64,000 bases of DNA from Micromonospora kangleipakensis. Its GTDB lineage: Bacteria > Actinomycetota > Actinomycetes > Mycobacteriales > Micromonosporaceae. The notes below the pieces were generated by a model. It made no database searches, was not told where the DNA came from, and was given only the letters and a program-made list of their open reading frames with translations. The DNA lies in NCBI RefSeq assembly GCF_004217615.1, contig NZ_SHLD01000001.1, positions 4,898,001 to 4,962,000 on the forward strand, in the 5' to 3' direction. Positions within the stretch are counted from its first letter, which is position 1. Every line of letters starts with the position of its first letter. This document shows, in pieces, positions 1 to 64,000 of the stretch. The position numbers and the translations under genes were made by a program.

Positions 1-593
1 ACCCGGTTCAAGGCGTCGCCGGAGCTGGCCGTGTAGCCCTCGTTGAAGATCAGGTAGAGCACGTGGCAGACCGCGGTGAGACGCTCGCCGAGCTCGCCCG
101 GCGCGGGCATCTCGAACCGGGTGCCGGTGTCGCGGATCCGCTGCTTGGCCCGGCTGATCCGTTGGCTCACGGTGGCCTCTGGCAGCAGCAGCGCCCGGGC
201 GATCTCCGCGGTGGTGAGCCCGCCGACCGCCCGCAGGGTGAGCGTGACCTGCGCCGGCACGCTCAGCGCGGGATGGCAGCATAGCAGCAGCAACGCCAGC
301 TCGTCGTCGCCACGGACCTGCGGCGCGGGCTCGTGCCGGACCGCCTCCTCGCGGCGCCGGCGGGCCGTCTCGTTGCGCAGCAGGTCCACCCGCCGGCGGC
401 TCGCCACGGTGATCAGCCAGTTCCGCGGCTGCTCCGGGACGCCGGTCTCCGGCCAATGCCGGGCGGCCGCGACCAGCGCCTCCTGCACCGCGTCCTCACA
501 GGCCTCGAAGTCGCCGTAGCGGCGCACCACGGCGGCCAGCACCTGCGGCGCGCATTCGCGCAGCAGGTCCGGCAGCCCGGTCACTGCTCCCAT
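1..593 (-). CDS. ECF sigma factor, ECF42 (YCII-linked) type, 3' end outside window
   Basis: The reverse strand reads continuously from an ATG at 593 to the window edge (about 197 residues). Region 2 is visible in DFEACEDAVQEAL and NWLITVASRRRVDLLR, and the region 4.2 helix-turn-helix in GLTTAEIARALLLPEATVSQR. The segment VCHVLYLIFNEGYTAS after region 4 is typical of ECF42 proteins, which carry a C-terminal TPR-like extension in place of a separate anti-sigma factor; that extension lies outside the window. The start overlaps the stop of the YCII gene by 13 bp; a GTG at 584, which would give a GTGA overlap, is an alternative start. The two genes are almost certainly one operon driven from the palindromic promoter at 964-1026. 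The role (sigma factor for its own operon) is inferred from the family. Confidence 0.88.
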   Translation of the reverse strand, partial: MGAVTGLPDLLRECAPQVLAAVVRRYGDFEACEDAVQEALVAAARHWPETGVPEQPRNWLITVASRRRVDLLRNETARRRREEAVRHEPAPQVRGDDELALLLLCCHPALSVPAQVTLTLRAVGGLTTAEIARALLLPEATVSQRISRAKQRIRDTGTRFEMPAPGELGERLTAVCHVLYLIFNEGYTASSGDALNR

Positions 594-952
594 GTGCTCA
601 TATCGAGGATCGGGCGTACCTCGACCCGGGTATACGCGGCGTCCGGCGCCTTCGCGGCCCAGGCGACCGCCTCGTCGAGATCCGCGACGTCGATCAGGTA
701 GAAGCCGGCCAGATGCTCCTTGACCTCGGCGTACGGGCCGTCGGAGGTGATCGTCCTACCGTCACGCACCGAGACTTGGGTGGCCAGGGCGGGATCGCCC
801 AGCCCTTCGCTGACCACCAGCACGCCAGCCTCGCGCATCTCCTCGGTCAGCCGCAGGTGACCGACGCCGAAATCGGTCCGCTGCTGATCGGTCAGCGTCT
901 CCCAGACGGCCAGCGACTGCGGGTTCGACTGGATCAGGATCAGGTATTTCAC
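581..952 (-). CDS. YCII-related (DGPF-type) domain protein
   Basis: A 123-residue protein that starts at GTG 952, with an AAGGAGAG ribosome-binding site 7-8 nt upstream. The fold family (dimeric alpha/beta barrel YCII) is recognised from the N-terminal MKYLILIQ-type strand, the LTDQQRTDFGVGHLRL segment and the diagnostic TSDGPYAEVKE motif near residue 75, followed by GFYLIDVADLDEAVAWA. An earlier in-frame ATG exists but would run through the palindromic promoter, so it was rejected. DGPF/YCII proteins are the usual partners and regulon members of ECF42 sigma factors; their biochemical activity is unsettled. Translationally coupled to the sigma gene downstream. Confidence 0.9.
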   Translation of the reverse strand: MKYLILIQSNPQSLAVWETLTDQQRTDFGVGHLRLTEEMREAGVLVVSEGLGDPALATQVSVRDGRTITSDGPYAEVKEHLAGFYLIDVADLDEAVAWAAKAPDAAYTRVEVRPILDMSTWEQ

Positions 953-963
953 GGCTTCTCTCC

Positions 964-1026
964 TTCTCTCTTGCCCAGGATGTCGAAACCGGCCGGCCCG
1001 GCTTCGACATCCTGGGCAAGAGAGAA
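964..1026. promoter_or_regulatory. Mirror-image divergent promoter (ECF42-type)
   Basis: Two perfect 24-bp arms, 964-987 and 1003-1026, are inverted around a 15-bp GC-rich spacer, between the divergent YCII and SnoaL-like genes. Each strand contains TGTCGA (981-986 on plus; 1009-1004 on minus), then 18 nt, then CGA. From memory, the published ECF42 promoter motif is TGTCGA at -35 and CGA/TC at -10, so both strands carry a matching promoter. CGA lies about 30 bp from each start codon. The arms also include part of both ribosome-binding sites. Symmetry and motif are seen directly; assignment to the sigma factor at 1-593 is inferred. Confidence 0.75.
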
Positions 1027-1040
1027 AGGTAGGAACTGTC

Positions 1041-1469
1041 ATGGACAAGATCCGGGAAGCCATCGAGGGCAAGGCCTCGCTGCTGCAGCAAGGTGACGCC
1101 AAGGCCATCATGTCGTACTACGCGCCCAGCTTCGTCGAGTACACCCTCGCCCCGCCGCTGCGCCAGCCCGGCGACGGCCGGAACCCGGCCGGGCTGGAGG
1201 CCTGGATGGCCACCTTCGAGGCGCCGCCGCGCCGCGAGGTCACCCAGCTGGAGATCACCACGGACGGCGACGTGGCGTTCGCGACCAGCCTCGACTGCCT
1301 GACCGCCGTGCCGCGCGGCTCGACCGAGCCCTTCAGCCTGTGGTTCCGGGTGACGCTGGGCCTGCGCCGCATCGACGGGCGCTGGCTGGTGACGCACGAG
1401 CACGAGTCGGTGCCGTTCGAGATGGACGGCTCGTTCCGCGCCTCGACCGGGCTGACCCCCACCGACTGA
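1041..1469 (+). CDS. SnoaL-like / NTF2-fold protein
   Basis: A 142-residue protein starting at ATG 1041 with AAAGGTAGGA upstream. The opening IREAIEGKASLLQQGDAKAIMSYYAPSFVEYTLAPPL and the C-terminal strands FRVTLGLRRIDGRWLVTHEHESVPFEM match the SnoaL/ketosteroid-isomerase-like (NTF2 superfamily) fold, in which a cone-shaped pocket binds a small molecule. The substrate is unknown. The gene shares the palindromic ECF42-type promoter with the YCII-sigma operon, and SnoaL-like proteins are known neighbours of ECF42 systems, so it is probably part of the same regulon. The IS110 relic begins directly after its stop codon. Confidence 0.88.
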   Translation: MDKIREAIEGKASLLQQGDAKAIMSYYAPSFVEYTLAPPLRQPGDGRNPAGLEAWMATFEAPPRREVTQLEITTDGDVAFATSLDCLTAVPRGSTEPFSLWFRVTLGLRRIDGRWLVTHEHESVPFEMDGSFRASTGLTPTD

Positions 1470-1470
1470 G

Positions 1471-2022
1471 GTGATCAGGAGCGCTGGGCCCGCCGCCGAC
1501 GCGGCCACCGTCCGCGCCCAGGTCGCGATCCTGGACACACTGCAATCCCAGATCAAGGCAATGGAACAGCAGGTCGAGGCGCATTTTGGGCAGCACCCGG
1601 ACGCTGAGATCTACCTCAGCCAGCCCGGCCTGGGCCGCATCCTCGGCGCCCGGGTGCTTGCCGAATTCGGCGACGACACCACCCGCTACACCGACGCCAA
1701 AGCCCGCCGCAACTACGCCGGAACCAGCCCGATCACCCGCCAGTCCGGGAAGAAAAAGATCGTCCTGGCCCGCTACGTGCACAACGACCGGCTCATCGAC
1801 GCCCTCGGCCGACAGGCCTTCGCCGCCCTGACCGGCTCCCCCGGCGCCCGCGCCTACTACGACCGCCAACGCAACCGCGGCCTCGGCCACCACGCCGCAC
1901 TACGCCAACTCGGCAACCGCCTCGTCGGCATCCTCCACGGCTGCCTCAAAACCGGCACCGCCTACGACGAAACCACCGCCTGGCAACACCGCGAACAGTA
2001 CGACCAACCGGCCGCTGCTTGA
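1471..2022 (+). pseudogene. IS110-family transposase, C-terminal remnant
   Basis: An open frame of about 180 codons corresponds only to the C-terminal half of an IS110/IS116/IS902 transposase. It contains the Transposase_20 helix-hairpin segment (LSQPGLGRILGARVLAEFGDD), then ARRNYAGTSPITRQSGK and YYDRQRNRGLGHHAALRQLGNR. The N-terminal DEDD catalytic domain is missing, so the protein cannot transpose. The remnant starts within 2 bp of the stop codon of the SnoaL-like gene, which marks a deletion or recombination junction. Confidence 0.85.
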
Positions 2023-2177
2023 CACCCAAAGCTCATGGGATGTCTGTCACCCCCCTCGACGGCAGCCAGCTACTCGGAGGGACTGCGCCGGGGCGCGCAG
2101 TCCGGCACGCCCGTGGGGCGGAGCTGATGGTCGGCCGGCTGCCGTTAGGTGCCGTTGCTAGCCTTCCGGGCGTGGGC

Positions 2178-2513
2178 GTGGACGTTGAGCTGATCAGGGT
2201 CGAACAGTTGGGCACGAGCCCGCGCCGCCGGCGGGATTTTGAAGTAGCTGTAGTAGGTGACCCGCACTTCCGGTTCGCTGCCGTGCTTGAGCGCTCGCAG
2301 CACGGCGGTAGGACTCCGATGCTGGACCGCATCGATCCCTACGGGCTGCTGGAACTCACGCCCGCCGAGATGACTCAGTTCCTCGGCGAATTGGATGTTC
2401 TCGTTGCGAACGTCCAGAACGTCGGCGAGGGCCAGGTGCTCGACGCCATTCGAGGGCTCGCCGAGCGATGCCTCGTCGATTCAGACGTGCGTCTCCGATT
2501 CGTCGGCGACTAG
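2178..2513 (+). CDS. Hypothetical protein of about 111 residues
   Basis: No function is recognised. The likely start is GTG 2178 (VDVELIRVEQ); an upstream in-frame extension to 2019 overlaps the IS110 relic and looks non-coding. The protein is acidic and soluble with no signal or membrane segment; notable stretches are FEVAVVGDPHFRFAAVLER and YGLLELTPAEMTQFLGELD. The coding pattern (GC-rich third positions, clean C-terminus RLRFVGD) supports a real gene. Its TAG stop is formed at the TA target of the IS630 element. The sequence beyond the element would restore the same TAG, so the insertion did not truncate it. Confidence 0.55.
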   Translation: MDVELIRVEQLGTSPRRRRDFEVAVVGDPHFRFAAVLERSQHGGRTPMLDRIDPYGLLELTPAEMTQFLGELDVLVANVQNVGEGQVLDAIRGLAERCLVDSDVRLRFVGD

Positions 2514-3709
2514 TGCCTCGTCATGCAGCCTTGAACGGGTAATCCGGGTGGCGGATTTTGGATCCGATGGCGAATCCGGATTTCGGTTGGGCGCGCTGGT
2601 TGCGCCATCGGACGTACCCGCCGATCGCGGCGTCCTGCTCGGCGTGACTGCGGTGGTCGGTGCCGTTGAGGGCGAAGTAGCGCACTGCGGCGAACTCGGC
2701 TTCGATCCAGTTCAGCCAGGACGCGTAGGTCGGCAGGAACACCAGTTCGACCTGGTTGGCGGCGCACCAGGCGCGGACCTCGGGGTGCTTGTGCGGGGAG
2801 AAGTTGTCCAGGATGACGTGCAGCTTCTGGTCGGGCCAGCGGCGGCGCAGAGTCTTGAGGAAGTCGAGGAACCCCCGCCAGCGTTTACGGTCGCGGATGC
2901 GGTAGTGCAGCCGGCCGGTAGCCAGGTCCAGAGCTGCGATCATGTGTCGGACGCAATGGTCGCGGGTGTAGGTGGCCCGCAGCCGCACCGGCTGGCCCTG
3001 GGGTCGCCAGGCGCGGCCGGGCCGGGGTTGCAGGTTGAGCGGCCCGAACTCGTCCACGCAGATCACCCGGCCGCCGTCCGGTGGGTGATCGTAGAGATCG
3101 AGGATCCGGCGCATCTTGGCGGTGACTCGGGGTCGGTGCTGGCCTTCCACGACTTCGTGGCCTGCCACGACACGCCGCGCTCGCGCAGGATCCGCCGCAC
3201 CGTCTCCACGCTGATCGTCGTGACGCGGCCGGTGTCGATCAGGTAGTCGCGCAGCTTGGCAAGCGACCAGCAGGAGAAGGGACGGCCGAGGAAGCGGGGG
3301 TGGCACCGGGCGATGACGCAGATCCAGTCCCGGGTCTGCTCATCGATCCGTCTCGGTGCGCCCCCGCTCCATTTTGGGTCCAGCGCGTCGAACCCCCGCT
3401 CGTTGAACGCGTGGATCACGTCCCGCACGTAGTCCTCGCTGGTCTTGAGCAGATGAGCGATGTCCGGGGCCGGCTGGCCCTGGGCGGACATCAGCACCAC
3501 GATCGCCCGGCGCAGCTTCACCGGGTCCTTCGCCGTCCGACCAATGCGCTGCAACCGTTGGCCCTCAGCCATCGACACCTGCCGGACGAACACCTCCGGG
3601 CGTCTGCCCACCGGCCACCACCTCCCACACCACAACCGTTGGGAGACAGCCTGCCCGACACGCCCTCAGAACCGACGGATTACACGATCAACGTTCAAAG
3701 ACGAGGCAC
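2513..3709 (-). mobile_element. IS630-family insertion sequence, complete ends
   Basis: The element is bounded by GTGCCTCGTC at 2513-2522 and its exact complement GACGAGGCAC at 3700-3709. It is flanked on both sides by TA (2511-2512 and 3710-3711), the target duplication expected for IS630/Tc1-mariner elements. A further TTGAACG match sits just inside each end. The single transposase gene on the minus strand is frameshifted, so this copy is probably non-autonomous. Length is about 1.2 kb. Confidence 0.9.
2521..3593 (-). pseudogene. IS630-family transposase with a 1-base frameshift
   Basis: The upstream part (3593 down to about 3130) carries the N-terminal HTH region (RIGRTAKDPVKLRRAIVVLM, LLKTSEDYVRDVIHAFNERG) and a linker ending KSWKASTDPE. 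The downstream part, in another frame, carries the DDE domain: DEFGPLNLQPRPG, VILDNFSPHKHPEVRAWCA and LPTYASWLNWIEAEF. The frames meet near 3133, where homologues read PEFTAKMRR; here the codons are GAG-TCA, which fits loss of one T. IS630 elements sometimes use programmed frameshifting, but I see no slippery run at this point, so an inactivating deletion is more likely. Confidence 0.85.
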
Positions 3710-3821
3710 TAGGCCGTTTAGCCCCGGACCGTGCTGGGACTGCGACCACGGTTTAGGAAGCGTGGACACGGCCGCAACTTGCCCGGCAGTGACCTGGCTT
3801 GACCTGCGCCGCCATTTGTTG

Positions 3822-5215
3822 GGGGTCTGTAAGAAGAACGGTGCAACTCCTGATCAAGGAGCGGCACCTGATGACCGAAACGACGATGGCCGTGGATACT
3901 TCCGCGGTGGCGAAGAAGAACAACCCGGTGGGTAAGCCGGCGGACGGTGTGGACGCGGAGTTGGTCGGCCGCCTGGTCGAGCAGGCCCGCGCGGCGGGCC
4001 TGCAGCTGACTGGCGACGGCGGTCTCCTGCAGCAGCTCACGAAGCGGGTGATCGAGGCCGCCCTGGACGGTGAGATCACCGACCACCTCGGTTATGACAA
4101 GGGCGATCCAGCGGGCAACAACGGCGGCAACTCGCGCAACGGCGCCCGCGGCAAGACGGTCCTGACCGAGGTCGGCCCGGTCGAGATCACCGTGCCGCGT
4201 GACCGTGACGGCAGCTTCGAGCCGCAGATCGTCAAGAAGCGGCAGCGCCGGTTGACCGGGGTCGAGGACATGGTGATCTCGTTGTCCGCTAAGGGATTGA
4301 CGACTGGTGAGATCGCCGCGCACCTGGCCGAGGTGTATGGCGCTGACGTGTCACGCCAGACGATCTCCACGATCACCGACAAGGTCATCGACGGCATGAC
4401 CGAGTGGCAGAACAGGCCCCTCGACCCGGTCTACCCGGTGATCTTCCTCGACGCCGTGCACGTGAAGATCAGAGACGGCAAGGTCGCCAACCGGCCCATC
4501 TATGTCGCCTTGGCGGTCACGGTTGATGGGACCCGTGACATCCTCGGCCTGTGGGCGGGTGACGGCGGGGAGGGCGCCAAATTCTGGCTGCAGGTGCTGA
4601 CCGAATTGAAGAACCGCGGTGTCGACGACGCCTGCATGGTCGTCTGCGACGGGTTGAAGGGACTACCCGACGCGATCGCCGCGACCTGGCCCCTCGCGGT
4701 GGTCCAGACGTGTGTCATCCACCTGCTCAGAGCCTCGTTCCGGTATGCGGGCCGGCAACACTGGGACGCTATCGCCAAGGCGTTGCGGCCGGTTTACACC
4801 GCACCCACCGAGGCGGCCGCGCAGGCCCGCTTCGACGAGTTCGCAGAGGCCTGGGGCGGCCGATATCCGGCGATCATCAGGCTGTGGACCAACGCCTGGG
4901 CGGAGTTCGTGCCGTTCCTGGCCTTCGACGCCGAGATCCGCACCGTCGTCTGCTCCACGAACGCGATCGAGAGCGTCAACGCCCGGATCCGGCGGGCCGT
5001 CCGCGCCGCGGACACTTCCCGAACGAGGCCGCCGCGCTCAAATGTGTCTACCTCGCGGTCATGAGCCTGGACCCGACCGGGCAGGGCCGCAAACGCTGGA
5101 CGATGCGCTGGAAGCCAGCGTTGAACGCCTTCGAGATGGCCTTCGAAGGCCGACTCGCCGCAGCCCGCAAGTAGTCCTCAACAACCCGTGTTACACCGTT
5201 TTCTTGACAGACCCC
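3822..5215 (+). mobile_element. IS256-family (Mutator-type) insertion sequence
   Basis: Imperfect terminal inverted repeats begin GGGGTCTGTAAGAAGAACGG at 3822 and, on the other strand, GGGGTCTGTCAAGAAAACGG from 5215. The element encloses one IS256-type transposase reading frame. No convincing 8-9 bp target duplication is visible (ATTTGTTG against ATGTTGCA), which suggests later rearrangement or an older insertion. Only about 40 bp separate its right end from the IS3 element that follows. Confidence 0.85.
3871..5174 (+). pseudogene. IS256-family transposase with a 1-base deletion
   Basis: Starts at ATG 3871 after AAGGAG. It contains the Mutator-type motifs: GEITDHLGYDKGDP near residue 75, first Asp in FLDAVHVKIRDG, second Asp in VVCDGLKGLPDAI, and Glu in CSTNAIESVNARIRRAVR. 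Just after this helix the frame shifts at about 5009: the sequence GCCGCGGAC should read GCCCGCGGAC to continue as RGHFPNEAAALKCVYLA, which is present in another frame and ends at 5174 with FEGRLAAARK. The DDE triad is therefore intact but the C-terminal tail is out of frame. Probably inactive. Confidence 0.88.
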
Positions 5216-5324
5216 ATGTTGCAGCCATGTCCAGGAGCTGACCGCCGTTGACCGTTGGGACTGCCCCCAGTTCGGTTGACTCCTGACCTGTGAGGATGCG
5301 TTCCTCGCTGGAAGGATGTCTGCC

Positions 5325-5609
5325 ATGCCGAAAGCGTTCCCGCCGGAGTTTCGCCGTGACGTGGTCGCGGTTGCCCGCAAGGGCGAGGCGCCCATCGCCC
5401 AGATCGCGAAGGACTTCGGGATTTCCGAGTCGTGCCTGCACCGCTGGTTGAAGATCGCCGACGCCGACGACGGGATCCGCCCCGGCACCACCAGCTCTGA
5501 GTCGGCGGAGCTGCGGGAGCTGCGACGACGCAACAAGCTGCTGGAGCAGGAGAACGAGATCCTGCGCAGGGCGGCGGCGTTTTTCGCCAAGGAGATCGCC
5601 CCAAAATGA
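5325..5609 (+). CDS. IS3 transposase subunit OrfA
   Basis: A 94-residue HTH/leucine-zipper protein. ATG 5325 is preferred over ATG 5316 because GGAAGG lies 9 nt upstream of it. The HTH_Tnp_1 domain is seen in FPPEFRRDVVAVARKGEAPIAQ and DFGISESCLHRWLK. The C-terminal heptad-like stretch SAELRELRRRNKLLEQENEI is the zipper that mediates multimerisation with OrfB. The stop overlaps the orfB start (ATGA at 5606-5609). Confidence 0.9.
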   Translation: MPKAFPPEFRRDVVAVARKGEAPIAQIAKDFGISESCLHRWLKIADADDGIRPGTTSSESAELRELRRRNKLLEQENEILRRAAAFFAKEIAPK

Positions 5610-6469
5610 CGTACCCGCTGGTCGGTGACCTGGCCGCGGACGGGATCCCCGTCGCGGTGACCTGCCGGGTGCTGGGCTTCAGCAAGCAGGCCTACTACGC
5701 GTGGAAGAACAGCCCGGTCGCCCGCCGGGACCTGGAAGACGCCTATCTGATCAACGCCGCTCTCGACATCCACGCCGACGACCCGGCGTTCGGGTACCGG
5801 TTCATCGCGGATGAACTACCTGCCCACGGCATCACCGCCGGCGTCAACCGGGTGGCCAGGCTCTGCTCACAGCAGCGGATCTGGTCGGTGTTCGCCAAAC
5901 GCAGAGGCCTCACGAGAAGGGCCGGGCCGCCGGTGCACGACGACCTGGTGCAACGCCGTTTCGCCGCCGACGCGCCGAACCGGGTGTGGCTGACCGATAT
6001 CACCGAACACCCCACCGGCGAGGGCAAGCTCTACCTGTGTGCGATCAAGGACGTGTACTCCGGCCGGATCGTCGGCTACTCCATCGACTCACGGATGAAG
6101 GCGTCCCTGGCCGTCGCGGCGCTGTCGAACGCGGCTCGCCTGCGCAGCCCGGCCGGCACGATCGTGCACTCCGACAGGGGCAGTCAGTTCCGGTCCAGAA
6201 AGTTCGTGAAAGCGTTGCACCGCAACGGATTAGTCGGCTCGATGGGGCGCGTCGGCGCCTGCGGTGACAACGCGGCGATGGAATCGTTCTTCGCCCTACT
6301 GCAACGCAACGTCCTCGACCGGCAACGCTGGCACACCCGCCACGAGCTACGCCTGGCGATCGTGACCTGGATCGAACGCACCTACCACCGGCGCCGACGG
6401 CAAAGACGCCTGGGCCGGCTTACCCCGATCGAGTTTGAGACAATCAACAGGCCCGCACACGCGGCCTGA
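5606..6469 (+). CDS. IS3 transposase subunit OrfB (DDE integrase)
   Basis: A 287-residue catalytic subunit. It has an HTH_21 segment (LGFSKQAYYAWKNSPVA) followed by an rve integrase core: Asp in WLTDITEHPTGEG, Asp in IVHSDRGSQFRS, and Glu in CGDNAAMESFFALLQ. It ends with the usual RRQRRLGRLTPIEFE motif. Full family length, no internal stops. It starts inside the orfA stop codon, so it is made by translational coupling or as an OrfAB fusion through frameshifting. Confidence 0.92.
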   Translation: MTYPLVGDLAADGIPVAVTCRVLGFSKQAYYAWKNSPVARRDLEDAYLINAALDIHADDPAFGYRFIADELPAHGITAGVNRVARLCSQQRIWSVFAKRRGLTRRAGPPVHDDLVQRRFAADAPNRVWLTDITEHPTGEGKLYLCAIKDVYSGRIVGYSIDSRMKASLAVAALSNAARLRSPAGTIVHSDRGSQFRSRKFVKALHRNGLVGSMGRVGACGDNAAMESFFALLQRNVLDRQRWHTRHELRLAIVTWIERTYHRRRRQRRLGRLTPIEFETINRPAHAA

Positions 6470-6723
6470 ACCACTCAACCCCGCGAGTCAACCGAACCCG
6501 GGGCAGTCCCGTTAGCTCCCATGCCAACGGGCACGCAACGGGCACGGTGACCGAGGAGTTATGAGATCAAGTTGGCCGCCATGACGACCTGGGCGGATCG
6601 GCGTCTAGCAGGGAAGATGCCTCTCGACATCTCACACCACTCCCCCGCCGCCCTGTCAACGTGCGTCGCCAAACATCGTCCGTGCTGTTCATGGTCAACT
6701 GCGGGGGTCTAACATCCCAGGTC

Positions 6724-7488
6724 ATGCGTGGGTTCTTCACGGTTGGGAGTCGAAGGCTTTCGTATCTGGACTTTGGTGGTTCGGGTACTCCGCTCCTGGC
6801 TCTTCACGGGCACTACAACGAAGCGTCGGCATTCGCGCCGCTGGCTGAGGCGTTGGCACCGCGGTGGCGGGTGATCGCGCTCGATCAGCGTGGGCATGGA
6901 GCGTCGGATCGTGCCGAGAGCTATGAGCGGGACGACTATGTCGCCGACGTCGCCGCCTTCCACCGGCATCTGCAAGTCGGTCCTGCGGCGGTGCTGGGCC
7001 ACTCACTCGGCGGTGTGAACGCCTACCAGTACGCCGGCCGGCACGCGGACCGGGTCACCGCGCTGATCGTCGAGGACATCGGCGCGGTCGTGGACTGCGA
7101 CTGGTCGTTCACCACCAGCCTCCCCCGCCACGCGCCATTCCGCCATGCACTGGCGTCGGCCCTGGGCGCGACGGCTCCCTACCTGGAGTGTTCCTTCCGC
7201 CGGTCGAAGGACGGCTGGGGCTTCTCGTTCGACATCGACGACACGGTGGCGTCCCAGAAAGCACTCAACGGTGACCACTGGAAGGACTGGGTTTCGGTAA
7301 GCTGCCCCACCCTCCTGATCCGTGGAACGCGCAGCGATGAACTGGCCGCCGGCCACGCTCGCGAGATGATCGCCCGTCGCGCCGGCCAGGCCCGTCTTGC
7401 CGAGCTGCCAGCCGGTCACGTCGTGCATCACGATGCTCAAGCGCAGTTCGCCGCCGCTGTCAGTGCCTTTCTGTCCGGACCCGACTGA
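6724..7488 (+). CDS. Alpha/beta hydrolase
   Basis: A 254-residue alpha/beta-hydrolase-fold enzyme. Visible are the oxyanion segment LLALHGHYNEASAF, the strand/turn VIALDQRGHGASDR, the nucleophile elbow GHSLGG (Ser94) and a C-terminal AGHVVHHDA holding the catalytic His; the acid is probably the Asp in IRGTRSDEL. No signal peptide, so cytoplasmic. Start choice is uncertain: in-frame GTG 6661 and ATG 6691 lie upstream, but family homology begins at FFTVGSRRLSYLDFGG, and no start has a good ribosome-binding site. The substrate cannot be told from sequence. It stands alone between the IS3 element and an IS630 relic. Confidence 0.85.
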   Translation: MRGFFTVGSRRLSYLDFGGSGTPLLALHGHYNEASAFAPLAEALAPRWRVIALDQRGHGASDRAESYERDDYVADVAAFHRHLQVGPAAVLGHSLGGVNAYQYAGRHADRVTALIVEDIGAVVDCDWSFTTSLPRHAPFRHALASALGATAPYLECSFRRSKDGWGFSFDIDDTVASQKALNGDHWKDWVSVSCPTLLIRGTRSDELAAGHAREMIARRAGQARLAELPAGHVVHHDAQAQFAAAVSAFLSGPD

Positions 7489-7493
7489 ACCAG

Positions 7494-7640
7494 GGAGCTT
7501 CAGTCCGGCCTCGTGGGCGGTGAGACGGTCGAGGAGTTCGTCGACGTCTTTGCTGGTGTATATCCAGTTAAATGGTCGGGCGGCGAAGTTGTAGTGCTGG
7601 CGGATCTCCTCGTCGGGCAGTCGTAGACCGTCCAGCCTCC
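7494..7640 (-). pseudogene. IS630-type transposase C-terminal fragment
   Basis: The minus strand encodes RLPDEEIRQHYNFAARPFNW followed by IYTSKDVDELLDRLTAHE, the end of an IS630-family transposase of a different subgroup from the copy at 2513-3709. No catalytic domain remains. It abuts the 3' end of the hydrolase gene on one side and a large inverted repeat on the other. Confidence 0.6.
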
Positions 7641-7705
7641 CCGGACGGGGACAAGGTGGAGCGCCCTACCGGACGAACGACCTTGGCCCCGTCCGGGGAG
7701 GCTGG
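7632..7705. repeat. 25-bp inverted repeat (large hairpin)
   Basis: Arms 7632-7656 and 7681-7705 are complementary except for one position, around a 24-nt spacer. The arms are built on CCTCCCCGGACGGGG. No T-tract follows, so it is not a typical Rho-independent terminator. It could be the end of a degraded mobile element or a strong transcription block between the converging hydrolase and VOC-relic genes. Confidence 0.6.
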
Positions 7706-8066
7706 TAGGCCTTGTGGTGCCCGGCGAGGTGATCCGCCCGGCTGATCTCTGAGGAGGGCCGGGGTTCGGGGCGGAGCCCCGAGGTCTTCGAAGGTCTGTG
7801 TCCCGTCAGCGTGGCCGGCCGGCCCGGCCGATGCCGGCCGGAGGTCGCCAGCAGGCCGGGGCCGGGCCGGCGCGGCCCGCTTTGCGGGCCGCCTTGATCT
7901 GATAGAGCGGAATTCGGCAACTTCATCCGGCGAGCATCCGGCGAGCTGTCGAGATGCAGATGTCCTCCGTCGACTGATGCGCGACAGTCGTCCGCCAACT
8001 GATCTGCGACAGCAGAGTGCGGATCGCGGCAGATCCGGATGCCGGAATGCGGCACTGATCATGGCA
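7706..8066. other. Non-coding GC-rich stretch with a short perfect hairpin
   Basis: No open frame here has a start, ribosome-binding site or recognisable family. The clearest structure is a hairpin with 9-bp arms GCGGCCCGC and GCGGGCCGC (7872-7880 and 7884-7892) closed by a TTT loop. A second smaller hairpin lies around GGGGCGGAGCCCC near 7768. Confidence 0.5.
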
Positions 8067-8355
8067 TCAAGCGACGCAGAACTCGTTGCCTTCGGGGTCA
8101 TGCATGACGACGTGCCCGAGGACGTCGCCGTACCACTCCTCGCTGACCACCGTCGCGCCGGCGGCAACCAGCTCGGGCACTTTCTGCCGGATCAGTCGGG
8201 CGCGCTCGGCCATGTCCCAGGGGCCTGGACCGGCCACCCGGATATCGATATGCATACGGTTCTTGGCGGACTTGCCCTCGGCCTCATACAGGAACAATCG
8301 GACATCTTTGTGCGGGTGGCCGGAGCAAGTCCGGCGAACCAAGAACCGATCGACC
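8067..8355 (-). pseudogene. VOC (glyoxalase-like) protein, 5'-truncated
   Basis: The C-terminal half of a vicinal-oxygen-chelate protein is clear: EGKSAKNRMHIDIRVAG, then LVAAGATVVSEEWYG and the final strand VVMHDPEGNEFCVA with a proper stop at 8067. Upstream in the same frame the sequence stops resembling the family (expected N-terminal strand and first metal ligand are absent), and no start or ribosome-binding site is present. It is treated as a remnant. Confidence 0.7.
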
Positions 8356-8542
8356 GCCGGAGCTCTACGCCCGGGTGCCCAGCAACGACCGCCTGGCCCC
8401 GCCAAGCGGAGCCGAACAGGCGGATCGTTACGTTGGGCCACCACTGAGCGTCCCAGATCGGTGGGAGCAGAATTCCGGCCGGTTGCGGGAGAGGGCACCG
8501 GCCCAGGGTTGGAGCATGATGTGCTGGCGAGCGACGGGCACT

Positions 8543-9964
8543 TTACGAATCGGCACTGTGCAAGTGTCTTGTCGCCTTGCTCAGTCGGTGCACGCCTTCG
8601 GATAGCTGGGCCAGGTCGGCCGTAGCCGCGAAGCCGAGACGTAGATACGCCCCTGTGGGTTCGGCAGCGAAGTAGCCGCTGCCGACGCTGACCGCGACGT
8701 CTCGGGCGTGGGCAGCATCGGCGATCGCGGTAGCCGACTGGAGGGGTCCCGGTATGCGTACCCACAGATGCAGGCCGCCCTGGGGGACGCTGGAGAGCGT
8801 CCATTCCGGAATCTCCGTGGCGAGTGCGGTGGCGAGGGCCGCGCAGCGTTCGCGCAGCGCGGTGGCCAGCCCGCGCAGGTGCCGATCCCATGACGGTGTG
8901 CTGATCAGTTCGACGGCGGCTTCCTGCAGCGGTCGGGCGAGGAAGAAGTCGTCGACGAGCCTGGTCGCGCGCAGCCGGTGGGCCACGGGGCCGCGGGCTA
9001 TCAGTGCGCCGATGCGCAGGCTCGGTGACGCGGGCTTGGTCAGGGAGGTCAGGTAGACCACTGTGCCGTCGTCGTCGTCGGCTAGCAGAGGGCGGGGCAT
9101 CGGTCCGCCGTGGCCGAGCAGTCGCGCGAAGTCGTCTTCGAGAATGAACGCCCCGACGGCGCGGGCGATGTCGAGGACCTGGCGGCGGCGCTCGGGTGGC
9201 AGAACCGCGCCGGTTGGGTTGTGGAAGGTCGGTTGGCAGTAGAGCAGCCGGGCGCCGGTCGTCGCGAACGCGTCTGCGAGCAGGTCGGGGCGGATGCCGT
9301 CGGCGTCGATCGGGACGGGAATGGGGCGTAGTCCGGCGGCACGCGCGGCGGCCAGGGCGCCTTGGTAGGTGGGCGACTCGACCAGGATCGGGCTGCCGGG
9401 CGCGGCGATGGATCGAAACGCCATGGAAAGGGCGTCTTGTCCGCCGCTGGTGATCAGCACGTCGTCGGCGTCGACGTTGGCGTCGAGGAGCCGAGCGAAC
9501 AGCGAACGCAGTGTTTCCAGTCCGGCGGTTGGTGCGCGGTCCCAGGCGTCGGGTCGCCGGGCTGCCCGGCTCAGCGCCCCGCCCAGGGCTTTGGTCGGCT
9601 GCAGGGAGCGGTGCAGGTAGCCGCCCGCCAGGGTGATCGTGCTCGTCGGTGGCGGGCTGAGCAGGTCGGTGGCGGTGCGGGCGTCGACGCTGCGGTCGCC
9701 GAGCGCGACCGTCTGCCACGACGTATCAACCGCGCCATGGGGCGTGCGCGACCGGCGGGGCGCCACGAAGGTCCCGCTTCCGGGCCTGGTCACCACTGTG
9801 CCTTCGGCGGCCAGCGCCGCAACTGCCCGCGCCACCGTCACTGGGCTCACGCTGTGACTACGCACCAGGTCACGATTGCTGGGCAGCCGGTCACCGGGTG
9901 CCAGGCGGGCGATCTCCGCCCGCAACGTGGAGACCAGAACGGCAATAGTGCTACTCTCGACCAT
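8543..9964 (-). CDS. MocR-type GntR/aminotransferase regulator
   Basis: A 473-residue fusion of a GntR winged helix (residues 1-70; LAPGDRLPSNRDLVRSHSVS, GTVVTRPGSGTFVAP) and a fold-type I PLP domain. In the PLP domain, Asn249 lies in CQPTFHNPTGAV, Asp277 in ILEDDFARLL and the Schiff-base Lys310 in YLTSLTKPASPSLRIG. MocR proteins use PLP or an amino-aldimine as effector. An earlier in-frame ATG at 10141 would overlap most of the divergent gene, so ATG 9964 was chosen; TATCAT sits 8 nt upstream with no ribosome-binding site, fitting a leaderless transcript. It probably controls the divergent aminotransferase and MFS genes. Confidence 0.9.
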   Translation of the reverse strand: MVESSTIAVLVSTLRAEIARLAPGDRLPSNRDLVRSHSVSPVTVARAVAALAAEGTVVTRPGSGTFVAPRRSRTPHGAVDTSWQTVALGDRSVDARTATDLLSPPPTSTITLAGGYLHRSLQPTKALGGALSRAARRPDAWDRAPTAGLETLRSLFARLLDANVDADDVLITSGGQDALSMAFRSIAAPGSPILVESPTYQGALAAARAAGLRPIPVPIDADGIRPDLLADAFATTGARLLYCQPTFHNPTGAVLPPERRRQVLDIARAVGAFILEDDFARLLGHGGPMPRPLLADDDDGTVVYLTSLTKPASPSLRIGALIARGPVAHRLRATRLVDDFFLARPLQEAAVELISTPSWDRHLRGLATALRERCAALATALATEIPEWTLSSVPQGGLHLWVRIPGPLQSATAIADAAHARDVAVSVGSGYFAAEPTGAYLRLGFAATADLAQLSEGVHRLSKATRHLHSADS

Positions 9965-9986
9965 GAGAGAACATGATAGCGCTATC
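9944..9986. promoter_or_regulatory. Divergent promoter and MocR operator over overlapping start codons
   Basis: The minus-strand MocR gene starts at 9964 and the plus-strand aminotransferase at 9963, so the two ATG codons overlap. Each has a TANNNT box just upstream: TACTCT (9952-9957), 5 nt before the plus start, and TATCAT (minus strand 9978-9973), 8 nt before the minus start. A direct repeat ATAGTGCTAC (from about 9945) and ATAGCGCTAT (from about 9976) brackets the starts, the layout typical of MocR binding sites. Motifs are seen; function is inferred. Confidence 0.6.
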
Positions 9987-11213
9987 GCCGCTTCTGGAGA
10001 AACGCTCCTCGACCTCACCGCCCTACGGGCCGACACCCCCGGCTGCGAGTCGGTGATCCACTTCAACAACGCCGGCTGCGGCCTGCTCGCCCGGCCGGTA
10101 CACCAGGCGATGGTCGAACACCTGGACCTGGAGGCGCGCATCGGCGGCTACGAGGCCGCCGACGTCCGCGCCGCCGAGGTCAGCGATTTCTACGCCGCCA
10201 CCGCGGAGCTGATCGGTAGCCAGCCTGGCGAGATCGCCTTCGCGGCCAGCGCCACCGATGCCTACACCCGGGCGCTGTCGTCCATCCCGTTCCAGCCCGG
10301 TGACGTCATCCTCACCACCCGCAACGACTTCATCTCCAACCAGATCGCCTTCCTGTCGCTACGAAAGCGGTTCGGCATCGAGATCGTGCACGCACCCGAC
10401 CACCATGACGGCAGCGGCGTTGACGTCGACGCGATGGCGCAGCTCATGCGAACACGGCGTCCGCGATTGGTCGCGGTAACCCACATCCCCACCAACTCCG
10501 GGCTGGTCCAGCCCATCGCGGAGATCGGTCGTCACTGCCGGGACCTGGACCTGGTGTATCTGGTCGATGCCTGCCAGTCGGTCGGCCAGTACCCGATCGA
10601 CGTCGACGAGATCGGCTGCGACTTCCTGACCGCCACCTGCCGCAAGTTCCTGCGTGGACCGCGCGGCACCGGCTTCCTCTACGTCGCCGACCGGATCCTG
10701 CGCGACGGCTTCGAGCCGTTGTTCATCGACATGTACGGCGCGCGCTGGACCGGTCCCGACACCTATCGCCCGGTCGACACCGCGGCGCGGTTCGAGGACT
10801 GGGAGTTCCCCTACGCAGCCGTCATCGGCAGCGCCGCCGCCATCCGCTATGCGCTACGCGTGGGCATCGGGCCGATCTCCCAGCGCACTCCCGCCCTGGC
10901 CGCCCGGCTACGCGACAAGCTCACGCAGATTCCCGGCGTACGCGTGCTCGATCGCGGTCCGAACCCGGCCGCGCTGGTCACCTTCGACGTCGCCGGCTGG
11001 GAACCGGTGCCGTTCAAGCAGGCCCTGGATACACACCGGATCAACTCGGCGCTCAGCTACCGGCACTTCGCCCAGTACGACTTCGCCGACAAGGACGTCG
11101 CCTGGGCGCTGCGGCTCTCGCCGCACTACTACAACACCGAGGACGAGGTCGATGCCGTCGCCGACGCCGTCGCCCACCTCACCGCCAGCCGGCGCACCAA
11201 CGAAAGGCAGTAA
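9963..11213 (+). CDS. Class V aminotransferase-like PLP enzyme
   Basis: A 416-residue aminotransferase class V/cysteine-desulfurase superfamily protein. N-terminal VIHFNNAGCGLLARPV binds substrate, LVDACQSVGQYPIDV supplies Asp202 and Gln205 for the cofactor, and the PLP lysine is Lys228 in TATCRKFLRGPRGTGFLYV. This signature groups with isopenicillin-N-epimerase-like and EgtE-like C-S lyases, but the substrate is unknown; I do not assign ergothioneine synthesis because no other egt gene is near. The MFS gene follows 4 bp after its stop. Probably regulated by the divergent MocR protein. Confidence 0.88.
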   Translation: MREHDSAIAASGETLLDLTALRADTPGCESVIHFNNAGCGLLARPVHQAMVEHLDLEARIGGYEAADVRAAEVSDFYAATAELIGSQPGEIAFAASATDAYTRALSSIPFQPGDVILTTRNDFISNQIAFLSLRKRFGIEIVHAPDHHDGSGVDVDAMAQLMRTRRPRLVAVTHIPTNSGLVQPIAEIGRHCRDLDLVYLVDACQSVGQYPIDVDEIGCDFLTATCRKFLRGPRGTGFLYVADRILRDGFEPLFIDMYGARWTGPDTYRPVDTAARFEDWEFPYAAVIGSAAAIRYALRVGIGPISQRTPALAARLRDKLTQIPGVRVLDRGPNPAALVTFDVAGWEPVPFKQALDTHRINSALSYRHFAQYDFADKDVAWALRLSPHYYNTEDEVDAVADAVAHLTASRRTNERQ

Positions 11214-11217
11214 GGTC

Positions 11218-12507
11218 GTGCAGACCCTGGACATGACAGACCAGGCATCGACGGTCGGCCCACCGGCGAGCCTGCGGCACAACCGGGACTTCCTCAAGTT
11301 CTGGCTCGGCGAGACCGTCTCCCTGCTCGGCACGCAGGTCACCACCCTCGCCCTACCCCTCACCGCGATCAACGCCTTCGGCGCCACCGACGAACAGGTC
11401 GGCCTCCTGCGCTTCCTGCAGCTCGTCCCGTACCTCGGGCTCGGCATGCTGTTCGGGGTATGGGTCGACCGCGCCCGGCGCAGACCGATCATGCTCGCCG
11501 CCAACCTGGCCCGGATGCTGCTGCTGGCCCTGGTGCCCGCGCTGTACTGGACAGGCGCGCTGAGCATGACTCCGCTGATGATCATCGCGTGCGCTGTCGG
11601 TGTCGCCTCGGTGCTGTTCGACGTGAGCTGGATGTCGTATGTGCCCACGCTCGTTCGTGACCCCAGGCACTACGTCGAGGCCAGCGCCAAGATGGGCATC
11701 AGCTCCTCGGCCGCCGACATCGCCGGACCGGGCCTCGCCGGGGCCCTGATCAGCGCGGTGACCGCGCCGGTGGCCCTTGTCGTGAACGCTGCCTCGTATC
11801 TGGTCTCGCTGGTGTCGCTCCTGCTGATACGCACCCGAGAACCCCAACCGCCGGCCGCCGAACGCCGCCACCTGAGGACCGAGTTGCGCGACGGCCTACG
11901 GTGGGTGATCGACAGCCGCATCCTGCGCTGGCTTGCGGGAATCGGCTTCTGCTGCAACTTCTCGATGATCACCGTGTGGACGATGTTCCTCCTCTACGGC
12001 ACCCGTGATCTGCAGCTGAGCTCGACCATCCTTGGTGGCGTCTTCGCAACGGCATCGGTCGGTGGGCTGCTCGGCGCGGTCATCTCGCGCAAGGTGATCC
12101 AACGGTTTCCCATCGGGCGGGTCTACCTCGTCGCCCAGTCAGCCCTGCTGCTCGGCCCGACGCTGATCGTCGTGGCAGCCGGTCCGCGACCGCTGGTTGT
12201 CGGGCTGTGCGCCCTGTCTTTCTTCACCACGTACCTAGGGCTCGGCGTAGCTGGCGTCATCATCGTCAGCCTCCGCCAGGCGGTCACCCCGCAATCGATG
12301 ATGGGCCGGATGACCGCCGTCTTCCGCACCCTGCTCTTCGGCGGCGGAGCGCTCGGCGGACTCACCGCAGGCCTACTCACCGGAGCCATCGGTGCCAAAG
12401 CAGCGCTGGCCGTCGCGGCCACCGCCTCGGCCGCAGTGGTGATCGTGCTCGTCGCATCTCCCGTGAGCCGGCTGCGCGCCTTCCCGGCGGTGGTAATGGC
12501 GGAATAG
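11218..12507 (+). CDS. MFS exporter
   Basis: A 429-residue protein with about 12 transmembrane helices. It starts at GTG 11218, with AAAGG 11 nt upstream; an ATG at 11233 has no ribosome-binding site. The first loop carries FGVWVDRARRRPIM, a variant of the MFS DRxGRR motif A, and TELRDGLRWVIDSRILRWL forms the central cytoplasmic loop. The layout is that of the EntS/DHA3-type efflux permeases. It lies 4 bp behind the class V aminotransferase and ends at a terminator hairpin, so it probably exports the product of that enzyme or a related toxic amine. Confidence 0.88.
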   Translation: MQTLDMTDQASTVGPPASLRHNRDFLKFWLGETVSLLGTQVTTLALPLTAINAFGATDEQVGLLRFLQLVPYLGLGMLFGVWVDRARRRPIMLAANLARMLLLALVPALYWTGALSMTPLMIIACAVGVASVLFDVSWMSYVPTLVRDPRHYVEASAKMGISSSAADIAGPGLAGALISAVTAPVALVVNAASYLVSLVSLLLIRTREPQPPAAERRHLRTELRDGLRWVIDSRILRWLAGIGFCCNFSMITVWTMFLLYGTRDLQLSSTILGGVFATASVGGLLGAVISRKVIQRFPIGRVYLVAQSALLLGPTLIVVAAGPRPLVVGLCALSFFTTYLGLGVAGVIIVSLRQAVTPQSMMGRMTAVFRTLLFGGGALGGLTAGLLTGAIGAKAALAVAATASAAVVIVLVASPVSRLRAFPAVVMAE

Positions 12508-12524
12508 CGCAGACAAAGACGCTT

Positions 12525-12558
12525 GGTGGCCGGCAGCCACAGCAGGCTGCCGACCACC
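12525..12558 (+). terminator. Hairpin terminator after the MFS gene
   Basis: A stem of 14 pairs (GGTGGCCGGCAGCC against GGCTGCCGACCACC, one G-U) closed by a 6-nt loop, 17 bp after the MFS stop. There is no U-run, which is common for high-GC actinomycete terminators. Confidence 0.6.
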
Positions 12559-12596
12559 AGCCGGCCCACTACATTCGGGAGTCCAGTGAGGTGATC

Positions 12597-13439
12597 TCAA
12601 CGACAATTGGGTAGGTATCGGTATTCGAATTGGGTGAGCACGAGTGCGGCGCGGACGATGTCGCCGACGCTTCGAGGGCTGGCGGTGGTATGGCGCAGGG
12701 CGTGCCATCGGCCGGTGAGCAGGGCGAAGCCGCGTTCGCCGAGGCCGCGCAGGGATCGCAGGAGCCGGTTATAGGTGCGGTTGTCGATGCCGAGGCGGCC
12801 GTCGTCGGCGGGTTGTTTGACCGGTGTGTGGATGCCTTGGCCCGCGCCCTCGTAGCCGGAGTCGGCGAGGGTGGGCAGGTCCAGTTGGGAGGCGGCCCAG
12901 TACAGCGCGCCGGTGATGTCATGGAGCTGGGCGCAGGTGAAATCGTGCAGGTGGCCGGGTGCCGCGTCGGAGGTCCAGATCGGGAGCCCGTCCGGGCGCA
13001 TGATCGCTTGGATGTTGGCGCCGAAGTCGCGGTGCTTGCCGGAGTACCAGGCGTCGATCGGTTCGCCTTTGACGCTGGTGGTGGTCTCCGTGAGGCGGTC
13101 GGTGTCGAACAGTTTTCCGTCGAGGATCACGTGGGACCAGCCCTCGTCGGCGACCCGGGTCAGGGCGGTGTGTAGGTCCGGAGCCTGGGCGGATAGGACC
13201 GTGATGGCTTCGGCGATGTAGCGGTAGGTGGTGGCCCTCGATACGGCGAACCCGGCGCCGAGCAGGGGCTTGTCCTCGCCTTTGCGGAACCAGACCAGCA
13301 CCATCAGCGCTTGGCGGAAGCAGGTCAATGCCCCGGTGCCGGTGCGGGTGCCGCGGGCTCGGCGCTCGGCGGCCAGTAGGCGGGCGAGGTAGTGCACGAG
13401 TTCCCTGGGTACGTCGAGCATGGCACGATAGGCGATCAC
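12597..13439 (-). CDS. IS5-family transposase (HARBI1-like DDE_4)
   Basis: A 280-residue transposase; GTG 13439 (VIAYRAMLDVPREL) matches where family members begin. Domains: N-terminal helical region, HTH in FAVSRATTYRYIAEAI, then the DDE_Tnp_4 core with Asp in HVILDGKLFDTDRL, the WYSGKHRDFGANIQAI strand, Asp in LPTLADSGYEGAG and the IHTPVKQP and RGLGERGFALLTGRW segments near the end. The reading frame is intact. Clear terminal inverted repeats were not found on either side, so the element ends are not given and it may be stranded. Confidence 0.85.
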   Translation of the reverse strand: MIAYRAMLDVPRELVHYLARLLAAERRARGTRTGTGALTCFRQALMVLVWFRKGEDKPLLGAGFAVSRATTYRYIAEAITVLSAQAPDLHTALTRVADEGWSHVILDGKLFDTDRLTETTTSVKGEPIDAWYSGKHRDFGANIQAIMRPDGLPIWTSDAAPGHLHDFTCAQLHDITGALYWAASQLDLPTLADSGYEGAGQGIHTPVKQPADDGRLGIDNRTYNRLLRSLRGLGERGFALLTGRWHALRHTTASPRSVGDIVRAALVLTQFEYRYLPNCR

Positions 13440-13654
13440 GTGGAGTCCTGACTGGTGAAGTAGATCTTGGCAGACCTCTTCTACCGAGGGCTCCACGCCC
13501 AGGTCCGGCACCGTTCACTATGGACGCTTGGTCCGTGTCGACCTATTTTCAGACGCCAGCTACGGCAGTGATACTTCACATCAGAGCCGGCCCACTCCGC
13601 GCGACATGAGGCGGTGCGCGATCCTGCGGGTCGCATTTGAAGGCCGGCCCTTGA

Positions 13655-14107
13655 TCAGCCGGGGAACGGGCGCAGGGGTGACTTATCGCCTACGGACCAC
13701 TTGTGACCGAACGGGTCCGTGAAGCCACCTTGACGGTGCGTCCCCCAGGGCACGCGGTGATCCTCGATTCCCGCTCCGGCGGTTGCGCCGGCGGCGAGCG
13801 CGCGCTCGATGACGGAGTCGGGATCATCGGCGAACACCTCGATGCGGGTGCTCGTGACGCCCGCCTGGCCGGGACTGATCTCCGTGGGGTTCTCGGGATT
13901 GACCTCGTGGAGAAAGAAGGGGGCGCCACTGATCTCAAGGCCGGCCACGCCACCAAGGTTCCACAACTCTGTCGCGTCCAGTGCGGTCTTGTACCAGGCA
14001 ACCGCAGCCTCTGCGTCTGGAACGATCAGCATCACAGAGATCACTGATGGTGAAGCGGATACCGTGTCGCCGGACGGGCCGGAACGATCTTTCGGTTCCT
14101 CGGTCAT
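13655..14107 (-). CDS. VOC family (glyoxalase/PhnB-like) protein
   Basis: A 150-residue protein; ATG 14107 (MTEEPKDRSG) is chosen over an in-frame ATG at 14191. The VOC/PhnB-like fold shows in SVMLIVPDAEAAVAWYKTAL, FFLHEVNPENPTE, IEVFADDPDSVIERALAAGA and the final RQGGFTDPFGHKWSVGDK. PhnB-like VOC proteins often lack glyoxalase activity; the ligand is unknown. It is soluble and stands alone. Confidence 0.85.
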   Translation of the reverse strand: MTEEPKDRSGPSGDTVSASPSVISVMLIVPDAEAAVAWYKTALDATELWNLGGVAGLEISGAPFFLHEVNPENPTEISPGQAGVTSTRIEVFADDPDSVIERALAAGATAGAGIEDHRVPWGTHRQGGFTDPFGHKWSVGDKSPLRPFPG

Positions 14108-14671
14108 GCCCACAGCGTGCCAGACATGACGAGCAGCGTCTCCTGGTCTGGCGACGGCCGATTCCACCAGCACCAACGGCCAGCAGACCACGAGGTGTGA
14201 CCGCCGTCCAACCCCTTGCTGAGATCACTTCAGTGAGCCCGAGATCGACGACGAGGGTCGAGAGATCTGGCTTTACGTATACAGCCCACGCAATAGTACG
14301 ATGACCCGGCGGGTAGTGACCGGCATCGTCTGACGTCCGCTCATCGGATCCGGAAGCCGCGCGGGCTTTCAGTCGCCATCCAGAGCGGCGCGCTGGCCCC
14401 AGCGCGCCGCATGGGGTGGCCCTGCCGAGCGACACACCGTAGGGGCCGCCGCCATAGCCGCGGCCCCAGGCAATTCGGACCTGATATCCGACGGTGCCAG
14501 CAGACGTCACCCGGGCGATCCGGGCGGCTGTCCCGCCTGGGGTGGTGCTCGACGGTGTTATCTCTAGTCGGGGATCGTCGGACAGCTTGTCCACGGCGGG
14601 CCGTCTGAACTGCTTCATCCTTTGTCGTGGACGCCGCAGTCTCGCTGTGTCCATGACGGCGGGAGAGCTTC
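14108..14671. other. No supported gene
   Basis: Neither strand has an open frame with a family match. A minus-strand frame spans the stretch but has no start signal and odd composition. The right end merges with the recombinase relic. Confidence 0.5.
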
Positions 14672-15150
14672 GTGCGGGTTCAACGAGTGGTGTCGCAAGC
14701 CGGTTCAGACGTGTCCTGGACGTTGCTCGGCGAGGACCATCTGCCGATCCCGCCGGTGGAGTCGTTCCTCTCTCACCTGGCTGACCAGCGCAGGTCACCG
14801 AACACGGTCCGCGCGTACGCCTTCGACCTGAAGGACTAATTCGCGTACCTGACATCGCGCGGGCTGGACTGGGCCCAGCTGCGCTACGACGAACTGGCCG
14901 GGTTCAAGCCATGGTTGAGATCGCCGCCGGCGGCACGGGCGGGCGAGATCGCCGTGCTGCCATCGGTGAAGTCGGCGTGCAGCGAGTCGACTAGCAACCG
15001 CAAACTGGCCGCGGTCACCAGCTTCTACGAGTTCCACGCTCGCCACGGCGTCGCGATGGCGTCGATCATTCGCGGCGCGGCCCGTCCGGTGGGCACGACA
15101 CGGACCTCGTTCCGCCCGTTCCTGGCCCATGTGCGGCGGTCCGGACCGAT
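14672..15150 (+). pseudogene. Tyrosine recombinase, N-terminal relic with in-frame stop
   Basis: From GTG 14672 the frame reads LPIPPVESFLSHLADQRRSP, NTVRAYAFDLKD, then a TAA at 14837-14839 where homologues have an aromatic residue, then FAYLTSRGLDWAQLRYDELA. The SAM-like N-terminal domain continues to STSNRKLAAVTSFYEFHARH and FRPFLAHVRR. The catalytic R-H-R-Y domain is absent. This is the core-binding half of an integrase, inactivated by nonsense and 3' loss. Confidence 0.8.
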
Positions 15151-15226
15151 GCGCAGCGATCTGCGGCTGCGGGAACCGATGCGCGTGCCGAGCTCGCCGT
15201 GTACTTCAGGTTTCCGAGCCGGAGCC

Positions 15227-15976
15227 TCAGCTGTTGGCCAGGGTGCGGTCGAGGAGGGGGAGCAGGCGGTCCCAGTGGCGCTGCAGTGCGGAGGGGTTGA
15301 AGGCGTGGGTGTCGGACATGGTGAAGCCGTGGACGGTGCCGGGGTAGATCTCGGAGGTGTAGCCGACACCTGCGGCATCCAGGGCCTGGTTGAGCTCGCT
15401 GATGGCCTCGGACGGCATGTCGTTCTCGGCGAGGCCGAGGTGGACTTGGGCGGTGAGCTTGGGGACGAGGCGGTGCGGGCTGTCGGGCGCGTCGGTGACC
15501 AAGGGGCCGGGATGGAATCCGGCGACGGCGGCCACCTGGTCGGGGTGGGCCGCTGCGGTGCGCATCGCCAAGACGGCGCCCATGCAGTAGCCGATCACGG
15601 CGACCGGTCCGGCGCTGACCTCGGGCTGGGTGGTGAGGAACCTGAGGTAGGCGTCGGCGTCGCGCAGGGCACGTTCGGTGGTGTGCGCCTCGATCAAGGG
15701 CATCAGCTGGGCGAAGACCGCGGGCCGGATCTCTTTTCCGATGTGCTCGGGAAGTTCGATCACCGGTGCCGGGCCGTGCCGGTAGTAGAGGTTGGGAACG
15801 AGCACGTAGTACCCGTGCTCGGCCAGTTCGCGGGCCATCTCCCTCAGCACGGGCCGCACGCCGAAGGCGTCCATGTACATCAGCACCCCCGGGCGCCGCT
15901 CGGCACGGTCGGGGAAGGCGGCGAAAGCGTCGGCCTGGCCGTCCGTTGTGGGAATCTGCAGCGTCTTGGTGGGCAT
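15227..15976 (-). CDS. Dienelactone hydrolase family protein
   Basis: A 249-residue alpha/beta hydrolase. ATG 15976 is preceded by GGAAGGAAG. The nucleophile is Cys131 in VIGYCMGAV, typical of dienelactone hydrolases. The acid is in GLAENDMPSEA (near 187) and the base His in YPGTVHGFTMSD (near 216). The N-terminal VLMYMDAFGVRPVLREMA also matches. The true substrate could be a lactone, a carboxymethylenebutenolide or another ester. Full length, cytoplasmic. It is divergent from a TetR gene with palindromes between them, so TetR control is likely. Confidence 0.9.
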   Translation of the reverse strand: MPTKTLQIPTTDGQADAFAAFPDRAERRPGVLMYMDAFGVRPVLREMARELAEHGYYVLVPNLYYRHGPAPVIELPEHIGKEIRPAVFAQLMPLIEAHTTERALRDADAYLRFLTTQPEVSAGPVAVIGYCMGAVLAMRTAAAHPDQVAAVAGFHPGPLVTDAPDSPHRLVPKLTAQVHLGLAENDMPSEAISELNQALDAAGVGYTSEIYPGTVHGFTMSDTHAFNPSALQRHWDRLLPLLDRTLANS

Positions 15977-16005
15977 AGCGGATCTTCCTTCCTTGGACTT
16001 GGTGT

Positions 16006-16063
16006 TGCACCGATCGGTGCAGAGCCTACATCGCTCGGCGCATGTAATGCACCGGGCGATGTA
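16006..16063. promoter_or_regulatory. Operator region between dienelactone hydrolase and TetR genes
   Basis: A perfect 16-bp palindrome TGCACCGATCGGTGCA lies at 16006-16021. Beside it TACATCGC (16027-16034) and GCGATGTA (16056-16063) form a second inverted pair. Both fall between the divergent start codons, where a TetR-family dimer would be expected to bind. The symmetry is seen; the binding protein is inferred. Confidence 0.65.
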
Positions 16064-16083
16064 ATCGGGTAGCCTCAGCAGGC

Positions 16084-16710
16084 GTGATGGAGAAGAAAAA
16101 GCCGGCTGGCCAGCCCGACAAACGCCAGGCGATCATCAACGGAGCATTGACGTTGTTCGCCCGCGACGGGTACACCCGCGCGAGCCTGGACGCGATCGCC
16201 GCTGAAGCAGGCGTCTCCAACCGCACCATCTACAACCACTTCAACGACAAGGCGGAGCTGTTCCAGACGGTGATCCAGGAGAGCACGCAGCGGGTCGCCG
16301 ACACCGTGATCGACGTCATCGACCGCCACCTGAGCAAGGTCGTCGACCTCGAGACAGACCTGGTCGACCTCGGGCTGGCTTGGCTCGCGGTGCTGACCTC
16401 CGACCTGGCTCCGCACTTCGCGCTCATCCGTCAGATCAACGCCGAGACCGAACACATCCCGCCGGCAGCGCTGAGGCTCTGGCAGGACACCGGTCCCGGT
16501 CGCGTGCGGCGCGAACTCGCCGACCGGCTACGCCAGATCGCCGACCGCGGCCACCTCACCATCGACGATCCCACGCGCGCAGCCGGGCACCTAATGCTGC
16601 TCATCTCCGCCGACAACCTGGCAGACCGCGCGATGCTGAACGACAAGGACGAAGTCACCGCCATGGTCTCCGCCGGGGTGCACGCCTTCCTCTACGGCTA
16701 CAAGCGCTAG
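16084..16710 (+). CDS. TetR/AcrR family regulator
   Basis: A 208-residue regulator. TetR_N HTH at residues 12-60: RQAIINGALTLFARDGYTRA, SLDAIAAEAGVSNRTIYNHF. The C-terminal helical domain is of the AefR/TetR_C type (LVDLGLAWLAVLTSDLAP, ALRLWQDTGPGRVRRELADR). The start is GTG 16084 or ATG 16087, the next codon; TAGCCT lies 8 nt before the GTG, suggesting a leaderless mRNA. It is divergent from the dienelactone hydrolase and probably represses both genes. Confidence 0.88.
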   Translation: MMEKKKPAGQPDKRQAIINGALTLFARDGYTRASLDAIAAEAGVSNRTIYNHFNDKAELFQTVIQESTQRVADTVIDVIDRHLSKVVDLETDLVDLGLAWLAVLTSDLAPHFALIRQINAETEHIPPAALRLWQDTGPGRVRRELADRLRQIADRGHLTIDDPTRAAGHLMLLISADNLADRAMLNDKDEVTAMVSAGVHAFLYGYKR

Positions 16711-16782
16711 CATCGCGCGTCACGCGCGGCCTATGGTCGCACGCCACTTTGCCGCACATTCTCATCCCGTCGCTGGCCGCTC

Positions 16783-17586
16783 GTGACGCCCCGTGGTCGA
16801 CATGTCTACGACGGAGTGGGCTCCAGGCCAAGGCCCTGGGACTACGTCCAACTGCAGATAAACGGCGAGCTGATCGTCTGGGAGCGCGGCCGGACCAACT
16901 TCGCCCAGCTCCACCGCCGGGTCACCGCCGGCCGCGACCTGCTACGGGTGGCACGCGAGCGTCCCGCCCACTACGTGCTGTTCGACCTGCTCGCGGACGC
17001 CGGCGGGCACGTGATCCTGAACCTGCCGCTGGCGCAGCGTCGGGCACGGCTGGAGCAGCTGCTCGCCGACGCGCCGGCGCAGCTCACCCTGACCCCGCAG
17101 ACGGCCGACATGCGGCAGGTGTCGGACTGGCTGCTGAACTGGACCGTCGCGGCAGGCATCGAGGGCGTGGTCAGCAAACGCCTGGACAGCCGGTACGAGC
17201 CTGGCAGGCGCGGCTGGTCGAAGTTCCGCACCCGGATCGTCACCGAGGCCATCATCGGTGGGGTCACCGGCAGCATCAGCCGCCCGGAGACCGTGCTGCT
17301 GGGCCGGTTCGTCCGCCGGGGACGGCTGCGATACACCGGCCGCTCCCACCCACTAACCCTGGACCAGCGTGCGGCGCTAGCCGAACTGCTCTCACCGCCA
17401 CGCATACCGCGCCACGGCACGGCCCACCCGTGGCCGCAGCCGCTGCCCGCGTCCTGGACCGGCCAGTTGGACCGGCCCGAGCCGCTGCCGTACGTGCAGG
17501 TGGAGCCGACCGTGGTGGCGGAGATCGACGCCGACATGGCTTTGAACACGGGCGCTGGCGCCATCGGGTGCGGTACATGACCAGGG
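16783..17586 (+). pseudogene. ATP-dependent DNA ligase, truncated and frameshifted
   Basis: Recognisable ligase motifs are INGELIVWERGRTNFAQLHR (motif III region), AAGIEGVVSKRLDSRYEPG (motif IV) and GWSKFRTRIVTEAIIGGVTG (motif V), followed by the OB-fold part ETVLLGRFVRRGRLRYTGRS. The nucleotidyl-accepting KxDG motif is missing because the 5' end is lost. Near 17537 one G is missing (ATGGCTTTGAAC); the expected continuation FEHGRWRHRVRYMTRA is in another frame. The sequence then runs into the 3' end of the opposing ImmA gene. Confidence 0.8.
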
Positions 17587-18082
17587 CAAGCCCGTCGATG
17601 ATCTGCCGGGTGCCGTCATCGGCGGGGAGGCGCCAGGGCTGACCGCGGTTGATGCGGGATCCGATCTCTGAGGCGAGCAGCTCGGCCTCCCGTTCTTCCG
17701 CACTGTCGTAGAGAGTGCGCTCGAGCATCCGCCGCACCGTGGACGGATGCAACAGGCCGTACTGTGTCACCTTCTCGGCCGTGGGGATGCCGCCGTGATC
17801 GCAGATGATGTGGCTCAGCTCGTGTAGGACGATGTGCTCGCGCAGCGGGGCCGGCGCGATGCTGTCGACACACACGTAGTCCGCGTTGGCGGTCGCAAGC
17901 CAGGCTCCGCACGATGCGGCTGGCGACGGTAGGTCGACCGAGATGATCCGGATCGGGCGGCCCCGCGCCGTACTGAGCAGCGAGCAGAAGTCGTCGATCG
18001 TGAAAGGCGAAGGTACGACGATGCCCAGCGCCCGCAGCTTGGCGCGCGCCGCCCGCCTGGTCGTAACCGACGTGCTGGTCAT
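17276..18082 (-). CDS. ImmA/IrrE-type metallopeptidase with chimeric C-terminus
   Basis: ATG 18082, with GGAGG upstream though somewhat distant. The peptidase domain covers about residues 25-165: HVTC-like segment DYVCVDSIAPAPLREH, zinc motif HELSH at 87-91 followed by IICDHGG, and EEREAELLAS with the third ligand. Such proteins cleave repressors in mobile elements or stress responses. From about 17587 the frame leaves the family and reads the complement of the ligase relic (arginine/proline-rich), so roughly the last 100 residues are probably not original. The true gene has lost its 3' end; whether the chimera folds is unknown. Confidence 0.65.
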   Translation of the reverse strand: MTSTSVTTRRAARAKLRALGIVVPSPFTIDDFCSLLSTARGRPIRIISVDLPSPAASCGAWLATANADYVCVDSIAPAPLREHIVLHELSHIICDHGGIPTAEKVTQYGLLHPSTVRRMLERTLYDSAEEREAELLASEIGSRINRGQPWRLPADDGTRQIIDGLALVMYRTRWRQRPCSKPCRRRSPPPRSAPPARTAAARAGPTGRSRTRAAAAATGGPCRGAVCVAVRAVRLAPHAGPGLVGGSGRCIAAVPGGRTGPAARSPGG

Positions 18083-18215
18083 GTCGCGTCATCCACCTCC
18101 TTCCGTCGTCGTGCAGCTATCCCGGTAGCTAACCGCCGCGTGGCCGGCGCCGACATGGGCCTGCGTCCTCCTCGGCCGAGATTCGCGTACGCGTCGGAGG
18201 TAGGAGGAGGACGAG

Positions 18216-18503
18216 GTGGCCAGGGACTACACCTACGCCGAGGCCGCGGCGAAGCTTCGCATCGCGGAAACCACCCTCCGGCGCTGGGTGTCCAAGGGCC
18301 GCATCTCCTGCCACCGCCTCGGCCGCAAGGTCCGCTTCACCGACGAGGACCTGGCCGCCGCCTACAAGCCGGCACCCGCCACGGCGCGGCGCTGGTCGTG
18401 GGGGGCCTCCGGAGCAGCGATCGCTACATCGCACTCGTCGGTTCTCGCGCCGGCCCGATGCCGGCACCCGGAGGTCCCCCGCACACCCCCTAGACCGTCC
18501 TAG
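18216..18503 (+). CDS. Excisionase/MerR-like helix-turn-helix protein
   Basis: A 95-residue protein from GTG 18216, with a strong GGAGGAGGACGAG ribosome-binding region. HTH_17 domain: DYTYAEAAAKLRIAETTLRR, WVSKGRISCHRLGRKVRFTD. The tail after residue 55 is low-complexity. Small HTH proteins of this kind serve as excisionases or plasmid/element regulators; the neighbouring ImmA homologue fits a decayed integrative element. A strong hairpin follows 28 bp after the stop. Confidence 0.75.
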   Translation: MARDYTYAEAAAKLRIAETTLRRWVSKGRISCHRLGRKVRFTDEDLAAAYKPAPATARRWSWGASGAAIATSHSSVLAPARCRHPEVPRTPPRPS

Positions 18504-18530
18504 GAGGCCGGCGACCCAACGCCGGCACGA

Positions 18531-18571
18531 GAGCGGGCGGCGAGCCACCCCCACTGGCTCGCCGCCCGCTC
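18531..18571 (+). terminator. Strong hairpin terminator
   Basis: A perfect 17-bp stem (18531-18547 against 18555-18571, core GAGCGGGCGGCGAGCCA) with a 7-nt loop, followed by TGCGTTCTCTT. Placed directly after the HTH gene. Confidence 0.8.
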
Positions 18572-18639
18572 TGCGTTCTCTTGAGGACTCCACCAGACTC
18601 GGGGCGGTTCAGACATGCCCAAAATCCTTTGGTACGCCT

Positions 18640-18716
18640 CGCACCGAGGTCTGCACTTGGTGCGCGGCCAACAACGTCGACCTCGTCTTCCTGCCCACGT
18701 ACGCGTCCTGGCTGTT
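18640..18716 (+). pseudogene. Very short IS630 transposase fragment
   Basis: A plus-strand frame encodes EVCTWCAANNVDLVFLPTYA followed by SWL. This matches the conserved EVRAWCAANQVELVFLPTYA segment of the IS630 copy at 2513-3709, but with differences, so it comes from a related, not identical, element. It ends at the stop of the ArsR gene. Confidence 0.7.
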
Positions 18717-19807
18717 CAGCGCCCGAGGACGTCCACCAGTTGCTGCCCCAGGCCGGTGCAGGCCTCCATGTCCAGGCGGTACGTCACGTAGCGGCCGCGG
18801 CGCGCCGAGATCAGCAGCCCGGCCGCCTTCAGCACCGCGAGGTGCCTGGACACCTCCGGCGCCGTCACCTGCCAAAAGTCGGCCAGCTCGCCGGTCGTGT
18901 GCGGACCTCGGGCGAGCGTGCGGCAGAAACGTAGCCGCAGCGGGTGCGCAAGCGCGGTCAGCCGAGCATCCAGCTCGTCCACCCGCAACACCGGGCGCGG
19001 GTCCCAGCCCGGTGCTGGATACTGCAGCACGGGCAGCCAGCCGGGCGCGTACACGACGGTCATATGCGGTGCGCCGTACGCGCTCGGGATGAGCCTCATC
19101 CCGCCGCCGCGACCGTCTGCGGTCTGGTCCTGCAGCTTGTCGATGGTCAGAATGCCGCGCTCGGTGTCGACCCCGATTGCGTGCGAGATCCGGCCGAGGG
19201 CGCCGATACCCTCGCGGGCCAGGTCGAAGCGTCGACGGTCGGCTTCCTCGGTGAGCGCTGGGCGGACGCGTTTCCAGACCGTGCCGAAGAAGGCGGACTC
19301 GCAGGCGAGCAGAAAGCGTCGTAGCCGTTCGCGCTCGGCGGCCGGATCGGCGAGCACCCGCTCGGCCCACGCCGCCTGCCGCGGCCCTCGGGCGCGGGCC
19401 GCGGCCAGCGCCCGCTGCCGCACGATCGGGTCACGCAGCGGCGACCACATTCGCGGCGCCGGTGAGACGGCCCGATGGGCGGCGAGCGCCGCAGCGACCC
19501 AGCGTTCGTCGTCCAGGCGGTCGATGTCGTCCAGTTCCTCGCGCAGGCTCGGCCGTGGATCGGGCGGGAACAGGAAGTCGGCCCGGCCGGAGTGCCAGAG
19601 CAGACCAAATTCCTCGAGGTCTGGAGCCAGCTCTGTGGGAAGGGCAGCCGCCATCATCGCAACCGCCGCGGCGGTGTCCGGATGGTGCTGCGGCTCCGCG
19701 AGCACGTGCAGCACCGCGCCGAGCTCCGCGAGCGGCGACGGCGTTATCCGGATCCGATCGGCTGGTACGCCGGCGATGTCGACCGAGGTAACCACAGTAC
19801 CGATCAT
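18716..19807 (-). CDS. ArsR-type winged-helix regulator with large N-terminal domain
   Basis: A 363-residue protein. ATG 19807 was chosen because an earlier in-frame ATG overlaps the operator and the divergent gene. A long N-terminal region of unknown structure (about 1-285; LRDPIVRQRALAAARARGPR, VWKRVRPALTEEADRRRFDL) precedes a classical ArsR winged helix (ARLTALAHPLRLRFCRTLAR, GELADFWQVTAPEVSRHLAV, LKAAGLLISARRGRYVTYRL). No metal-binding cysteine motif is evident, so it may sense a small molecule. It faces an MFS gene across an inverted repeat. Confidence 0.85.
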   Translation of the reverse strand: MIGTVVTSVDIAGVPADRIRITPSPLAELGAVLHVLAEPQHHPDTAAAVAMMAAALPTELAPDLEEFGLLWHSGRADFLFPPDPRPSLREELDDIDRLDDERWVAAALAAHRAVSPAPRMWSPLRDPIVRQRALAAARARGPRQAAWAERVLADPAAERERLRRFLLACESAFFGTVWKRVRPALTEEADRRRFDLAREGIGALGRISHAIGVDTERGILTIDKLQDQTADGRGGGMRLIPSAYGAPHMTVVYAPGWLPVLQYPAPGWDPRPVLRVDELDARLTALAHPLRLRFCRTLARGPHTTGELADFWQVTAPEVSRHLAVLKAAGLLISARRGRYVTYRLDMEACTGLGQQLVDVLGR

Positions 19808-19832
19808 GGCAGGGGTCCGCGCCCGGGCAGAC

Positions 19833-19855
19833 CGATTGACGTAGTTTGTCAATCG
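19833..19855. promoter_or_regulatory. Inverted-repeat operator between ArsR-type and MFS genes
   Basis: CGATTGAC (19833-19840) and GTCAATCG (19848-19855) are perfect complements with a 7-nt spacer. Another GATTGACG half-site occurs near 19865. The size and position, between the regulator start and the divergent MFS start, fit an ArsR/winged-helix operator controlling both. Confidence 0.65.
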
Positions 19856-19925
19856 ACGAGGCATGGATTGACGACGCTGGCCAACCTGGGTCCCTTCGCA
19901 GCCGTATGGCCGGACGATCGGAGCC

Positions 19926-21275
19926 GTGACGACCACCCGTACGACGCTTCGTGAGCTGGCCCGCATCCCGGGCGGCGGCCGCTACGCGCTCAGCGCCACA
20001 GTCGAGGCAGCGACCTCCGGGATGCTGCGCCCGTTCATCGTGATCTACGCCGTGCTGATCGGGCTCAGCGCGCCGCAGGCCGGTATGACGCTGACCGTCG
20101 GCATGCTGGCCGGCCTCGGCGCCGTCCCGCTCGCCGGATGCTGGATCGACCGCGGGGCGCGGCGGGCCCCCGCCGTCGCCGCGCTACTGGTGCGAGCGGT
20201 GGGGTCGCTGCTGCTTGCCCTGGTGCCCGGCATCGCCGGATTCGCGATCGGTGCGGTGCTCATCGGCGTCGGCACGCAGATCGCTCCACCCACCAATTCC
20301 GCGCTGGTCGCCGCGCTCGCCGGCCCGGCCCAGCGTGCGGCGGCGCTGGCCGCGGGCCGCTCGCTGCGCAACGCCGGCCTGGGCGCCGGCGCCCTGCTCG
20401 GCACGGTTCTGGTCGCGAGCGGGCCGGAGGTGCTCCGCTGGCTCGCGCTGGCGACGGCGCTCGGGTGCGCGTTCGGCGCGGCGGTGATCGCCCGGGTGCC
20501 GCTGCCCCATCAAGATGTTCCGGCCCCCGCCCCGGCTGCGGCAACGAAGGAAGCGCGCGGTGCCGGCCTACGCACCGTTACCATCCTGGCCCTGGCCGGC
20601 ATTCCGTACGCGTTTTACGCCGACATCCTCGAGATCGCCCTGCCGCTGCTGCTGGTGCAGGGCCTGCACGCGTCCCTGGCGTGGCCCTCGGGCATCTTCG
20701 TCGCCAACACCGTCATGGTGATTGCGCTGCAGCTGGTCGTGGTAGTGCGCCTCGCGAAGTGGCCGCACCGCACCGTGCTCTTGTGGTCCGGCCTGTTGCT
20801 CGCCGCCTCCTACCTCGGCTTCTGGCTCGGCGGGGCGACCGGCGGTGGCCCCGGCACGGTGCTCGTCGCGCTGGCCATCGTGCCTTACACGCTGGGTGAA
20901 ATTCTCTACACCGGCAGCAGCGTGCCGCTGGTGATCGAGTCAGCACCGCCACACCTGGTGGGGCGCGCGCTCGCCCGCTGGCAGCTCAGCTACGGCCTGG
21001 CCCGGGCCGTCGATCCCATCATCATCACCGGTCTGCTCAGCCTGGGCGCGGCGGCGCTGTGGCTGCCGCTGGCCGCCGCGACCCTGCTGGGCGCAGCGAC
21101 GGTGCGCCTGGGCACTCGACGCTATCGTCCGCACCGTTCGCGTGGGCAGTCCATGAGTCATGCCGTGGCAGATGGCGGGAGCCCGGCCGTCGATGGTCCC
21201 CTGACCAAGAGCGTTCACGGTGCCGAGCTGACGGTGGCCTCGGCACGGTGGCGGAGGACTTCACGATCAGAGTGA
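19926..21275 (+). CDS. MFS transporter
   Basis: A 449-residue protein from GTG 19926 with about 12 membrane helices. The loop AGCWIDRGARRAPAVAALL is the MFS motif A region. Helices such as VGSLLLALVPGIAGFAIGAV and VMVIALQLVVVV are clear, with a cytoplasmic loop around HQDVPAPAPAAATKEAR. The last 50 residues after RRYRPHRSRG are non-membrane, low-similarity sequence, so the natural C-terminus may have been altered by the downstream decay. It is divergent from an ArsR-type regulator that probably represses it; the substrate is unknown. Confidence 0.85.
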   Translation: MTTTRTTLRELARIPGGGRYALSATVEAATSGMLRPFIVIYAVLIGLSAPQAGMTLTVGMLAGLGAVPLAGCWIDRGARRAPAVAALLVRAVGSLLLALVPGIAGFAIGAVLIGVGTQIAPPTNSALVAALAGPAQRAAALAAGRSLRNAGLGAGALLGTVLVASGPEVLRWLALATALGCAFGAAVIARVPLPHQDVPAPAPAAATKEARGAGLRTVTILALAGIPYAFYADILEIALPLLLVQGLHASLAWPSGIFVANTVMVIALQLVVVVRLAKWPHRTVLLWSGLLLAASYLGFWLGGATGGGPGTVLVALAIVPYTLGEILYTGSSVPLVIESAPPHLVGRALARWQLSYGLARAVDPIIITGLLSLGAAALWLPLAAATLLGAATVRLGTRRYRPHRSRGQSMSHAVADGGSPAVDGPLTKSVHGAELTVASARWRRTSRSE

Positions 21276-21997
21276 GCCGGGACCAAGCGTTGGTGCTCTT
21301 TAGCTGTGCGCCACACATCGGCCACTGACAGAGCGACGAGTCAATCGCGTGATGCCCTTCCGCCCCTGAACTACCTCAGCGGGACCGCCTTCTTGGAGTA
21401 GACCCGGCGGCCGTCACCCAGCATGCAGAGACGAGCCCCTATTGCCCGCTCGCATCGGCGGCGTGCCCCAGCCACCGAGCCGGTATCTGAAGTTGCTCAG
21501 CGCCCACGCCGCCGAACAGGTGACCACTTCGGTGTTCTCTGGGAGGTCATGCCGACCCGCTCGCCCACATCACCGCAGGTCAGCGCGCCCTTCCCTGCCC
21601 GGCTTCGTTGAGCACTTCGGACGCGGTGACCATTTCGCCGAGCTGCACCCAATCTGCACCCACATGCAAGGCCAGGCCGTTCAGCAGCTCCTTACCGCTC
21701 CGACCTGCGGATACTCCCCTGCCAGGCGACATAGAGTGCCGTCGACTGCTGCTCAAAACCGCTGAGCGCTCCGGTGTGAACTGGGAGCTCACGTAGTCAG
21801 TTGTGATTTCGTTTGTGGGCGCCAGGTCGATGCCGACCATGCCGACGCCGAGGGCGGTGACGCCAGTCTTAGGCGGGCTGAGCGGCACCAAGCTCACCGG
21901 ACTTGCAGGGCGATGGCGAAGCCGTTGAGCTTTCCTGCCGCGCTCTACCCCGACGGCCCCCAGGAAAGGTTATCGAGCAGATAGCTGCTCAACATGC
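21276..21997. other. Decayed region without a gene
   Basis: Just inside, the plus strand encodes EDFTIRVSRDQALVLFS, which resembles the start of a small conserved actinobacterial protein but is cut off after about 17 residues. The rest has no frame with start signals or family resemblance, and its GC bias is lower than in the flanking genes. Confidence 0.5.
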
Positions 21998-24508
21998 CTA
22001 GGACTTGTCCCTGAGCAGTTGGTGAGCGAGCAGAACGGTGTCCTGGCTGGGCGCGGCATCGAGGTCACGCAGCGCCGTCGTAAGGCCGTTCAGCAGGGCG
22101 GTCACGCCTTCGAGCTGACCGAGGCGGTGGCGCACGCGCATCGCTGCCCGGTAGAGCTCTTCGTTGTACCGGTCCAAGCAGAGTGCCTTGTCGAGCACAG
22201 CCGACGCCGCCATCGGGTCGGTGGCGAGTAGATCCTCAGCCAGGAGCAGGTGGGCTTCCGTCGCCCACTGTCGCGCCTTTTCCCGGTACGGCTCGACCCA
22301 GTCGTAGTCGCATCCGTACGCCAGCGGGGCGGTGTAGAGGTCGCAGGCTCGCTGCAGCATGGTGGTGCGCTCGGGCGGCGTGGTGGTGCGGGCGCGGGTG
22401 AGACTGTCTCGCAGTTCCCACAGGTCGACGTCAACGGTTTGGGGGTCGAGGCGGTAGCGGTCGTTGGCGCCACGTTTGAGGACGTAGCCACCGGGCCGCC
22501 GGCCGCCGGACCGGCCCAGGACGTGGCGCAGGTTGGAGGCGTTGGTGTGGATCCGCTGGTCGGCTTGGCGGATGCGCGCGTCGGGGACGAGGTATTCGCC
22601 GAGGGTGCGGGTGTCGGCACCGTCGGGGTGGCAGGCCAGGTAGACGGCAAGTTCAGCGGCTTTGGCGCGCAGGGGCCTGCCGGGCGCGGTGAGGTGCTCG
22701 ACGCGGGGGATGCCAAGCAAGCGAAGCTGTGCGGGCCCTTGCCGGCTCGTGGAAGCAGGGATCTCAGGCGGGTTGCTCTCATCTCTGCCCGTCTGGTCGC
22801 CTGCGGTGATGGGCGGCGGGGCGACGGAGACGCCGGTGTGGGCCTCCTGCAGCGTGGCCAGGGCCGCCAGTGCGGTGTCGACATCGAGCACCGCCATGCG
22901 CGGCTCGACATCTTGCGACGGGCCGGTGACCAGCGAGGTCATGCCGCGGCTGTCGACGTCGACGGTACGGCCGTGCGCCCAGTGGCCGAGCAGCAGCCCG
23001 GTGACATCTCGGTCGGCGCCGATGCCGAGGGTGATGTGGGCCCTCACGGCCAGCTGCCCGTCCGGTGCGGCGCTGATGAGCAGAAGCGCCGCCGGTGGCG
23101 GCTGGCTGTTGGCCTCCCGCAAGCGGGCCCACCGCAACAGGTGTTCGTCGGCGATGGTGAGCGACTCGTCGACGTCATTGGTCAGCTTGAGGCGCCGCCA
23201 GGGGGTGAGGGCCTCAACGCTGTCCGCGCCGAGCAGCTCGGCGAGCGTGGGTCGGTCGATGACGACTGTCGTCTGCCGCTCCGGGTGGCCGGGGCCACCG
23301 TCGGCGAGGGCGCTGATCAGGGCGGCGCGGGCCGCGGCGTGGGCACCAGGTCCGGTCAAGCCGACCCCGCCGGGTGCGACCGCCGGCAGCGGTGGCACGG
23401 CGTATGCCCGTTCGAGGAGGCCTTGACTGGCGGGGGCCTGCCGGTTGACCTGCTGGTGAATGTGCACCACGGCCTGTGGTAGCTCGGGTGGTTCATGGTT
23501 CGGGACGTAGCGGCGGCGTCGATGCAGCCAGACCAGTGCGGCGGCGGCGCTGATGGCGGTGGCGACGGACCAGGGGATGAATGCGCCGGACGGCAGGTTC
23601 AGCCCATGCGCTGCCTCTGCCCGATCACCGCCGTGGTCCTCCCAGACGCCGTGAGCGGGTTGATCGGCCCTGCCGGTCGAGGCGTCCGGGGTGGGAACGA
23701 GACTCTTCGCCTTCGACGGCGGCGGTTTGGTTTGCTGGTCCCGCGGCCCCGCCGGTACGGGTCGCGCCGCGGCGGGTGGCCGAGCGTCGGCGGGTAGTCG
23801 CAGTTCCCAGCCGGGATAGATGAGGTCGCAGTCGCGCAGGGTGCCGCCGGGGAAATGGCGGTGCCGGTTGAGCCTGCAAATTTCCGGCCACCGGCCGGAG
23901 TCACCCAGCCAGCGCTTTGCAATTGTCGACAGTGAGTCGTTGCGCTCAACGACGTAGACATACCGTTGAGACCCGACCTGAATGAGCGCCGGTCCTTGGG
24001 CTGCGGCCTGCTGCGGGATGGCGGCCGCCTCGACGGGAGGCTTCGCGGGGGTGGCGTCGAGCCGGCTACCGGCGGTGAGGGTGAGCGCTGCGGAGCCGGC
24101 GAGCCCAAACACGAGCCGGTGTAGGGGTGCCGGAAGCCGCGGCAGTGACAGGCGACGGGGGGCGAGCAGGACCAGCAGCTCGATCAGCAGCAGCACCGCA
24201 AAGGCCGCCCACAGCAGCCACAGACTCAGCAGCGCCGCGTCCACGAGTCCTGCGGCGGTGATTGCCCGGTCGGATCGCCCGAACCAGTCAACGGTCTGGT
24301 GCCAGCTGGGCAACCGCTTGGCAGGGCCTCCCCCAGCCAGCCACAGCGCCGCGGGCGGCCCCGCTAAAAAAGCCAGGAGGCCCGCCACCGACCTCACAAG
24401 CCGACCGAAGGAAGCGCCGTCCTGGCGGTTGTCGGCTGGTTGATGGACTGTCGGTAGGTGGCTGTACTCGGCGAGCTTGCGGGCCGCTTGCGGCGACCGT
24501 TGCGGCAT
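21998..24508 (-). CDS. Membrane LysM-BTAD protein
   Basis: An 836-residue protein; ATG 24508 has GGGGGAG 5-6 nt upstream. Four hydrophobic segments lie at about 36-59, 86-116, 133-148 and 308-327. A LysM domain (about 184-239; YVYVVERNDSLSTIAKRWLG, LIYPGWELRLP) falls between the third and fourth segments, probably outside the membrane. The C-terminal 230 residues form a winged helix plus bacterial transcriptional activation domain (RQADQRIHTNASNLRHVLGR, DYDWVEPYREKARQWATEAH). Such proteins couple cell-wall binding to cytoplasmic TPR-like helices; here the DNA-binding role is uncertain. It is divergent from the Hsp70-like gene, 157 bp apart. Confidence 0.85.
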   Translation of the reverse strand: MPQRSPQAARKLAEYSHLPTVHQPADNRQDGASFGRLVRSVAGLLAFLAGPPAALWLAGGGPAKRLPSWHQTVDWFGRSDRAITAAGLVDAALLSLWLLWAAFAVLLLIELLVLLAPRRLSLPRLPAPLHRLVFGLAGSAALTLTAGSRLDATPAKPPVEAAAIPQQAAAQGPALIQVGSQRYVYVVERNDSLSTIAKRWLGDSGRWPEICRLNRHRHFPGGTLRDCDLIYPGWELRLPADARPPAAARPVPAGPRDQQTKPPPSKAKSLVPTPDASTGRADQPAHGVWEDHGGDRAEAAHGLNLPSGAFIPWSVATAISAAAALVWLHRRRRYVPNHEPPELPQAVVHIHQQVNRQAPASQGLLERAYAVPPLPAVAPGGVGLTGPGAHAAARAALISALADGGPGHPERQTTVVIDRPTLAELLGADSVEALTPWRRLKLTNDVDESLTIADEHLLRWARLREANSQPPPAALLLISAAPDGQLAVRAHITLGIGADRDVTGLLLGHWAHGRTVDVDSRGMTSLVTGPSQDVEPRMAVLDVDTALAALATLQEAHTGVSVAPPPITAGDQTGRDESNPPEIPASTSRQGPAQLRLLGIPRVEHLTAPGRPLRAKAAELAVYLACHPDGADTRTLGEYLVPDARIRQADQRIHTNASNLRHVLGRSGGRRPGGYVLKRGANDRYRLDPQTVDVDLWELRDSLTRARTTTPPERTTMLQRACDLYTAPLAYGCDYDWVEPYREKARQWATEAHLLLAEDLLATDPMAASAVLDKALCLDRYNEELYRAAMRVRHRLGQLEGVTALLNGLTTALRDLDAAPSQDTVLLAHQLLRDKS

Positions 24509-24665
24509 CCGTACTCCCCCGGGCCGACGATGATCCTCCTGCGATACATGACAATGATGGAGAACCGCCATCGAAGGCCACAACTTTTCTCACCATCCGC
24601 ACACAATGGATCACCACACGTCTCCGGTCTCATACACTGCGCGACGATCAGCCAGACTGCCCTCC

Positions 24666-26591
24666 ATGTCGGTTCCGGGCGCGCATCTCTGCGTTGATCT
24701 CGCCTCGTCGGCGGTCGCCGCTATCGCCTGGCGCGACGGCATCTACGTCCCGATCCTGTTCGACGGCAAGCCCACCTTCGCGCCCGCAGGGATACTCGGC
24801 GCCGACGGACTCGGGACCATCGTGCCCGACGGCAAGCATTCCTCGCACAGCCCGCCCGACAGCGGACCCACCGCCGCCCCTAGTGACCACACCGCTGAGC
24901 TCCTACGCCAAGTCGCCGCCGTCGCCGGCACTCAGGTAGGGCTCATCGGCTCGACCACCATCGTCATAACGCCCCAGTGGGGGCCGCGCCGAAGGAACCG
25001 CCTCACGCAGGCGGCGCAACGAGCAGGACTTCCCGCGCCGGCCATGGTCACCGCCCCCGCAGCGCTGGTCGCACACGTCACCGCACACCAGCCGTCCCTG
25101 CCCGACGGCGCGTGTGTGCTGGTCTGCGAGACCGAGGTACGTCCTCCCCGCCTCACCGTTCTGCAGATCAACGGCGGCGCTTGGCACGACCTCGCCACCC
25201 GCACCATCCCCGTGGCCCACATCGACGACGTGCTCGCCCGCCAGCTACAGGGCTCACCGGCCGAACAGCATCACCGGTCCGCGGCGCAGGGCGGGCGCGA
25301 GGACGACGCCACCCGGCAGGTCAGGGAATCGGTCCGCCAAGCCCGCGCATTGCTGGCCACCCAGGAGCGGGCCCCGGTGCTCCTCCCCCACCCACGTCCA
25401 CCTGCCGTGATCACCCGTGCCGACCTCCACGCCGCAGCACAACCTCTCACCGAGCAGGTACCCGGTGCAGTCGCGGAGCTGCTCGACACGGCCGACGTCG
25501 ACGCCGCACACCTGGCCATGGTCGTTGCCGCCGACACCGGAGGGGCACCCGAGCTCCCCACGCAGCTGGCCGCCGCCACCGGAGTCCAACCCGTGATCGT
25601 CAACCATCCCCATGCCGCCGCCAGCGGAGCCCTGACGCTCACCGCGACACCACTGACCGCAATCGCCGCGCGACTGCCCCGCACCCGGCTGCGCATCCGC
25701 GACCTCGCGGCCGCGCTGATCATCGGGGGCTGCGCGCTCGCCCTGTTCGTGCAGGCCATCCTGACCGCTGACGTCACCACGATCGGCATCCGGGTGATCG
25801 GGGCCCGCACATCCCTGCCGCAGCTGGGCACCGCGGCAGCACTTGCCGCCGTGACCGCTCTGGCCGTCGCGCAGCTCGCCCCCACCACGTGGCTCGCAGG
25901 GTCGCCCACCTCACGGACGGACGAACCGACGACGGCGGCACTCATCCGCCGCTCCTATCTCGCCGCAGCCGCGCTCGGCACCACCGCAGCCGCATTCCTC
26001 GGCCTTGCAGCCGGCACGTCCCTCGGAATCGACTACACCCCTCACCTGAAATGGGCCCTCACCACAGCTGCCCCACTGGGGGCGAGCGCCGTCCTCATCG
26101 CCCTCGTCGCACCGCGTATCCCCGCCGCCGACCTCCCAACCTGGCTCGGCCGCGCCCGCCCGGTGATCCTGCCGATCATGCTGGCGGCAGCAGGCATGCT
26201 CCTCATGCGCGCCGCGGTCAGCCTCACCCCACCCGCCGACCTGATTCCCGCGCCCGGCCTCATCGGCACCGCCGGAGCCGCCATCCTCGGAGCAGCCACC
26301 GCCCTGACGGCCACCGACCACCGCACCCTACGAGTGATCACCCTGCCAGCACTGAGCCTCGGCTACGCCATCGTCTTCACGGGTGCCACCAGCGGGACGC
26401 TGATCATCGGATACTGCCTGGCCATCCTGTGGTGGGCGATACGCCTCACCGCATACACCACGCGCCTGGCCTTTCCCGGCGCCACGGCGAAGCTGCGCCG
26501 CCTTCTCGACGGTGATCCCGCCCAGCCACCGGAACTGCTGGCTGCAGAGGTGCGCGGGCGAGACGAGAATGGCGGAGATGCGGCACGGTAA
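24666..26591 (+). CDS. Membrane-anchored Hsp70-like ATPase
   Basis: A 641-residue protein from ATG 24666. Residues 1-345 resemble an actin/Hsp70 ATPase fold: LCVDLASSAVAAIAWRDG (phosphate loop 1-like), TIVITPQWGPRRRNRLTQAA, and VVAADTGGAPELPTQLAAAT in place of the adenosine motif. There is no substrate-binding domain; instead about eight membrane helices follow (IRDLAAALIIGGCALALFVQ onward), ending in a short cytoplasmic tail. Replacement of the peptide-binding domain by a membrane domain suggests a sensory or assembly role. It shares a promoter region with the LysM-BTAD gene, suggesting a joint function at the cell envelope. Confidence 0.75.
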   Translation: MSVPGAHLCVDLASSAVAAIAWRDGIYVPILFDGKPTFAPAGILGADGLGTIVPDGKHSSHSPPDSGPTAAPSDHTAELLRQVAAVAGTQVGLIGSTTIVITPQWGPRRRNRLTQAAQRAGLPAPAMVTAPAALVAHVTAHQPSLPDGACVLVCETEVRPPRLTVLQINGGAWHDLATRTIPVAHIDDVLARQLQGSPAEQHHRSAAQGGREDDATRQVRESVRQARALLATQERAPVLLPHPRPPAVITRADLHAAAQPLTEQVPGAVAELLDTADVDAAHLAMVVAADTGGAPELPTQLAAATGVQPVIVNHPHAAASGALTLTATPLTAIAARLPRTRLRIRDLAAALIIGGCALALFVQAILTADVTTIGIRVIGARTSLPQLGTAAALAAVTALAVAQLAPTTWLAGSPTSRTDEPTTAALIRRSYLAAAALGTTAAAFLGLAAGTSLGIDYTPHLKWALTTAAPLGASAVLIALVAPRIPAADLPTWLGRARPVILPIMLAAAGMLLMRAAVSLTPPADLIPAPGLIGTAGAAILGAATALTATDHRTLRVITLPALSLGYAIVFTGATSGTLIIGYCLAILWWAIRLTAYTTRLAFPGATAKLRRLLDGDPAQPPELLAAEVRGRDENGGDAAR

Positions 26592-27041
26592 GACTTCGAT
26601 CAGCGACGGATGAGCCAGCACGAACTCGTACCCGAGCAGGGCACGCCAGAACGGCAGCACCTCGGAACGGACCAGCGCGTCGATGGTGACCTGGACGTTC
26701 TGCCCGGCGGACGGGTCGGCGGGCAGGCCCAGCTCGCGGGCGACCGCCGAAATCCGCCGGGCCAGCTCCACGTCGCCCGCGGTCAGCCCGTAGAAGCCGG
26801 GAATGATCGTGATCAGCCGCACAGTCACACCGCCGTGCCGCAGGTCGACGTCGGGGTGGTGGCCGTCCAGGCCGGCCAGCTCGCCGATCGCCTGGACGAG
26901 CCGGGCGCCGGCCGCGAACGACCCGGTGCGGAAGTAGGCGCACGCTCCCTCGCCCAGCACCCGCCAGTCCCCGACCCCGTCTGCCTCGTGGAACTGACGC
27001 GGGGTGATCCGCTCGGTCGGGTCCGTCGACACCTCAGCCAT
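26328..27041 (-). pseudogene. Pterin-4a-carbinolamine dehydratase-like gene, 3' truncated
   Basis: ATG 27041. The PCD domain is clear: ITPRQFHEADGVGDWRVLGE, LVQAIGELAGLDGHHPDVDL (the HHP active-site motif) and a second region FYGLTAGDVELARRISAVAR. In actinomycetes this domain normally continues into a VOC domain after FWRALLGYE. Here, at about 26615, the sequence switches to unrelated codons and then reads antisense through the 3' end of the Hsp70-like gene down to 26328. The C-terminal domain is therefore lost; the N-terminal domain may still fold, but the gene is broken relative to family length. Confidence 0.7.
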
Positions 27042-27049
27042 GTCACTCC

Positions 27050-27590
27050 TCTCCGCGGCCAGGCCAGCGCGCGGGAGCTGGCCCGGGAGCTGGACGTCAG
27101 CGAGCGGACCGTGCAGCGGGACGTCGAGGCGCTAGCGGCGGCCGGGATACCGCTCGACCGGGGCCGGCGGGCGGATGCCGCCTCGATCGCGGCGGCCGGG
27201 ATACCGCTCGACCGGGGCCGGCGGGCGGATGCCGCCTCGATCGCGGCTACCGCACCCGGCTGACCGGGGTCGGCCTGGACGAGGCCGGAGCGTTGGCGTT
27301 CCTCGGCCTCGCCGGCCCGGCCGAGCAGCTGGGGCTGGGCGAGATGCTGGAGGGCGCACGGATCAAGGTCTGGGCCAGCCTGACCGGCGAGGCGCGGGAG
27401 CGCGCCGGCCGGACGGTGGAGCGGTTCCACCTGGACCCGGTCCGCTGGCACGGCACGCCCGAGCCGGTACCGTGCCTGACCCAGCTCGCCGAAGCGTCTG
27501 GCGCGATCGTCGGGTGCGCCTGCGGTACGTACGGGACGGGCGGGCGGCCACCCGGGAGGTCGACCCCCTCGGGCTCGTCCTCGGACCTTG
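27050..27590 (+). pseudogene. YafY-type HTH/WYL regulator relic
   Basis: The reading frame changes at least twice. The first part encodes ARELARELDVSERTVQRDVE (DeoR-type HTH), then an 18-residue segment repeated in tandem. A second frame encodes RTRLTGVGLDEAGALAFLGL and GEMLEGARIKVWASLTGEAR. A third encodes WRDRRVRLRYVRDGRAATRE, the beginning of the WYL domain, which stops near 27590. The 5' start and most of the WYL domain are missing. Confidence 0.78.
27138..27245 (+). repeat. Two tandem copies of a 54-bp unit
   Basis: Copies 27138-27191 and 27192-27245 look identical base for base. The unit length is a multiple of three and repeats the peptide AAGIPLDRGRRADAASIA inside the WYL-regulator relic. 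It replaces the normal turn between the HTH and linker, so it arose after or during decay of the gene, by slippage or unequal exchange. Confidence 0.9.
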
Positions 27591-27665
27591 CGAGGCCCCC
27601 GTCACCGCGGGTCCATCCGGTGCGGCGCCGGACCGCCGGAGCGGTCCGGCGCCACCGAGGCCGGG

Positions 27666-27986
27666 TCAGCCGTGCTTCTGCTGGCACGGCACGCAGAAGC
27701 GAGCGTGCGGCACCGCCTCCAGCCGTTCTGCCGGGATCGGCGCCGCGCATCGCTCACAGGTTCCGTAGCCACCGTCGGCCATGCGCCGTAGCGCGTCACC
27801 GATCTGCGCCAGGCTCTGCCGGGTGGCGGCGATCAGCGCGGCGCGGGTGTGCGCCTCGCCGGGGTCGCCGGTGTCCGCGGTGAGTTCGGTCAGCCGCGCG
27901 GTCTGCGCCTCGAACTCGGTGCTCAGGGTGGCGCGCAGCCGGGCGCGCCACCGCGGGTCGAGGGTGCCTCGGAGGTCGGTGCTCAT
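27666..27986 (-). CDS. TraR/DksA-type zinc-finger protein
   Basis: A 106-residue protein; ATG 27986 has AAAGGAG 6 nt upstream. The N-terminal helical part (LRATLSTEFEAQTARLTELT) is followed by the DksA/TraR zinc finger: GTCERCAAPIPAERLEAVPH then FCVPCQQ (C-x2-C ... C-x2-C). Proteins of this family bind RNA polymerase through the secondary channel and modulate initiation; actinobacterial short forms are poorly studied. Upstream (28000-28060) is open for a promoter. Confidence 0.88.
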   Translation of the reverse strand: MSTDLRGTLDPRWRARLRATLSTEFEAQTARLTELTADTGDPGEAHTRAALIAATRQSLAQIGDALRRMADGGYGTCERCAAPIPAERLEAVPHARFCVPCQQKHG

Positions 27987-28323
27987 CTGGGGCTCCTTTC
28001 CGGGAAAAGAAGAAGGCCGAAGCCGGATGGCTTCGCCCTGGTGGCCGTACTCGCGGGTGTATGGATTCCCGGAGGGCCACGGCCGGTGGGAACCGGGTTC
28101 GGCAGGCCGTGGATGGGCGCGAGGTCCCGCGCGTCCACCGGGCGGATCGCGGCGACCGCGGACCGCTGGCCGCGGGCAGCAGCCGGCACCGCCGTGAGAA
28201 CGGCGGTGGCGACCAACTGCCGGGCCGGGGACATGCGGCACACCATAGGCCCATCGGGCGGGAACGCCAATGACATTGCGGCCGCGACGTAGCGCGGGCA
28301 CCAGCCTCGGCGAGCAGGATGGC

Positions 28324-28358
28324 GCGACGCCGGTTCCCCGCCGGGGAACCGGCGTCGC
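28324..28358. other. Perfect 16-bp hairpin in non-coding DNA
   Basis: Arms 28324-28339 and 28343-28358 (GCGACGCCGGTTCCCC and its complement) are perfectly paired around a 3-nt loop. No U-run follows on either strand. It lies in the 600-bp stretch 27987-28581, where no gene is supported; a minus-strand frame there has alanine/arginine-rich sequence but no recognised family. Confidence 0.6.
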
Positions 28359-28581
28359 TCATGGAGACGCACCCGCGCCGCGTGGGCGTCCCCCCGCCCA
28401 CGGCCGGCGGCGACCTGATGCCCGACGGCCTGCGTCGGGAGCAGATTATGGCCAAGAGTCCCACCGATTTGACATGATCGCTCTGGAGTCGCGTCGAGCG
28501 TGCGACTCGCGGCAGTTGAGTGCGCCGCGCACACCGCGGCAGCTCCGCGCGTTGCGGAGGCCGTTCGTGAGGTGCTTTCGA

Positions 28582-28977
28582 TCAGGACAGCGCTTCGATG
28601 GGCGCGATCATCACCAGGCCCTTCACAGCGTTGGCGAGGTCCGCGTCGAGCGTGATGAAGGCGTCGGCTTGGAGCTGGGTCAGTGCGACGTATTCGGCGT
28701 CGAGCGTGTCGGGCCACCCGAGCTGGTCGGCAATCTTCCAGGCGACGTTCTGAAGGACACGGTCTCCGAGCAGTCGGATCCGCAGCCCGCGCACGTAGTT
28801 GAGCTGGCGATCGGCGTCCTTCTTTGCCATCTCACCTTGCCGTACTGCTCGAAAGAGGAGCGACAGCATCTGCGAGCGAAGGAGTGTCGGAGCCAAGAGC
28901 TGGTGCTCGTCGGGGATCACGGCCTCGTCGTGGGCCAGCTGAAGTGCCACGTCCGGACCAATCACGTACTTGGTCAT
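28582..28977 (-). CDS. PIN-domain protein (VapC-like toxin)
   Basis: A 131-residue protein; ATG 28977 with GGAG 9 nt upstream. PIN-fold acidic residues are visible in YVIGPDVALQLA (first Asp), TLLRSQMLSLLF, and LDAEYVALTQLQADAFITLD (second and third acidic sites). These proteins are Mg-dependent RNases, most often VapC toxins. I see no VapB-type antitoxin directly upstream, where it would be expected, so this is either an orphan or its antitoxin was lost in the decayed stretch 28978-29500. Confidence 0.82.
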   Translation of the reverse strand: MTKYVIGPDVALQLAHDEAVIPDEHQLLAPTLLRSQMLSLLFRAVRQGEMAKKDADRQLNYVRGLRIRLLGDRVLQNVAWKIADQLGWPDTLDAEYVALTQLQADAFITLDADLANAVKGLVMIAPIEALS

Positions 28978-29714
28978 AGGGGCCATCTCCTCGGCGTCAT
29001 GGGGCATCGTGGGACGACAGGCCCTGTCTCGCGGTACGGGACGGGGTCCGCCGGCCAAGTTTGCGACGGGGACACGAACGGACGGTCGCCCGGCGTGCAC
29101 ACTCGTGGTCTGTTGCCACGACGATGTGGTTGGACGGCTTCACAGCCGGTTGGGGCTTCTCGTCTTGGATGGGCGGCTACCCGGGCGCAAATCCGTGCTG
29201 ATCGGCAACCGCACGTTTCCGGCGACCTCCAGGCAGGTGCCGGGACGCCGGAGGTCGTGGCGTAGGGCGGCATGTGGAGCCGGCCGAGGTCGTCCTCGCC
29301 CACCAGACGCCGGGCACTCCGGCGGCGGGCTTCACCTTCGTCCCTGACCTAAGTACTGGAGTCGCCGCGGCAGGCAGCCGCCGGCGACGGCTACCGAGCC
29401 TCTTCGGTGCGAACCGGGACGCTGCACCGCGTCTGAGGAGGGCAGGTACAGATCCGCACGTGGAAGCCCGTGCCGGCGCGTGCAGTTGAGCGGCGTTCAG
29501 TGAAGTTCGGCGCACCCGCTGCTCCCAATCCGCTCCCCCATGGTCGGCCAACCCCTCCTCGTAGACGGCTCGGTAGGCGGGCGAAGGTTCAGCTCATGTC
29601 CGTCACGGGTGACGAAGTCGAGGACATGGTGGCCCAGCTCCCGACGGAGTTCCGGCAGGTGATCGAACCGGTCAGGACCGCGGGGGCGTCGGGTCGGCGC
29701 CGTGGCACCTTTGG
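28978..29714. other. Decayed region without a supported gene
   Basis: A minus-strand segment near 29600-29650 reads DHLPELRRELGHHVLDFVTR, which looks like the end of a protein, but no start or family is identified. A dispersed motif ACCGGGACGCTGCACC lies at 29413-29428 (see repeat at 43929). No antitoxin for the PIN gene was found. Confidence 0.45.
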
Positions 29715-30935
29715 TCACCATTTGTCCCACGGCACGGTCCAGTCGCCCACCCCGTCGGTGAGCGCCATCCGTCGAGGAGTGTTGCGCACATCGACCACGT
29801 CACCCGGCCGGAACGTCTCGTAGAACCATCGGGCATGGTCCGGTCCGACGTTGATGCAACCGTGCGAGGTGTTCGAGTTGCCGTGCGCACCGATGTTCCA
29901 GTCGGCCAGGTGGACGAACTCGCCCGAGTACGAGATCCGCAGACAGAGCTTGATGACCTCGTCGTAGTAGTTGGGATCCTTGGGATCGACAATCCCGTAG
30001 CTGGCCGAGGTCATCCGGTGCGAGGGCTCCCGGGTCATCACCACGTGCGGGCCGGAGCGCGTCCAGTAGCTGATGACCTCCCCGTTCGCACCCACGGCGG
30101 TGCCGCCCTTGCCCATGCTGATCGGGATGTCCCGCACCATCTTGCCGTCGATGTAGACCTTCATCCGGTGGGTGGTGGCGTCGGCGATGGCGACGCGGGA
30201 CGGGCCGATGGTGAAGTTCGTGCTGGCGTTGGCGCCGCCGTAGACGCCCTTGCCGAGATCATGGCCGAAGAGGTTGACCTTCACCGAGATCTTCGTGCCC
30301 GGGGTCCAGTACTTCGCCGGCCGCCAGTGCGCGTTCTGGCCGTTGATCCAGCGCCACCGTCCCTCGACGGCCGGCGTGGTCTCCACCAGCATCGCCTTCT
30401 CGGCCTCGGCGCGGTTCTTGACGGGCTTGCTGAAGTTCACCATGACCGGTTGGCCGACCCCGTACGTGCCGCCGTCCCGGAGGGCGGTCAGCGCGCTGGC
30501 CTGGAACGTGACCGAAGCGACCCCGGACGGCTTGACGGTGCGGAAGCTGCTCGTGTGCCCGGTCAGCGCGCCGGCGGAGTCGGCCGCCGACACGGTGACC
30601 GTGTAGGTCTTGCCATAGGTCAACTTGCCGGTCGAACGCCACGTCTGCCCGTCGCTGCCGAGTTCGCCGGCGATGGTCTTGCCCCCCGTGGCCACCGAGA
30701 CGTCCTTGAGCGTGCCGCCCTCCACCGCCACGACGACCTGCTCGAGCGGCGACACCTTGGTCGCATCGGCAGCCGGGGTGACGGTCACTCGCACCTCGCC
30801 CGCGGGCGCACTCGCCGCAGCCAGACCGGGCTGCGACCACCTGGCTCCGGACGAGGACCCACGGCTGCAACCTGCAGTCACCAGGCCGGCCGTGACGCCC
30901 AGACCGGTGGCGATCAACTTTCGACGACTGATCAT
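29715..30935 (-). CDS. L,D-transpeptidase lipoprotein
   Basis: A 406-residue protein; ATG 30935 with AAAGGA 5 nt upstream. The N-terminal MISRRKLIATGLGVTAGLVT ends in a lipobox AGC, so it is a lipoprotein; the RR pair leaves Tat export possible. Two Ig-like (LDT IgD) domains follow, about 45-240. The YkuD catalytic domain covers about 250-390, with the signature HGNSNTSHGCINVG; the Cys near 358 is the nucleophile and the preceding His its partner. It builds 3-3 cross-links in peptidoglycan outside the membrane, like mycobacterial LdtMt2. Intact and monocistronic. Confidence 0.95.
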   Translation of the reverse strand: MISRRKLIATGLGVTAGLVTAGCSRGSSSGARWSQPGLAAASAPAGEVRVTVTPAADATKVSPLEQVVVAVEGGTLKDVSVATGGKTIAGELGSDGQTWRSTGKLTYGKTYTVTVSAADSAGALTGHTSSFRTVKPSGVASVTFQASALTALRDGGTYGVGQPVMVNFSKPVKNRAEAEKAMLVETTPAVEGRWRWINGQNAHWRPAKYWTPGTKISVKVNLFGHDLGKGVYGGANASTNFTIGPSRVAIADATTHRMKVYIDGKMVRDIPISMGKGGTAVGANGEVISYWTRSGPHVVMTREPSHRMTSASYGIVDPKDPNYYDEVIKLCLRISYSGEFVHLADWNIGAHGNSNTSHGCINVGPDHARWFYETFRPGDVVDVRNTPRRMALTDGVGDWTVPWDKW

Positions 30936-31622
30936 CGCGATCCTTTCCGCCCGGAGAGTACTTGCCGACGGCGCGCCAGGGGAGCCCCCACCACATCCTT
31001 GTCTTCTCCGCCAGCGGCCCAGACCGGCCGCACCGCAGTTCCCCATTGCCCGTGACGGTTCGCCTTCTGATGATCGGCGACATGATCAATTGGCGTCGGC
31101 GCAGGCCGGACCCAGCATCCCACCCGCGCAACGAGACGTGTGTCGAGGTTTTCCCGGCCGAGCCGTCGCCTGCCGGCCGGGAACTATGGTCGGCATCGCG
31201 ATGTCGCGTCACCGCGACGTCGAGCAACCTCACGCCCTGCGGCACCCGTCGTCGGCAACAGCAACGGCTGGTCCGTGTGGCGCGGCCAGCTCAACGGCTG
31301 TGGCAGGCCGGCGAACCGGTGGAGTGGCGGCAGTATTACAAGGCGGTTTGGACGACAGGCGAGACGCGATGGCGGATCGCAGCGCCAAGAGCCAGGCGAG
31401 ACCTCCCCCTCTCTTCTGGAGGGTCACGCTCCGCGCTCTTCAACCGCATCGATGGTCAGGACACCGTGTACAACGGGAGCTCGGTGAGCGTTTCGGAGGT
31501 GGTGTCCACTTTGTTGGCCGCGGCGGCACGCTCTCGACAACCGTGGGACCTTGGGCAATACCGTCGTCGGATGCACGATCTTGTTCCGCGTCCCCGGCGC
31601 TGTCGCCGTGATACCGCGATGC
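30936..31622. other. No supported gene
   Basis: Besides a likely promoter for the L,D-transpeptidase in the first 100 bp, neither strand shows a credible gene. Short open frames lack starts and families. The right border is the left end of the IS607 element. Confidence 0.45.
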
Positions 31623-31665
31623 ACTCACATCGGCGTACGAATCTGTGAGTATTAGTATCGGTCTG

Positions 31666-32241
31666 ATGAAGCTTGCCGAGTGGGCGCGTCGCAGCGGGGT
31701 GCACCCGCAGACCGCGTACCGATGGTTCCGCGAGGGGACCATGCCGGTGCCCGCTCGGCGTCTTCCGTCTGGCACGATCATGGTGGATGTGGCCGGTGGT
31801 GACACCCAGGGCCGGGTGGTCGTCTACGCCCGGGTGTCGTCGGTCGACCAGGGAGCCGATCTGGATCGGCAGGTAGCCTGTGTGACCGCGTGGGCGACCG
31901 GGCAGGACATGTTCGTCTCCTGGGTGGTGACCGAGGTCGGGTCCGTGCTGAACGGCCGATGCGAGAGGTTCCTCGGGCTGCTGCGCGACCCGAAGGTGAC
32001 CACGATCGTGGTCGAGCACCGGGACCGGTTCGCCCGGTTCGGTGGCGAGTACGTCGAGGCGGCGCTAGCCGCGCAGGGACGTCGGCTGCTGGTGGTCGAC
32101 CCGGCCGGGGTGGACGACGACCTGGTGCGGGACGTGACGGAGATCCTGACCAGCCTGTGTGCCCGGCTGTACGGCCGCCGCGGCGCAGCGGACCGGGCCA
32201 GCCGCGCCGTGGCCGCCGCCACCGCCGGGGACCTTTCGTGA
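31666..32241 (+). CDS. tnpA: IS607-family serine recombinase TnpA
   Basis: A 191-residue protein. N-terminal MerR-like HTH: LAEWARRSGVHPQTAYRWFR. The resolvase catalytic domain starts at VVVYARVSSVDQGADLDRQV (nucleophilic Ser within RVSS) and continues with VVEHRDRFARFGGEYVEAAL, including the conserved RDR(F/L) arginines. The N-terminal position of the HTH distinguishes IS607 recombinases from classical resolvases. ATG 31666 has TAGTAT 7 nt upstream and no ribosome-binding site, so the mRNA may be leaderless; GTG 31645 is an in-frame alternative. The last bases overlap tnpB. Confidence 0.92.
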   Translation: MKLAEWARRSGVHPQTAYRWFREGTMPVPARRLPSGTIMVDVAGGDTQGRVVVYARVSSVDQGADLDRQVACVTAWATGQDMFVSWVVTEVGSVLNGRCERFLGLLRDPKVTTIVVEHRDRFARFGGEYVEAALAAQGRRLLVVDPAGVDDDLVRDVTEILTSLCARLYGRRGAADRASRAVAAATAGDLS

Positions 32242-33665
32242 AACGGTACGAGTCGCCCGCCGGGTGGACCGTTCAGGCGTACAGGTTCGCCCTCGACCCC
32301 AGCGACGTGCAGGTGGCCGGTCTGCGCCGCAACACCGGCGCGGCACGGTTCGCTTTCAACCACATGCTGCGGCGGGTCAGCGCGGTCAAGGCGCAACGCG
32401 CCGCCGAGGCCAGCTACGGGGTGGCCGAGGCGGACCTGACCCCGTGGCAGGGCTGGTCGTTACCGGACCTGCGCCGCACCTGGAACGAAATCAAGACGTG
32501 GGTGGCGCCGTGGTGGGCGGAATGCTCCAAAGAGGCGTTCAACACCGGCCTGGCCAACCTGTCGGCGGCGCTGGGCAACTGGCACGCCTCACGTACCGGT
32601 GCCCGCAAGGGCCGCCGGATGGGCTGGCCCCGGACCAAGAGGAAGCACGGCCGCAGGTCGGCCCGGTTCACCACCGGCGCGATCCGGGTCGACCCCGGCT
32701 ACCGGCACGTGGTGTTGCCACGGCTGGGCCGCATCCGCACCCACGAGTCCACCCGTAAGCTGGCCCGGCGGGTGAAGGCTGGCACCGCGACGATCCTGTC
32801 CGCAACCGTCACCGAGACCGCCGCCAGGTGGTTCTGCTCGTTCCAGGTCGCGGTCAAACGCGCCGTGGGCCGTGCGGCGCACACGCCGAAAGCCGGTCGG
32901 ATCGTCGGCGTGGACACCGGCATCAAGCACCTGGCGGTGCTGTCCACCGGCGAGCTGGTGCCCAACCCGGCACCGTTCAAGGCGGCGTTGAAGAAACTCG
33001 GCAAGGCCCAACGCCGGGCCGCCCGCCGAATCGGCCCGTACGACCCGGCCACCCGGCGTAAGCGGACCGCGTCCAATCGGTGGCAGCGGGCGCAGGACAC
33101 CGTGGCCCGGTTGCACACCACCGTCGCCGCTGTCCGCGCCGACTCGTGGCACCAACTCACCACCCGGCTGGCGCAACAGTTCACCACGGTCGTGGTCGAG
33201 GACCTGCACGTGGCCGGGATGGTCCGCAACCGTAAGCTGGCCAGGGCTCTGATCGACGCCGCCCCGGCGACCCTACGCCGGCACCTTGGCTACAAGACCG
33301 GTTGGTACGGCAGCGTGTTGCACGTCGCCGACCGGTGGTACCCCAGCTCCAAAACCTGTTCAGGCTGTCAAACGGTGAAACCCAAGCTGTCGCTGGCCGA
33401 ACGCACCTTCAACTGCACCACGTGCGGACTGTCCCTGCACCGGGACGTCAACGCCGCACGTAATCTTGCCGGCCTAGTTCGGCACGTCGACCTGGAGTTG
33501 CTGGGCGACGCAAAAACAGGACGTGGAGCCCACGTAAGACCCGTAAGACCTGCACCCGCAGGCGGGGCAGCGGGCCGTGAAGCGTCAAGACCGGTTCACC
33601 CGGTCAACGCCGCCCGGCAACGGACGGCTGCCAATCGTGAGTCACATTTACTCACTGAAAGGTAA
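32238..33665 (+). CDS. tnpB: TnpB RNA-guided endonuclease
   Basis: A 475-residue protein from GTG 32238, overlapping the tnpA stop (GTGA). The N-terminal OrfB_IS605 helices (QAYRFALDPSDVQVAGLRRN, ARFAFNHMLRRV) lead into a split RuvC domain: Asp226 in VGVDTGIKHLAVLS, Glu321 in VVVEDLHVAGMVRNRKLA, Asp403 in LHRDVNAARNLAG. The zinc ribbon is CSGC (374-377) and CTTC (393-396). All catalytic residues are present, so it should cut DNA guided by an RNA transcribed from the element's right end. A basic, low-complexity tail of about 65 residues follows the RuvC domain. Confidence 0.93.
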   Translation: MKRYESPAGWTVQAYRFALDPSDVQVAGLRRNTGAARFAFNHMLRRVSAVKAQRAAEASYGVAEADLTPWQGWSLPDLRRTWNEIKTWVAPWWAECSKEAFNTGLANLSAALGNWHASRTGARKGRRMGWPRTKRKHGRRSARFTTGAIRVDPGYRHVVLPRLGRIRTHESTRKLARRVKAGTATILSATVTETAARWFCSFQVAVKRAVGRAAHTPKAGRIVGVDTGIKHLAVLSTGELVPNPAPFKAALKKLGKAQRRAARRIGPYDPATRRKRTASNRWQRAQDTVARLHTTVAAVRADSWHQLTTRLAQQFTTVVVEDLHVAGMVRNRKLARALIDAAPATLRRHLGYKTGWYGSVLHVADRWYPSSKTCSGCQTVKPKLSLAERTFNCTTCGLSLHRDVNAARNLAGLVRHVDLELLGDAKTGRGAHVRPVRPAPAGGAAGREASRPVHPVNAARQRTAANRESHLLTER

Positions 33666-33670
33666 CGGTA
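33480..33670 (+). ncRNA. Candidate TnpB guide RNA (reRNA/omega RNA) region
   Basis: In IS200/IS605 and IS607 elements the guide RNA is processed from the 3' part of the tnpB transcript and reads into flanking DNA. Here the stretch after the RuvC codons is GC-rich, codes for a non-conserved tail, and contains short hairpins, ending with GTGAGT-N7-ACTCAC at 33637-33655. The guide would be the DNA directly right of the element end. Location is inferred from the family; no conserved RNA model could be tested. Confidence 0.4.
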
Positions 33671-33739
33671 CGACTTCCACGGCGCGCGGTGACCAATCAG
33701 CAGTCGGCGCTGCGCGTGCCGGCGGGAGCGCCGGACAGC

Positions 33740-33835
33740 CCGGACTTCTCTGCCGACGTGGCGATCGACGGCTGGATCGCCCGCGGTGCGCCGCGCGACA
33801 AGCTGGTCCTCGGCATCCCGTACTACGGTCGTCCC
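33740..33835 (+). pseudogene. GH18 chitinase fragment
   Basis: A short frame encodes GWIARGAPRDKLVLGIPYYG R, which matches the conserved segment near the end of GH18 chitinase barrels (ARGAPRDKLVLGxPFYGR). No catalytic DxxDxDxE motif or other parts were found in the window. It lies directly right of the IS607 element. Confidence 0.6.
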
Positions 33836-33911
33836 GGTCACGCCGGCAGTCCCTGCCGCACCGACCACCGGCGACGCCAGGATCGACGCTGCCTGCCCGC
33901 GCATGGCGACA

Positions 33912-34382
33912 TCAATAGTCCTGCCGGCCGGAACCCCACCGGTCGAGCTCGTCGCGAACGGCGGCGGCACCGGCCGGCACCACCCGACTCGCGGTGGTGG
34001 AGACGGCGTCCTGCATCTCGTCCGCCAGCCAGGCCGGGCCGCCTCCGGCCGCCCGCAGCTGGCTTAAGCCTGCGCGTCCCAGCACAACGGCGGCGACGAG
34101 ATAGCCCCCGGTGAGTCCCGCGGTAGCCAGCCGGCGGGGCAAAAAGGTCTCCAGCATGCGCAGCACGGTTGCTGAAGCAGCCCCGACTCCCAGGACGAGA
34201 CACCCCCCGGCGGTGGCGAGCAGCGCCAGGCCGACTCCCGTCGGACGAGCCACCCTCATCAGCTGGGTGCGTACCTCCCGGACCTCCTCACGCACCACCT
34301 CGGCCACGTCCGCAGCCAAGCGCTCGGTCGGGCCAACCGCCCTTCCGGATCCTCCGGACCGTTCCGCCGCCGCGTCACTCAT
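33912..34382 (-). CDS. Phage holin-like membrane protein (Holin-X/PF07332 type)
   Basis: A 156-residue protein; ATG 34382 with GGGGGAG close upstream. The N-terminal amphipathic helix LAADVAEVVREEVREVRTQL precedes two membrane helices (VGLALLATAGGCLVLGVGAA and LTGGYLVAAVVLGRAGL), and a soluble tail follows (ALAD-like LADEMQDAVSTTASRV). This layout is that of the actinobacterial Holin-X family, abundant in chromosomes and mostly unrelated to phage lysis. Function unknown. Confidence 0.75.
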   Translation of the reverse strand: MSDAAAERSGGSGRAVGPTERLAADVAEVVREEVREVRTQLMRVARPTGVGLALLATAGGCLVLGVGAASATVLRMLETFLPRRLATAGLTGGYLVAAVVLGRAGLSQLRAAGGGPAWLADEMQDAVSTTASRVVPAGAAAVRDELDRWGSGRQDY

Positions 34383-35634
34383 GGCTCCCCCTCGTCCGCC
34401 GCTTACCCACGAAGGTCACCGCCATACCTGTCCGCTGGTGTTCCGGGCAGGACCAACGACGAAGCTGACAAGGGCTGATTCGAGGCCATCGGTGCCCGGA
34501 CGGGTCGGACGGCTGATTCGGCACACGGGGCAACCGCGGGAAGTCTTCCCGCAATCTGCCAGGGTCAGCGACCCGTTCGGTCCGCAGTACTCGTCCGGTC
34601 AAGGTGCGTGGCGTGGCTCCCCTTGAGCACGGTCGGCTGCGGTAGTTGTGACACTCGACTGGCCTTGCTGCCGTGCACGTGAATGGCCAGCAGGCACTGC
34701 CTTCTTGACAGACCACTGCGGCATGATGTGCGGCCAGGACGGACTACCCGGGCTGCTGGCCCGCCTCGCTTCCCGCGCTCGCGAGGACGAGCCGATGCCG
34801 CCGCCTTTGCTTCCGGCACGACGACATCATGCCGGGCGACCGCCCCTGAGCACGACGCGCGCCGGGACTTACGCCGTCCCGGTTAGGTCCGATGGCGCCC
34901 AGCGGGATCCATGTCGGCAGAGCGAGCAGCCGGTGCCGGTCCACGCCGCTCAGGACCAGAGGCCCCACGGTCCGCTCCGCCATCTCGCAGCAGTGATCGG
35001 CCGCCACCCGCGGGATCTCGGCGTCGTAGTCCACGGCCGATGCACCTTGCCCCTGACTACCGGGACTGCGCCAACAGGGCCGCCCTTTAGCCAGTGCGAG
35101 TGCAGTTGTGTGAAACGGGACGCTGCCACCCGACCTCACGTGACTATCAGGAACGGTTCGCCGACGTGACCCCGGCGCTCGTCGAGGACAGGAAGATTGA
35201 CGAGGTGAACGTGTCCCACGTGGCGCGTTGCAGCGGCACCCCTGACGGGTTCAGCGCCGCAACCGAACGGATCAAGGGGGAAGCCTCGAACCGACGATGT
35301 GGTGATGCCGGGTGCAGGCGCGGCGCAGCGACACCCAAGCCGAAAGGGAGTTCAAGCTCCGTTCAGCGTGCGGTGCTCCCGCTCCGCTCCCTTGCGAACC
35401 CGGCTCACGGCTCCCCGTCGTCGCCTAGGTGGAGCGCGCGGATCGGACGTTATGGCTGGAGATGTCGGAACTCCACCGCCTCTCCATTCCAACGGCAGCG
35501 GGGTGCCATGGGATGACTTGCGTGTGGCCGGGAACCCTGGTTCGGAATGACCAAGTCCTGACAGCGGCTCGGCGGCGGTCTTCCGCTGCGAGCGACGCTC
35601 GGCATGGGCGGACCGACGACGTGAGGAGGTTTGG
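34383..35634. other. 1.25-kb stretch without a recognisable gene
   Basis: No frame has both start signals and a family. At 34702-34714 the sequence TTCTTGACAGACC equals part of the right terminal repeat of the IS256 element at 3822-5215, so a solitary element end may be present. A dispersed 33-bp motif lies at 35098-35130. The last 30 bp hold the GGAGG ribosome-binding site of the next gene. Confidence 0.5.
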
Positions 35635-37794
35635 GTGACCGCGACATCACGGCGGCCGACGCCCGCCGACCCGATGCCGGACGCACGGACGCGGCCCGGG
35701 GTGTCCAGCGGCGCCTGCCGAGACATGCCGCCGGAGTTGGGGCCGGACGCGATCGGCGTGCTGGAGGGTCGCACCTTCATGTTCTCCGACGCCCGCGGAG
35801 ACGTGCCGAGGGGCTCCATCGGCGGCCTGGTGCACGACGACACCCGGTTCCTCAACCAGTGGGAACTGACGATCGACGACGCGCCGCTGCTGGTGCTCTC
35901 CTCGGGAACCGTTGACGCGTACTCGGCGGCGTTCTTCCTGGCCAACTCCGACCTGCCCCACCTGCCCGCCAACCGGGTGGGCGTGCGACGGCAGCGCTTC
36001 GTCGGCGACGGCCTCTACGAACGCGTCGAGCTGCGGTACTTCGGCATCGAGCCCGTGTCGTTCCGCCTGCGTGTGGCGGTCGGGACGGATTTCGCCGACC
36101 TGTTCGAGATCAAGGAGTCGGGCCGCGACCGTGCCCCGGACATCATCCGTCAGCACGAACCGGACGGCTCGGCACTCGGGTTCGGGTACCGCAACGGCAG
36201 CTATGCGGCGTCGGTACGCGTCGAGGCCGACCCGCCGGCCGACCTGGTGGACGGCGACGCCCTGGTGTGGGATGTGTGTCTCGAGCGGGGGCAGCAGTGG
36301 TCCTGCGAGTTGCAGGTTCCGCTGCGCTGCGGCGAGGAAGACTACCGACCGGCGGTCCGCGGGTTCGGCGAGGCGTTCGATCACGGGCCGGAGGACCCGT
36401 CGACCCGGTGGGCGGCGGAGAAGCCGCATCTGCACACCGACGTCGATCTGCTCCGCGACGTCTACCACAGGTCGGCGGTCGATCTGGTGTCCATGCGGAT
36501 CGAGAAGACCATCGCCGGCGAGCCGGTCGTCCTCCTTGCCGCGGGCCTGCCGTGGTTCCTGACCACCTTCGGTCGCGACACGGTGATCACCGCCTACCAG
36601 ACCGTGACCTGCGGCCCTGATGTCGCCCGCGGCGCCCTGATCGTGCTGGCGACGCATCAGGCGAAAGGGTTCAACGACTTCACCGACGAGGAACCTGGCA
36701 AGATATTCCACGAGTACCGCTCGGGTGAGCTGACCCAGCTCGGGCTCAAGCCTTACCACCCGTACTACGGCAGTGCCGACACCACCGCGCTCTGGCTCAT
36801 CCTGCTCTCGGAGTACTGGCGGTGGACCGGGGACGCCGACCTCGTGCGCCGGTTGCGCGGCAATGCCGAGGCCGCGCTGCGGTGGATCGACCACTACGGC
36901 GACCGCGACGGCGACGGATACGTCGAGTACGCCACCCGATCCACGCAGGGCTTGGGCAACCAGTGCTGGCGGGACTCCCCCGACGGCGTGCAGTACGCCG
37001 ACGGGCGGATACCCGTCCTACCGATCGCCACCTGTGAGGTGCAGGGCTACACCTACGACGCGAAACTGCGCATGGCCGAGCTCGCCGAGGGACTGTGGCA
37101 GGACCCGGCCATGGCCCAGCGACTACGCGCCGACGCCGCGCGCCTGTGCGAACAGTTCAATCGGGACTACTGGATCCCCGAGCGGGGCGGCTACTACGCC
37201 GTCGGCCTCGACGGCGACAAACGGCCGATCGACTCGATGACCTCCAACATGGGTCATCTGCTCTGGAGTGGGATAGTCCCCGAGGAACGCGCCGGACAGC
37301 TCGCGCGACACCTGATGTCTCCCGAGCTGTTCTCCGGGTGGGGGGTGCGCACCCTGTCCACCGCCGATGTTGGCTACAACCCCATCGGCTATCACGTCGG
37401 CACGGTCTGGCCGCACGACAACTCGATCATCGCCGCCGGGCTGGCCCGCTACGGTCACCGCGACGAGGCCAACCGGATCGCGATGGCGATGCTGGAAGCG
37501 TCCCGGCACTCCGAGCACCGGCTGCCCGAGGCGTTCTCCGGCTACGACCGGTCCTTCGGCCGTCAGCCCGTGCCGTACCCGACCGCCTGCAACCCCCAGG
37601 CCTGGGCCAGCGGGGCGCCTCTGCTGTTCCTGCGCACGATGCTCGGCCTCGAACCGCGGGAGGGGGAACTCGTCGCCGACGCTCACGTCCCCGACGAACT
37701 CGGACGGATCCGCCTGCACCACGTAGCGGCGCTCGGGCGACGGTGGAACGTCGAAGCCGCGGGTTCCGATTGCACGGTCTCGCCCGCCGACTAG
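35635..37794 (+). CDS. Glycogen debranching-type amylo-alpha-1,6-glucosidase
   Basis: A 719-residue protein from GTG 35635 with GGAGG 5 nt upstream. N-terminal domain (about 30-270): EGRTFMFSDARGDVPRGSIG and GLVHDDTRFLNQWELTIDDA are typical of the glycogen-debranching N-terminal family. The C-terminal (alpha/alpha)6 barrel carries AGLPWFLTTFGRDTVITAYQ, YYGSADTTALWLILLSEYWR, and the late YHVGTVWPHDNSIIAAGLAR and ACNPQAWASGAPLLFLRTML. The enzyme probably removes glucose or oligosaccharide branches from glycogen-like or trehalose-type glucans. Cytoplasmic, complete, monocistronic; its stop abuts an IS630 relic. Confidence 0.9.
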   Translation: MTATSRRPTPADPMPDARTRPGVSSGACRDMPPELGPDAIGVLEGRTFMFSDARGDVPRGSIGGLVHDDTRFLNQWELTIDDAPLLVLSSGTVDAYSAAFFLANSDLPHLPANRVGVRRQRFVGDGLYERVELRYFGIEPVSFRLRVAVGTDFADLFEIKESGRDRAPDIIRQHEPDGSALGFGYRNGSYAASVRVEADPPADLVDGDALVWDVCLERGQQWSCELQVPLRCGEEDYRPAVRGFGEAFDHGPEDPSTRWAAEKPHLHTDVDLLRDVYHRSAVDLVSMRIEKTIAGEPVVLLAAGLPWFLTTFGRDTVITAYQTVTCGPDVARGALIVLATHQAKGFNDFTDEEPGKIFHEYRSGELTQLGLKPYHPYYGSADTTALWLILLSEYWRWTGDADLVRRLRGNAEAALRWIDHYGDRDGDGYVEYATRSTQGLGNQCWRDSPDGVQYADGRIPVLPIATCEVQGYTYDAKLRMAELAEGLWQDPAMAQRLRADAARLCEQFNRDYWIPERGGYYAVGLDGDKRPIDSMTSNMGHLLWSGIVPEERAGQLARHLMSPELFSGWGVRTLSTADVGYNPIGYHVGTVWPHDNSIIAAGLARYGHRDEANRIAMAMLEASRHSEHRLPEAFSGYDRSFGRQPVPYPTACNPQAWASGAPLLFLRTMLGLEPREGELVADAHVPDELGRIRLHHVAALGRRWNVEAAGSDCTVSPAD

Positions 37795-38494
37795 TGGAAA
37801 TGCACGCTCGGGTGGCTGTCCAGCCAGGATCGGACATCGGGGGTGGTGTGGGTGGACAGGTTGTCCAGCAACACTTGGATCTCTCGGCCGGCATGCGGGG
37901 CGACGGCCTTTTTGAGGAAGGCCAGGAACGCGGCTCCGTTGCGGCTGGGCATGCAGTCACCGACGACCTCGCCGGTGTTCATGTTCAAGGCGGCGAATAA
38001 GTTGGTCGTGCCGTGCCGCACGTAGTCGTGGGTGCGTTGTTCGCTGGCGTCGAACTCGATCGGTAACAGCGGCTGGGTGTGGTCCGGGGTCTGGATCTGG
38101 GTTTGCTCGTCCAGGCTGAGCACGACTGCCCCGCCGGGTGGGTCCAGATACAGTCCGACGAGTCGGCGACCGTGTCGGGGAACCGCGGATCCTTACTGAG
38201 TTTTGAAGGTGCCCTGCGGGTGCGGTTTGAGGCCATGCTCGCGCCACAGGTTCGCGACCCAGTGATGCGAGACCGGCGTCCTACTCGTGCGGGTGACGTA
38301 GTCGGCCATGCTGCGGCTGGACCAGTGCGACAGCCCGGTCCCTCGGCATGCCACAACACGATCCGCGCCCGCGTCCCGACCGCCGCCGACACCTCCGTGC
38401 TGGTCATGAGCGCAGGAAGCTCAGTACGCTGCTCCGCCGTCAACTCCCCCCGACTGCCAACCACACCATCGTCACGTAAAGACAACAGCATCAC
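37795..38494 (-). pseudogene. IS630-family transposase relic
   Basis: The minus strand first encodes ELTAEQRTELPALMTSTEVS and AVGTRARIVLWHAEG, then has a deletion and frame changes. A later frame carries LKPHPQGTFK-like and KDPRFPDTVADS pieces, and finally the DDE part SLDEQTQIQTPDHTQPLLPI, YVRHGTTNLFAALNMNTGEV and VLLDNLSTHTTPDVRSWLDS. The end is cut after HPSVHFH exactly where the debranching enzyme gene stops, so the last catalytic Glu region is missing. The copy is dead. Confidence 0.85.
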
Positions 38495-38500
38495 GTGACA

Positions 38501-39148
38501 TCAGCCGCCGCTGACGTGGCGGAGGACGGCCAGGACCCGGCGGTTGTCGCTATCCGAGGACGGCAAACCGAGTTTCGCGAAGATGTTCGCCACGTGCTTC
38601 TCCACGACCCCGGAGGTGATGACAAGAGCCGCCGCGATCCCGGCGTTGGATCGTCCCTCGGCCATCAGCGAAAGCACCTCACGCTCCCGGGGGGTCAGCG
38701 ACGCCACCCCGGCCGTGTCCTGCCCGGCGCGCATCAGGTGGCCGACCACCTCCGGATCCAGCGCGGTGCCACCGGATGCCACCCGGGTCAGCGCGTCCAC
38801 GAAATCGGCGACGTCGGCGACGCGGTCCTTGAGCAGGTATCCGACGCCGGTCGGCCGGTCGGCGAGCAGGCGGGTCGCGTAGCGGGTCTCCACGTACTGG
38901 GAGAACACCAGCACACCGACGTCGGGATGGTCGCGTCGGATGTCGATCGCGGCGCGCAGTCCCTCGTCGGTGTGCGTCGGTGGCATCCGGACGTCGATGA
39001 TGGCTACATTCGGTACGCTGGCGGCAATCGCGGACCGCAACGCATCCGCGTCGGCCACCGCCGCGCACACCTCGAAACCGCGGTCGGTGAGCAGCCGGAC
39101 CAGCCCTTCCCGCATCATCGCGGCATCCTCCGCGATCACCACCCGCAT
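38501..39148 (-). CDS. NarL/LuxR-type response regulator
   Basis: A 215-residue protein; ATG 39148 with GGAGG 7 nt upstream. Receiver domain: acidic pair in VVIAEDAAMM, phospho-acceptor Asp52 in VAIIDVRMPP, Lys107 in GVGYLLKDRV. C-terminal LuxR HTH: SLTPREREVLSLMAEGRSNA, GIAAALVITSGVVEKHVANI. It lies 14 bp after the histidine kinase gene and is the last gene of a four-gene unit, so it probably controls the ABC transporter or the operon itself. Confidence 0.93.
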   Translation of the reverse strand: MRVVIAEDAAMMREGLVRLLTDRGFEVCAAVADADALRSAIAASVPNVAIIDVRMPPTHTDEGLRAAIDIRRDHPDVGVLVFSQYVETRYATRLLADRPTGVGYLLKDRVADVADFVDALTRVASGGTALDPEVVGHLMRAGQDTAGVASLTPREREVLSLMAEGRSNAGIAAALVITSGVVEKHVANIFAKLGLPSSDSDNRRVLAVLRHVSGG

Positions 39149-39162
39149 GTCGTCGCCTCCGT

Positions 39163-40509
39163 TCACACCTGTGTGGGCAGCTCGATCTCGACCCGGGTCG
39201 GACCGCCGGTCGGACTGTGTACGCGCATCCGGCCGTCCACGACGGCGATGCGGCGGGCCAGGCCGGACAGGCCGGGACCGTCCGGGTTCGCCCCGCCGAT
39301 GCCGTCGTCCTTGATGGTCAACATCAGGCGCTCGCCGGATCGGACGACGCCGAGCCCGATACGGGTCGCCCGGCTGTGTTTGGCCGCGTTCGCGAGCAGC
39401 TCGGAGGCGCAGAAGTAAGCGATGGTCTCGATCGCGGGCGCCGGGCGGTCGGGCAGCTCGACGTTCACCGCGACCGGGATGGCGCTGCTCGTCGCGAGCG
39501 TCGCCAGCGCGTCGCCGAGACCGTTGTCGAGGACCGGCGGGTGGATCCCGCGCACCAGGTCGCGCAGGTCGGCGAGGGCATCCTTCGCTCCGCGGTGGGC
39601 GAGCGCGACCAGTTCGCGGGCCTGTGCGAGGTCGGGTGGCAGGCCGTCGACACCGAGCTTCTCGGTCGCCATGCCGAGGTTCATCGCCAGCGTGGCCAGC
39701 CGGATCTGCGCGCCGTCGTGCAGGTCCCGTTCCAGCCTGCGCATCATCGCGGCCGCGTCGTCGATCGCGCGTGCCCGGGTGACCTGCAGTTCGCGTACCC
39801 GCTCGGCGAGCCGACGCGGACCGAGCAGCCGTCGCATGGCGGCAAGGTCCAGTGTCGTACCGGCCCGCATCAACCACGGTGCGACCAGCAGCATGGCGAG
39901 GCCGGCCGCGGCGATGAGGAACGTTCCGGCGAACGTCCGCGTACTGATAGTGCCGAACGGCGTCAGCGCCCACACCGGTCCGAGGCGCGTTCCGGCCGGG
40001 TGGTTGCGAAACAGCGGCCACCACACCGGGTAGCTGAGGTTGACCAGGCCGAACACGTAGCAGAATGCGCCGTAGCCCTCGGGGATGGCCAGTGGCACCT
40101 TGAGCAGGCCGTACCCGACGGCGCGCCAGCCCGGTCCGTCGGAGACCACGGCGCTGATCCGCTTCGAGAGCCGGGGCGGCGGGGCGTCCACGTGCACGTC
40201 GAGCAGCCGGTCGGCGAGTGAGCGATGCACGGCTCCCATCGCGCGCCCGATCGGGGCGGCCAGCACGACCAGGAGCGCGATGGTGAGCGGAAACAGGACC
40301 AGGAACACCGGTGCGACGGTAGGTGCGGGCTGGTTGGACATGGCTCCGGTCGCCCAGAGGATGAGGACGCCCAGGGCCGGCACGATCGCCGGTACGCTCA
40401 GGATCGCGGCCGCACTGACCACGCCGACGACGCAGAACACCGCCCGGCGCAGGGCCAGTGTGGTGAACGGAGCGCGCAGCGCGGTCATCAGCCCATTGTC
40501 GCTGGTCAC
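39163..40509 (-). CDS. Sensor histidine kinase (HisKA_3 type)
   Basis: A 448-residue kinase. GTG 40509 overlaps the permease stop (GTGA); ATG 40488 is a possible later start, but neither has a strong ribosome-binding site, so coupling is likely. Four or so membrane helices occupy residues 20-215 (VFCVVGVVSAAAILSVPAIV, PVFLVLFPLTIALLVVLAAP and others) around a sensor-domain loop. The dimerisation helix RRLERDLHDGAQIRLATLAM has phospho-His264. The ATPase domain shows ELLANAAKHSRA (N box) and IKDDGIGGANPDGPGLSGLA (G boxes). Partner of the response regulator downstream. Confidence 0.9.
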   Translation of the reverse strand: MTSDNGLMTALRAPFTTLALRRAVFCVVGVVSAAAILSVPAIVPALGVLILWATGAMSNQPAPTVAPVFLVLFPLTIALLVVLAAPIGRAMGAVHRSLADRLLDVHVDAPPPRLSKRISAVVSDGPGWRAVGYGLLKVPLAIPEGYGAFCYVFGLVNLSYPVWWPLFRNHPAGTRLGPVWALTPFGTISTRTFAGTFLIAAAGLAMLLVAPWLMRAGTTLDLAAMRRLLGPRRLAERVRELQVTRARAIDDAAAMMRRLERDLHDGAQIRLATLAMNLGMATEKLGVDGLPPDLAQARELVALAHRGAKDALADLRDLVRGIHPPVLDNGLGDALATLATSSAIPVAVNVELPDRPAPAIETIAYFCASELLANAAKHSRATRIGLGVVRSGERLMLTIKDDGIGGANPDGPGLSGLARRIAVVDGRMRVHSPTGGPTRVEIELPTQV

Positions 40510-41276
40510 GCGTCGCGATGGCGGAGCAGCACGCCGCCGCACAGAATCGCTACCGCCGCGTACCCGCACATCAGCAGCGCGCTGATCCAGCTGGAGAACA
40601 GCCCGGGTACCGGCGAGGTCACCGCGATCGAGTTGAGCAGCATCAACAGCGGGACGAAGCGGCCGAGCTGGATTCCGCTCTCGCCGAACAGGCCGGCCAC
40701 GATCATCGGGACGAACATCAGACCGAACAGCGTGCCGATCGCGGCGCCCGAGTGCCGCACGATCGTCCCGATGCCGACCCCGATCAGCGCGGTGACGCCC
40801 AGATAAACGCCGGTCAGCACGACCGCGCGCAGGATCGCCGGGTCTCCGAGGGATGCGGCCGGGATGGCGGTGCCGCGGATCGCGAGCTGCCCGCTCAGAT
40901 AGCCAGCGAAGCTCGCGACCAGGCCGACGGTGAGAGCCGCGCCGCCGCACACGGCGACCTTCGCGGCCAAGACGATCCGACGCCGCGGGACGGCGGCGAA
41001 CGTCGAGCGGATCATCCCGGTGCCGTATTCGCCGGTCACCATCAGGACGCCGAGCGCTCCGAGGAGCAGCTGGGCCACAATGGCGCCGCCGAGGCTGTTG
41101 TTCAGGATCTGGGCGGCGGTGGCGACCGGGGTGTGCGATCGGTACCCGAGTCCCACCCCGGCCCCGGCCGCGGCCATCGAGACCACCGCAGCGATCGCCA
41201 GCCACCACGTCGACCGGACGCTGCTCAGCTTGATCCGCTCCATCCGGGCCGCGTGCCGGAATCCGTACCCGTTCAT
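40506..41276 (-). CDS. ABC transporter permease
   Basis: A 256-residue ABC-2-type permease with six membrane helices (WWLAIAAVVSMAAAGAGVGL, GGAIVAQLLLGALGVLMVTG, TGVYLGVTALIGVGIGTIVR and others). ATG 41276 overlaps the ATPase stop (ATGA) and its stop overlaps the kinase start, so the genes are translationally coupled. The motif GEYGTGMIRSTFAAVPRRRI is typical of permeases paired with CcmA-like ATPases in bacteriocin/antibiotic export and resistance systems. Confidence 0.88.
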   Translation of the reverse strand: MNGYGFRHAARMERIKLSSVRSTWWLAIAAVVSMAAAGAGVGLGYRSHTPVATAAQILNNSLGGAIVAQLLLGALGVLMVTGEYGTGMIRSTFAAVPRRRIVLAAKVAVCGGAALTVGLVASFAGYLSGQLAIRGTAIPAASLGDPAILRAVVLTGVYLGVTALIGVGIGTIVRHSGAAIGTLFGLMFVPMIVAGLFGESGIQLGRFVPLLMLLNSIAVTSPVPGLFSSWISALLMCGYAAVAILCGGVLLRHRDA

Positions 41277-41998
41277 GACGCTCCCACTCCGCGATAGTCG
41301 GTGGCCTGTGAGGTGAGCCGGAAGAACGCGTCCTCCAGGCTGTCGTCGCCGGCGGCGAGTTCGGCGACGGTCGTCTCGGCCAGCAGCCGGCCGCGGCCGA
41401 TGACCACCAGCCGGTCGGCGGTCAGCGCCATCTCGGCGATCAGGTGGCTGGACACAAACACCGTCCGGCCTTGGGCGGCGAGTCCGCGCAGCAGGTCCCG
41501 GATCCAGCGGATGCCCTCCGGATCCAGTCCGTTGGCCGGCTCGTCGAGCAGGAGGACGCCCGGGTCGCCGAGCAGGGCCACAGCGACGCCGAGCCGCTGG
41601 CGCATGCCGAGCGAGTACGTACCGGCACGCCGCGTTGCCGCGTCGGACAGACCGACGATGCGCAGCACCTGCTCGACCCGGGAACCGGGGATGTCGTTGC
41701 TCGCGGCCAGCGCGGTCAGGTGCGCACGGGCGCTGCGGCCGGGATGGAACGCCCCGGCATCGAGGAGCGCGCCGACCGTCTTCAACGGCCAGTTCAGGTC
41801 CGGGTACCGGACGCCGCCGATCAGTGCCTCGCCATGGTCCGGGGCATCTAGGCCGAGGATCATCCGCATCGTCGTCGACTTGCCGGATCCGTTCGGGCCG
41901 AGGAAGCCGGTCACCACCCCCGGCTGCACCCGGACGCTCAGCCCGTCAACGGCGACCCGGTCGCCGTAGCGTTTCGTCAGCTCACGTAGTTCGATCAC
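41273..41998 (-). CDS. ABC transporter ATP-binding protein
   Basis: A 241-residue ATPase. Walker A GPNGSGKST (34-42), signature YSLGMRQRLGVA, Walker B VLLLDEPANGLDP and the switch His in VFVSSHLIAEM are all present. GTG 41998 is chosen because homology starts at VIELRELTKRYGD and TAGCGT lies 7 nt upstream with no ribosome-binding site, so the operon mRNA may be leaderless. It energises the adjacent permease. CcmA/BcrA-type exporter; the substrate is probably an antimicrobial, by analogy with kinase-linked systems. Confidence 0.92.
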   Translation of the reverse strand: MIELRELTKRYGDRVAVDGLSVRVQPGVVTGFLGPNGSGKSTTMRMILGLDAPDHGEALIGGVRYPDLNWPLKTVGALLDAGAFHPGRSARAHLTALAASNDIPGSRVEQVLRIVGLSDAATRRAGTYSLGMRQRLGVAVALLGDPGVLLLDEPANGLDPEGIRWIRDLLRGLAAQGRTVFVSSHLIAEMALTADRLVVIGRGRLLAETTVAELAAGDDSLEDAFFRLTSQATDYRGVGAS

Positions 41999-42096
41999 AC
42001 GATCGACGCTAGGCAACGCCGTCGGCGGTCGGAAGCCGGAAAACATCCGACTCCGCCTGGAGGTTTTCCGCCCCCATCGCGGTCCCGACCCAGTTA

Positions 42097-42165
42097 GTGT
42101 CCCGTGACCCTGATCGGTTTACCTTCGAGTTGTTCGCGACGTAACCGATCAGGGTCACGGGACAC
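42097..42165. mobile_element. MITE-like palindrome with TA duplication
   Basis: Perfect 24-bp complementary arms 42096-42119 and 42143-42166 (core GTGTCCCGTGACCCTGATCG) surround a 23-nt centre. If the ends are GTGTCCC...GGGACAC, the element is 69 bp and flanked by TA on both sides, as for IS630/Tc1-mariner-derived miniature elements. It has no coding capacity. It lies upstream of the ABC operon and next to an IS5 relic. Confidence 0.65.
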
Positions 42166-42167
42166 TA

Positions 42168-42367
42168 GGCCGTGTTTCAGTAGTGGAGATCGTCTGACCG
42201 GCGTCGGCGTGTCGGTGATCGACAGACAGCGAGGTCTCCGGTAGGTGGTTCAACGACGAAGAAGAACCCATAACCGGAGACCTCGTGGCCACCTTAGCGG
42301 TGACGAGGCGACACGACCTGACTGACGCCCGGTGCCGGCTACGTGTCCTACCGCCCCGGCCCCACTG
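42168..42367 (+). pseudogene. IS5-family element, 5' end relic
   Basis: An inverted pair GAGGTCTCCGGT / ACCGGAGACCTC (from about 42230 and ending near 42284) precedes GTG 42283, from which the frame reads [20 protein letters not shown]. This is the start of an IS5-type transposase ([17 protein letters not shown]) and is lost after about 25 residues. Only the left end of the element remains. Confidence 0.65.
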
Positions 42368-42474
42368 ACCGGAGGGCCAGTGGCGGTCGCAGCAATAGCG
42401 GAACAGCACCGGGCGTCGCGCTCGTCGGCGCCCGACCGGGCGGCGACGTCGACGTACGGCCTAGGGTGGGCGGC

Positions 42475-43722
42475 ATGGCAAGCCCTGTCCCCTCCGCCAA
42501 CGGCTTCACGGCGCAGAATCCGCTCACCCGGCTGACGCTGCCCGAACTCCGGCAGCGCACCAGCGTGAAGTGGCGCATGCACCCGCCCGACGTGCTTCCC
42601 CTCTGGGTCGCGGAGATGGACGTACCCCTCGCTCCCGCCGTGGCCGACGCGCTCCGCAGCGCGATCGACCTCGGTGACACCGGATACGCGTACGGGACGG
42701 CGTACGCCGAGGCGCTCGGCGACTTCGCCGCCCAGCGGTGGGGCTGGAACGACTTCCGCGTCGACCGCACCATGGTCGTACCCGACGTGATGATGGGCAT
42801 CGTCGAGGTGCTCCGGCTCGTGACCGACCCCGGGGACGCGGTGGTGGTCTGCTCCCCCGTCTACCCGCCCTTCTACGCCTTCGCCAGCCACAGCGGCCGG
42901 CAGGTGATCGAGGCCCCACTCGGACCCGACCTGCGGATGGACCTTGCCGCTCTCGACGAGGCCTTCCGCCGGGCCCGGGCCCGCGGCCGCCGGCCGGCGT
43001 TCCTGCTGTGCAACCCGCACAACCCGACCGGCGTCGTCCACCGCCGTGACGAGCTCGAGGCCGTCGCCGAACTGGCCGACCGGCACGGCCTGCGGGTGAT
43101 CTCCGACGAGATCCACGCCCCCCTGGTGCTCCCCGGGGCGCACTTCACCCCGTACCTCACGGTGGCCGGCGCGGAGAACGCGTTCGCCCTGATCTCCGCC
43201 TCGAAGGCGTGGAACCTCGCCGGCCTCAAGGCGGCGCTCGCGGTCGCCGGGCCGCAGGCCGTCGCCGACCTCGACCGCATGCCGGAAGAGGTCAGCCACG
43301 GGCCCAGCCACCTGGGGGTCATCGCGCACACCGCCGCGTTCCGCGCCGGCGGACCGTGGCTCGACCTCGTCCTCGACGGCCTCGACACCAACCGCACGCT
43401 GCTGGAAACGCTGCTGGCGAAGCACATGCCGTCCGCCCGGTACCACCGGCCCGAGGGCACCTACCTCGCCTGGCTGGACTGCACGGCGCTGGGCATCGAC
43501 ATCGGACAGTCGGACGGCGAACCCGGCGTGGCCAGCGATGTCGCCGGGCCCGCGAAGATGTTCCTCGACCGCGCGCGGGTCGCCCTCAGCTCCGGGCACG
43601 TCTTCGGCACCGGCGGGGCAGGCTTCGTACGACTCAACTTCGCCACCTCACCCGCGATCCTCACCGACGCCGTCACCCGCATGGGCCGGGCAGCCGACGC
43701 GCACCACCCGTCGGCGGGCTGA
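42475..43722 (+). CDS. MalY/PatB-type PLP C-S lyase (cystathionine beta-lyase-like)
   Basis: A 415-residue fold-type I PLP enzyme. ATG 42475 has TAGGGT 7 nt upstream, fitting a leaderless mRNA; upstream in-frame codons are not conserved. Motifs: [20 protein letters not shown], Asn183 in [15 protein letters not shown], Asp211 in [14 protein letters not shown], Schiff-base Lys244 in [15 protein letters not shown], and [11 protein letters not shown] near the end. PatB/MalY enzymes split C-S bonds of cystathionine or related thioethers to thiol, pyruvate and ammonia. Complete and monocistronic. Confidence 0.93.
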
Positions 43723-43928
43723 GCCCTCGGTCCCAGACGCCGTGCCTCCACGACCCGGCGCTGGGATCGACCAGCCGCCGGGTCGGGGGTACGGACGTCA
43801 GCTGATGGACACCGAGTAGGAGGTGATGTTGATCTGGCCGCTGCCTCGAGCAACATCTGAGCCTCGACGTGAATCCGCACATCGCAGCCATCCCGTCACC
43901 TGGCCGATGACTGCTGTTCGCTGCCGTT

Positions 43929-43960
43929 GAGTGCAGTTGTGTGACGCGGGACGCTGCACC
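43929..43960 (+). repeat. Dispersed short motif, copy at 43929
   Basis: The 32-bp sequence starting GAGTGCAGTTGTGTGA and ending GGGACGCTGCACC recurs at 35098-35130 with few changes. Its second half recurs at 29413-29428 and, less well, at 45796-45813. Both full copies read VQLC(D/E)(A/T)GRC in the same frame. The surroundings (43723-44130) otherwise hold no gene. Confidence 0.6.
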
Positions 43961-44130
43961 TCCTCTGACCTTCGCAAACAGAAGACCGCAGGTAGGAGGC
44001 CGTGGATCGTCCCCGCGGCGCAGGCGATCGCGTACGTTCGTGATTCCGATCTGCGGCCACCCCAATTTCGCTGCGAGCGCTCGTCGAGGCCGGCCTGGCC
44101 CGACTGCCGCCGGCAGCGATTGGCAGGCGG

Positions 44131-45180
44131 TCAGCTACGGGAGCGCGGCAGGCAGCACTGCTTGTACTTGCGGCCCGAGCCGCACCAGCAGGCGTCGTTG
44201 CGCTCCGACGGCCAGGAAATCTGCGCGCCGGGCCGGGTCGCCAGATCTCGCGCGTAGCGGGTGCGGATCTCCGGATCCGTGGGATCCCCGTTGTGCCGGC
44301 TGGCATAGCCGTTCAGCCCATCCACCGATGCGCTGACCACGCTCAGCCCGGTCCGGCCGGTGTTGGCCTGCTGGACGAGGTGCCGTTCCAGGCGGCCCCG
44401 GTGCGCGTCCCAGTCCGGCCCGTACGCCTCGGTCAGCTCGGCGTGCTCGGCGAGCAGGCGGTCGAACTCGGCCCGGGGCCAGAAGAGCAGGTCCGGCTCC
44501 GTGCCCTGCCGCTGCTCCGCCCGGCGGACGAGCTGAGCCTCCAGCCGGTCCGCCAGATCGTCCTGCCGATCATGCGGCAGGTTCAAGTCCCGGCGTACCC
44601 GGTGCCGCTGTTGCAGCAGGAAGAAGAGGACGCCGGGCGCCTCCGGAGGGCCGACCTCCACCGTCGCCTCGGCGGCGGGTACGGCCTCCGTTGGTGCTCC
44701 GGCCGCAGTGGCGCGCCTGCCGAGCACGGTGTCGACCGCCTCGCTCAGCCACTCCTCGGCGATCACCGAGAGACCGCCGGCGTCCAGGGCCGCGCTGACG
44801 TACGCCGGGGCCTCGGGCTGCTCGATCAGGAGCTGGCGCAGCGCGGTGAGCTCCGCCATCGCCTCGTCCTCCCGGCCGCCGGCCCGGAACAGGATCCGGG
44901 CCCGCATCGCCCGGGCGAAGCCGGCCCGGGCATCCTCTACCGACGGGTACGCCTCCAAGGCCCGGTCCGCGTACCGGAGCGCGGCGTCCAGCCGCCCTCG
45001 GATCTCGGCGATCTCCGCGGCCAGGGTCAGCGCGTCCCCGGCGTCCTCCGGCTCCGCCAGCCGGCCCTGCTCCACCGCGTCTGCCAGGTCGGCGGCGACG
45101 CCGAGCGGATTGGCCGCGCCGAGCGCCGAGCGGCGAAGTTCGTCGAGGTCAGCGGTGGTGATCACATCTCTCGTCGGCAC
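44131..45180 (-). CDS. SEC-C motif protein with helical repeats
   Basis: A 349-residue protein. GTG 45180 (VPTRDVITTADL) has TACCGT 6 nt upstream and no ribosome-binding site, suggesting a leaderless mRNA. The N-terminal half is TPR-like (ADLADAVEQGRLAEPEDAGD, RLDAALRYADRALEAYPSVE). The C-terminus is a SEC-C zinc-binding motif, NDACWCGSGRKYKQCCLP (C-x-C-x8-C-C), known from SecA tails and many stand-alone proteins where it binds zinc and nucleic acid or ribosomes. Function of this protein is unknown. Confidence 0.85.
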   Translation of the reverse strand: MPTRDVITTADLDELRRSALGAANPLGVAADLADAVEQGRLAEPEDAGDALTLAAEIAEIRGRLDAALRYADRALEAYPSVEDARAGFARAMRARILFRAGGREDEAMAELTALRQLLIEQPEAPAYVSAALDAGGLSVIAEEWLSEAVDTVLGRRATAAGAPTEAVPAAEATVEVGPPEAPGVLFFLLQQRHRVRRDLNLPHDRQDDLADRLEAQLVRRAEQRQGTEPDLLFWPRAEFDRLLAEHAELTEAYGPDWDAHRGRLERHLVQQANTGRTGLSVVSASVDGLNGYASRHNGDPTDPEIRTRYARDLATRPGAQISWPSERNDACWCGSGRKYKQCCLPRSRS

Positions 45181-45944
45181 GATCTCACGGTACGTCGGGT
45201 TCCGTCCGTAGCGCTGGCTGATCACCTGTTACGCCGATCTCACGCTGCCTCGGGCCGCCGTCCCGGGCGGGAATCGGGGCGTCGGTCTCGGCCGGGGACC
45301 CGGCCGTCGAGAGGCAGGGCGGCTCTTCTTTGGCTGAGATGCGGACGCTGGCTGCGGCGCGAATGGGTGCCGAGCATCCAAGGGGCGGCGTCCCGAGGGT
45401 GGCCGCGCCGACGGCACCACGATCGCGACGGAGATCGTCGGGCCGGCGATCTTGCCCAGGGCACATCGGTTCGCCGACGGTCGATACTGCGGGTGCGCCG
45501 AGCGCTCTCCGAGCAGCGGTGGTGGTCCTACTCCTGACGGCGTCGGTGGCCTGTGACAGCCCGGCGACCGACGCAGCTCCGCCGGTGTCCTCGCCGGCGA
45601 TACCGCGAACCGGTGCTCGGTAAGGTCGTTACCGAGCACTCGGGCCACGTCGGGCGCGACGTCGCCCTGCCGGAGTGGCTGGTTCTTGGCGATCGGTGAC
45701 CAGCCGTACCTGGTGGAATCGGAGCCTGCGCTGGCAGTGGCTGATCTGGGCGCGGTATTGGTGTCGCCGTCATGGCCGGCCTGACCACTTCGGAGTTACG
45801 CAGGACGCTGCACCGACTCGAGGCTGACGTTTACTCAGCGTGACCGGTGCGCTGAGACACAGCGCGCACGGTCGGCGGCATGAGCGCGCATCTGGCGACC
45901 TAAGCCGGCTATCCACCGACCCCCTGGTCTGGTAGATAGTGACC
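45181..45944. other. Decayed region with a lipoprotein-signal relic
   Basis: A plus frame around 45498-45623 encodes LRAAVVVLLLTASVACDSPA, a lipoprotein signal with lipobox-like SVAC, followed by only about 18 residues before a stop. It is probably the 5' remnant of a secreted protein. Nothing else is supported, apart from a partial copy of the dispersed GGACGCTGCACC motif near 45802. Confidence 0.5.
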
Positions 45945-46385
45945 ATGGCGAAACGGTCTGGTGGATTCGGTAGAGCGCTCACGCGAGGGTTTCTGCGTAC
46001 GGCCGTGTGGCTGTACCGGCGCAGCGGCGGGAAGCTCGGCGGCAAGATGTTCGGCGCACCGGTGCTGTTGCTGACTACCACCGGGCGCAAGTCGGGGCGG
46101 TCGTGGACGGTACCGTTGATGTACCAGACCGACGGCGACAGATGGGTGATCATCGCGTCCAACGGCGGCAGCGCCAGGCACCCCGCCTGGTGGCTCAATC
46201 TGCGCTCGCAGCCGGACGCCTCCATACAGATCGCCCGGCAGACCTACCTGGTCACCGCCAGCGAGACCGCCGGCGAGAACCGCGAGCGCCTGTGGCGGCA
46301 GATGGCCGACATGTACAAGGGCTACGACGGGTACGCGCGGAAGACCACCCGCCAGATTCCCGTGGTTGTACTGCAAAGGCGCTAA
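45945..46385 (+). CDS. Deazaflavin (F420)-dependent nitroreductase family protein
   Basis: A 146-residue Ddn-like protein with the split-barrel fold: APVLLLTTTGRKSGRSWTVP, LMYQTDGDRWVIIASNGGSA, RHPAWWLNLRSQPDASIQIA and a final IPVVVLQRR strand. Members bind F420 through the TTxGRKSG region and reduce quinones, nitro-imidazoles or other acceptors. ATG 45945 is used; GTG 45939 two codons earlier is possible. Complete, monocistronic. Confidence 0.9.
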   Translation: MAKRSGGFGRALTRGFLRTAVWLYRRSGGKLGGKMFGAPVLLLTTTGRKSGRSWTVPLMYQTDGDRWVIIASNGGSARHPAWWLNLRSQPDASIQIARQTYLVTASETAGENRERLWRQMADMYKGYDGYARKTTRQIPVVVLQRR

Positions 46386-46491
46386 CGCATGCTGCCCGAC
46401 GGTTTGCACGCCCGCAATGCGACATGACAGGGCGTTCGATCAGCAGTGCGCCCTGTCCGTTCCGTCAGTTAGCGATCTGCCGTTGGCGGCG

Positions 46492-46960
46492 TTACTGGCT
46501 CGCAGGTGCCCGATGCCCGTAGTGGTGCTGGCGTACCAGTGGATCGTTCGCCACGACGAAGTCGATCACATCCCAGAACTCGCTGAGTTTTGGGTGGGCC
46601 AGGGCCTCGGCTCGCGTGAGCTTGTGACCGTAGAGGGGGCCGTTGGCGCCGCCGAGGCAGCGTCTACCGCAGTAGCCCCAGGCAGATCGCTGCCGGCGCC
46701 TGGGCCGAAGCGGCAGCCGAAGGTGAGGTGGTCGTCGTAGTCGGTGTCCTGACCCCACGTACCGAATACCACGTCAATCCAGCTTTCGCGTACGCCAGCA
46801 TGGTTGTAACACGCGGCAAAGAACACCGCGTACGGGAGGCCGTCACGAGTCACCATGCACCAGGTGCGGCGGCTGGGTTGCCCGCAGCACTCACAGGTCT
46901 TCTCGGCGCCGCCACGGTACGACTCATCGCTCTCCAGCACGGCAAGATTGGCAGCTGACC
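46492..46960 (-). pseudogene. Hypothetical CxCC-motif protein with frameshift
   Basis: One minus frame carries EKTCECCGQPSRRTWCMVTR and SWIDVVFGTWGQDTDYDDHL, typical of a small actinobacterial family of unknown function. Near 46690 the frame breaks, and the expected C-terminus (GPLYGHKLTRAEALAHPKLS, EFWDVIDFVVANDP) continues in another frame to 46492. One or two bases have been gained or lost. The N-terminus is uncertain. Confidence 0.65.
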
Positions 46961-47186
46961 CCCTTCGGCCGGAACTGTCTCCGGTTCTTGGGAGACCGTC
47001 GCTGACGGCCGGCGCGGGAACAGCTCTTGACCTCTTCGTCCCGAACGCCGGTGCGGCGCAGCGTCTGCTGCGGTCGGTTGTCATCCCGTGCCGCTCAGCT
47101 CGGCTACCACGCCGCCTGCTGTCGTGACGTGTCGGCCACAGGCGGCACGTTCGATGCTTCCTCTCTGCTTCCGCGCGGGCGGTCGC

Positions 47187-47615
47187 TCAGTCGGAGATGC
47201 CGGTGTGCCCGACGACCTTCTCCACGGTCAGGCGCACCAGCAGCTCGCCCGGCACGGCGTTGCGCGCCCCGTATGCCTCGGCCAGGTCCGGCCCCATGTA
47301 GCGCTCGGCGATCCGGATCGCCCACCGCCGCATCTCGGGCAGGTCCTCGGTGATCGTCGCGCGCCCACGCAGCGTCACGAACGCGTACGGCGGGTTCTCG
47401 TCGTCGACGCACAGCACGGCCCTGCCGTCGCGGGCGAGGTTGCGGCCCTTCACCGAGGTCTTGCCGGTGTTGAACAGCACGTCGTCGCCGTCGAGTAAGA
47501 AACACACTGGGACGACGTGCGGCGAGCCGTCGGCCCGTGTCGTCGCGAGCTTGCCGGTGCGGGTGCCGTACGAGACGAACTGCTGCCACTGCCCATCGAT
47601 CATCGACTTTGCCAT
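47187..47615 (-). CDS. PPOX-class (F420-dependent) oxidoreductase
   Basis: A 142-residue split-barrel protein; ATG 47615 (MAKSMIDGQWQQFV) chosen over an in-frame start at 47648. Signature: GTRTGKLATTRADGSPHVVP, VCFLLDGDDVLFNTGKTSVK and LRGRATITEDLPEM. Enzymes of this pyridoxamine-oxidase-like class use F420 or heme/biliverdin. Complete, alone. Confidence 0.88.
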   Translation of the reverse strand: MAKSMIDGQWQQFVSYGTRTGKLATTRADGSPHVVPVCFLLDGDDVLFNTGKTSVKGRNLARDGRAVLCVDDENPPYAFVTLRGRATITEDLPEMRRWAIRIAERYMGPDLAEAYGARNAVPGELLVRLTVEKVVGHTGISD

Positions 47616-48110
47616 GCGGCCATTGTGGTGCCGTCCGGCCGCAACCATCGCGGACTGCTGCTGCCTGACGCCTCGCTTACAAGGCGCACCCGGCGATGGT
47701 CACGGCGTCCGCCACCGTTCGGGACGTCCGAGACCTTTCCCTGATCCGTCCGCTGGTGTGCGCTGGCGTTCGGCTCCGTTGATGTCAGGTGCGGATGTCA
47801 GACGGGACGCTCGACCCCCACACTGCCAGGGGCGACCTCAGTGTTTCCGCTGGGCTGGGAAGCCACTGATGCTCGGAGCCGAGTCTCATCGCCAACATCG
47901 ACTGCAACAGCGACAAAGCCACCACTTGGTGGGCGGAGTACGTGGCGCCGGAGGACATATGCCCCTTTTCGCATCGTCGTCGGGCTCTCCACCTCTTCGC
48001 CTGGCTACTGCCGCGTCTCATTGCCCGCAGTCCCCTGTGTCCGACTGTTGACAGCCGGAAAACCAAACGGGTAATGGGCGTCCACTCCTGCGGCCAGTCA
48101 CACTCGCGCA
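47616..48110. other. No supported gene
   Basis: Overlapping open frames on both strands lack start signals, families and coding bias. The right end contains the leader of the small anchored protein. Confidence 0.45.
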
Positions 48111-48548
48111 GTGAAGCACCGCGCTCCCCCGCCGGCCGGAGTCCTCTCGAAAGCCAAGCGCTACCCGGCGACGGTCATCGAGGTCACCTTCGCGGTGCTG
48201 CTGGTCCTCTGCTCTTGCGGTAACGCCTTGGGCGAGTTCCTCAGCGACGACGAGCCGACGACCACCCCTTCGGTGAGCGCAAGCGCCGACCACATCGCCG
48301 CCCTCCCCTCCAACTTCGCCCCGGCCAGTCCATCGCTGACGCCGAGCAAGACGGCCAAGCCCACCCCGAAGCCGACGCGCAGCCCCCAGTCAACCGTGAA
48401 GCGCACCACCCGCCCGTCCATGCGCAACGGTGTGCACCCCGGTGGGTCCTGCCAGGCGGCCGGCGCGGTGGGACGCACCAGCACAGGGAAGCTGATGGTG
48501 TGCAAGCGCTCGGCCGGGGACAGTCGGCTGCGGTGGCGGGCCGCCTGA
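48111..48548 (+). CDS. Small membrane-anchored protein with Pro/Thr/Ser-rich stalk
   Basis: A 145-residue protein from GTG 48111. One membrane helix (VIEVTFAVLLVLCSCGNALG) near residues 22-41 is followed by a threonine/serine/proline/lysine-rich linker (SLTPSKTAKPTPKPTRSPQS) and a C-terminal conserved block GGSCQAAGAVGRTSTGKLMV C. Small actinobacterial envelope proteins commonly end this way. The cysteines could form a disulfide outside the cell. Function unknown. Confidence 0.65.
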   Translation: MKHRAPPPAGVLSKAKRYPATVIEVTFAVLLVLCSCGNALGEFLSDDEPTTTPSVSASADHIAALPSNFAPASPSLTPSKTAKPTPKPTRSPQSTVKRTTRPSMRNGVHPGGSCQAAGAVGRTSTGKLMVCKRSAGDSRLRWRAA

Positions 48549-49042
48549 CCGCCGCCCGGATAACCAGCCTCCCAGCGTTGCTACACCAGGTCGGCTCACA
48601 GTGCGCCGAACACCTCGACAGTCCCCGGGAAGACGGCCTCGACTGGATCTTCACATCGCACTGGCCCAGACGATCCGCATGCATCAGGCGCCCGAACTCT
48701 TCGGTGTGAACGCGGGTACGACGCATCGTTGGACGCCATCCGATGCCGTCTTGCACCGGTGAGCAAGGCTTCGTTGCTGCCCTGTGTCGTCTCCTACTGC
48801 CCGCTGCTGGTCCTTTCGCTGCCTTCTGGCTGCCTCTGCCGCATGACGTGGCCGACTCCGCGACTGCTGCCGCTCGGGTGTTGTTCCGGATCTTGCCAGC
48901 CTCACCGCTCACGGTCGGGGCTTTCGCGCCGGGGCCCAATCCCTGATAAAGCCTCGACGCGGGCAGCGTCATCCAGCACACTCATCCTCACGGCCTTGGT
49001 GTCGATCATTGATGTCTTCAGCAACATCCATGATCACGCCAA
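48549..49042. other. No supported gene
   Basis: A long minus-strand frame (48241-48981) crosses this stretch and the preceding gene but has no start signal or family, and its codon pattern is poor. The right border is the IS3 element. Confidence 0.45.
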
Positions 49043-49074
49043 GTGTCAATCCCCTGGAATCGTGGAGGGCTCCG

Positions 49075-49989
49075 TTATGCGGCCTGGGCCTCCAGGGCGC
49101 GGGTCTCTGATCGTTCGTAGTCGATGGGTGAGCGCCAGTCGCAGACGGAGTGCCGGCGGCGCTGGTTGTAGAAGTCGGTGATCCAGGTGGCGATCTTCAG
49201 GCGGGCTTCGGTGCGGGTGCGGAAGTGGCGGCGGTGGACGTACTCGACCTTGATGGTGGAGAAGGTGGCCTCGGCGACGGCGTTGTCGAAGCAGGACCCG
49301 ACCCGGCCCATCGACTGGCGTACCTTCCATCGGGCGCAGGCCCGGGCAAAGTCGGCCGAGGTGTACTCGCTGCCCCTGTCGCTGTGAAAGATCACCCCTT
49401 CCACGCGGCCGCCGCGGGTGACGGCGGCCATGTTCAGCGCTGCGACGACCAGCCCGGCGTCGTGGTGGGCGCCCATCGCGTAGCCGAGGATCCGGCGCGA
49501 GTACAGGTCGATGACAGTGGCCAGATAGAGCTTGCCCTCGTCGGTGCGGATCTCGGTCATGTCGCCGCACCAGGCGACATCCGGCGCCGGCGCGGTGAAC
49601 ACCCGCTTGACCAGGTCCGGTGCGGCCGGACGTTTGCCCTGGCGGGTCAGGCTGCGCCGGCGGCGCTTGATACGGGCGGCCAGGCCGAACTCGGCCATGA
49701 GCTGCGCGATCGTGTTGTCGGAGACCTGCCAGCCCTGCTCGCGCAGCTCGATCCCGATGCGCGGGCTGCCGTAGGTGCCGCCCGAGTCGTCGAAGACCTT
49801 CGTGACCGCGGCTGCCAGCCGGGCACGCCGATCATCGCGGGGCGTTGGCGGCCGGTCGCGCCATTTGTAGAACCACGACTCGGACACTCCGAGGGCCCGG
49901 CAGGCGATCGCGTGCGGCACGTCATGCTCGGTCCTCTGGGAAGCGATGAACCCGGCCACGCTCACCGGCCCGTCGCTTCCTTGACCCAC
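49075..49989 (-). CDS. IS3 transposase OrfB
   Basis: A 304-residue DDE integrase. HTH_21-type start ([20 protein letters not shown]), rve core with Asp in [18 protein letters not shown], Asp in [16 protein letters not shown] and Glu in [18 protein letters not shown]. It ends [18 protein letters not shown]. It overlaps orfA by 28 bp in a different frame, so an OrfAB fusion by -1 frameshifting is the expected active form; the real OrfB may start later than ATG 49989. Confidence 0.9.
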
Positions 49990-50261
49990 AGGACCACGGA
50001 TCGCTTGAGGACATCACGCTCCATCGCCAGCTCCGCGTTCTCCCGCCGCAGCCGGGCCAGCTCCGCCCGCTCGTCCTCCGACAACTGCCCGGCAGCGGCC
50101 TCACCGCGAGTCTCGCGGTCCTTCTTCACCCAGTTGGCAAGGGTGCCGTCGTTGATCCCCAGGTCACGCGCGACCTGCGCGATCGACTTCCCGGTCTCCC
50201 GCACGATGCGCACCGCGCCCGCCCGGAACTCCGGATCGAACTGGCGTCTCGTCTCAGCCAT
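49962..50261 (-). CDS. IS3 transposase OrfA
   Basis: A 99-residue HTH protein: [40 protein letters not shown], then a leucine-zipper-like [20 protein letters not shown]. It overlaps orfB. Complete. Confidence 0.9.
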
Positions 50262-50380
50262 GAACCTCTATCCCTCAAGCTCTGGCCTCCACGCTACGAG
50301 GGGAATGGCACAAGGCCGCTTGCTGCCCACAGTGCGCAGGCGGATCCCGGGTCGAATCCGCAGCTGATCGGGCCGGCAGG

Positions 50381-50572
50381 TTAAACGACAAGCTTAGTGG
50401 TGTCGTCGCCGGCGTGCTCGGTGTCGTGCATGCGTTTGGCGAGCTCCGCCCAGCGCTCGTGCGGCGCGGCGACGAACTCCATGAGAATGGCAGCGCTCTC
50501 GACGACATTCGAGCCGGCCTTGCTGAAGAGGGTGAAGAACTTCTCGTTCCGCGGCTGTATCCGTAGGCCCAC
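50381..50572 (-). pseudogene. DUF47 (PhoU-like, Pit accessory) protein, N-terminal fragment
   Basis: GTG 50572 with AGGAGG upstream; the frame reads IQPRNEKFFTLFSKAGSNVV, ESAAILMEFVAAPHERWAEL and MHDTEHAGDDTT, matching the first 60 residues of DUF47 proteins, which normally have about 205 and are co-transcribed with the phosphate transporter pit. The frame then stops at LVV. The rest of the gene and pit are missing; the IS3 element lies 70 bp away and may have mediated the deletion. Confidence 0.75.
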
Positions 50573-50704
50573 GGGAGATCCTCCTGGGCCGACAGTACCG
50601 CCGTACGCGGCGCGACGCCGCTTCGCGGGGAGGTTGTCCGTCCAGCGGACGATCAAGGGAAAGGGAAGTACCCACTCCCTTCCACTCTCAACATATACCG
50701 CACC

Positions 50705-50746
50705 GGGGGACTTGCGGCAAGACCCGGGTCGTGCCGCAGAATTGCC
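50705..50746 (+). promoter_or_regulatory. Rifamycin-associated element (RAE)-like palindrome
   Basis: TGCGGCA (50713-50719) and TGCCGCA (50732-50738) are symmetric around GACCCGGGTC (50721-50730), so the region is one palindrome centred at 50725. It starts GGGGGACTTGCGGCAAGA. This closely resembles the RAE known upstream of rifamycin-inactivating genes and helR in actinomycetes, quoted from memory. It sits 38 bp before the ATG of a decayed rifampicin glycosyltransferase-like gene and upstream of helR, the context in which RAEs occur. Confidence 0.75.
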
Positions 50747-50830
50747 GGCCGAGGCCAGAACCTACGGAAATGGGAGTCGCGAAATGCGTGTGTTGTTGTC
50801 GACGATCGGGTCGCGCGGGGACGGGGTTTC

Positions 50831-51232
50831 ATGCTGACGTGCATGGTCTTCACCCAAACAGAACTCGACTACCTGGCCACGCAGCGCATCGGGCGGCTGG
50901 CCACCGTCTCGCCCGACGGGCAGGTGCAGAACAACCCGACCAACTTCTTCGTCGATGCCGGCACTGGCACGATCGTCATCGGCGGGGGCGCGCTGGGCTC
51001 GTCGAAGAAGTTCCGGAACGTCCAGCAGGGCAGCACGGTCGCGTTCGTCGTGGACGACCTGGCGACGGTCGATCCGTGGGCGCCCCGAGGCATCGAGATC
51101 CGGGGCACGGCGGTGGCGCTGACGGACCACGAGCCGCCCCTGCCGTACCTCTCTCGGGAGATCATCAGGATCACACCTACCAAGATCGTCTCGTGGGGGC
51201 TGGACGGGCCGCGAGCGAGCCGTACGGTGTGA
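50831..51232 (+). CDS. PPOX-class F420-dependent oxidoreductase
   Basis: A 133-residue protein from ATG 50831; ATG 50843 (MVFTQTELDYL) is an alternative start nearer the family consensus. Split-barrel motifs: LATQRIGRLATVSPDGQVQN, NPTNFFVDAGTGTIVIGGGA, KKFRNVQQGSTVAFVVDDLA and the end RITPTKIVSWGLDG. It is intact and sits inside the glycosyltransferase relic, directly after its first 13 codons. A transcript started at the RAE-like promoter would cover it. Confidence 0.87.
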   Translation: MLTCMVFTQTELDYLATQRIGRLATVSPDGQVQNNPTNFFVDAGTGTIVIGGGALGSSKKFRNVQQGSTVAFVVDDLATVDPWAPRGIEIRGTAVALTDHEPPLPYLSREIIRITPTKIVSWGLDGPRASRTV

Positions 51233-51565
51233 AATCTCGCCAGGACGGGGCTACACAAGCCTGAGCGGGTGGGAGATGGCGACGTAGCACACGCGGTGGA
51301 GCGGGCCTGCGCAGGCCGCTCGCCATGCTGTCGCGCCCGGACCGGTTGGGCGACGTGCCGGTCGTGGTCATGCTGCCGTCGCCGCACCACCCGCCGCACC
51401 CGCTGCCGGGCCGGCCGTTCCCGCCGGACGTGACCGACAACCGGTGCTGTGGGACCTGGACGCCCAGAGCTATGACGCGCTGTTCGGCGCGGCGCTCAAC
51501 ATCCACCGGGCGTCGATCGGCCTGCCACCGGTGGACAACGTCCGCGACCACGTCTTGGGCCGCGC

Positions 51566-51742
51566 GACGACGCGTACGCGCAGGTCGTCGCGGCCGTGAC
51601 GGGCGCCGCGTTCCGCACCGCGATGATGCGCCGGGCCACGGCGGGCGACGGCGCGGCCCCACTCGCCGACCAGGTGGACGAGGCGTTCGCGATGCTCGCC
51701 GGCGGCCTGGCCACACCCACCCCTACCACCGAGGAGAGCTGA
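51566..51742 (+). pseudogene. TetR-type regulator, C-terminal fragment
   Basis: The frame DDAYAQVVAAVTGAAFRTAM, MRRATAGDGAAPLADQVDEA, FAMLAGGLATP fits the end of a TetR ligand-binding domain. No DNA-binding domain remains; it joins piece 2 of the glycosyltransferase at about 51560. Its TGA overlaps the ATG of the MFS gene, the usual regulator-transporter coupling, so both came in together. Confidence 0.65.
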
Positions 51743-53397
51743 TGACCGTTCAACCCGAGCCGGGCGCGGCCGGGACCCCGGCGGCGATCGCGCCGGACGA
51801 CCTGGCCGTGGCCGGCGTGCCCGCGGCCGCCGAGGCGGCCGCCCGCGACGAGGTGCCCGCCGAGCAGTCCGGGCGGATGTCGCACGCCGAAGTGATCCAG
51901 GCGCTGTCCGGCCTCATGCTCGGCATGTTCGTCACGATCCTGGCCTCGACGATCGTCTCCAACGCGCTGCCGCGCATCATCGCCGACCTCGGGGGCACCC
52001 AGTCGGTCTACACCTGGGTGGTCACCACCGAGCTGCTGTCGATGACCGCGACCGTGCCGCTCTGGGGCAAGATGGCCGACCTCTACAGTAAGAAGCTGCT
52101 GATCCAGCTCTCGCTGAGCCTGTTCGTGGTCGGCTCGCTGATCGCCGGCTTCGCGCCGAACGTCACGCTGCTGCTGGTCAGCCGCATCGCGCAGGGCGTG
52201 GGCGCCGGCGGCATGGGCGCGCTCGCGATGATCGTGATGGCCGCGATGATCCCGCCGCGCGAGCTGGGCCGCTACTCCGGCGTCTTCGGCGCGGTGTTCG
52301 GCGCGGCCACGATCGCCGGCCCGCTGATCGGCGGCGTGCTGGTGGACACCTCGTGGCTGGGCTGGCGCTGGTGCTTCTTCATCGGCATCCCGTTCTCGCT
52401 GGCCGCGATCGCCCTGCTGCAGAAGACGCTGCACCTGCCGGTCGTCCGCCGGCCCGTGAAGGTCGACTGGCTGGGCGCGCTGCTGATCATGGCCGGCGTC
52501 TGCACGCTGCTGATCTGGTCCAGCCTGGCCGGTCAGCACTTCGCCTGGGGCTCGTGGCAGACCGCGGCGCTCGTCTGCGGCGGCGTGCTCCTGCTCGCGC
52601 TCGCGGTGTGGACCGAGTCGCGGGCCGCGGAGCCGATCATCCCGCTCGGCATCTTCCGCAACCGCACGGTAGCGCTGACCGTGGTGGCCAGCACGCTGGT
52701 CGGCGTGGCGCTGTTCGGCGGTACGGTGTTCCTGTCGCAGTACTTCCAGGTAGCGCTCGGTAAGTCCCCGACGGTGGCCGGCCTGATGAGCCTGCCGATG
52801 ATTTTCGGTCTGCTGGTGTCCTCGACGGTCGCCGGACAACTCATCACGCGGTTCGGGCGCTGGAAGGCGTACCTGGTGGTGGGCTCGCTCGTGATGACCG
52901 GCGGGTTCCTGTTGCTCAGCACGATCGACGCGAAGACCGGCGTGGTGCTGCTGGCGGCGTACCTGGTGGTGCTCGGGATCGGGGTCGGCATGCTCATGCA
53001 GAACCTCGTGCTCGCCGCGCAGAACGACGTGCCCGCGGCCGAGTTGGGTGCGGCCACCTCGACGCTCACCTTCTTCCGCAGCATGGGCGGCGCGATCGGG
53101 GTGAGCGCGCTGGGCGCGGTGCTCACCAACAGGGTGACCTCGCTCTTCGTCGACCACTTCGGTGCGGCGGCGACCGGGGGAGGCAGCGCCAAGGTGCCCG
53201 ACCTCGAGACGCTGCCCGCGCCGGTCCTCGCCGTGATCCGCGACATCTACGGCACGGCGACCTCGGACCTGTTCCTGGTGGCCGCGCCGATCGCGTTCCT
53301 CGCCGTGCTCGCGGTGGTCTTCATCAAGGAGAAGCCGCTGTCCACCCTCACCGGCGACGAGCGCCGCGCGCGGGAAGCGGCGGCGGCACCGCACTGA
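51742..53397 (+). CDS. MFS drug transporter, DHA2 (14-TM) type
   Basis: A 551-residue protein; ATG 51742 with GAGGAGAG upstream. After a 45-residue cytoplasmic leader come 14 membrane helices. Motif A is LWGKMADLYSKKLLIQLSLS, motif C-like VFGAVFGAATIAGPLIGGVL is typical of antiporters, and AAQNDVPAAELGAATSTLTF is the DHA2 loop. EmrB/QacA relatives export drugs with proton exchange. Complete, followed by a hairpin terminator. It sits inside the glycosyltransferase relic, together with a TetR fragment. Confidence 0.93.
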   Translation: MTVQPEPGAAGTPAAIAPDDLAVAGVPAAAEAAARDEVPAEQSGRMSHAEVIQALSGLMLGMFVTILASTIVSNALPRIIADLGGTQSVYTWVVTTELLSMTATVPLWGKMADLYSKKLLIQLSLSLFVVGSLIAGFAPNVTLLLVSRIAQGVGAGGMGALAMIVMAAMIPPRELGRYSGVFGAVFGAATIAGPLIGGVLVDTSWLGWRWCFFIGIPFSLAAIALLQKTLHLPVVRRPVKVDWLGALLIMAGVCTLLIWSSLAGQHFAWGSWQTAALVCGGVLLLALAVWTESRAAEPIIPLGIFRNRTVALTVVASTLVGVALFGGTVFLSQYFQVALGKSPTVAGLMSLPMIFGLLVSSTVAGQLITRFGRWKAYLVVGSLVMTGGFLLLSTIDAKTGVVLLAAYLVVLGIGVGMLMQNLVLAAQNDVPAAELGAATSTLTFFRSMGGAIGVSALGAVLTNRVTSLFVDHFGAAATGGGSAKVPDLETLPAPVLAVIRDIYGTATSDLFLVAAPIAFLAVLAVVFIKEKPLSTLTGDERRAREAAAAPH

Positions 53398-53406
53398 GTC
53401 GCGGGA

Positions 53407-53435
53407 CGCCTGGCCCGTCGGCCACGGGTCAGGCG
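53407..53435 (+). terminator. Hairpin after the MFS gene
   Basis: An 11-bp stem GCCTGGCCCGT / ACGGGTCAGGC (one G-U) with a 5-nt loop, 10 bp after the MFS stop. Confidence 0.6.
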
Positions 53436-53747
53436 CCGCGCGGGGCGTACATGATGGCGGCCACGCCGCACCGACCACCCGTGGCTGGCGGCGGACCCGA
53501 TCCTGGGCCTGTGGCAGGAGCCGGCGGACCTCGACGTCGTGCAGACCGGCGCGTGGATCCTGCCGGACGAACGCCCACTCCCGGCCGAGTTGGTGGCGTT
53601 CCTGGACGCCGGCATATACGTGGGTTTCGGCAGCATGCCCATGCGCGCCTCGAAAGACGCCGCCGGGTGGCCATCGAGGCGATCCGTGCGCAGGGCCGCC
53701 GCGCACTCGTCTCCCATTGCAAGCGACCTCAGATCGGAGCTGATGAC

Positions 53748-55904
53748 GTGAACCCCCTGACTACCAGCGTGTTTGACCTTCCCGACCACCTCTCCCCCAA
53801 GGCCGACCCGACGCTGATCGCCCGCGACGAGCAGCACTTCGCGGCCATCGCGGAGAGCCTCGAGCAGGTGGACGCCGACCTGTCCGACCTGCTCGACGCC
53901 GCGCGCAAGGCACCCGGCGGCAAGGGCCGGCAGGCGGTGGACCGGGACCAGGAGGTCCGCCGGCTGACCGCTCGCCTGCGACAACTGCGTCGCTTCGGTT
54001 TGGACCTGTGCCTGGGACGCATGGTCAGCGCGGACAACCCCGAGCCGGTGTACATCGGACGACAGGGCCTCACGGACAGCGCGGGTCGTCGGCTGCTGGT
54101 CGACTGGCGCTCCCCGGCGGCTGAGCCGTTCTTCGGAGCGACCCACGCCAACCCGATGGGTCTGGCCAGCCGCCGCCGCTATCGCTGGACCCGCGGCCGG
54201 ATCAGTGACTACTGGGACGAGGTGTTCACGGCGGACGGGTTCGAAGGGCACGCCGCCGCGCTCGACGACCAGTCGGCCTTCATCGCCAGCCTGGGCGGCA
54301 ACCGGTCGAACCGCATGCGGGACGTGCTCGGCACCATCCAGGCCGACCAGGACGCCATCATCCGAGCGGGATCCCGTGGCGCTCTCGTCGTCGACGGCGG
54401 TCCGGGTACGGGGAAGACGGTCGTCGCGCTGCACCGCACCGCCTACCTCCTCTATTCCGACCCTCGCCTCGGTCACCGCCGGGGCGGCGTGCTGTTCGTC
54501 GGTCCGCACCAGCCGTACCTGGCCTACGTCGGCGACGTCCTGCCCAGCCTCGGCGAGGACGACGTGCAGACCTGCACGCTGCGGGACCTCGTCGCCGAGG
54601 GAGCCGCAGCCGCGATCGAGACCGGCCCGGAGGTGGCCCGCCTGAAGTCGTCCGCGGACCTGGTGAAGGCGATCGAGACGGCCGTCCGGTTCTACGAGGA
54701 GCCGCCGACCAAGGGGATGACGGTCACGACCGACTCGTCCGACGTCTGCCTGAGCGCCGACGATTGGGCCGAGGCGTTCGAAGCACGAGAACCCGGTACC
54801 CCGCACAACGAGGCGCGCGACCAGATCTGGGAGGAACTGCTCACGATCCTGGTGGACAAGCACGACGGCGACGAACCGGCCGACCTGGTCCGCATGTCGC
54901 TGCTGCGGAACAAGGATCTGCGCACGGCCTTCAACCGCGCGTGGCCGCTGCTCGAAGCGGCCGACCTCGTCGGAGATCTGTGGTCGGTACCCGCCTATCT
55001 GCGCAAGTGCGCTCCCTGGCTCAGCCCCGACGACGTTCGGACGTTGCAGCGCGCCGACGCCCAGGCCTGGACGGTGTCCGACCTGCCGCTCCTGGACGCG
55101 GCACGGCAGCGGCTCGGCGACCCGGAGGCGTCCCGACGTCAGCGTCGGCACGACGCCGCGGTCGCCGCCGAACGCGAGCGCATGGCCAGGGTCGTCGACG
55201 ACCTGATCGAGGCCGATGTCTATGACGACGGCGAAGGCGTGCTGACGATGCTGCGCGGACAGGACCTGCGGGACGCCTTGGTCGACGAGTCAGGACTGTC
55301 GGGCGCCGACCCGGACCTGCTCGCCGGCCCGTTCGCGCACATCGTCGTGGACGAGGCTCAGGAACTGACCGACGCTGAGTGGCAAATGTTGCTGCTCCGC
55401 TGCCCGTCCCGAAGCTTCACCATCGTCGGGGACCGCGCCCAGGCCAGGCACGGGTTCACGGAGTCGTGGCAGGAACGGCTCGAGCGGATCGGGCTCGACC
55501 GGACAAACCTGGCCTCCCTGAACATCAACTACCGGACGCCGGAAGAGGTCATGGCGGAAGCCGAGCCGGTCATCCGGGCCGTGCTCCCGGACGCCAACGT
55601 GCCGACCTCCATCCGCAGCAGCGACGTCCCCGTCGTACACGGATCTGCTTCTGATCTGAGCTCGATCCTCGACACCTGGCTCGCCGCGCACGCCGACGGG
55701 ATCGCCTGCGTCATCGGCGATCCCACGTTCCGGGCGACGTCCCGCGTCCGGTCGCTGACCCCGGAGCTGTCGAAGGGGCTCGAGTTCGACCTGGTCGTCC
55801 TCATCGACCCAGAGGCATTCGGCACAGGCATCGAAGGAGCGGTCGACCGCTATGTCGCGATGACCCGAGCGACCCAGCAACTCGTCATCCTCACGAGATC
55901 CTGA
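53748..55904 (+). CDS. helR: HelR-type RNA polymerase-recycling helicase
   Basis: A 718-residue UvrD/Rep-like ATPase. GTG 53748 has GGAG 8 nt upstream. The N-terminal part (about 1-100) has an antiparallel helical arm (ARDEQHFAAIAESLEQVDAD). Next come LLVDWRSPAAEPFFGATHAN, Walker A GGPGTGKT (217-224), Walker B HIVVDEAQELTDAEWQML, and motif VI-like YVAMTRATQQLVILT at the very end. HelR binds RNA polymerase through its channels, removes stalled enzyme from DNA and displaces rifamycins. It follows the RAE and the glycosyltransferase relic, the known helR context. Complete, so probably functional. Confidence 0.88.
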   Translation: MNPLTTSVFDLPDHLSPKADPTLIARDEQHFAAIAESLEQVDADLSDLLDAARKAPGGKGRQAVDRDQEVRRLTARLRQLRRFGLDLCLGRMVSADNPEPVYIGRQGLTDSAGRRLLVDWRSPAAEPFFGATHANPMGLASRRRYRWTRGRISDYWDEVFTADGFEGHAAALDDQSAFIASLGGNRSNRMRDVLGTIQADQDAIIRAGSRGALVVDGGPGTGKTVVALHRTAYLLYSDPRLGHRRGGVLFVGPHQPYLAYVGDVLPSLGEDDVQTCTLRDLVAEGAAAAIETGPEVARLKSSADLVKAIETAVRFYEEPPTKGMTVTTDSSDVCLSADDWAEAFEAREPGTPHNEARDQIWEELLTILVDKHDGDEPADLVRMSLLRNKDLRTAFNRAWPLLEAADLVGDLWSVPAYLRKCAPWLSPDDVRTLQRADAQAWTVSDLPLLDAARQRLGDPEASRRQRRHDAAVAAERERMARVVDDLIEADVYDDGEGVLTMLRGQDLRDALVDESGLSGADPDLLAGPFAHIVVDEAQELTDAEWQMLLLRCPSRSFTIVGDRAQARHGFTESWQERLERIGLDRTNLASLNINYRTPEEVMAEAEPVIRAVLPDANVPTSIRSSDVPVVHGSASDLSSILDTWLAAHADGIACVIGDPTFRATSRVRSLTPELSKGLEFDLVVLIDPEAFGTGIEGAVDRYVAMTRATQQLVILTRS

Positions 55905-55944
55905 CTGGGGTTGACCCGCTTTGACGGACCGGGTCGGTGAAGTG

Positions 55945-56042
55945 TCAGGCCACCATACTGCCAGTCGGGCGGGCGGTTGCCTCGTAGGCGGCGGGGCTGA
56001 GGTAACCGAGGGTGCTGCGCGCGGCGCAGAACGCCCTGCGGT
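55945..56042 (-). pseudogene. IS3 transposase C-terminal relic
   Basis: The minus strand encodes STLGYLSPAAYEATARPTGS ending in a stop at 55945, the end of an IS3-type OrfB (HSxLGYLSPxEYE). The adjoining TGACACTTCACCGACCC may be the old terminal repeat. Nothing else of the element is left. Confidence 0.65.
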
Positions 56043-56085
56043 CCGTCCAACGACCCTGGCCGGGGACCGCACCATCGGGTGATGT

Positions 56086-56134
56086 GTAACCGGCGGGTTG
56101 CAGATCGGCCGATGATGTGCAACTGTGGAGTTGC
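56086..56134. promoter_or_regulatory. Two ArsR-type operator copies
   Basis: GTAACCGGCGGGTTGC (56086-56101) and GCAACTGTGGAGTTGC (56119-56134) are both inverted repeats preceded by GATGT, spaced 33 bp apart, directly upstream of the SRPBCC-ArsR operon. The second is a perfect 6-4-6 palindrome. Binding by the operon's own ArsR protein is inferred. Confidence 0.6.
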
Positions 56135-56152
56135 GGATGAAGGGAGACAAAC

Positions 56153-56590
56153 ATGAGTGACCGCATCGAGCGCTCCGTGCTCATCGAGGCACCACTGGAC
56201 CGGGTCTGGGACCTGGTGACCGAGCCCGGGTGGTGGGTGCCGAGCCAGACCCCGGCCCCGATCGACCGGACGCCGGGGGCCATCGCAATCCGCGAATCCG
56301 AGCAGTGGGGCCGATTCCCCGTGCAGTTGGTGAGCTTCGACCCGAAGACCTACGCCGCATTCCGGTGGGCCAGCACCAGCCCGGGAGAGGATCTCACCGG
56401 CGACAACACCACGCTGGTCGAGTTCCACCTGGCCAGCGAGGCCGAGGCCATCAGGGTGACCGTGGTCGAGACCGGGTTCGCCGCCCTGCCCATCCCGGAG
56501 GAGGCGCGCCGCAAGAGTTTCGACGGCAACACCCAGGGCTGGGGCGAGCAGCTGGACAGTCTGCGCGACCGGGCGCAGCAGCCGGGATGA
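56153..56590 (+). CDS. SRPBCC-domain (AHSA1-like) protein
   Basis: A 145-residue protein; ATG 56153 with AGGGAG 6 nt upstream. The SRPBCC/AHSA1 fold is seen in IERSVLIEAPLDRVWDLVTE, FPVQLVSFDPKTYAAFRWAS, LVEFHLASEAEAIRVTVVET and a long C-terminal helix TQGWGEQLDSLRDRAQ. Such proteins bind hydrophobic ligands. It is coupled to the ArsR gene by an ATGA overlap, a very common actinobacterial pair. Confidence 0.9.
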   Translation: MSDRIERSVLIEAPLDRVWDLVTEPGWWVPSQTPAPIDRTPGAIAIRESEQWGRFPVQLVSFDPKTYAAFRWASTSPGEDLTGDNTTLVEFHLASEAEAIRVTVVETGFAALPIPEEARRKSFDGNTQGWGEQLDSLRDRAQQPG

Positions 56591-56907
56591 CCACCGCGGT
56601 CGAGGTCGACCGGGTGTTCGTGGCGCTGGCCGATCCGACCCGGCGGCGGGTGCTCGAGCTGCTCGGGCGCTCGCCGAGCACGGCCAGCGCGCTGGCCCGG
56701 GAGCTGCCGGTGACCCGGCAGGGCATCCTCAAGCACCTCGGCGTGCTGCGCGCCTCCGGCCTCGTGACCGGCGTACGGGCCGGCCGTGAGGTGCGGTTCC
56801 AGGTACGGCCGGAGTCGCTGGTCGCCACCGCGTCGTGGATGACCAGCCTGGCCGCCACCTGGGACGAGCGGCTGGCCCTGCTCAAGCGCCAGGCCGAACA
56901 GTCCTGA
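56587..56907 (+). CDS. ArsR-family regulator
   Basis: A 106-residue winged helix: VDRVFVALADPTRRRVLELL, ALARELPVTRQGILKHLGVL, VTGVRAGREVRFQVRPESL. No metal-site cysteines, so it belongs to the SRPBCC-linked group. Its ATG overlaps the SRPBCC stop. It probably autoregulates the pair through the two operators upstream. Confidence 0.92.
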   Translation: MTTAVEVDRVFVALADPTRRRVLELLGRSPSTASALARELPVTRQGILKHLGVLRASGLVTGVRAGREVRFQVRPESLVATASWMTSLAATWDERLALLKRQAEQS

Positions 56908-56937
56908 TACCGCAACGGCAGGTGATGAGCGACGCTG

Positions 56938-57153
56938 ATCGGGCAGGTACGGGTGGCCGCAGGCGACACCCCGAACGCCGTCGACTGCTGCGAGGGCGCC
57001 CTCGCAGCACTGCGCGCCATGGACGACATCTCCGCCGAGCTCGACCTTCTGGCCGACCATGGCGACATGCTCCTGGCGTCCGCAAGAAGCTCGCGTCGCT
57101 TGAATGAAATGCCTGGTTGCGATGAGGGCGGTGGTGATTCCGCGTACAGTTGA
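56938..57153 (+). pseudogene. TPR-protein fragment
   Basis: A short frame reads GDTPNAVDCCEGALAALRAM DD, resembling one TPR unit of AfsR/SARP-type proteins, and loses similarity on both sides. No start or ribosome-binding site. Confidence 0.35.
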
Positions 57154-57156
57154 CGG

Positions 57157-57705
57157 GTGGCGATCACGACCGGCCGGTTGCGGTTCGGCCCGAACAACGG
57201 GCGGATGCTACTGCGCACCAGCCGCAAGGGTGTCGGCTCGACCGTCGGGCACGACCTGACCATTGAGGTGACCGACTGGTCGGTGGAGCTGGACGTTCCC
57301 GAGACCGGGCCGGTGGACGCCACCGCGACGGCCCGCGTTGAGTTGGGATCCTTGGCCGTGCGGGAGGGCACCGGCGGTGCGCGACCGCTGACCGACAGGG
57401 ACCGGGGCGAGATCGAGAACAACGCCCGGCGCACGCTGGAGGTCGGTCGCCACCCGACGGCCACCTTCGAGTCCAACCGCGTCGTCACCGGCGACGACCA
57501 CGCCACCATCAGCGGAACGCTCACTCTGCACGGGGTCGCCGCTCCCATCGACGTCGAGGTACGCGAGGTGACGCCCGACCGGTACCGCGCCGCCACGGTG
57601 GTGACCCAGTCGGCGTACGGAATCAAGCCGTACTCGGCCTTTCTCGGCGCCCTCAAGGTCCGTGACGACGTCGAGGTGGAGATCGAGGTCGACCTCGGAC
57701 GTTGA
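57157..57705 (+). CDS. YceI-family protein
   Basis: A 182-residue protein from GTG 57157; TACAGT lies 6 nt upstream, suggesting a leaderless mRNA. The YceI lipocalin-like barrel is seen in VGSTVGHDLTIEVTDWSVEL, RGEIENNARRTLEVGRHPTA and ISGTLTLHGVAAPIDVEVRE. There is no signal peptide, unlike proteobacterial YceI, so it is cytoplasmic; members bind isoprenoids or amphiphiles. Complete. Confidence 0.92.
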   Translation: MAITTGRLRFGPNNGRMLLRTSRKGVGSTVGHDLTIEVTDWSVELDVPETGPVDATATARVELGSLAVREGTGGARPLTDRDRGEIENNARRTLEVGRHPTATFESNRVVTGDDHATISGTLTLHGVAAPIDVEVREVTPDRYRAATVVTQSAYGIKPYSAFLGALKVRDDVEVEIEVDLGR

Positions 57706-57725
57706 CCTGGTCCGGACCGGGCCTC

Positions 57726-57890
57726 AGAGGTTGAGCGGCCCCGGGTCGGTAGCCAGCTCCTTGAACCGCTCCCGCCGGGCTGACAGGTCGAGCAGCCCGC
57801 CACCCCGGTCAGCGTCGCGACCCGGGTGCCGTCCGGGCGGGTGTAGTCCTGGTCGATCCGCCGGTGGGTCTGTGCCTGACCCTTGGCGAC
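57726..57890 (-). pseudogene. Unidentified 3' gene fragment
   Basis: The minus strand holds THRRIDQDYTRPDGTRVATL in one frame and, after a shift, LLDLSARRERFKELATDPGP LNL with a stop at 57726. It looks like the end of a protein of unknown family with a frameshift. Confidence 0.35.
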
Positions 57891-57964
57891 GCCTCATCGT
57901 GAGCGAGGAACGACTGTCCGCGCTGGGGGTTTTCATCGTTCCGCCGCAGAGGTACGGTCCCCCG

Positions 57965-58606
57965 ATGCGACATATCGGAACCTTGATAGCCGCGATCGTT
58001 ATCGGTCCCTTGGCCTGGATTCTTCTCGCCATCGGACAGGACCGCTCGGTCCAGGCCTTCACCGCGGCGCAGACCAGCGGTGCCTTCGACACGGGTGACT
58101 ACGTTCGGACCGCGCTGCTGCTGCTGGCGGGCGGGATCCTGCTCGGGCTCATCGCCACCCTGCGATTTTCCCCGTTGGGCGCAGTGCTGACCGGGGTCGT
58201 GTACGCGGGCAGTTATCTCGCCATGCTGCCCCGCCCGACCTGGCTGCTGCACCTCCTCGGCCATAAGGTGACCGTGGCAGGGCTGCACGCCGACCTGGCC
58301 ACGCCGGTGCGGACCGGCACGACGCTGCTGGTCGGTGCCGCGATGCTGGTCGCCGTGCTCAGCCGTCAGCGCTGGCGGCGCTGGCCGCAGCCAGCCGTCG
58401 ACGCGCCCGAAATGAAACCTTCGGACGAATTTACTTCGCTTGCCACTCCGGAGCGCGATCGCCCACTAGGTGCCGAGTGGCTCGGCCCGACCCCGGCAGG
58501 CCAGACCCCGCAGCCCGGCTCGACGGACACCGGACCGCAGCAGACCGGAGTCGGTGCGACGCACTGGGCGAACTCGCTGCGAAGCAACTCTTGGACCCGG
58601 CGATAA
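57965..58606 (+). CDS. Hypothetical membrane protein
   Basis: A 213-residue protein; ATG 57965 has TACGGT 6 nt upstream and no ribosome-binding site (likely leaderless). Four membrane helices: GTLIAAIVIGPLAWILLAIG, ALLLLAGGILLGLIATL, LGAVLTGVVYAGSYLAML and TTLLVGAAMLVAVLS. A cytoplasmic or external 70-residue tail rich in Pro/Thr/Gln follows (GPTPAGQTPQPGSTDTGPQQ). Family unknown, but the pattern is common in actinomycetes. Confidence 0.7.
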   Translation: MRHIGTLIAAIVIGPLAWILLAIGQDRSVQAFTAAQTSGAFDTGDYVRTALLLLAGGILLGLIATLRFSPLGAVLTGVVYAGSYLAMLPRPTWLLHLLGHKVTVAGLHADLATPVRTGTTLLVGAAMLVAVLSRQRWRRWPQPAVDAPEMKPSDEFTSLATPERDRPLGAEWLGPTPAGQTPQPGSTDTGPQQTGVGATHWANSLRSNSWTRR

Positions 58607-58727
58607 TCGGGCCGAACCGCCCCGCCGGCCGGCCCTGACGGACGGCGGGACAACAACGGTCACCGCTCGCCCCCGCAGCACGATCAGCTCTTCTCGATGA
58701 CTGGGATGCGGGTACCGGAGGCGGTCT

Positions 58728-59195
58728 GTGGTTGATCGGCTGGAACTGGCGATCTTGATCGGTCTGCAGGCGTCGGGCAAGACAACGTTCTGCCGCCGCC
58801 TGCTGACCGACAATCATGTGGTGGTCAGCAAGGACGCGTTCCCGAATGCCCGCCATCGCCAGCGCCGTCAGATGCGGCTCGTCAACGAGGCCCTGGCCAC
58901 GAGGCAATGCGTCGTGGTGGACAACACCAATCCCTCACCTCGCGAGTGGCAACCGCTGATCGAGGCTGCCCGCGCCCACGGCGCGATGACGGTCGGGTAC
59001 TGGTTCCCGCCCGATCTGCCTGCGGCGCTCGACCGCAACGCGGCGCGTGAGGATCGAGCCCGGGTGCCGGAGGTTGGGCTGTATGACACGCTCAAGCGGC
59101 TCCGACGCCCTCGACAGGTCGATGGATTCGACCGGCTGTACGAAGTCCGGCTCGACGGCAGGGGCGGGTTCCAGGTCGAACCGATGGAAGGCTGA
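58728..59195 (+). CDS. Polynucleotide-kinase-like P-loop ATPase
   Basis: A 155-residue protein; GTG 58728 with GGAGG 6 nt upstream. P-loop GLQASGKT (12-19), then VVVSKDAFPNARHRQRRQMR and CVVVDNTNPSPREWQPLIEA, which match the AAA_33/T4-Pnkp-like kinase layout (second Asp in VVDNTN; lid arginines in ALDRNAAREDRARVPE). This family phosphorylates 5'-OH ends of RNA or small substrates. Its stop is 5 bp before the Thg1-like gene, so the two are one operon and probably act in one pathway on RNA ends. Confidence 0.85.
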   Translation: MVDRLELAILIGLQASGKTTFCRRLLTDNHVVVSKDAFPNARHRQRRQMRLVNEALATRQCVVVDNTNPSPREWQPLIEAARAHGAMTVGYWFPPDLPAALDRNAAREDRARVPEVGLYDTLKRLRRPRQVDGFDRLYEVRLDGRGGFQVEPMEG

Positions 59196-59200
59196 ACGCC

Positions 59201-59956
59201 GTGAACGCCGAGGAGTTCGAGGCCCGGCAACGGGCCCGGGAGTACTTCCACCCGCTGCGCGTGCTGGCGGGTGCCTGGACTGTGATCAGGGTCGACGGGC
59301 GGGGATTCTCCCGACTCACCGAGCAGCGCTTCGACAAGCCGTTCGACGCACGGTTCTGCGACCTCATGGTGGTCACCGCCCAAGCGCTGCTGGCGGAAGT
59401 GGGTGGCCGCTACGCCTACACCCAGAGCGACGAGATCTCGCTGTTGCTCGATCCGGCCTCCGACCTGTTCGGCCGCAGCGTGGAGAAGCTCGTGTCGATC
59501 TCGGCCGGCATCGCCTCCGCGGCGTTCACCCATGCGGCCAGCGAGTCGGCTCATTTCGACTCCCGCCTCTGGGTCGGAGTCGGCGTTGAGGATGTCGTCG
59601 ACTACTTCTCCTGGCGGCAGTCCGACGCAACTCGCAGCGCGCTCAACGGCTGGTGCTACTGGACGCTACGCAAGGACGGCCAGTCGGCTCGGCAGGCCAG
59701 CCGCACGCTGGAAGGAACCAGTACCGCGGACAAGAACGAGCTGCTGTTCCGCCGCGGTATCAACTTCAACGGCCTTCCTGCCTGGCAGCGGCGGGGCACC
59801 GGGCTGTGGTGGGAAACCCACGAGCACACCGGCTTCGATCCCGTACGCGGCGCCCCCGTCACCACCACCCGCCGCCGTATGAAAACCGAACGCGACCTAC
59901 CGATCAAGGACGCCTACCGGCAGCTCATCACCGCCCTCGCCACCGGCCAGAAATAG
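59201..59956 (+). CDS. Thg1-family 3'-5' nucleotidyltransferase
   Basis: A 251-residue protein from GTG 59201 with GGAAGG 9 nt upstream. Catalytic carboxylates are Asp32 in VIRVDGRGFSRLT and Asp77-Glu78 in YAYTQSDEISLLL; FSWRQSDATRSALNGWCYWT matches the HINNLYN-type substrate region of the family. Thg1 and bacterial Thg1-like proteins add nucleotides to RNA 5' ends. Bacterial forms prefer template-dependent repair of 5'-truncated tRNAs. The kinase upstream could prepare or reset the 5' end. Full length. Confidence 0.9.
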   Translation: MNAEEFEARQRAREYFHPLRVLAGAWTVIRVDGRGFSRLTEQRFDKPFDARFCDLMVVTAQALLAEVGGRYAYTQSDEISLLLDPASDLFGRSVEKLVSISAGIASAAFTHAASESAHFDSRLWVGVGVEDVVDYFSWRQSDATRSALNGWCYWTLRKDGQSARQASRTLEGTSTADKNELLFRRGINFNGLPAWQRRGTGLWWETHEHTGFDPVRGAPVTTTRRRMKTERDLPIKDAYRQLITALATGQK

Positions 59957-59993
59957 ACCCAGTCGGCCCGAGGGGTGACGGCACCTCGCCGTA

Positions 59994-61004
59994 TCAAGGG
60001 GCACCGTCGTGCGCGGTGACGTAGCTGCGGTAGATCTCGGCGCCGACGACAAGGTCCTGCCACGGCATGCCGGTCCCCTTGAACAGCCTGGGTCCACCGG
60101 TGGGTAGCTGCGCGCTGCCGGTCACGACATCGCGCAGCGCGTACAGGTCCTCCTCGCGCACGACGCCGGCAGCCAGGGGAATCACGACGTCACCCGCCTC
60201 GCGTAACGCGCTGGCGCGGGATTCGACGACGACGCTCGCGCGGTTGACGAGCCGGTCGTCGACCTCACGCATGTGCGGGGAGTGTGAACCGATCGCGACG
60301 ACAACGGCGTCCGCCTTGACCAGGCTGCCGTCGAAGAGCGGAGCCGGTGCACTCGTGCAGCAACAGATGATGTCCGCCTGCGCTACCGCCGCTGCGGACG
60401 CGTCGGGACCGGACACCCGTACCGGGACGCCGGTGTCGGCGAGGTGCCCGGCGAGACGGTCGCGGCGTGCGCTGTCGCGTCCCACCAGCGAGACCTCGCT
60501 GATCTCGTACAGGGCAAGGATGGCCTCGGCGTGGCCGCGCGCCTGCGGTCCGGCGCCGAAGATCGTGAGCCGGAGCGGGTCGGCCACCTCGGGCCGGAGG
60601 TGTCGTACGGCGAGCGCGGAGACGGCAGGGGTGCGCAGGTTTGTCAGGGCGACGCCGTCGATGATGGCGGCCGCACGTTGCTCCGGACCTTCGAAGAGGA
60701 TGAAAGCCCCCTGGATGAGCGGTCGTCCGCGGCGGGGATTGTCCGGGGTGCTGGAAAGCAGCTTCACGCCCGAGAAGGCGCCCAGGGTGGACGGCATGAC
60801 GAGCAGTTCCCCGGCCTCGGTGGTCACCCGGGAACGGGGTGTGTCCTGCTCAGGATCGAGGCCGCCGCACAGGGCGGTCTCCAAGGCGTCGACCGCGTCC
60901 CGGATCGGGATCTCCGCGACGTCGTCTCCGGAGATCAGGTGCATCCCGACAAATTGCCGGACAGGAAGGGCAGTGCGAGTGGGATCCTCGTTGACCTCGT
61001 TCAT
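59994..61004 (-). CDS. Ornithine cyclodeaminase/mu-crystallin family protein
   Basis: A 336-residue protein; ATG 61004. The Rossmann motif FGAGPQARGHAEAI lies at about 150-165, preceded by the substrate-binding face LLSSTPDNPRRGRPLIQGAF. The end GTGMPWQDLVVGAEIYR matches ornithine cyclodeaminase, alanine dehydrogenase and N-methyl-amino-acid-type imine reductases of this family. Substrate cannot be chosen. Stands alone. Confidence 0.88.
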   Translation of the reverse strand: MNEVNEDPTRTALPVRQFVGMHLISGDDVAEIPIRDAVDALETALCGGLDPEQDTPRSRVTTEAGELLVMPSTLGAFSGVKLLSSTPDNPRRGRPLIQGAFILFEGPEQRAAAIIDGVALTNLRTPAVSALAVRHLRPEVADPLRLTIFGAGPQARGHAEAILALYEISEVSLVGRDSARRDRLAGHLADTGVPVRVSGPDASAAAVAQADIICCCTSAPAPLFDGSLVKADAVVVAIGSHSPHMREVDDRLVNRASVVVESRASALREAGDVVIPLAAGVVREEDLYALRDVVTGSAQLPTGGPRLFKGTGMPWQDLVVGAEIYRSYVTAHDGAP

Positions 61005-61058
61005 AGCGCCCGACGCTATGTGAAGAACTCGAGAGAGCCGACATTTCCATCCGGTCGA

Positions 61059-61262
61059 TCACGGATCGCATCGGGGGCACGAACCAGGCGGCACCGCTCG
61101 GTGCAGCAGGCCGGGCAGCGGCGCGAGGAAAATGAGTTCCTCCAGGCACACCGCGCACCGCCGTAGGTGGGCTTCGACCTCCTGCCGCTCGAGCGGGCCG
61201 AGGGCGCCGATGAGCAGCGAGGCGACGGAGGTCGTGAACGTGCACGGCGGCTCAGCTGTCAT
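61059..61262 (-). CDS. Short zinc-finger (anti-sigma-like) protein
   Basis: A 67-residue protein whose ATG 61262 lies inside the 3' end of the cytochrome b gene (11-bp overlap). TFTTSVASLLIGALGPLERQ followed by EVEAHLRRCAVCLEELIFLA is a zf-HC2/ZAS domain (H-x3-C-x2-C). The usual membrane helix and periplasmic part are absent; the end LLHRAVPPGSCPRC adds two cysteines. It may be a soluble redox-sensitive anti-sigma factor or a shortened one. Confidence 0.75.
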   Translation of the reverse strand: MTAEPPCTFTTSVASLLIGALGPLERQEVEAHLRRCAVCLEELIFLAPLPGLLHRAVPPGSCPRCDP

Positions 61263-61914
61263 GTTGCACTCCGCGATGCCGATCGAGCCAGCCTGGCCAG
61301 ACCCGCTCAGCGACCCGTAGCGGCAGGCGGCCACCGAGGTGCATGGCTCGGGCCACGCCGCGGTACCCGGGCGGGAGGCCGGCTGCGATGACGATGTGTC
61401 CGATGAGTACCGGCGTGATGAGGTACGTGGCCCAGCGGTGCACCCGCTGCAGCCAGACGAACCAGGGGCCGCCGGTAACCAGTACCAACCCGATGCCGCT
61501 GCCGATCAGGGCCACGAACAGCCCGACCATCAGCAGGTTCGCGGCGCGCTGTCCCGGGTCGAAATGGCCCTCGTGCCGGGCGAACCGGCCGGTCACGAGT
61601 GCGCCCGGCCAGCGGGCGAACCACCTCAGATCCCCGCGGTCGTGGCGCAGCGACTCGCGGACGAACGTGCGGGTTGCCCGTACCCCGAGCGTCACCGCAC
61701 TGGCGGCCAGTGCCGTCAGCACCCAGCCGGCGTACCGGTGCAGGCTGGTGTCGGCGATCCCGGTCAGCCGAGCGGCAACACTGGGCTGCCCCTCCCGCCC
61801 GGCGACCAGCCACCAGCCGGTACCCAGCAGGATCAGCACGGTGAGATAGGTGAGTGCGTGAAACCACCGCGTGGCGCGGGAGTAGCGCCGGACGGTGCCT
61901 GGGTCGCTGGCCAT
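61252..61914 (-). CDS. Cytochrome b/b6-type membrane protein
   Basis: A 220-residue protein; ATG 61914. Four membrane helices with heme-ligand histidines: RYSRATRWFHALTYLTVLIL, TSLHRYAGWVLTALAASAVT, LLMVGLFVALIGSGIGLVLV and RVHRWATYLITPVLIGHIVI. This is the Ni/Fe-hydrogenase/formate-dehydrogenase-like cytochrome b561 fold. It follows a lipoprotein gene after 4 bp and overlaps a zinc-finger gene, all under the symmetric ECF-type promoter at 62371-62448. Confidence 0.88.
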   Translation of the reverse strand: MASDPGTVRRYSRATRWFHALTYLTVLILLGTGWWLVAGREGQPSVAARLTGIADTSLHRYAGWVLTALAASAVTLGVRATRTFVRESLRHDRGDLRWFARWPGALVTGRFARHEGHFDPGQRAANLLMVGLFVALIGSGIGLVLVTGGPWFVWLQRVHRWATYLITPVLIGHIVIAAGLPPGYRGVARAMHLGGRLPLRVAERVWPGWLDRHRGVQHDS

Positions 61915-61918
61915 GCCG

Positions 61919-62368
61919 TCAGTAGGTGTACGGGTCGGATGTCGTGGGTGACGTCCCCTCGCCTGCGGCGCTGGGCGAGGGTACGTGCACGCCACCGCTT
62001 CCGATGGTGATCGGCGTGGTGGCTTCGGCCCCGGCCGGCGAGTGGTTGGCGTTGCGCAGCGACACGTGCATCGTGTGCTGCCCGGAGGGGGCGTCGGTGA
62101 TCTGGGTGGTGTTGGACTCGACGATGAGGTAGTCGGTTTCGTTGTCGTCGAACCAGATGTGCACGTGGTGCTGGCCGGACTCGCTGGAGCCGAGCGGCAC
62201 GCTGCTGTCGACCTTGACGGTGAACGGGATGGACACGGTGGCGCCGCTGACGGGTTCGGCGACGATGACGGACAGTTTGCCGCTGTCGCCCCCGGTAGCG
62301 CCGTTCGTCCCGGTGCAGGCGGCCAGCGTCGCCAGCATTGCCGCCCCTATCGCGATCTTCAGTCTCAT
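61919..62368 (-). CDS. Lipoprotein with DUF4399-like domain
   Basis: A 149-residue protein; ATG 62368. Signal MRLKIAIGAAMLATLAAC with lipobox LAAC, then IVAEPVSGATVSIPFTVKVD, GQHHVHIWFDDNETDYLIVE and SGQHTMHVSLRNANHSPAGA. The HHVHIW and HTMHVSL strands are shared with DUF4399-type copper- or stress-related extracellular domains. First gene of the operon with cytochrome b and the zinc-finger protein. It starts 2 nt after a conserved promoter block, suggesting a leaderless mRNA. Confidence 0.82.
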   Translation of the reverse strand: MRLKIAIGAAMLATLAACTGTNGATGGDSGKLSVIVAEPVSGATVSIPFTVKVDSSVPLGSSESGQHHVHIWFDDNETDYLIVESNTTQITDAPSGQHTMHVSLRNANHSPAGAEATTPITIGSGGVHVPSPSAAGEGTSPTTSDPYTY

Positions 62369-62370
62369 AC

Positions 62371-62448
62371 CAGTACTACCTGCGTCGACCTCGTGCGGGA
62401 TCTGTCGCAGAAAAGAGATCCCGCACCGACCTGTCGTGCGTAGTACTG
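62371..62448. promoter_or_regulatory. 78-bp symmetric ECF-type divergent promoter
   Basis: CAGTACTAC (62371-62379) pairs with GTAGTACTG (62440-62448), and TGCGGGATCT (62394-62403) pairs with AGATCCCGCA (62416-62425); both pairs share the centre 62409.5. Each strand therefore reads AGATCCCGCA, 14 nt, GTAGTACTG, then a start codon 2-3 nt later. The spacing fits -35 and -10 elements of an ECF sigma factor. The divergent genes are the lipoprotein operon and the sigma factor itself. Symmetry is seen; recognition by that sigma is inferred. Confidence 0.75.
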
Positions 62449-62451
62449 AAT

Positions 62452-63000
62452 GTGGGTGTCAGTGACGAGGCGCTGATCGCCGGGATGGCCGCCGGCGACC
62501 CGCAGGCCACGGCGAGCTTCGTCCGCCGCTTCCAGGCCCGGGTCTTCGGCCTCGCGGTCAGTATCGTCGGGGCCACGGCCACCGCGGAGGACGTCGCCCA
62601 GGAGGCGTTCGTGCGGGCCTGGCGGTACGCAGGCGGCTACGATCCCCGCCGTGGCGCCGTGCTGCCGTGGCTTCTGTCGATCACCCGGAATGCGGCGATC
62701 GACGCGATCCGGCTGCGCCGCGACCGCCCCTACGAGCCGGAGGTGATGCTGGCGCTGCTCACCGCTGCCGACAATGCCATCGCCGAACCGTCCGACGAGG
62801 TGGCCGACGCCGACCGCATCCGCGTCGCCCTGCGCGGGCTGCCGCTCGAACAGGCCACCGCTGTCGTCCTGGCGATCTTTCACGGACTCACCGCGAAGGA
62901 GATCGCCGAGCGGCAGGGCGTACCGCTGGGCACCGTCAAAACGAGGATCAGACTGGGCATGTCCCGGCTGCGCGATCATTTCGAGGTACGTGATGAATGA
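62452..63000 (+). CDS. ECF sigma factor (SigK/RpoE-like)
   Basis: A 182-residue sigma factor from GTG 62452. Region 2: FVRRFQARVFGLAVSIVGAT, AEDVAQEAFVRAWRYAGGYD, WLLSITRNAAIDAIRLRRDR. Region 4: LRGLPLEQATAVVLAIFHGL, TAKEIAERQGVPLGTVKTRI. Followed, with an 8-bp overlap, by its zinc-finger anti-sigma factor. It is preceded by the symmetric promoter that it probably recognises, so it should be autoregulated and also switch on the divergent envelope/cytochrome operon. Confidence 0.95.
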   Translation: MGVSDEALIAGMAAGDPQATASFVRRFQARVFGLAVSIVGATATAEDVAQEAFVRAWRYAGGYDPRRGAVLPWLLSITRNAAIDAIRLRRDRPYEPEVMLALLTAADNAIAEPSDEVADADRIRVALRGLPLEQATAVVLAIFHGLTAKEIAERQGVPLGTVKTRIRLGMSRLRDHFEVRDE

Positions 63001-63691
63001 GCTGCCGCAGTGTCGCGACGTGCATGGCCTGCTCCCGGAGCTCGCCACCGGTGCGGCCGCCGGGGATGATCGGGCTTGGGCCCTGGCCCACGTCTCGCGC
63101 TGCCAGGACTGCCGCCGAGACCTCAACCAGTTGACCACGGCCGCCGATGCGGTCCTGCTGCTGGCGCCCTCCGTCGAGCCTCCCCCGCGGTTCGAGAGCA
63201 CCGTCCTCGCCCGGCTGGACGCGGCTTCCACCCCGCCACCCCGGCGGCGGCTCCTGGCCCGCCGGCGAGTCGTGGCGGCCCTGGCGTTTGCGGTCTGCAT
63301 GCTGGTCGCCGCTGGCGGCGGGGCGCTGTACGTCCAGTCGCGCACCGCCGAAGACCGGCGCCTGGCCGAGCAGTACCGGCAGACGCTCGCCGTTGCCAAC
63401 GGTCGCTACCTGAAGGCAACCACACTGACCACTGCCGACGCACGACCGGCCGGCACCGTCTTCCTCTACCAGGGAAACCCGTCCTGGCTGTTGGTCACCG
63501 TCACCACCGCGCCGGCCGACGGCGCATACTCGGTCCTCGCCGTTGACCGTGCCGGCGCCGCGCACGCGATCGGCACCTGCCAGGTCATCAACCGCACGGG
63601 GACTTTCGGATACCGGCTCCGAATGGCGGTCGCCGAGGTCAGCGAGATCCGCCTCCAGTCGACCGACGCCCTGCTGCGCGCCACCCGGTGA
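62993..63691 (+). CDS. Membrane zinc-finger anti-sigma factor
   Basis: A 232-residue protein; ATG 62993 overlaps the sigma stop. N-terminal ZAS domain: LPQCRDVHGLLPELATGAAA, ALAHVSRCQDCRRDLNQL (H-x3-C-x2-C). One membrane helix VVAALAFAVCMLVAAGGGAL at about 98-117, then an external RskA-like domain (GTVFLYQGNPSWLLVTVTTA). It sequesters the sigma factor at the membrane until an envelope or redox signal releases it. Confidence 0.93.
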   Translation: MNELPQCRDVHGLLPELATGAAAGDDRAWALAHVSRCQDCRRDLNQLTTAADAVLLLAPSVEPPPRFESTVLARLDAASTPPPRRRLLARRRVVAALAFAVCMLVAAGGGALYVQSRTAEDRRLAEQYRQTLAVANGRYLKATTLTTADARPAGTVFLYQGNPSWLLVTVTTAPADGAYSVLAVDRAGAAHAIGTCQVINRTGTFGYRLRMAVAEVSEIRLQSTDALLRATR

Positions 63692-63848
63692 CGTGGCCCC
63701 GGAGACGATCACCGGGGTCGACCGTCTCCCCCGGCGGCGCTCCGCGGGCAGCAGCAACGCGACCACGCCGCCCGCCTGGCCGCGGCCGCCGACGCCTACC
63801 CGCGTCCGGGCACGAGCCGTACCCCCGTCGCCGACGGCTGATTCCGGG

Positions 63849-64000
63849 TCACCACGAAGTTGCCACCGGCCTGTCCTCCAAGGTCTCCGGTAGGGCTTTG
63901 TAGTCGAACTCGGCCGCGGTCCGCTCGCACCAGCCATTCCCGATGCCACCTTCCCACCCGTACGGGCACGCCAGCAGACCCGTGGAGCAGGGGATCACCG
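63849..64000 (-). CDS. Possible 3' end of a gene entering from the right edge
   Basis: The minus strand is open from the window edge to a TGA at 63849 and reads PYGWEGGIGNGWCERTAAEF, DYKALPETLEDRPVATSW. Composition is plausible for coding, but no family is recognised. The preceding 63692-63848 holds a plus-strand scrap (QQRDHAARLAAAADAYPRPG) without a start. Confidence 0.3.
   Translation of the reverse strand, partial: VIPCSTGLLACPYGWEGGIGNGWCERTAAEFDYKALPETLEDRPVATSW

Follow-up and report, generated by a model that had tools for sequence, protein, structure and literature searches.

Remnants of an rgt-like gene between an RAE promoter and helR in Micromonospora kangleipakensis

What became of the glycosyltransferase gene whose pieces lie between an RAE and helR in Micromonospora kangleipakensis, and how did two foreign genes come to stand among them? 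The window analyzed here is a stretch of 64,000 nucleotides from this soil actinomycete, and the features concerned are collected in Table 1.

Table 1. Features from the RAE promoter to the end of helR, in window positions
Feature	Position	Strand	Remarks
Upstream promoter (P1), candidate -10-like TATACC	50694..50699	+	Block TATA.CGCAC conserved in helR leaders; putative assignment
RAE, imperfect 19-bp palindrome GGGACTTGCGGCAAGACCC	50707..50725	+	Core CTTGCGGCAAG at 50711-50721, flanked by GGG/CCC arms; TTGCGG is a possible -35 of the second promoter
Downstream promoter (P2), candidate -10-like CAGAAT	50737..50742	+	CANAAT frequent in leaders; putative assignment
F1, mini-ORF of 17 codons holding rgt codons 1-13	50784..50837	+	Its stop and the upstream PPOX start overlap (ATGCTGA)
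PPOX class F420-dependent oxidoreductase gene, intact	50831..51232, or from ATG 50843	+	TIGR04023
F2, rgt remnant, profile positions about 135-192	51384..51560	+	NF000354 match, tblastn
tetR′, remaining 3′ part (stump) of a TetR-type regulator gene	51566..51742	+	PF17754, E 8.8e-4, with 19.6 bits against a cut-off of 22.7
MFS drug exporter-like gene, intact, 551 aa	51742..53397	+	PF07690
GC-rich hairpin behind MFS	53407..53435	+	No T tract; possible weak terminator; z -1.4
F3, rgt remnant, profile positions about 191-257	53467..53658	+	NF000354 match, tblastn
F4, rgt remnant of ~16 residues	53667..53714	+	Directly after F3, in another frame
helR, complete, 718 aa	53748..55904	+	NF041254; GTG start, assigned by reading

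The rgt pieces and their promoter

The four rgt pieces stand in order but are frame-broken. F2 matches the NCBIfam Rgt profile (NF000354) with E 3.6e-12 on 51441-51596 (profile 155-192, which a genome search widens to 135-192), and F3 matches it with E 1.8e-17 at the adjoining profile positions 192-257. NF000354 is the only NCBIfam family matched by either piece, and a Pfam scan of the two gave no match. A complete Rgt frame (about 400 residues, >800 bits) is absent from the window, where the pieces, in different frames, score 46-64 bits. Past profile position about 273 no clear trace of rgt precedes helR, one low-identity alignment running to 289. F1 starts 73 bases past the start of the RAE core, compared with 73-78 in complete rgt-type genes (12/12), and the overlap of its stop with the PPOX start is also kept in the related loci L005 and L108. 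A chance match was rejected as the source of F1-F4, given the exclusive Rgt matches of F2 and F3 and the series of leaders in relatives described below.

The RAE was judged against 163 other unique helR leaders, using the columns conserved in at least 80% of leaders, rather than against the originally published consensus; the promoter naming follows PMC10719064. The window matches 60 of the 61 conserved columns, while no other site in the 64 kb, on either strand, matches more than 32/61. With its 19-bp palindrome in the 5′ region, the element is by sequence a canonical RAE. The bare core of 11 bases, with the middle one left free, occurs at six places in the genome versus five for a control pattern, which is chance level, and G/C arms on both sides are found only at the window RAE and at the rph site. 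The four further places were rejected as RAEs: three belong to a single repeat family that lacks G/C arms, and the fourth has an incomplete arm.

The initial annotation described three in-order Rgt-like fragments behind an RAE-like palindrome, followed by a full helR; this arrangement is borne out, with the promoter elements conserved. F4 is a fourth short piece besides those three.

HelR, Rph and the loss of Rgt

HelR scores 1296 bits against NF041254 (cut-off 750) over profile positions 1-706 of 706, and is thus a full-length member. It carries GGPGTGKT (Walker A), DWRSPA and DEAQE; the acidic tip of its PCh loop reads DDGEG, more frequent than any other form in a set of 109 HelR proteins, and the residues opposite Msm E484/D485 are G and E. 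Judged by a dN/dS of 0.31-0.39, HelR is under purifying selection. The HelR proteins of Streptomyces venezuelae (SVEN_6029) and Mycobacterium abscessus (MAB_3189c) are RAE-controlled, with the RAE in the 5′ region, according to PMC10719064 and PMC8655204. The window resembles both in having an RAE in the 5′ region and a class II HelD/HelR protein with a PCh loop (PMC10719064; PMC8655204), but its leader additionally holds rgt remnants and two further genes.

The annotated loss of "the inactivating enzyme" holds for Rgt only. The genome retains another means of inactivating the drug: rph, behind its other RAE, codes for an intact rifamycin phosphotransferase (Rph) of 865 aa. The promoter block of rph is similar (51/61 conserved columns), but unlike helR of the window it serves a different enzyme at a separate locus, with 331 bases between RAE core and start. 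Arr gave no match in this genome. Across the genus, rph is present in 89/104 genomes with helR versus 24/56 without (P 4e-8, a statistic that ignores kinship). Eleven genus genomes are listed as remnant carriers, with the weak case G019 left out; the two without rph are G024, which has an rgt-type gene with an RAE elsewhere in its genome, and G078, whose assembly is 87% complete. At a limit of 470 bits, 4/7 genomes with Rgt are without rph versus 43/153 others (P 0.20), and at 400 bits 7/10 versus 40/150 (P 0.007); both limits were picked after the scores were known, no genus genome passes the curated 800, and the Rgt family search also gives matches in 2/14 control genomes. An inverse relation between Rgt and Rph in the genus is suggestive only.

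Truncated rgt genes and shared junctions in relatives

Regions upstream of helR were surveyed in 181 cases, of which 11 did not satisfy the RAE rule (among them L049, whose contig begins 284 bases before helR), leaving 170 (164 distinct). This census includes 101 of the 104 genus genomes with helR, the window among them (G020, G073 and G145, with helR split or its 5′ end missing, are out), and named loci that are the best 80 of 547 and thus lean to close relatives. Within these limits, 36/170 RAE-helR intervals contain rgt in sense orientation at E≤1e-6, 12 complete and 24 truncated (L098 duplicating L005); antisense matches and matches in reversed controls number zero over the same leaders and threshold. 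Counted from the RAE core, the first Rgt residue falls at nt 63-68 in the 12 complete loci; among the 24 truncated ones, 18 have it at nt 62-66. The finding of so many truncated genes in the helR leaders of actinomycetes contradicts the description of this locus as a rare snapshot. The stop codons found 1-4 nt before helR in several relatives with truncated rgt were set aside as evidence, since the conserved stretch before helR gives stops in more than one frame. Among plasmid records, 71 have a match to 50600-53760, none covering 80%. In the literature searched, including passages of PMC10719064, PMC12802891, PMC8655204 and PMC13246000, no description of rgt remnants before helR was found, a limited search that does not show absence from print.

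The complete loci belong to 11 Streptomyces and one Actinomadura (L016, L019, L024, L032, L033, L034, L039, L043, L044, L048, L052, L073). The window keeps their order of RAE, rgt and helR, whereas their rgt forms a single frame some 400 codons long. Compared with RAE-controlled rgt itself, the RAE, the leader length and the first 13 codons are retained, but the coding sequence is in pieces and its last third is absent. Six of the 12 complete genes were scanned; NCBIfam Rgt is their best and only match at E≤1e-50, with 498-599 bits versus a cut-off of 800. As the complete relatives' genes score under this curated value, action of the founding enzyme on rifamycin is inferred.

In a quick HelR tree of 109 rows, the remnants do not fall together (30 rows; 24 changes, of which starred branches force at least 10), and the label is no more clustered than when shuffled (79/500 as low); the position of the window itself on this tree is weakly supported. 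Seven relatives bear derivatives with junctions common to the window's composite. G049 retains F1-PPOX-F2-tetR′ and part of MFS, M. sicca retains F1-PPOX together with the MFS 3′ tail and F3/F4, and G080 retains the MFS 3′ tail. The whole MFS is kept in G001 and Dactylosporangium fulvum, while G141 and G024 have small pieces spanning the F2/tetR′ junction. PPOX or MFS was freely lost among relatives.

Probable origin of the composite locus

The best explanation, to which we give a probability of about three in four, is that an ancestral RAE-rgt-helR operon repeatedly lost rgt while RAE and helR persisted, and that PPOX and MFS also entered the slot at this locus. It draws on the sequence and order of the pieces, the conserved promoter, the complete helR, the junctions common to relatives, and purifying selection on HelR and MFS. 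Starting from such an operon, rgt codons 1-13 would have been retained behind the promoter, codons about 14-130 replaced by the PPOX gene, the tetR stump and complete MFS gene inserted at about codon 192, and codons past about 273 lost up to helR. Rifamycin exposure would then activate the RAE promoter, and one transcript would run via PPOX and MFS into helR. HelR would pry the drug off RNA polymerase and Rph, made from the other RAE, would phosphorylate it. Rgt would be dispensable because HelR and Rph jointly cover protection and inactivation.

A broader proposal, for which the odds seem about even, is that the RAE-helR stretch is an exchangeable slot across actinomycetes: rgt would have been deleted independently many times, leaving helR directly behind the RAE, and the Micromonospora group would have refilled the slot with PPOX and an MFS exporter that joined the rifamycin regulon. 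The loci would then form a natural series of intermediates, accounting for how, in many soil bacteria, helR came to follow a rifamycin-responsive element directly.

Both intact genes between the rgt pieces were overlooked in the initial annotation. The PPOX product, scanned from 50843, belongs to TIGR04023 (152.2 bits, cut-off 85.6). The MFS product reaches 158.2 bits for PF07690 (cut-off 33.4) and 207.6 bits for the DHA2 model TIGR00711, under its cut-off of 230.2; it may export rifamycin or an unrelated compound. The tetR stump is 51-62% identical to the stretch beside orthologous MFS genes in 7/11 other loci. As the MFS dS between the window and D. fulvum (0.07) is below the HelR dS (0.26), interior segments were exchanged by recombination.

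That the two genes are neutral hitchhikers on their way out, with RAE and helR alone of importance, is a serious possibility but less likely than not. MFS is lost in M. sicca, G080, G141 and G024 and truncated in G049; PPOX is all or mostly lost in G001, D. fulvum, G141, G080 and G024, and its selection signal is weak (P 0.015 and 0.45 in two pairs). However, three lineages have an open MFS frame of 550-551 codons, and non-synonymous changes are below neutral in the two pairs tested (dN/dS 0.31, P 1.6e-7; 0.54, P 0.011), a signal of purifying selection. PPOX is likewise open in three genomes, each with the upstream start overlapping the F1 stop. Simple decay, as first annotated, does not describe a slot filled by two complete foreign genes, one of them (MFS) with a purifying-selection signal. 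Since both lie behind the RAE, their involvement in the rifamycin response can be tested directly.

It is unlikely that distance or the MFS 3′ hairpin has severed helR from the RAE, with helR expressed from another site and the RAE now serving PPOX and MFS. Nearly 3 kb and the GC hairpin do separate RAE from helR, and in L042 and L108 deletions remove the hairpin and put MFS against helR. However, 19 of 200 shuffles fold as well as this hairpin, which has no T tract, and a terminator here gains no support beyond shuffling; the terminator scan (2 hits vs 1.4 expected) does not list it and has its one + strand hit inside helR. A scan for sigma-70-type promoter patterns found none in 50200-56200, though it also misses the RAE promoter itself.

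Invasion of rgt by helR, instead of erosion of rgt from an rgt-helR operon, is less likely still. Six Streptomyces loci have rgt from about codon 217 directly after the helR stop (two matches, L034 and L016, being short), and two of them (L014, L035) have the rgt N-terminus alone upstream. However, in 12 loci, three of these six among them, a complete rgt-type gene precedes helR, and later rgt pieces lie upstream in L005, L028, L030, L036, L099, L116, the window and, weakly, L020. No rgt split by helR at one codon occurs in the 80 downstream regions examined. An assembly or sequencing artefact, which the frame breaks inside the rgt pieces might suggest, has a negligible probability: the genome is one contig, and the same junctions recur in independent genomes of other species.

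Promoter, rgt remnants and inactivating enzymes

The genome that holds the window is a single contig of 7.27 Mb, and its helR gene lies behind a rifamycin-associated element (RAE), pieces of an rgt-type (rifamycin glycosyltransferase) gene named F1-F4, and two passenger genes. The initial annotation had placed an RAE-like palindrome before the rgt fragments, and the comparison bears this out: the promoter fits 60 of 61 strongly conserved leader columns, compared with 32 at the runner-up place in the window, a match that is more than chance. The helR upstream regions compared (n = 181) comprise 80 named loci (the best 80 of 547, leaning to close relatives), 100 genomes of the genus and the window. 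An RAE, defined by a core with no more than one mismatch and by G/C arms, is found in 170 of them (164 distinct), within a conserved TATA-RAE-CANAAT block.

Features of the helR locus, in window coordinates; promoter block to helR in their order on the forward strand from 50690
Feature	Position	Strand	Content or placement
IS3-family transposase	49075-50261	-	adjoins 91-aa frame
91-aa reading frame	50381-50656	-	
Promoter block	from 50690	+	
RAE core	50711-50721	+	after promoter block
F1		+	rgt codons 1-13; 5' of PPOX
PPOX gene		+	intact; between F1 and F2
F2		+	rgt profile positions about 135-192
tetR 3' stump		+	between F2 and MFS
MFS gene		+	intact; between tetR stump and F3
F3		+	rgt profile positions about 191-257
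F4		+	between F3 and helR
helR	end 55904	+	3' of F4
AHSA1-type, ArsR-type HTH and YceI-type genes	56153-57705		3' of helR

In PMC10719064, RAE is a 19-bp palindrome that is needed for rifampicin induction and overlaps the -35 element of an additional promoter. Here, the CAGAAT box would suit a promoter of this kind. The mechanism behind RAE is still open according to PMC12802891. Just 3' of RAE (50711-50742), GGGTCGTGCCGCAGAAT nearly repeats the RAE complement, with similar stretches in many leaders, and a longer hairpin or second half-site is possible. A repeat with an RAE-like core but without arms has three copies in the window's genome (G000:C1:3583342, 3599592 and 3649130). Among the 100 other genus genomes read, nine have a helR without RAE by the rule (L195, L198, L199, L201-L206). 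The 91-aa frame has matches in eight other helR regions, one a duplicate; only visual inspection likens it to a phosphate-transport regulator, and Pfam gave no match.

The rgt gene is indeed broken, as first proposed: its pieces lie in different frames, nothing clear past about position 273 was found 5' of helR in the window, and at E 1e-10 Rgt has no further match in the genome. The proposed loss of the inactivating enzyme thus stands for rgt but not for drug inactivation, since the phosphotransferase Rph (865 aa; 1657 bits, cut-off 999) is kept behind the genome's other RAE, in a leader that fits 51 of 61 conserved columns. Across the genus, rph tends to accompany helR, occurring in 89 of 104 genomes with helR versus 24 of 56 without.

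HelR and RpoB

The helR gene, annotated as intact, is complete and looks functional: its best family is HelR NF041254, and in an alignment with HelD of M. smegmatis (6yxu) the protein shows the Walker A and DWR motifs. Its PCh-loop tip is DDGEG, more frequent than any other form in 109 HelR sequences. According to PMC10719064, resistance requires two acidic residues of this tip in M. smegmatis, E484 and D485. The alignment puts G and E opposite them here, which leaves one of the two acids in place. One rpoB gene was found in the genome, and the D, H and S that we take to be the main rifampicin contacts are all present.

Probable erosion of rgt among relatives

A tblastn search of 170 RAE-to-helR intervals with 13 complete rgt-type proteins gave sense matches at E<=1e-6 in 36. 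The gene is complete in 12 of these and truncated in 24, of which L098 duplicates L005; antisense and reversed controls had no match. The truncated genes occur in Micromonosporaceae, Streptosporangiaceae, Streptomycetaceae and once in Actinopolymorphaceae (L062, residues 1-26). Seven further leaders match between 1e-6 and 1e-4, weaker calls that are uncertain because reversed controls gave one match at 1e-4 and six or seven at 1e-3. In the six complete genes scanned of the 12, NF000354 is the sole NCBIfam family at E<=1e-50, with scores of 498-599 bits, below the cut-off of 800. The complete genes can be called Rgt-like, with rifamycin a putative substrate on the strength of RAE and similarity.

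The simplest account is an origin in an RAE-rgt-helR operon with a dispensable first gene. Given HelR and another inactivating enzyme, rgt would be dispensable; loss of sequence from between the start of rgt and helR would spare the promoter and move helR nearer to it. With starts set by homology to the window's helR, 28 of 170 leaders have helR exactly 73 bases past the RAE-core start, the usual rgt start site. A quick HelR tree of 109 rows, with 12 labelled complete, 30 as remnants (E<=1e-4), 65 as having none and 2 left unscored, has 24 changes of the remnant label, at least 10 of them on starred branches; such counts do not separate gain from loss. The label, which misses G001 and G024 (their remnants show only against the window), clusters no more than when shuffled (79 of 500 shuffles as low), and many branches are weak.

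Downstream of helR (79 named loci among the best 80 of 547, and the window), rgt from about codon 217 directly follows the stop in six Streptomyces loci (L014, L016, L019, L026, L034, L035), which puts helR between rgt pieces or copies; a seventh match (L021) lies 1.7 kb away. At L046, a complete rgt-type gene with its own RAE diverges from helR, whose leader has an rgt N-terminal remnant. Away from helR, six of the ten best genus loci (L137, L138, L142-L145) have an RAE-like core near the rgt-type match and would be stand-alone RAE-linked rgt genes.

Passenger genes and shared junctions

In the window's group, the gap left by deletion would also have been filled. The PPOX (TIGR04023) ATG overlaps the F1 mini-ORF stop in the window and two relatives, which suggests translational coupling. 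The MFS gene, with its tetR stump, is of a type that is widespread in the genus (matches in 128 of 160 genomes at E<=1e-120, weaker paralogues included); ten such loci show 72-79% identity and no RAE core in the 3-4.6 kb examined at each. To judge only by their position, both passengers would now answer to rifamycin. By a binomial test on Nei-Gojobori counts, purifying selection on MFS is clear between the window and G001 (P 1.6e-7) and modest between the window and Dactylosporangium fulvum (P 0.011); on PPOX it is weak or absent (P 0.015 and 0.45).

Seven relatives (G049, M. sicca (G094), G001, G141, G080, G024 and D. fulvum) share junctions with the window's composite, the fullest version seen, and look like its deletion derivatives. 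Three other genomes (G117, G078, G102) have a plain truncated rgt rather than this composite. Between the window and D. fulvum, dS is 0.07 for MFS versus 0.26 for HelR, a difference that makes recombination between alleles evident.
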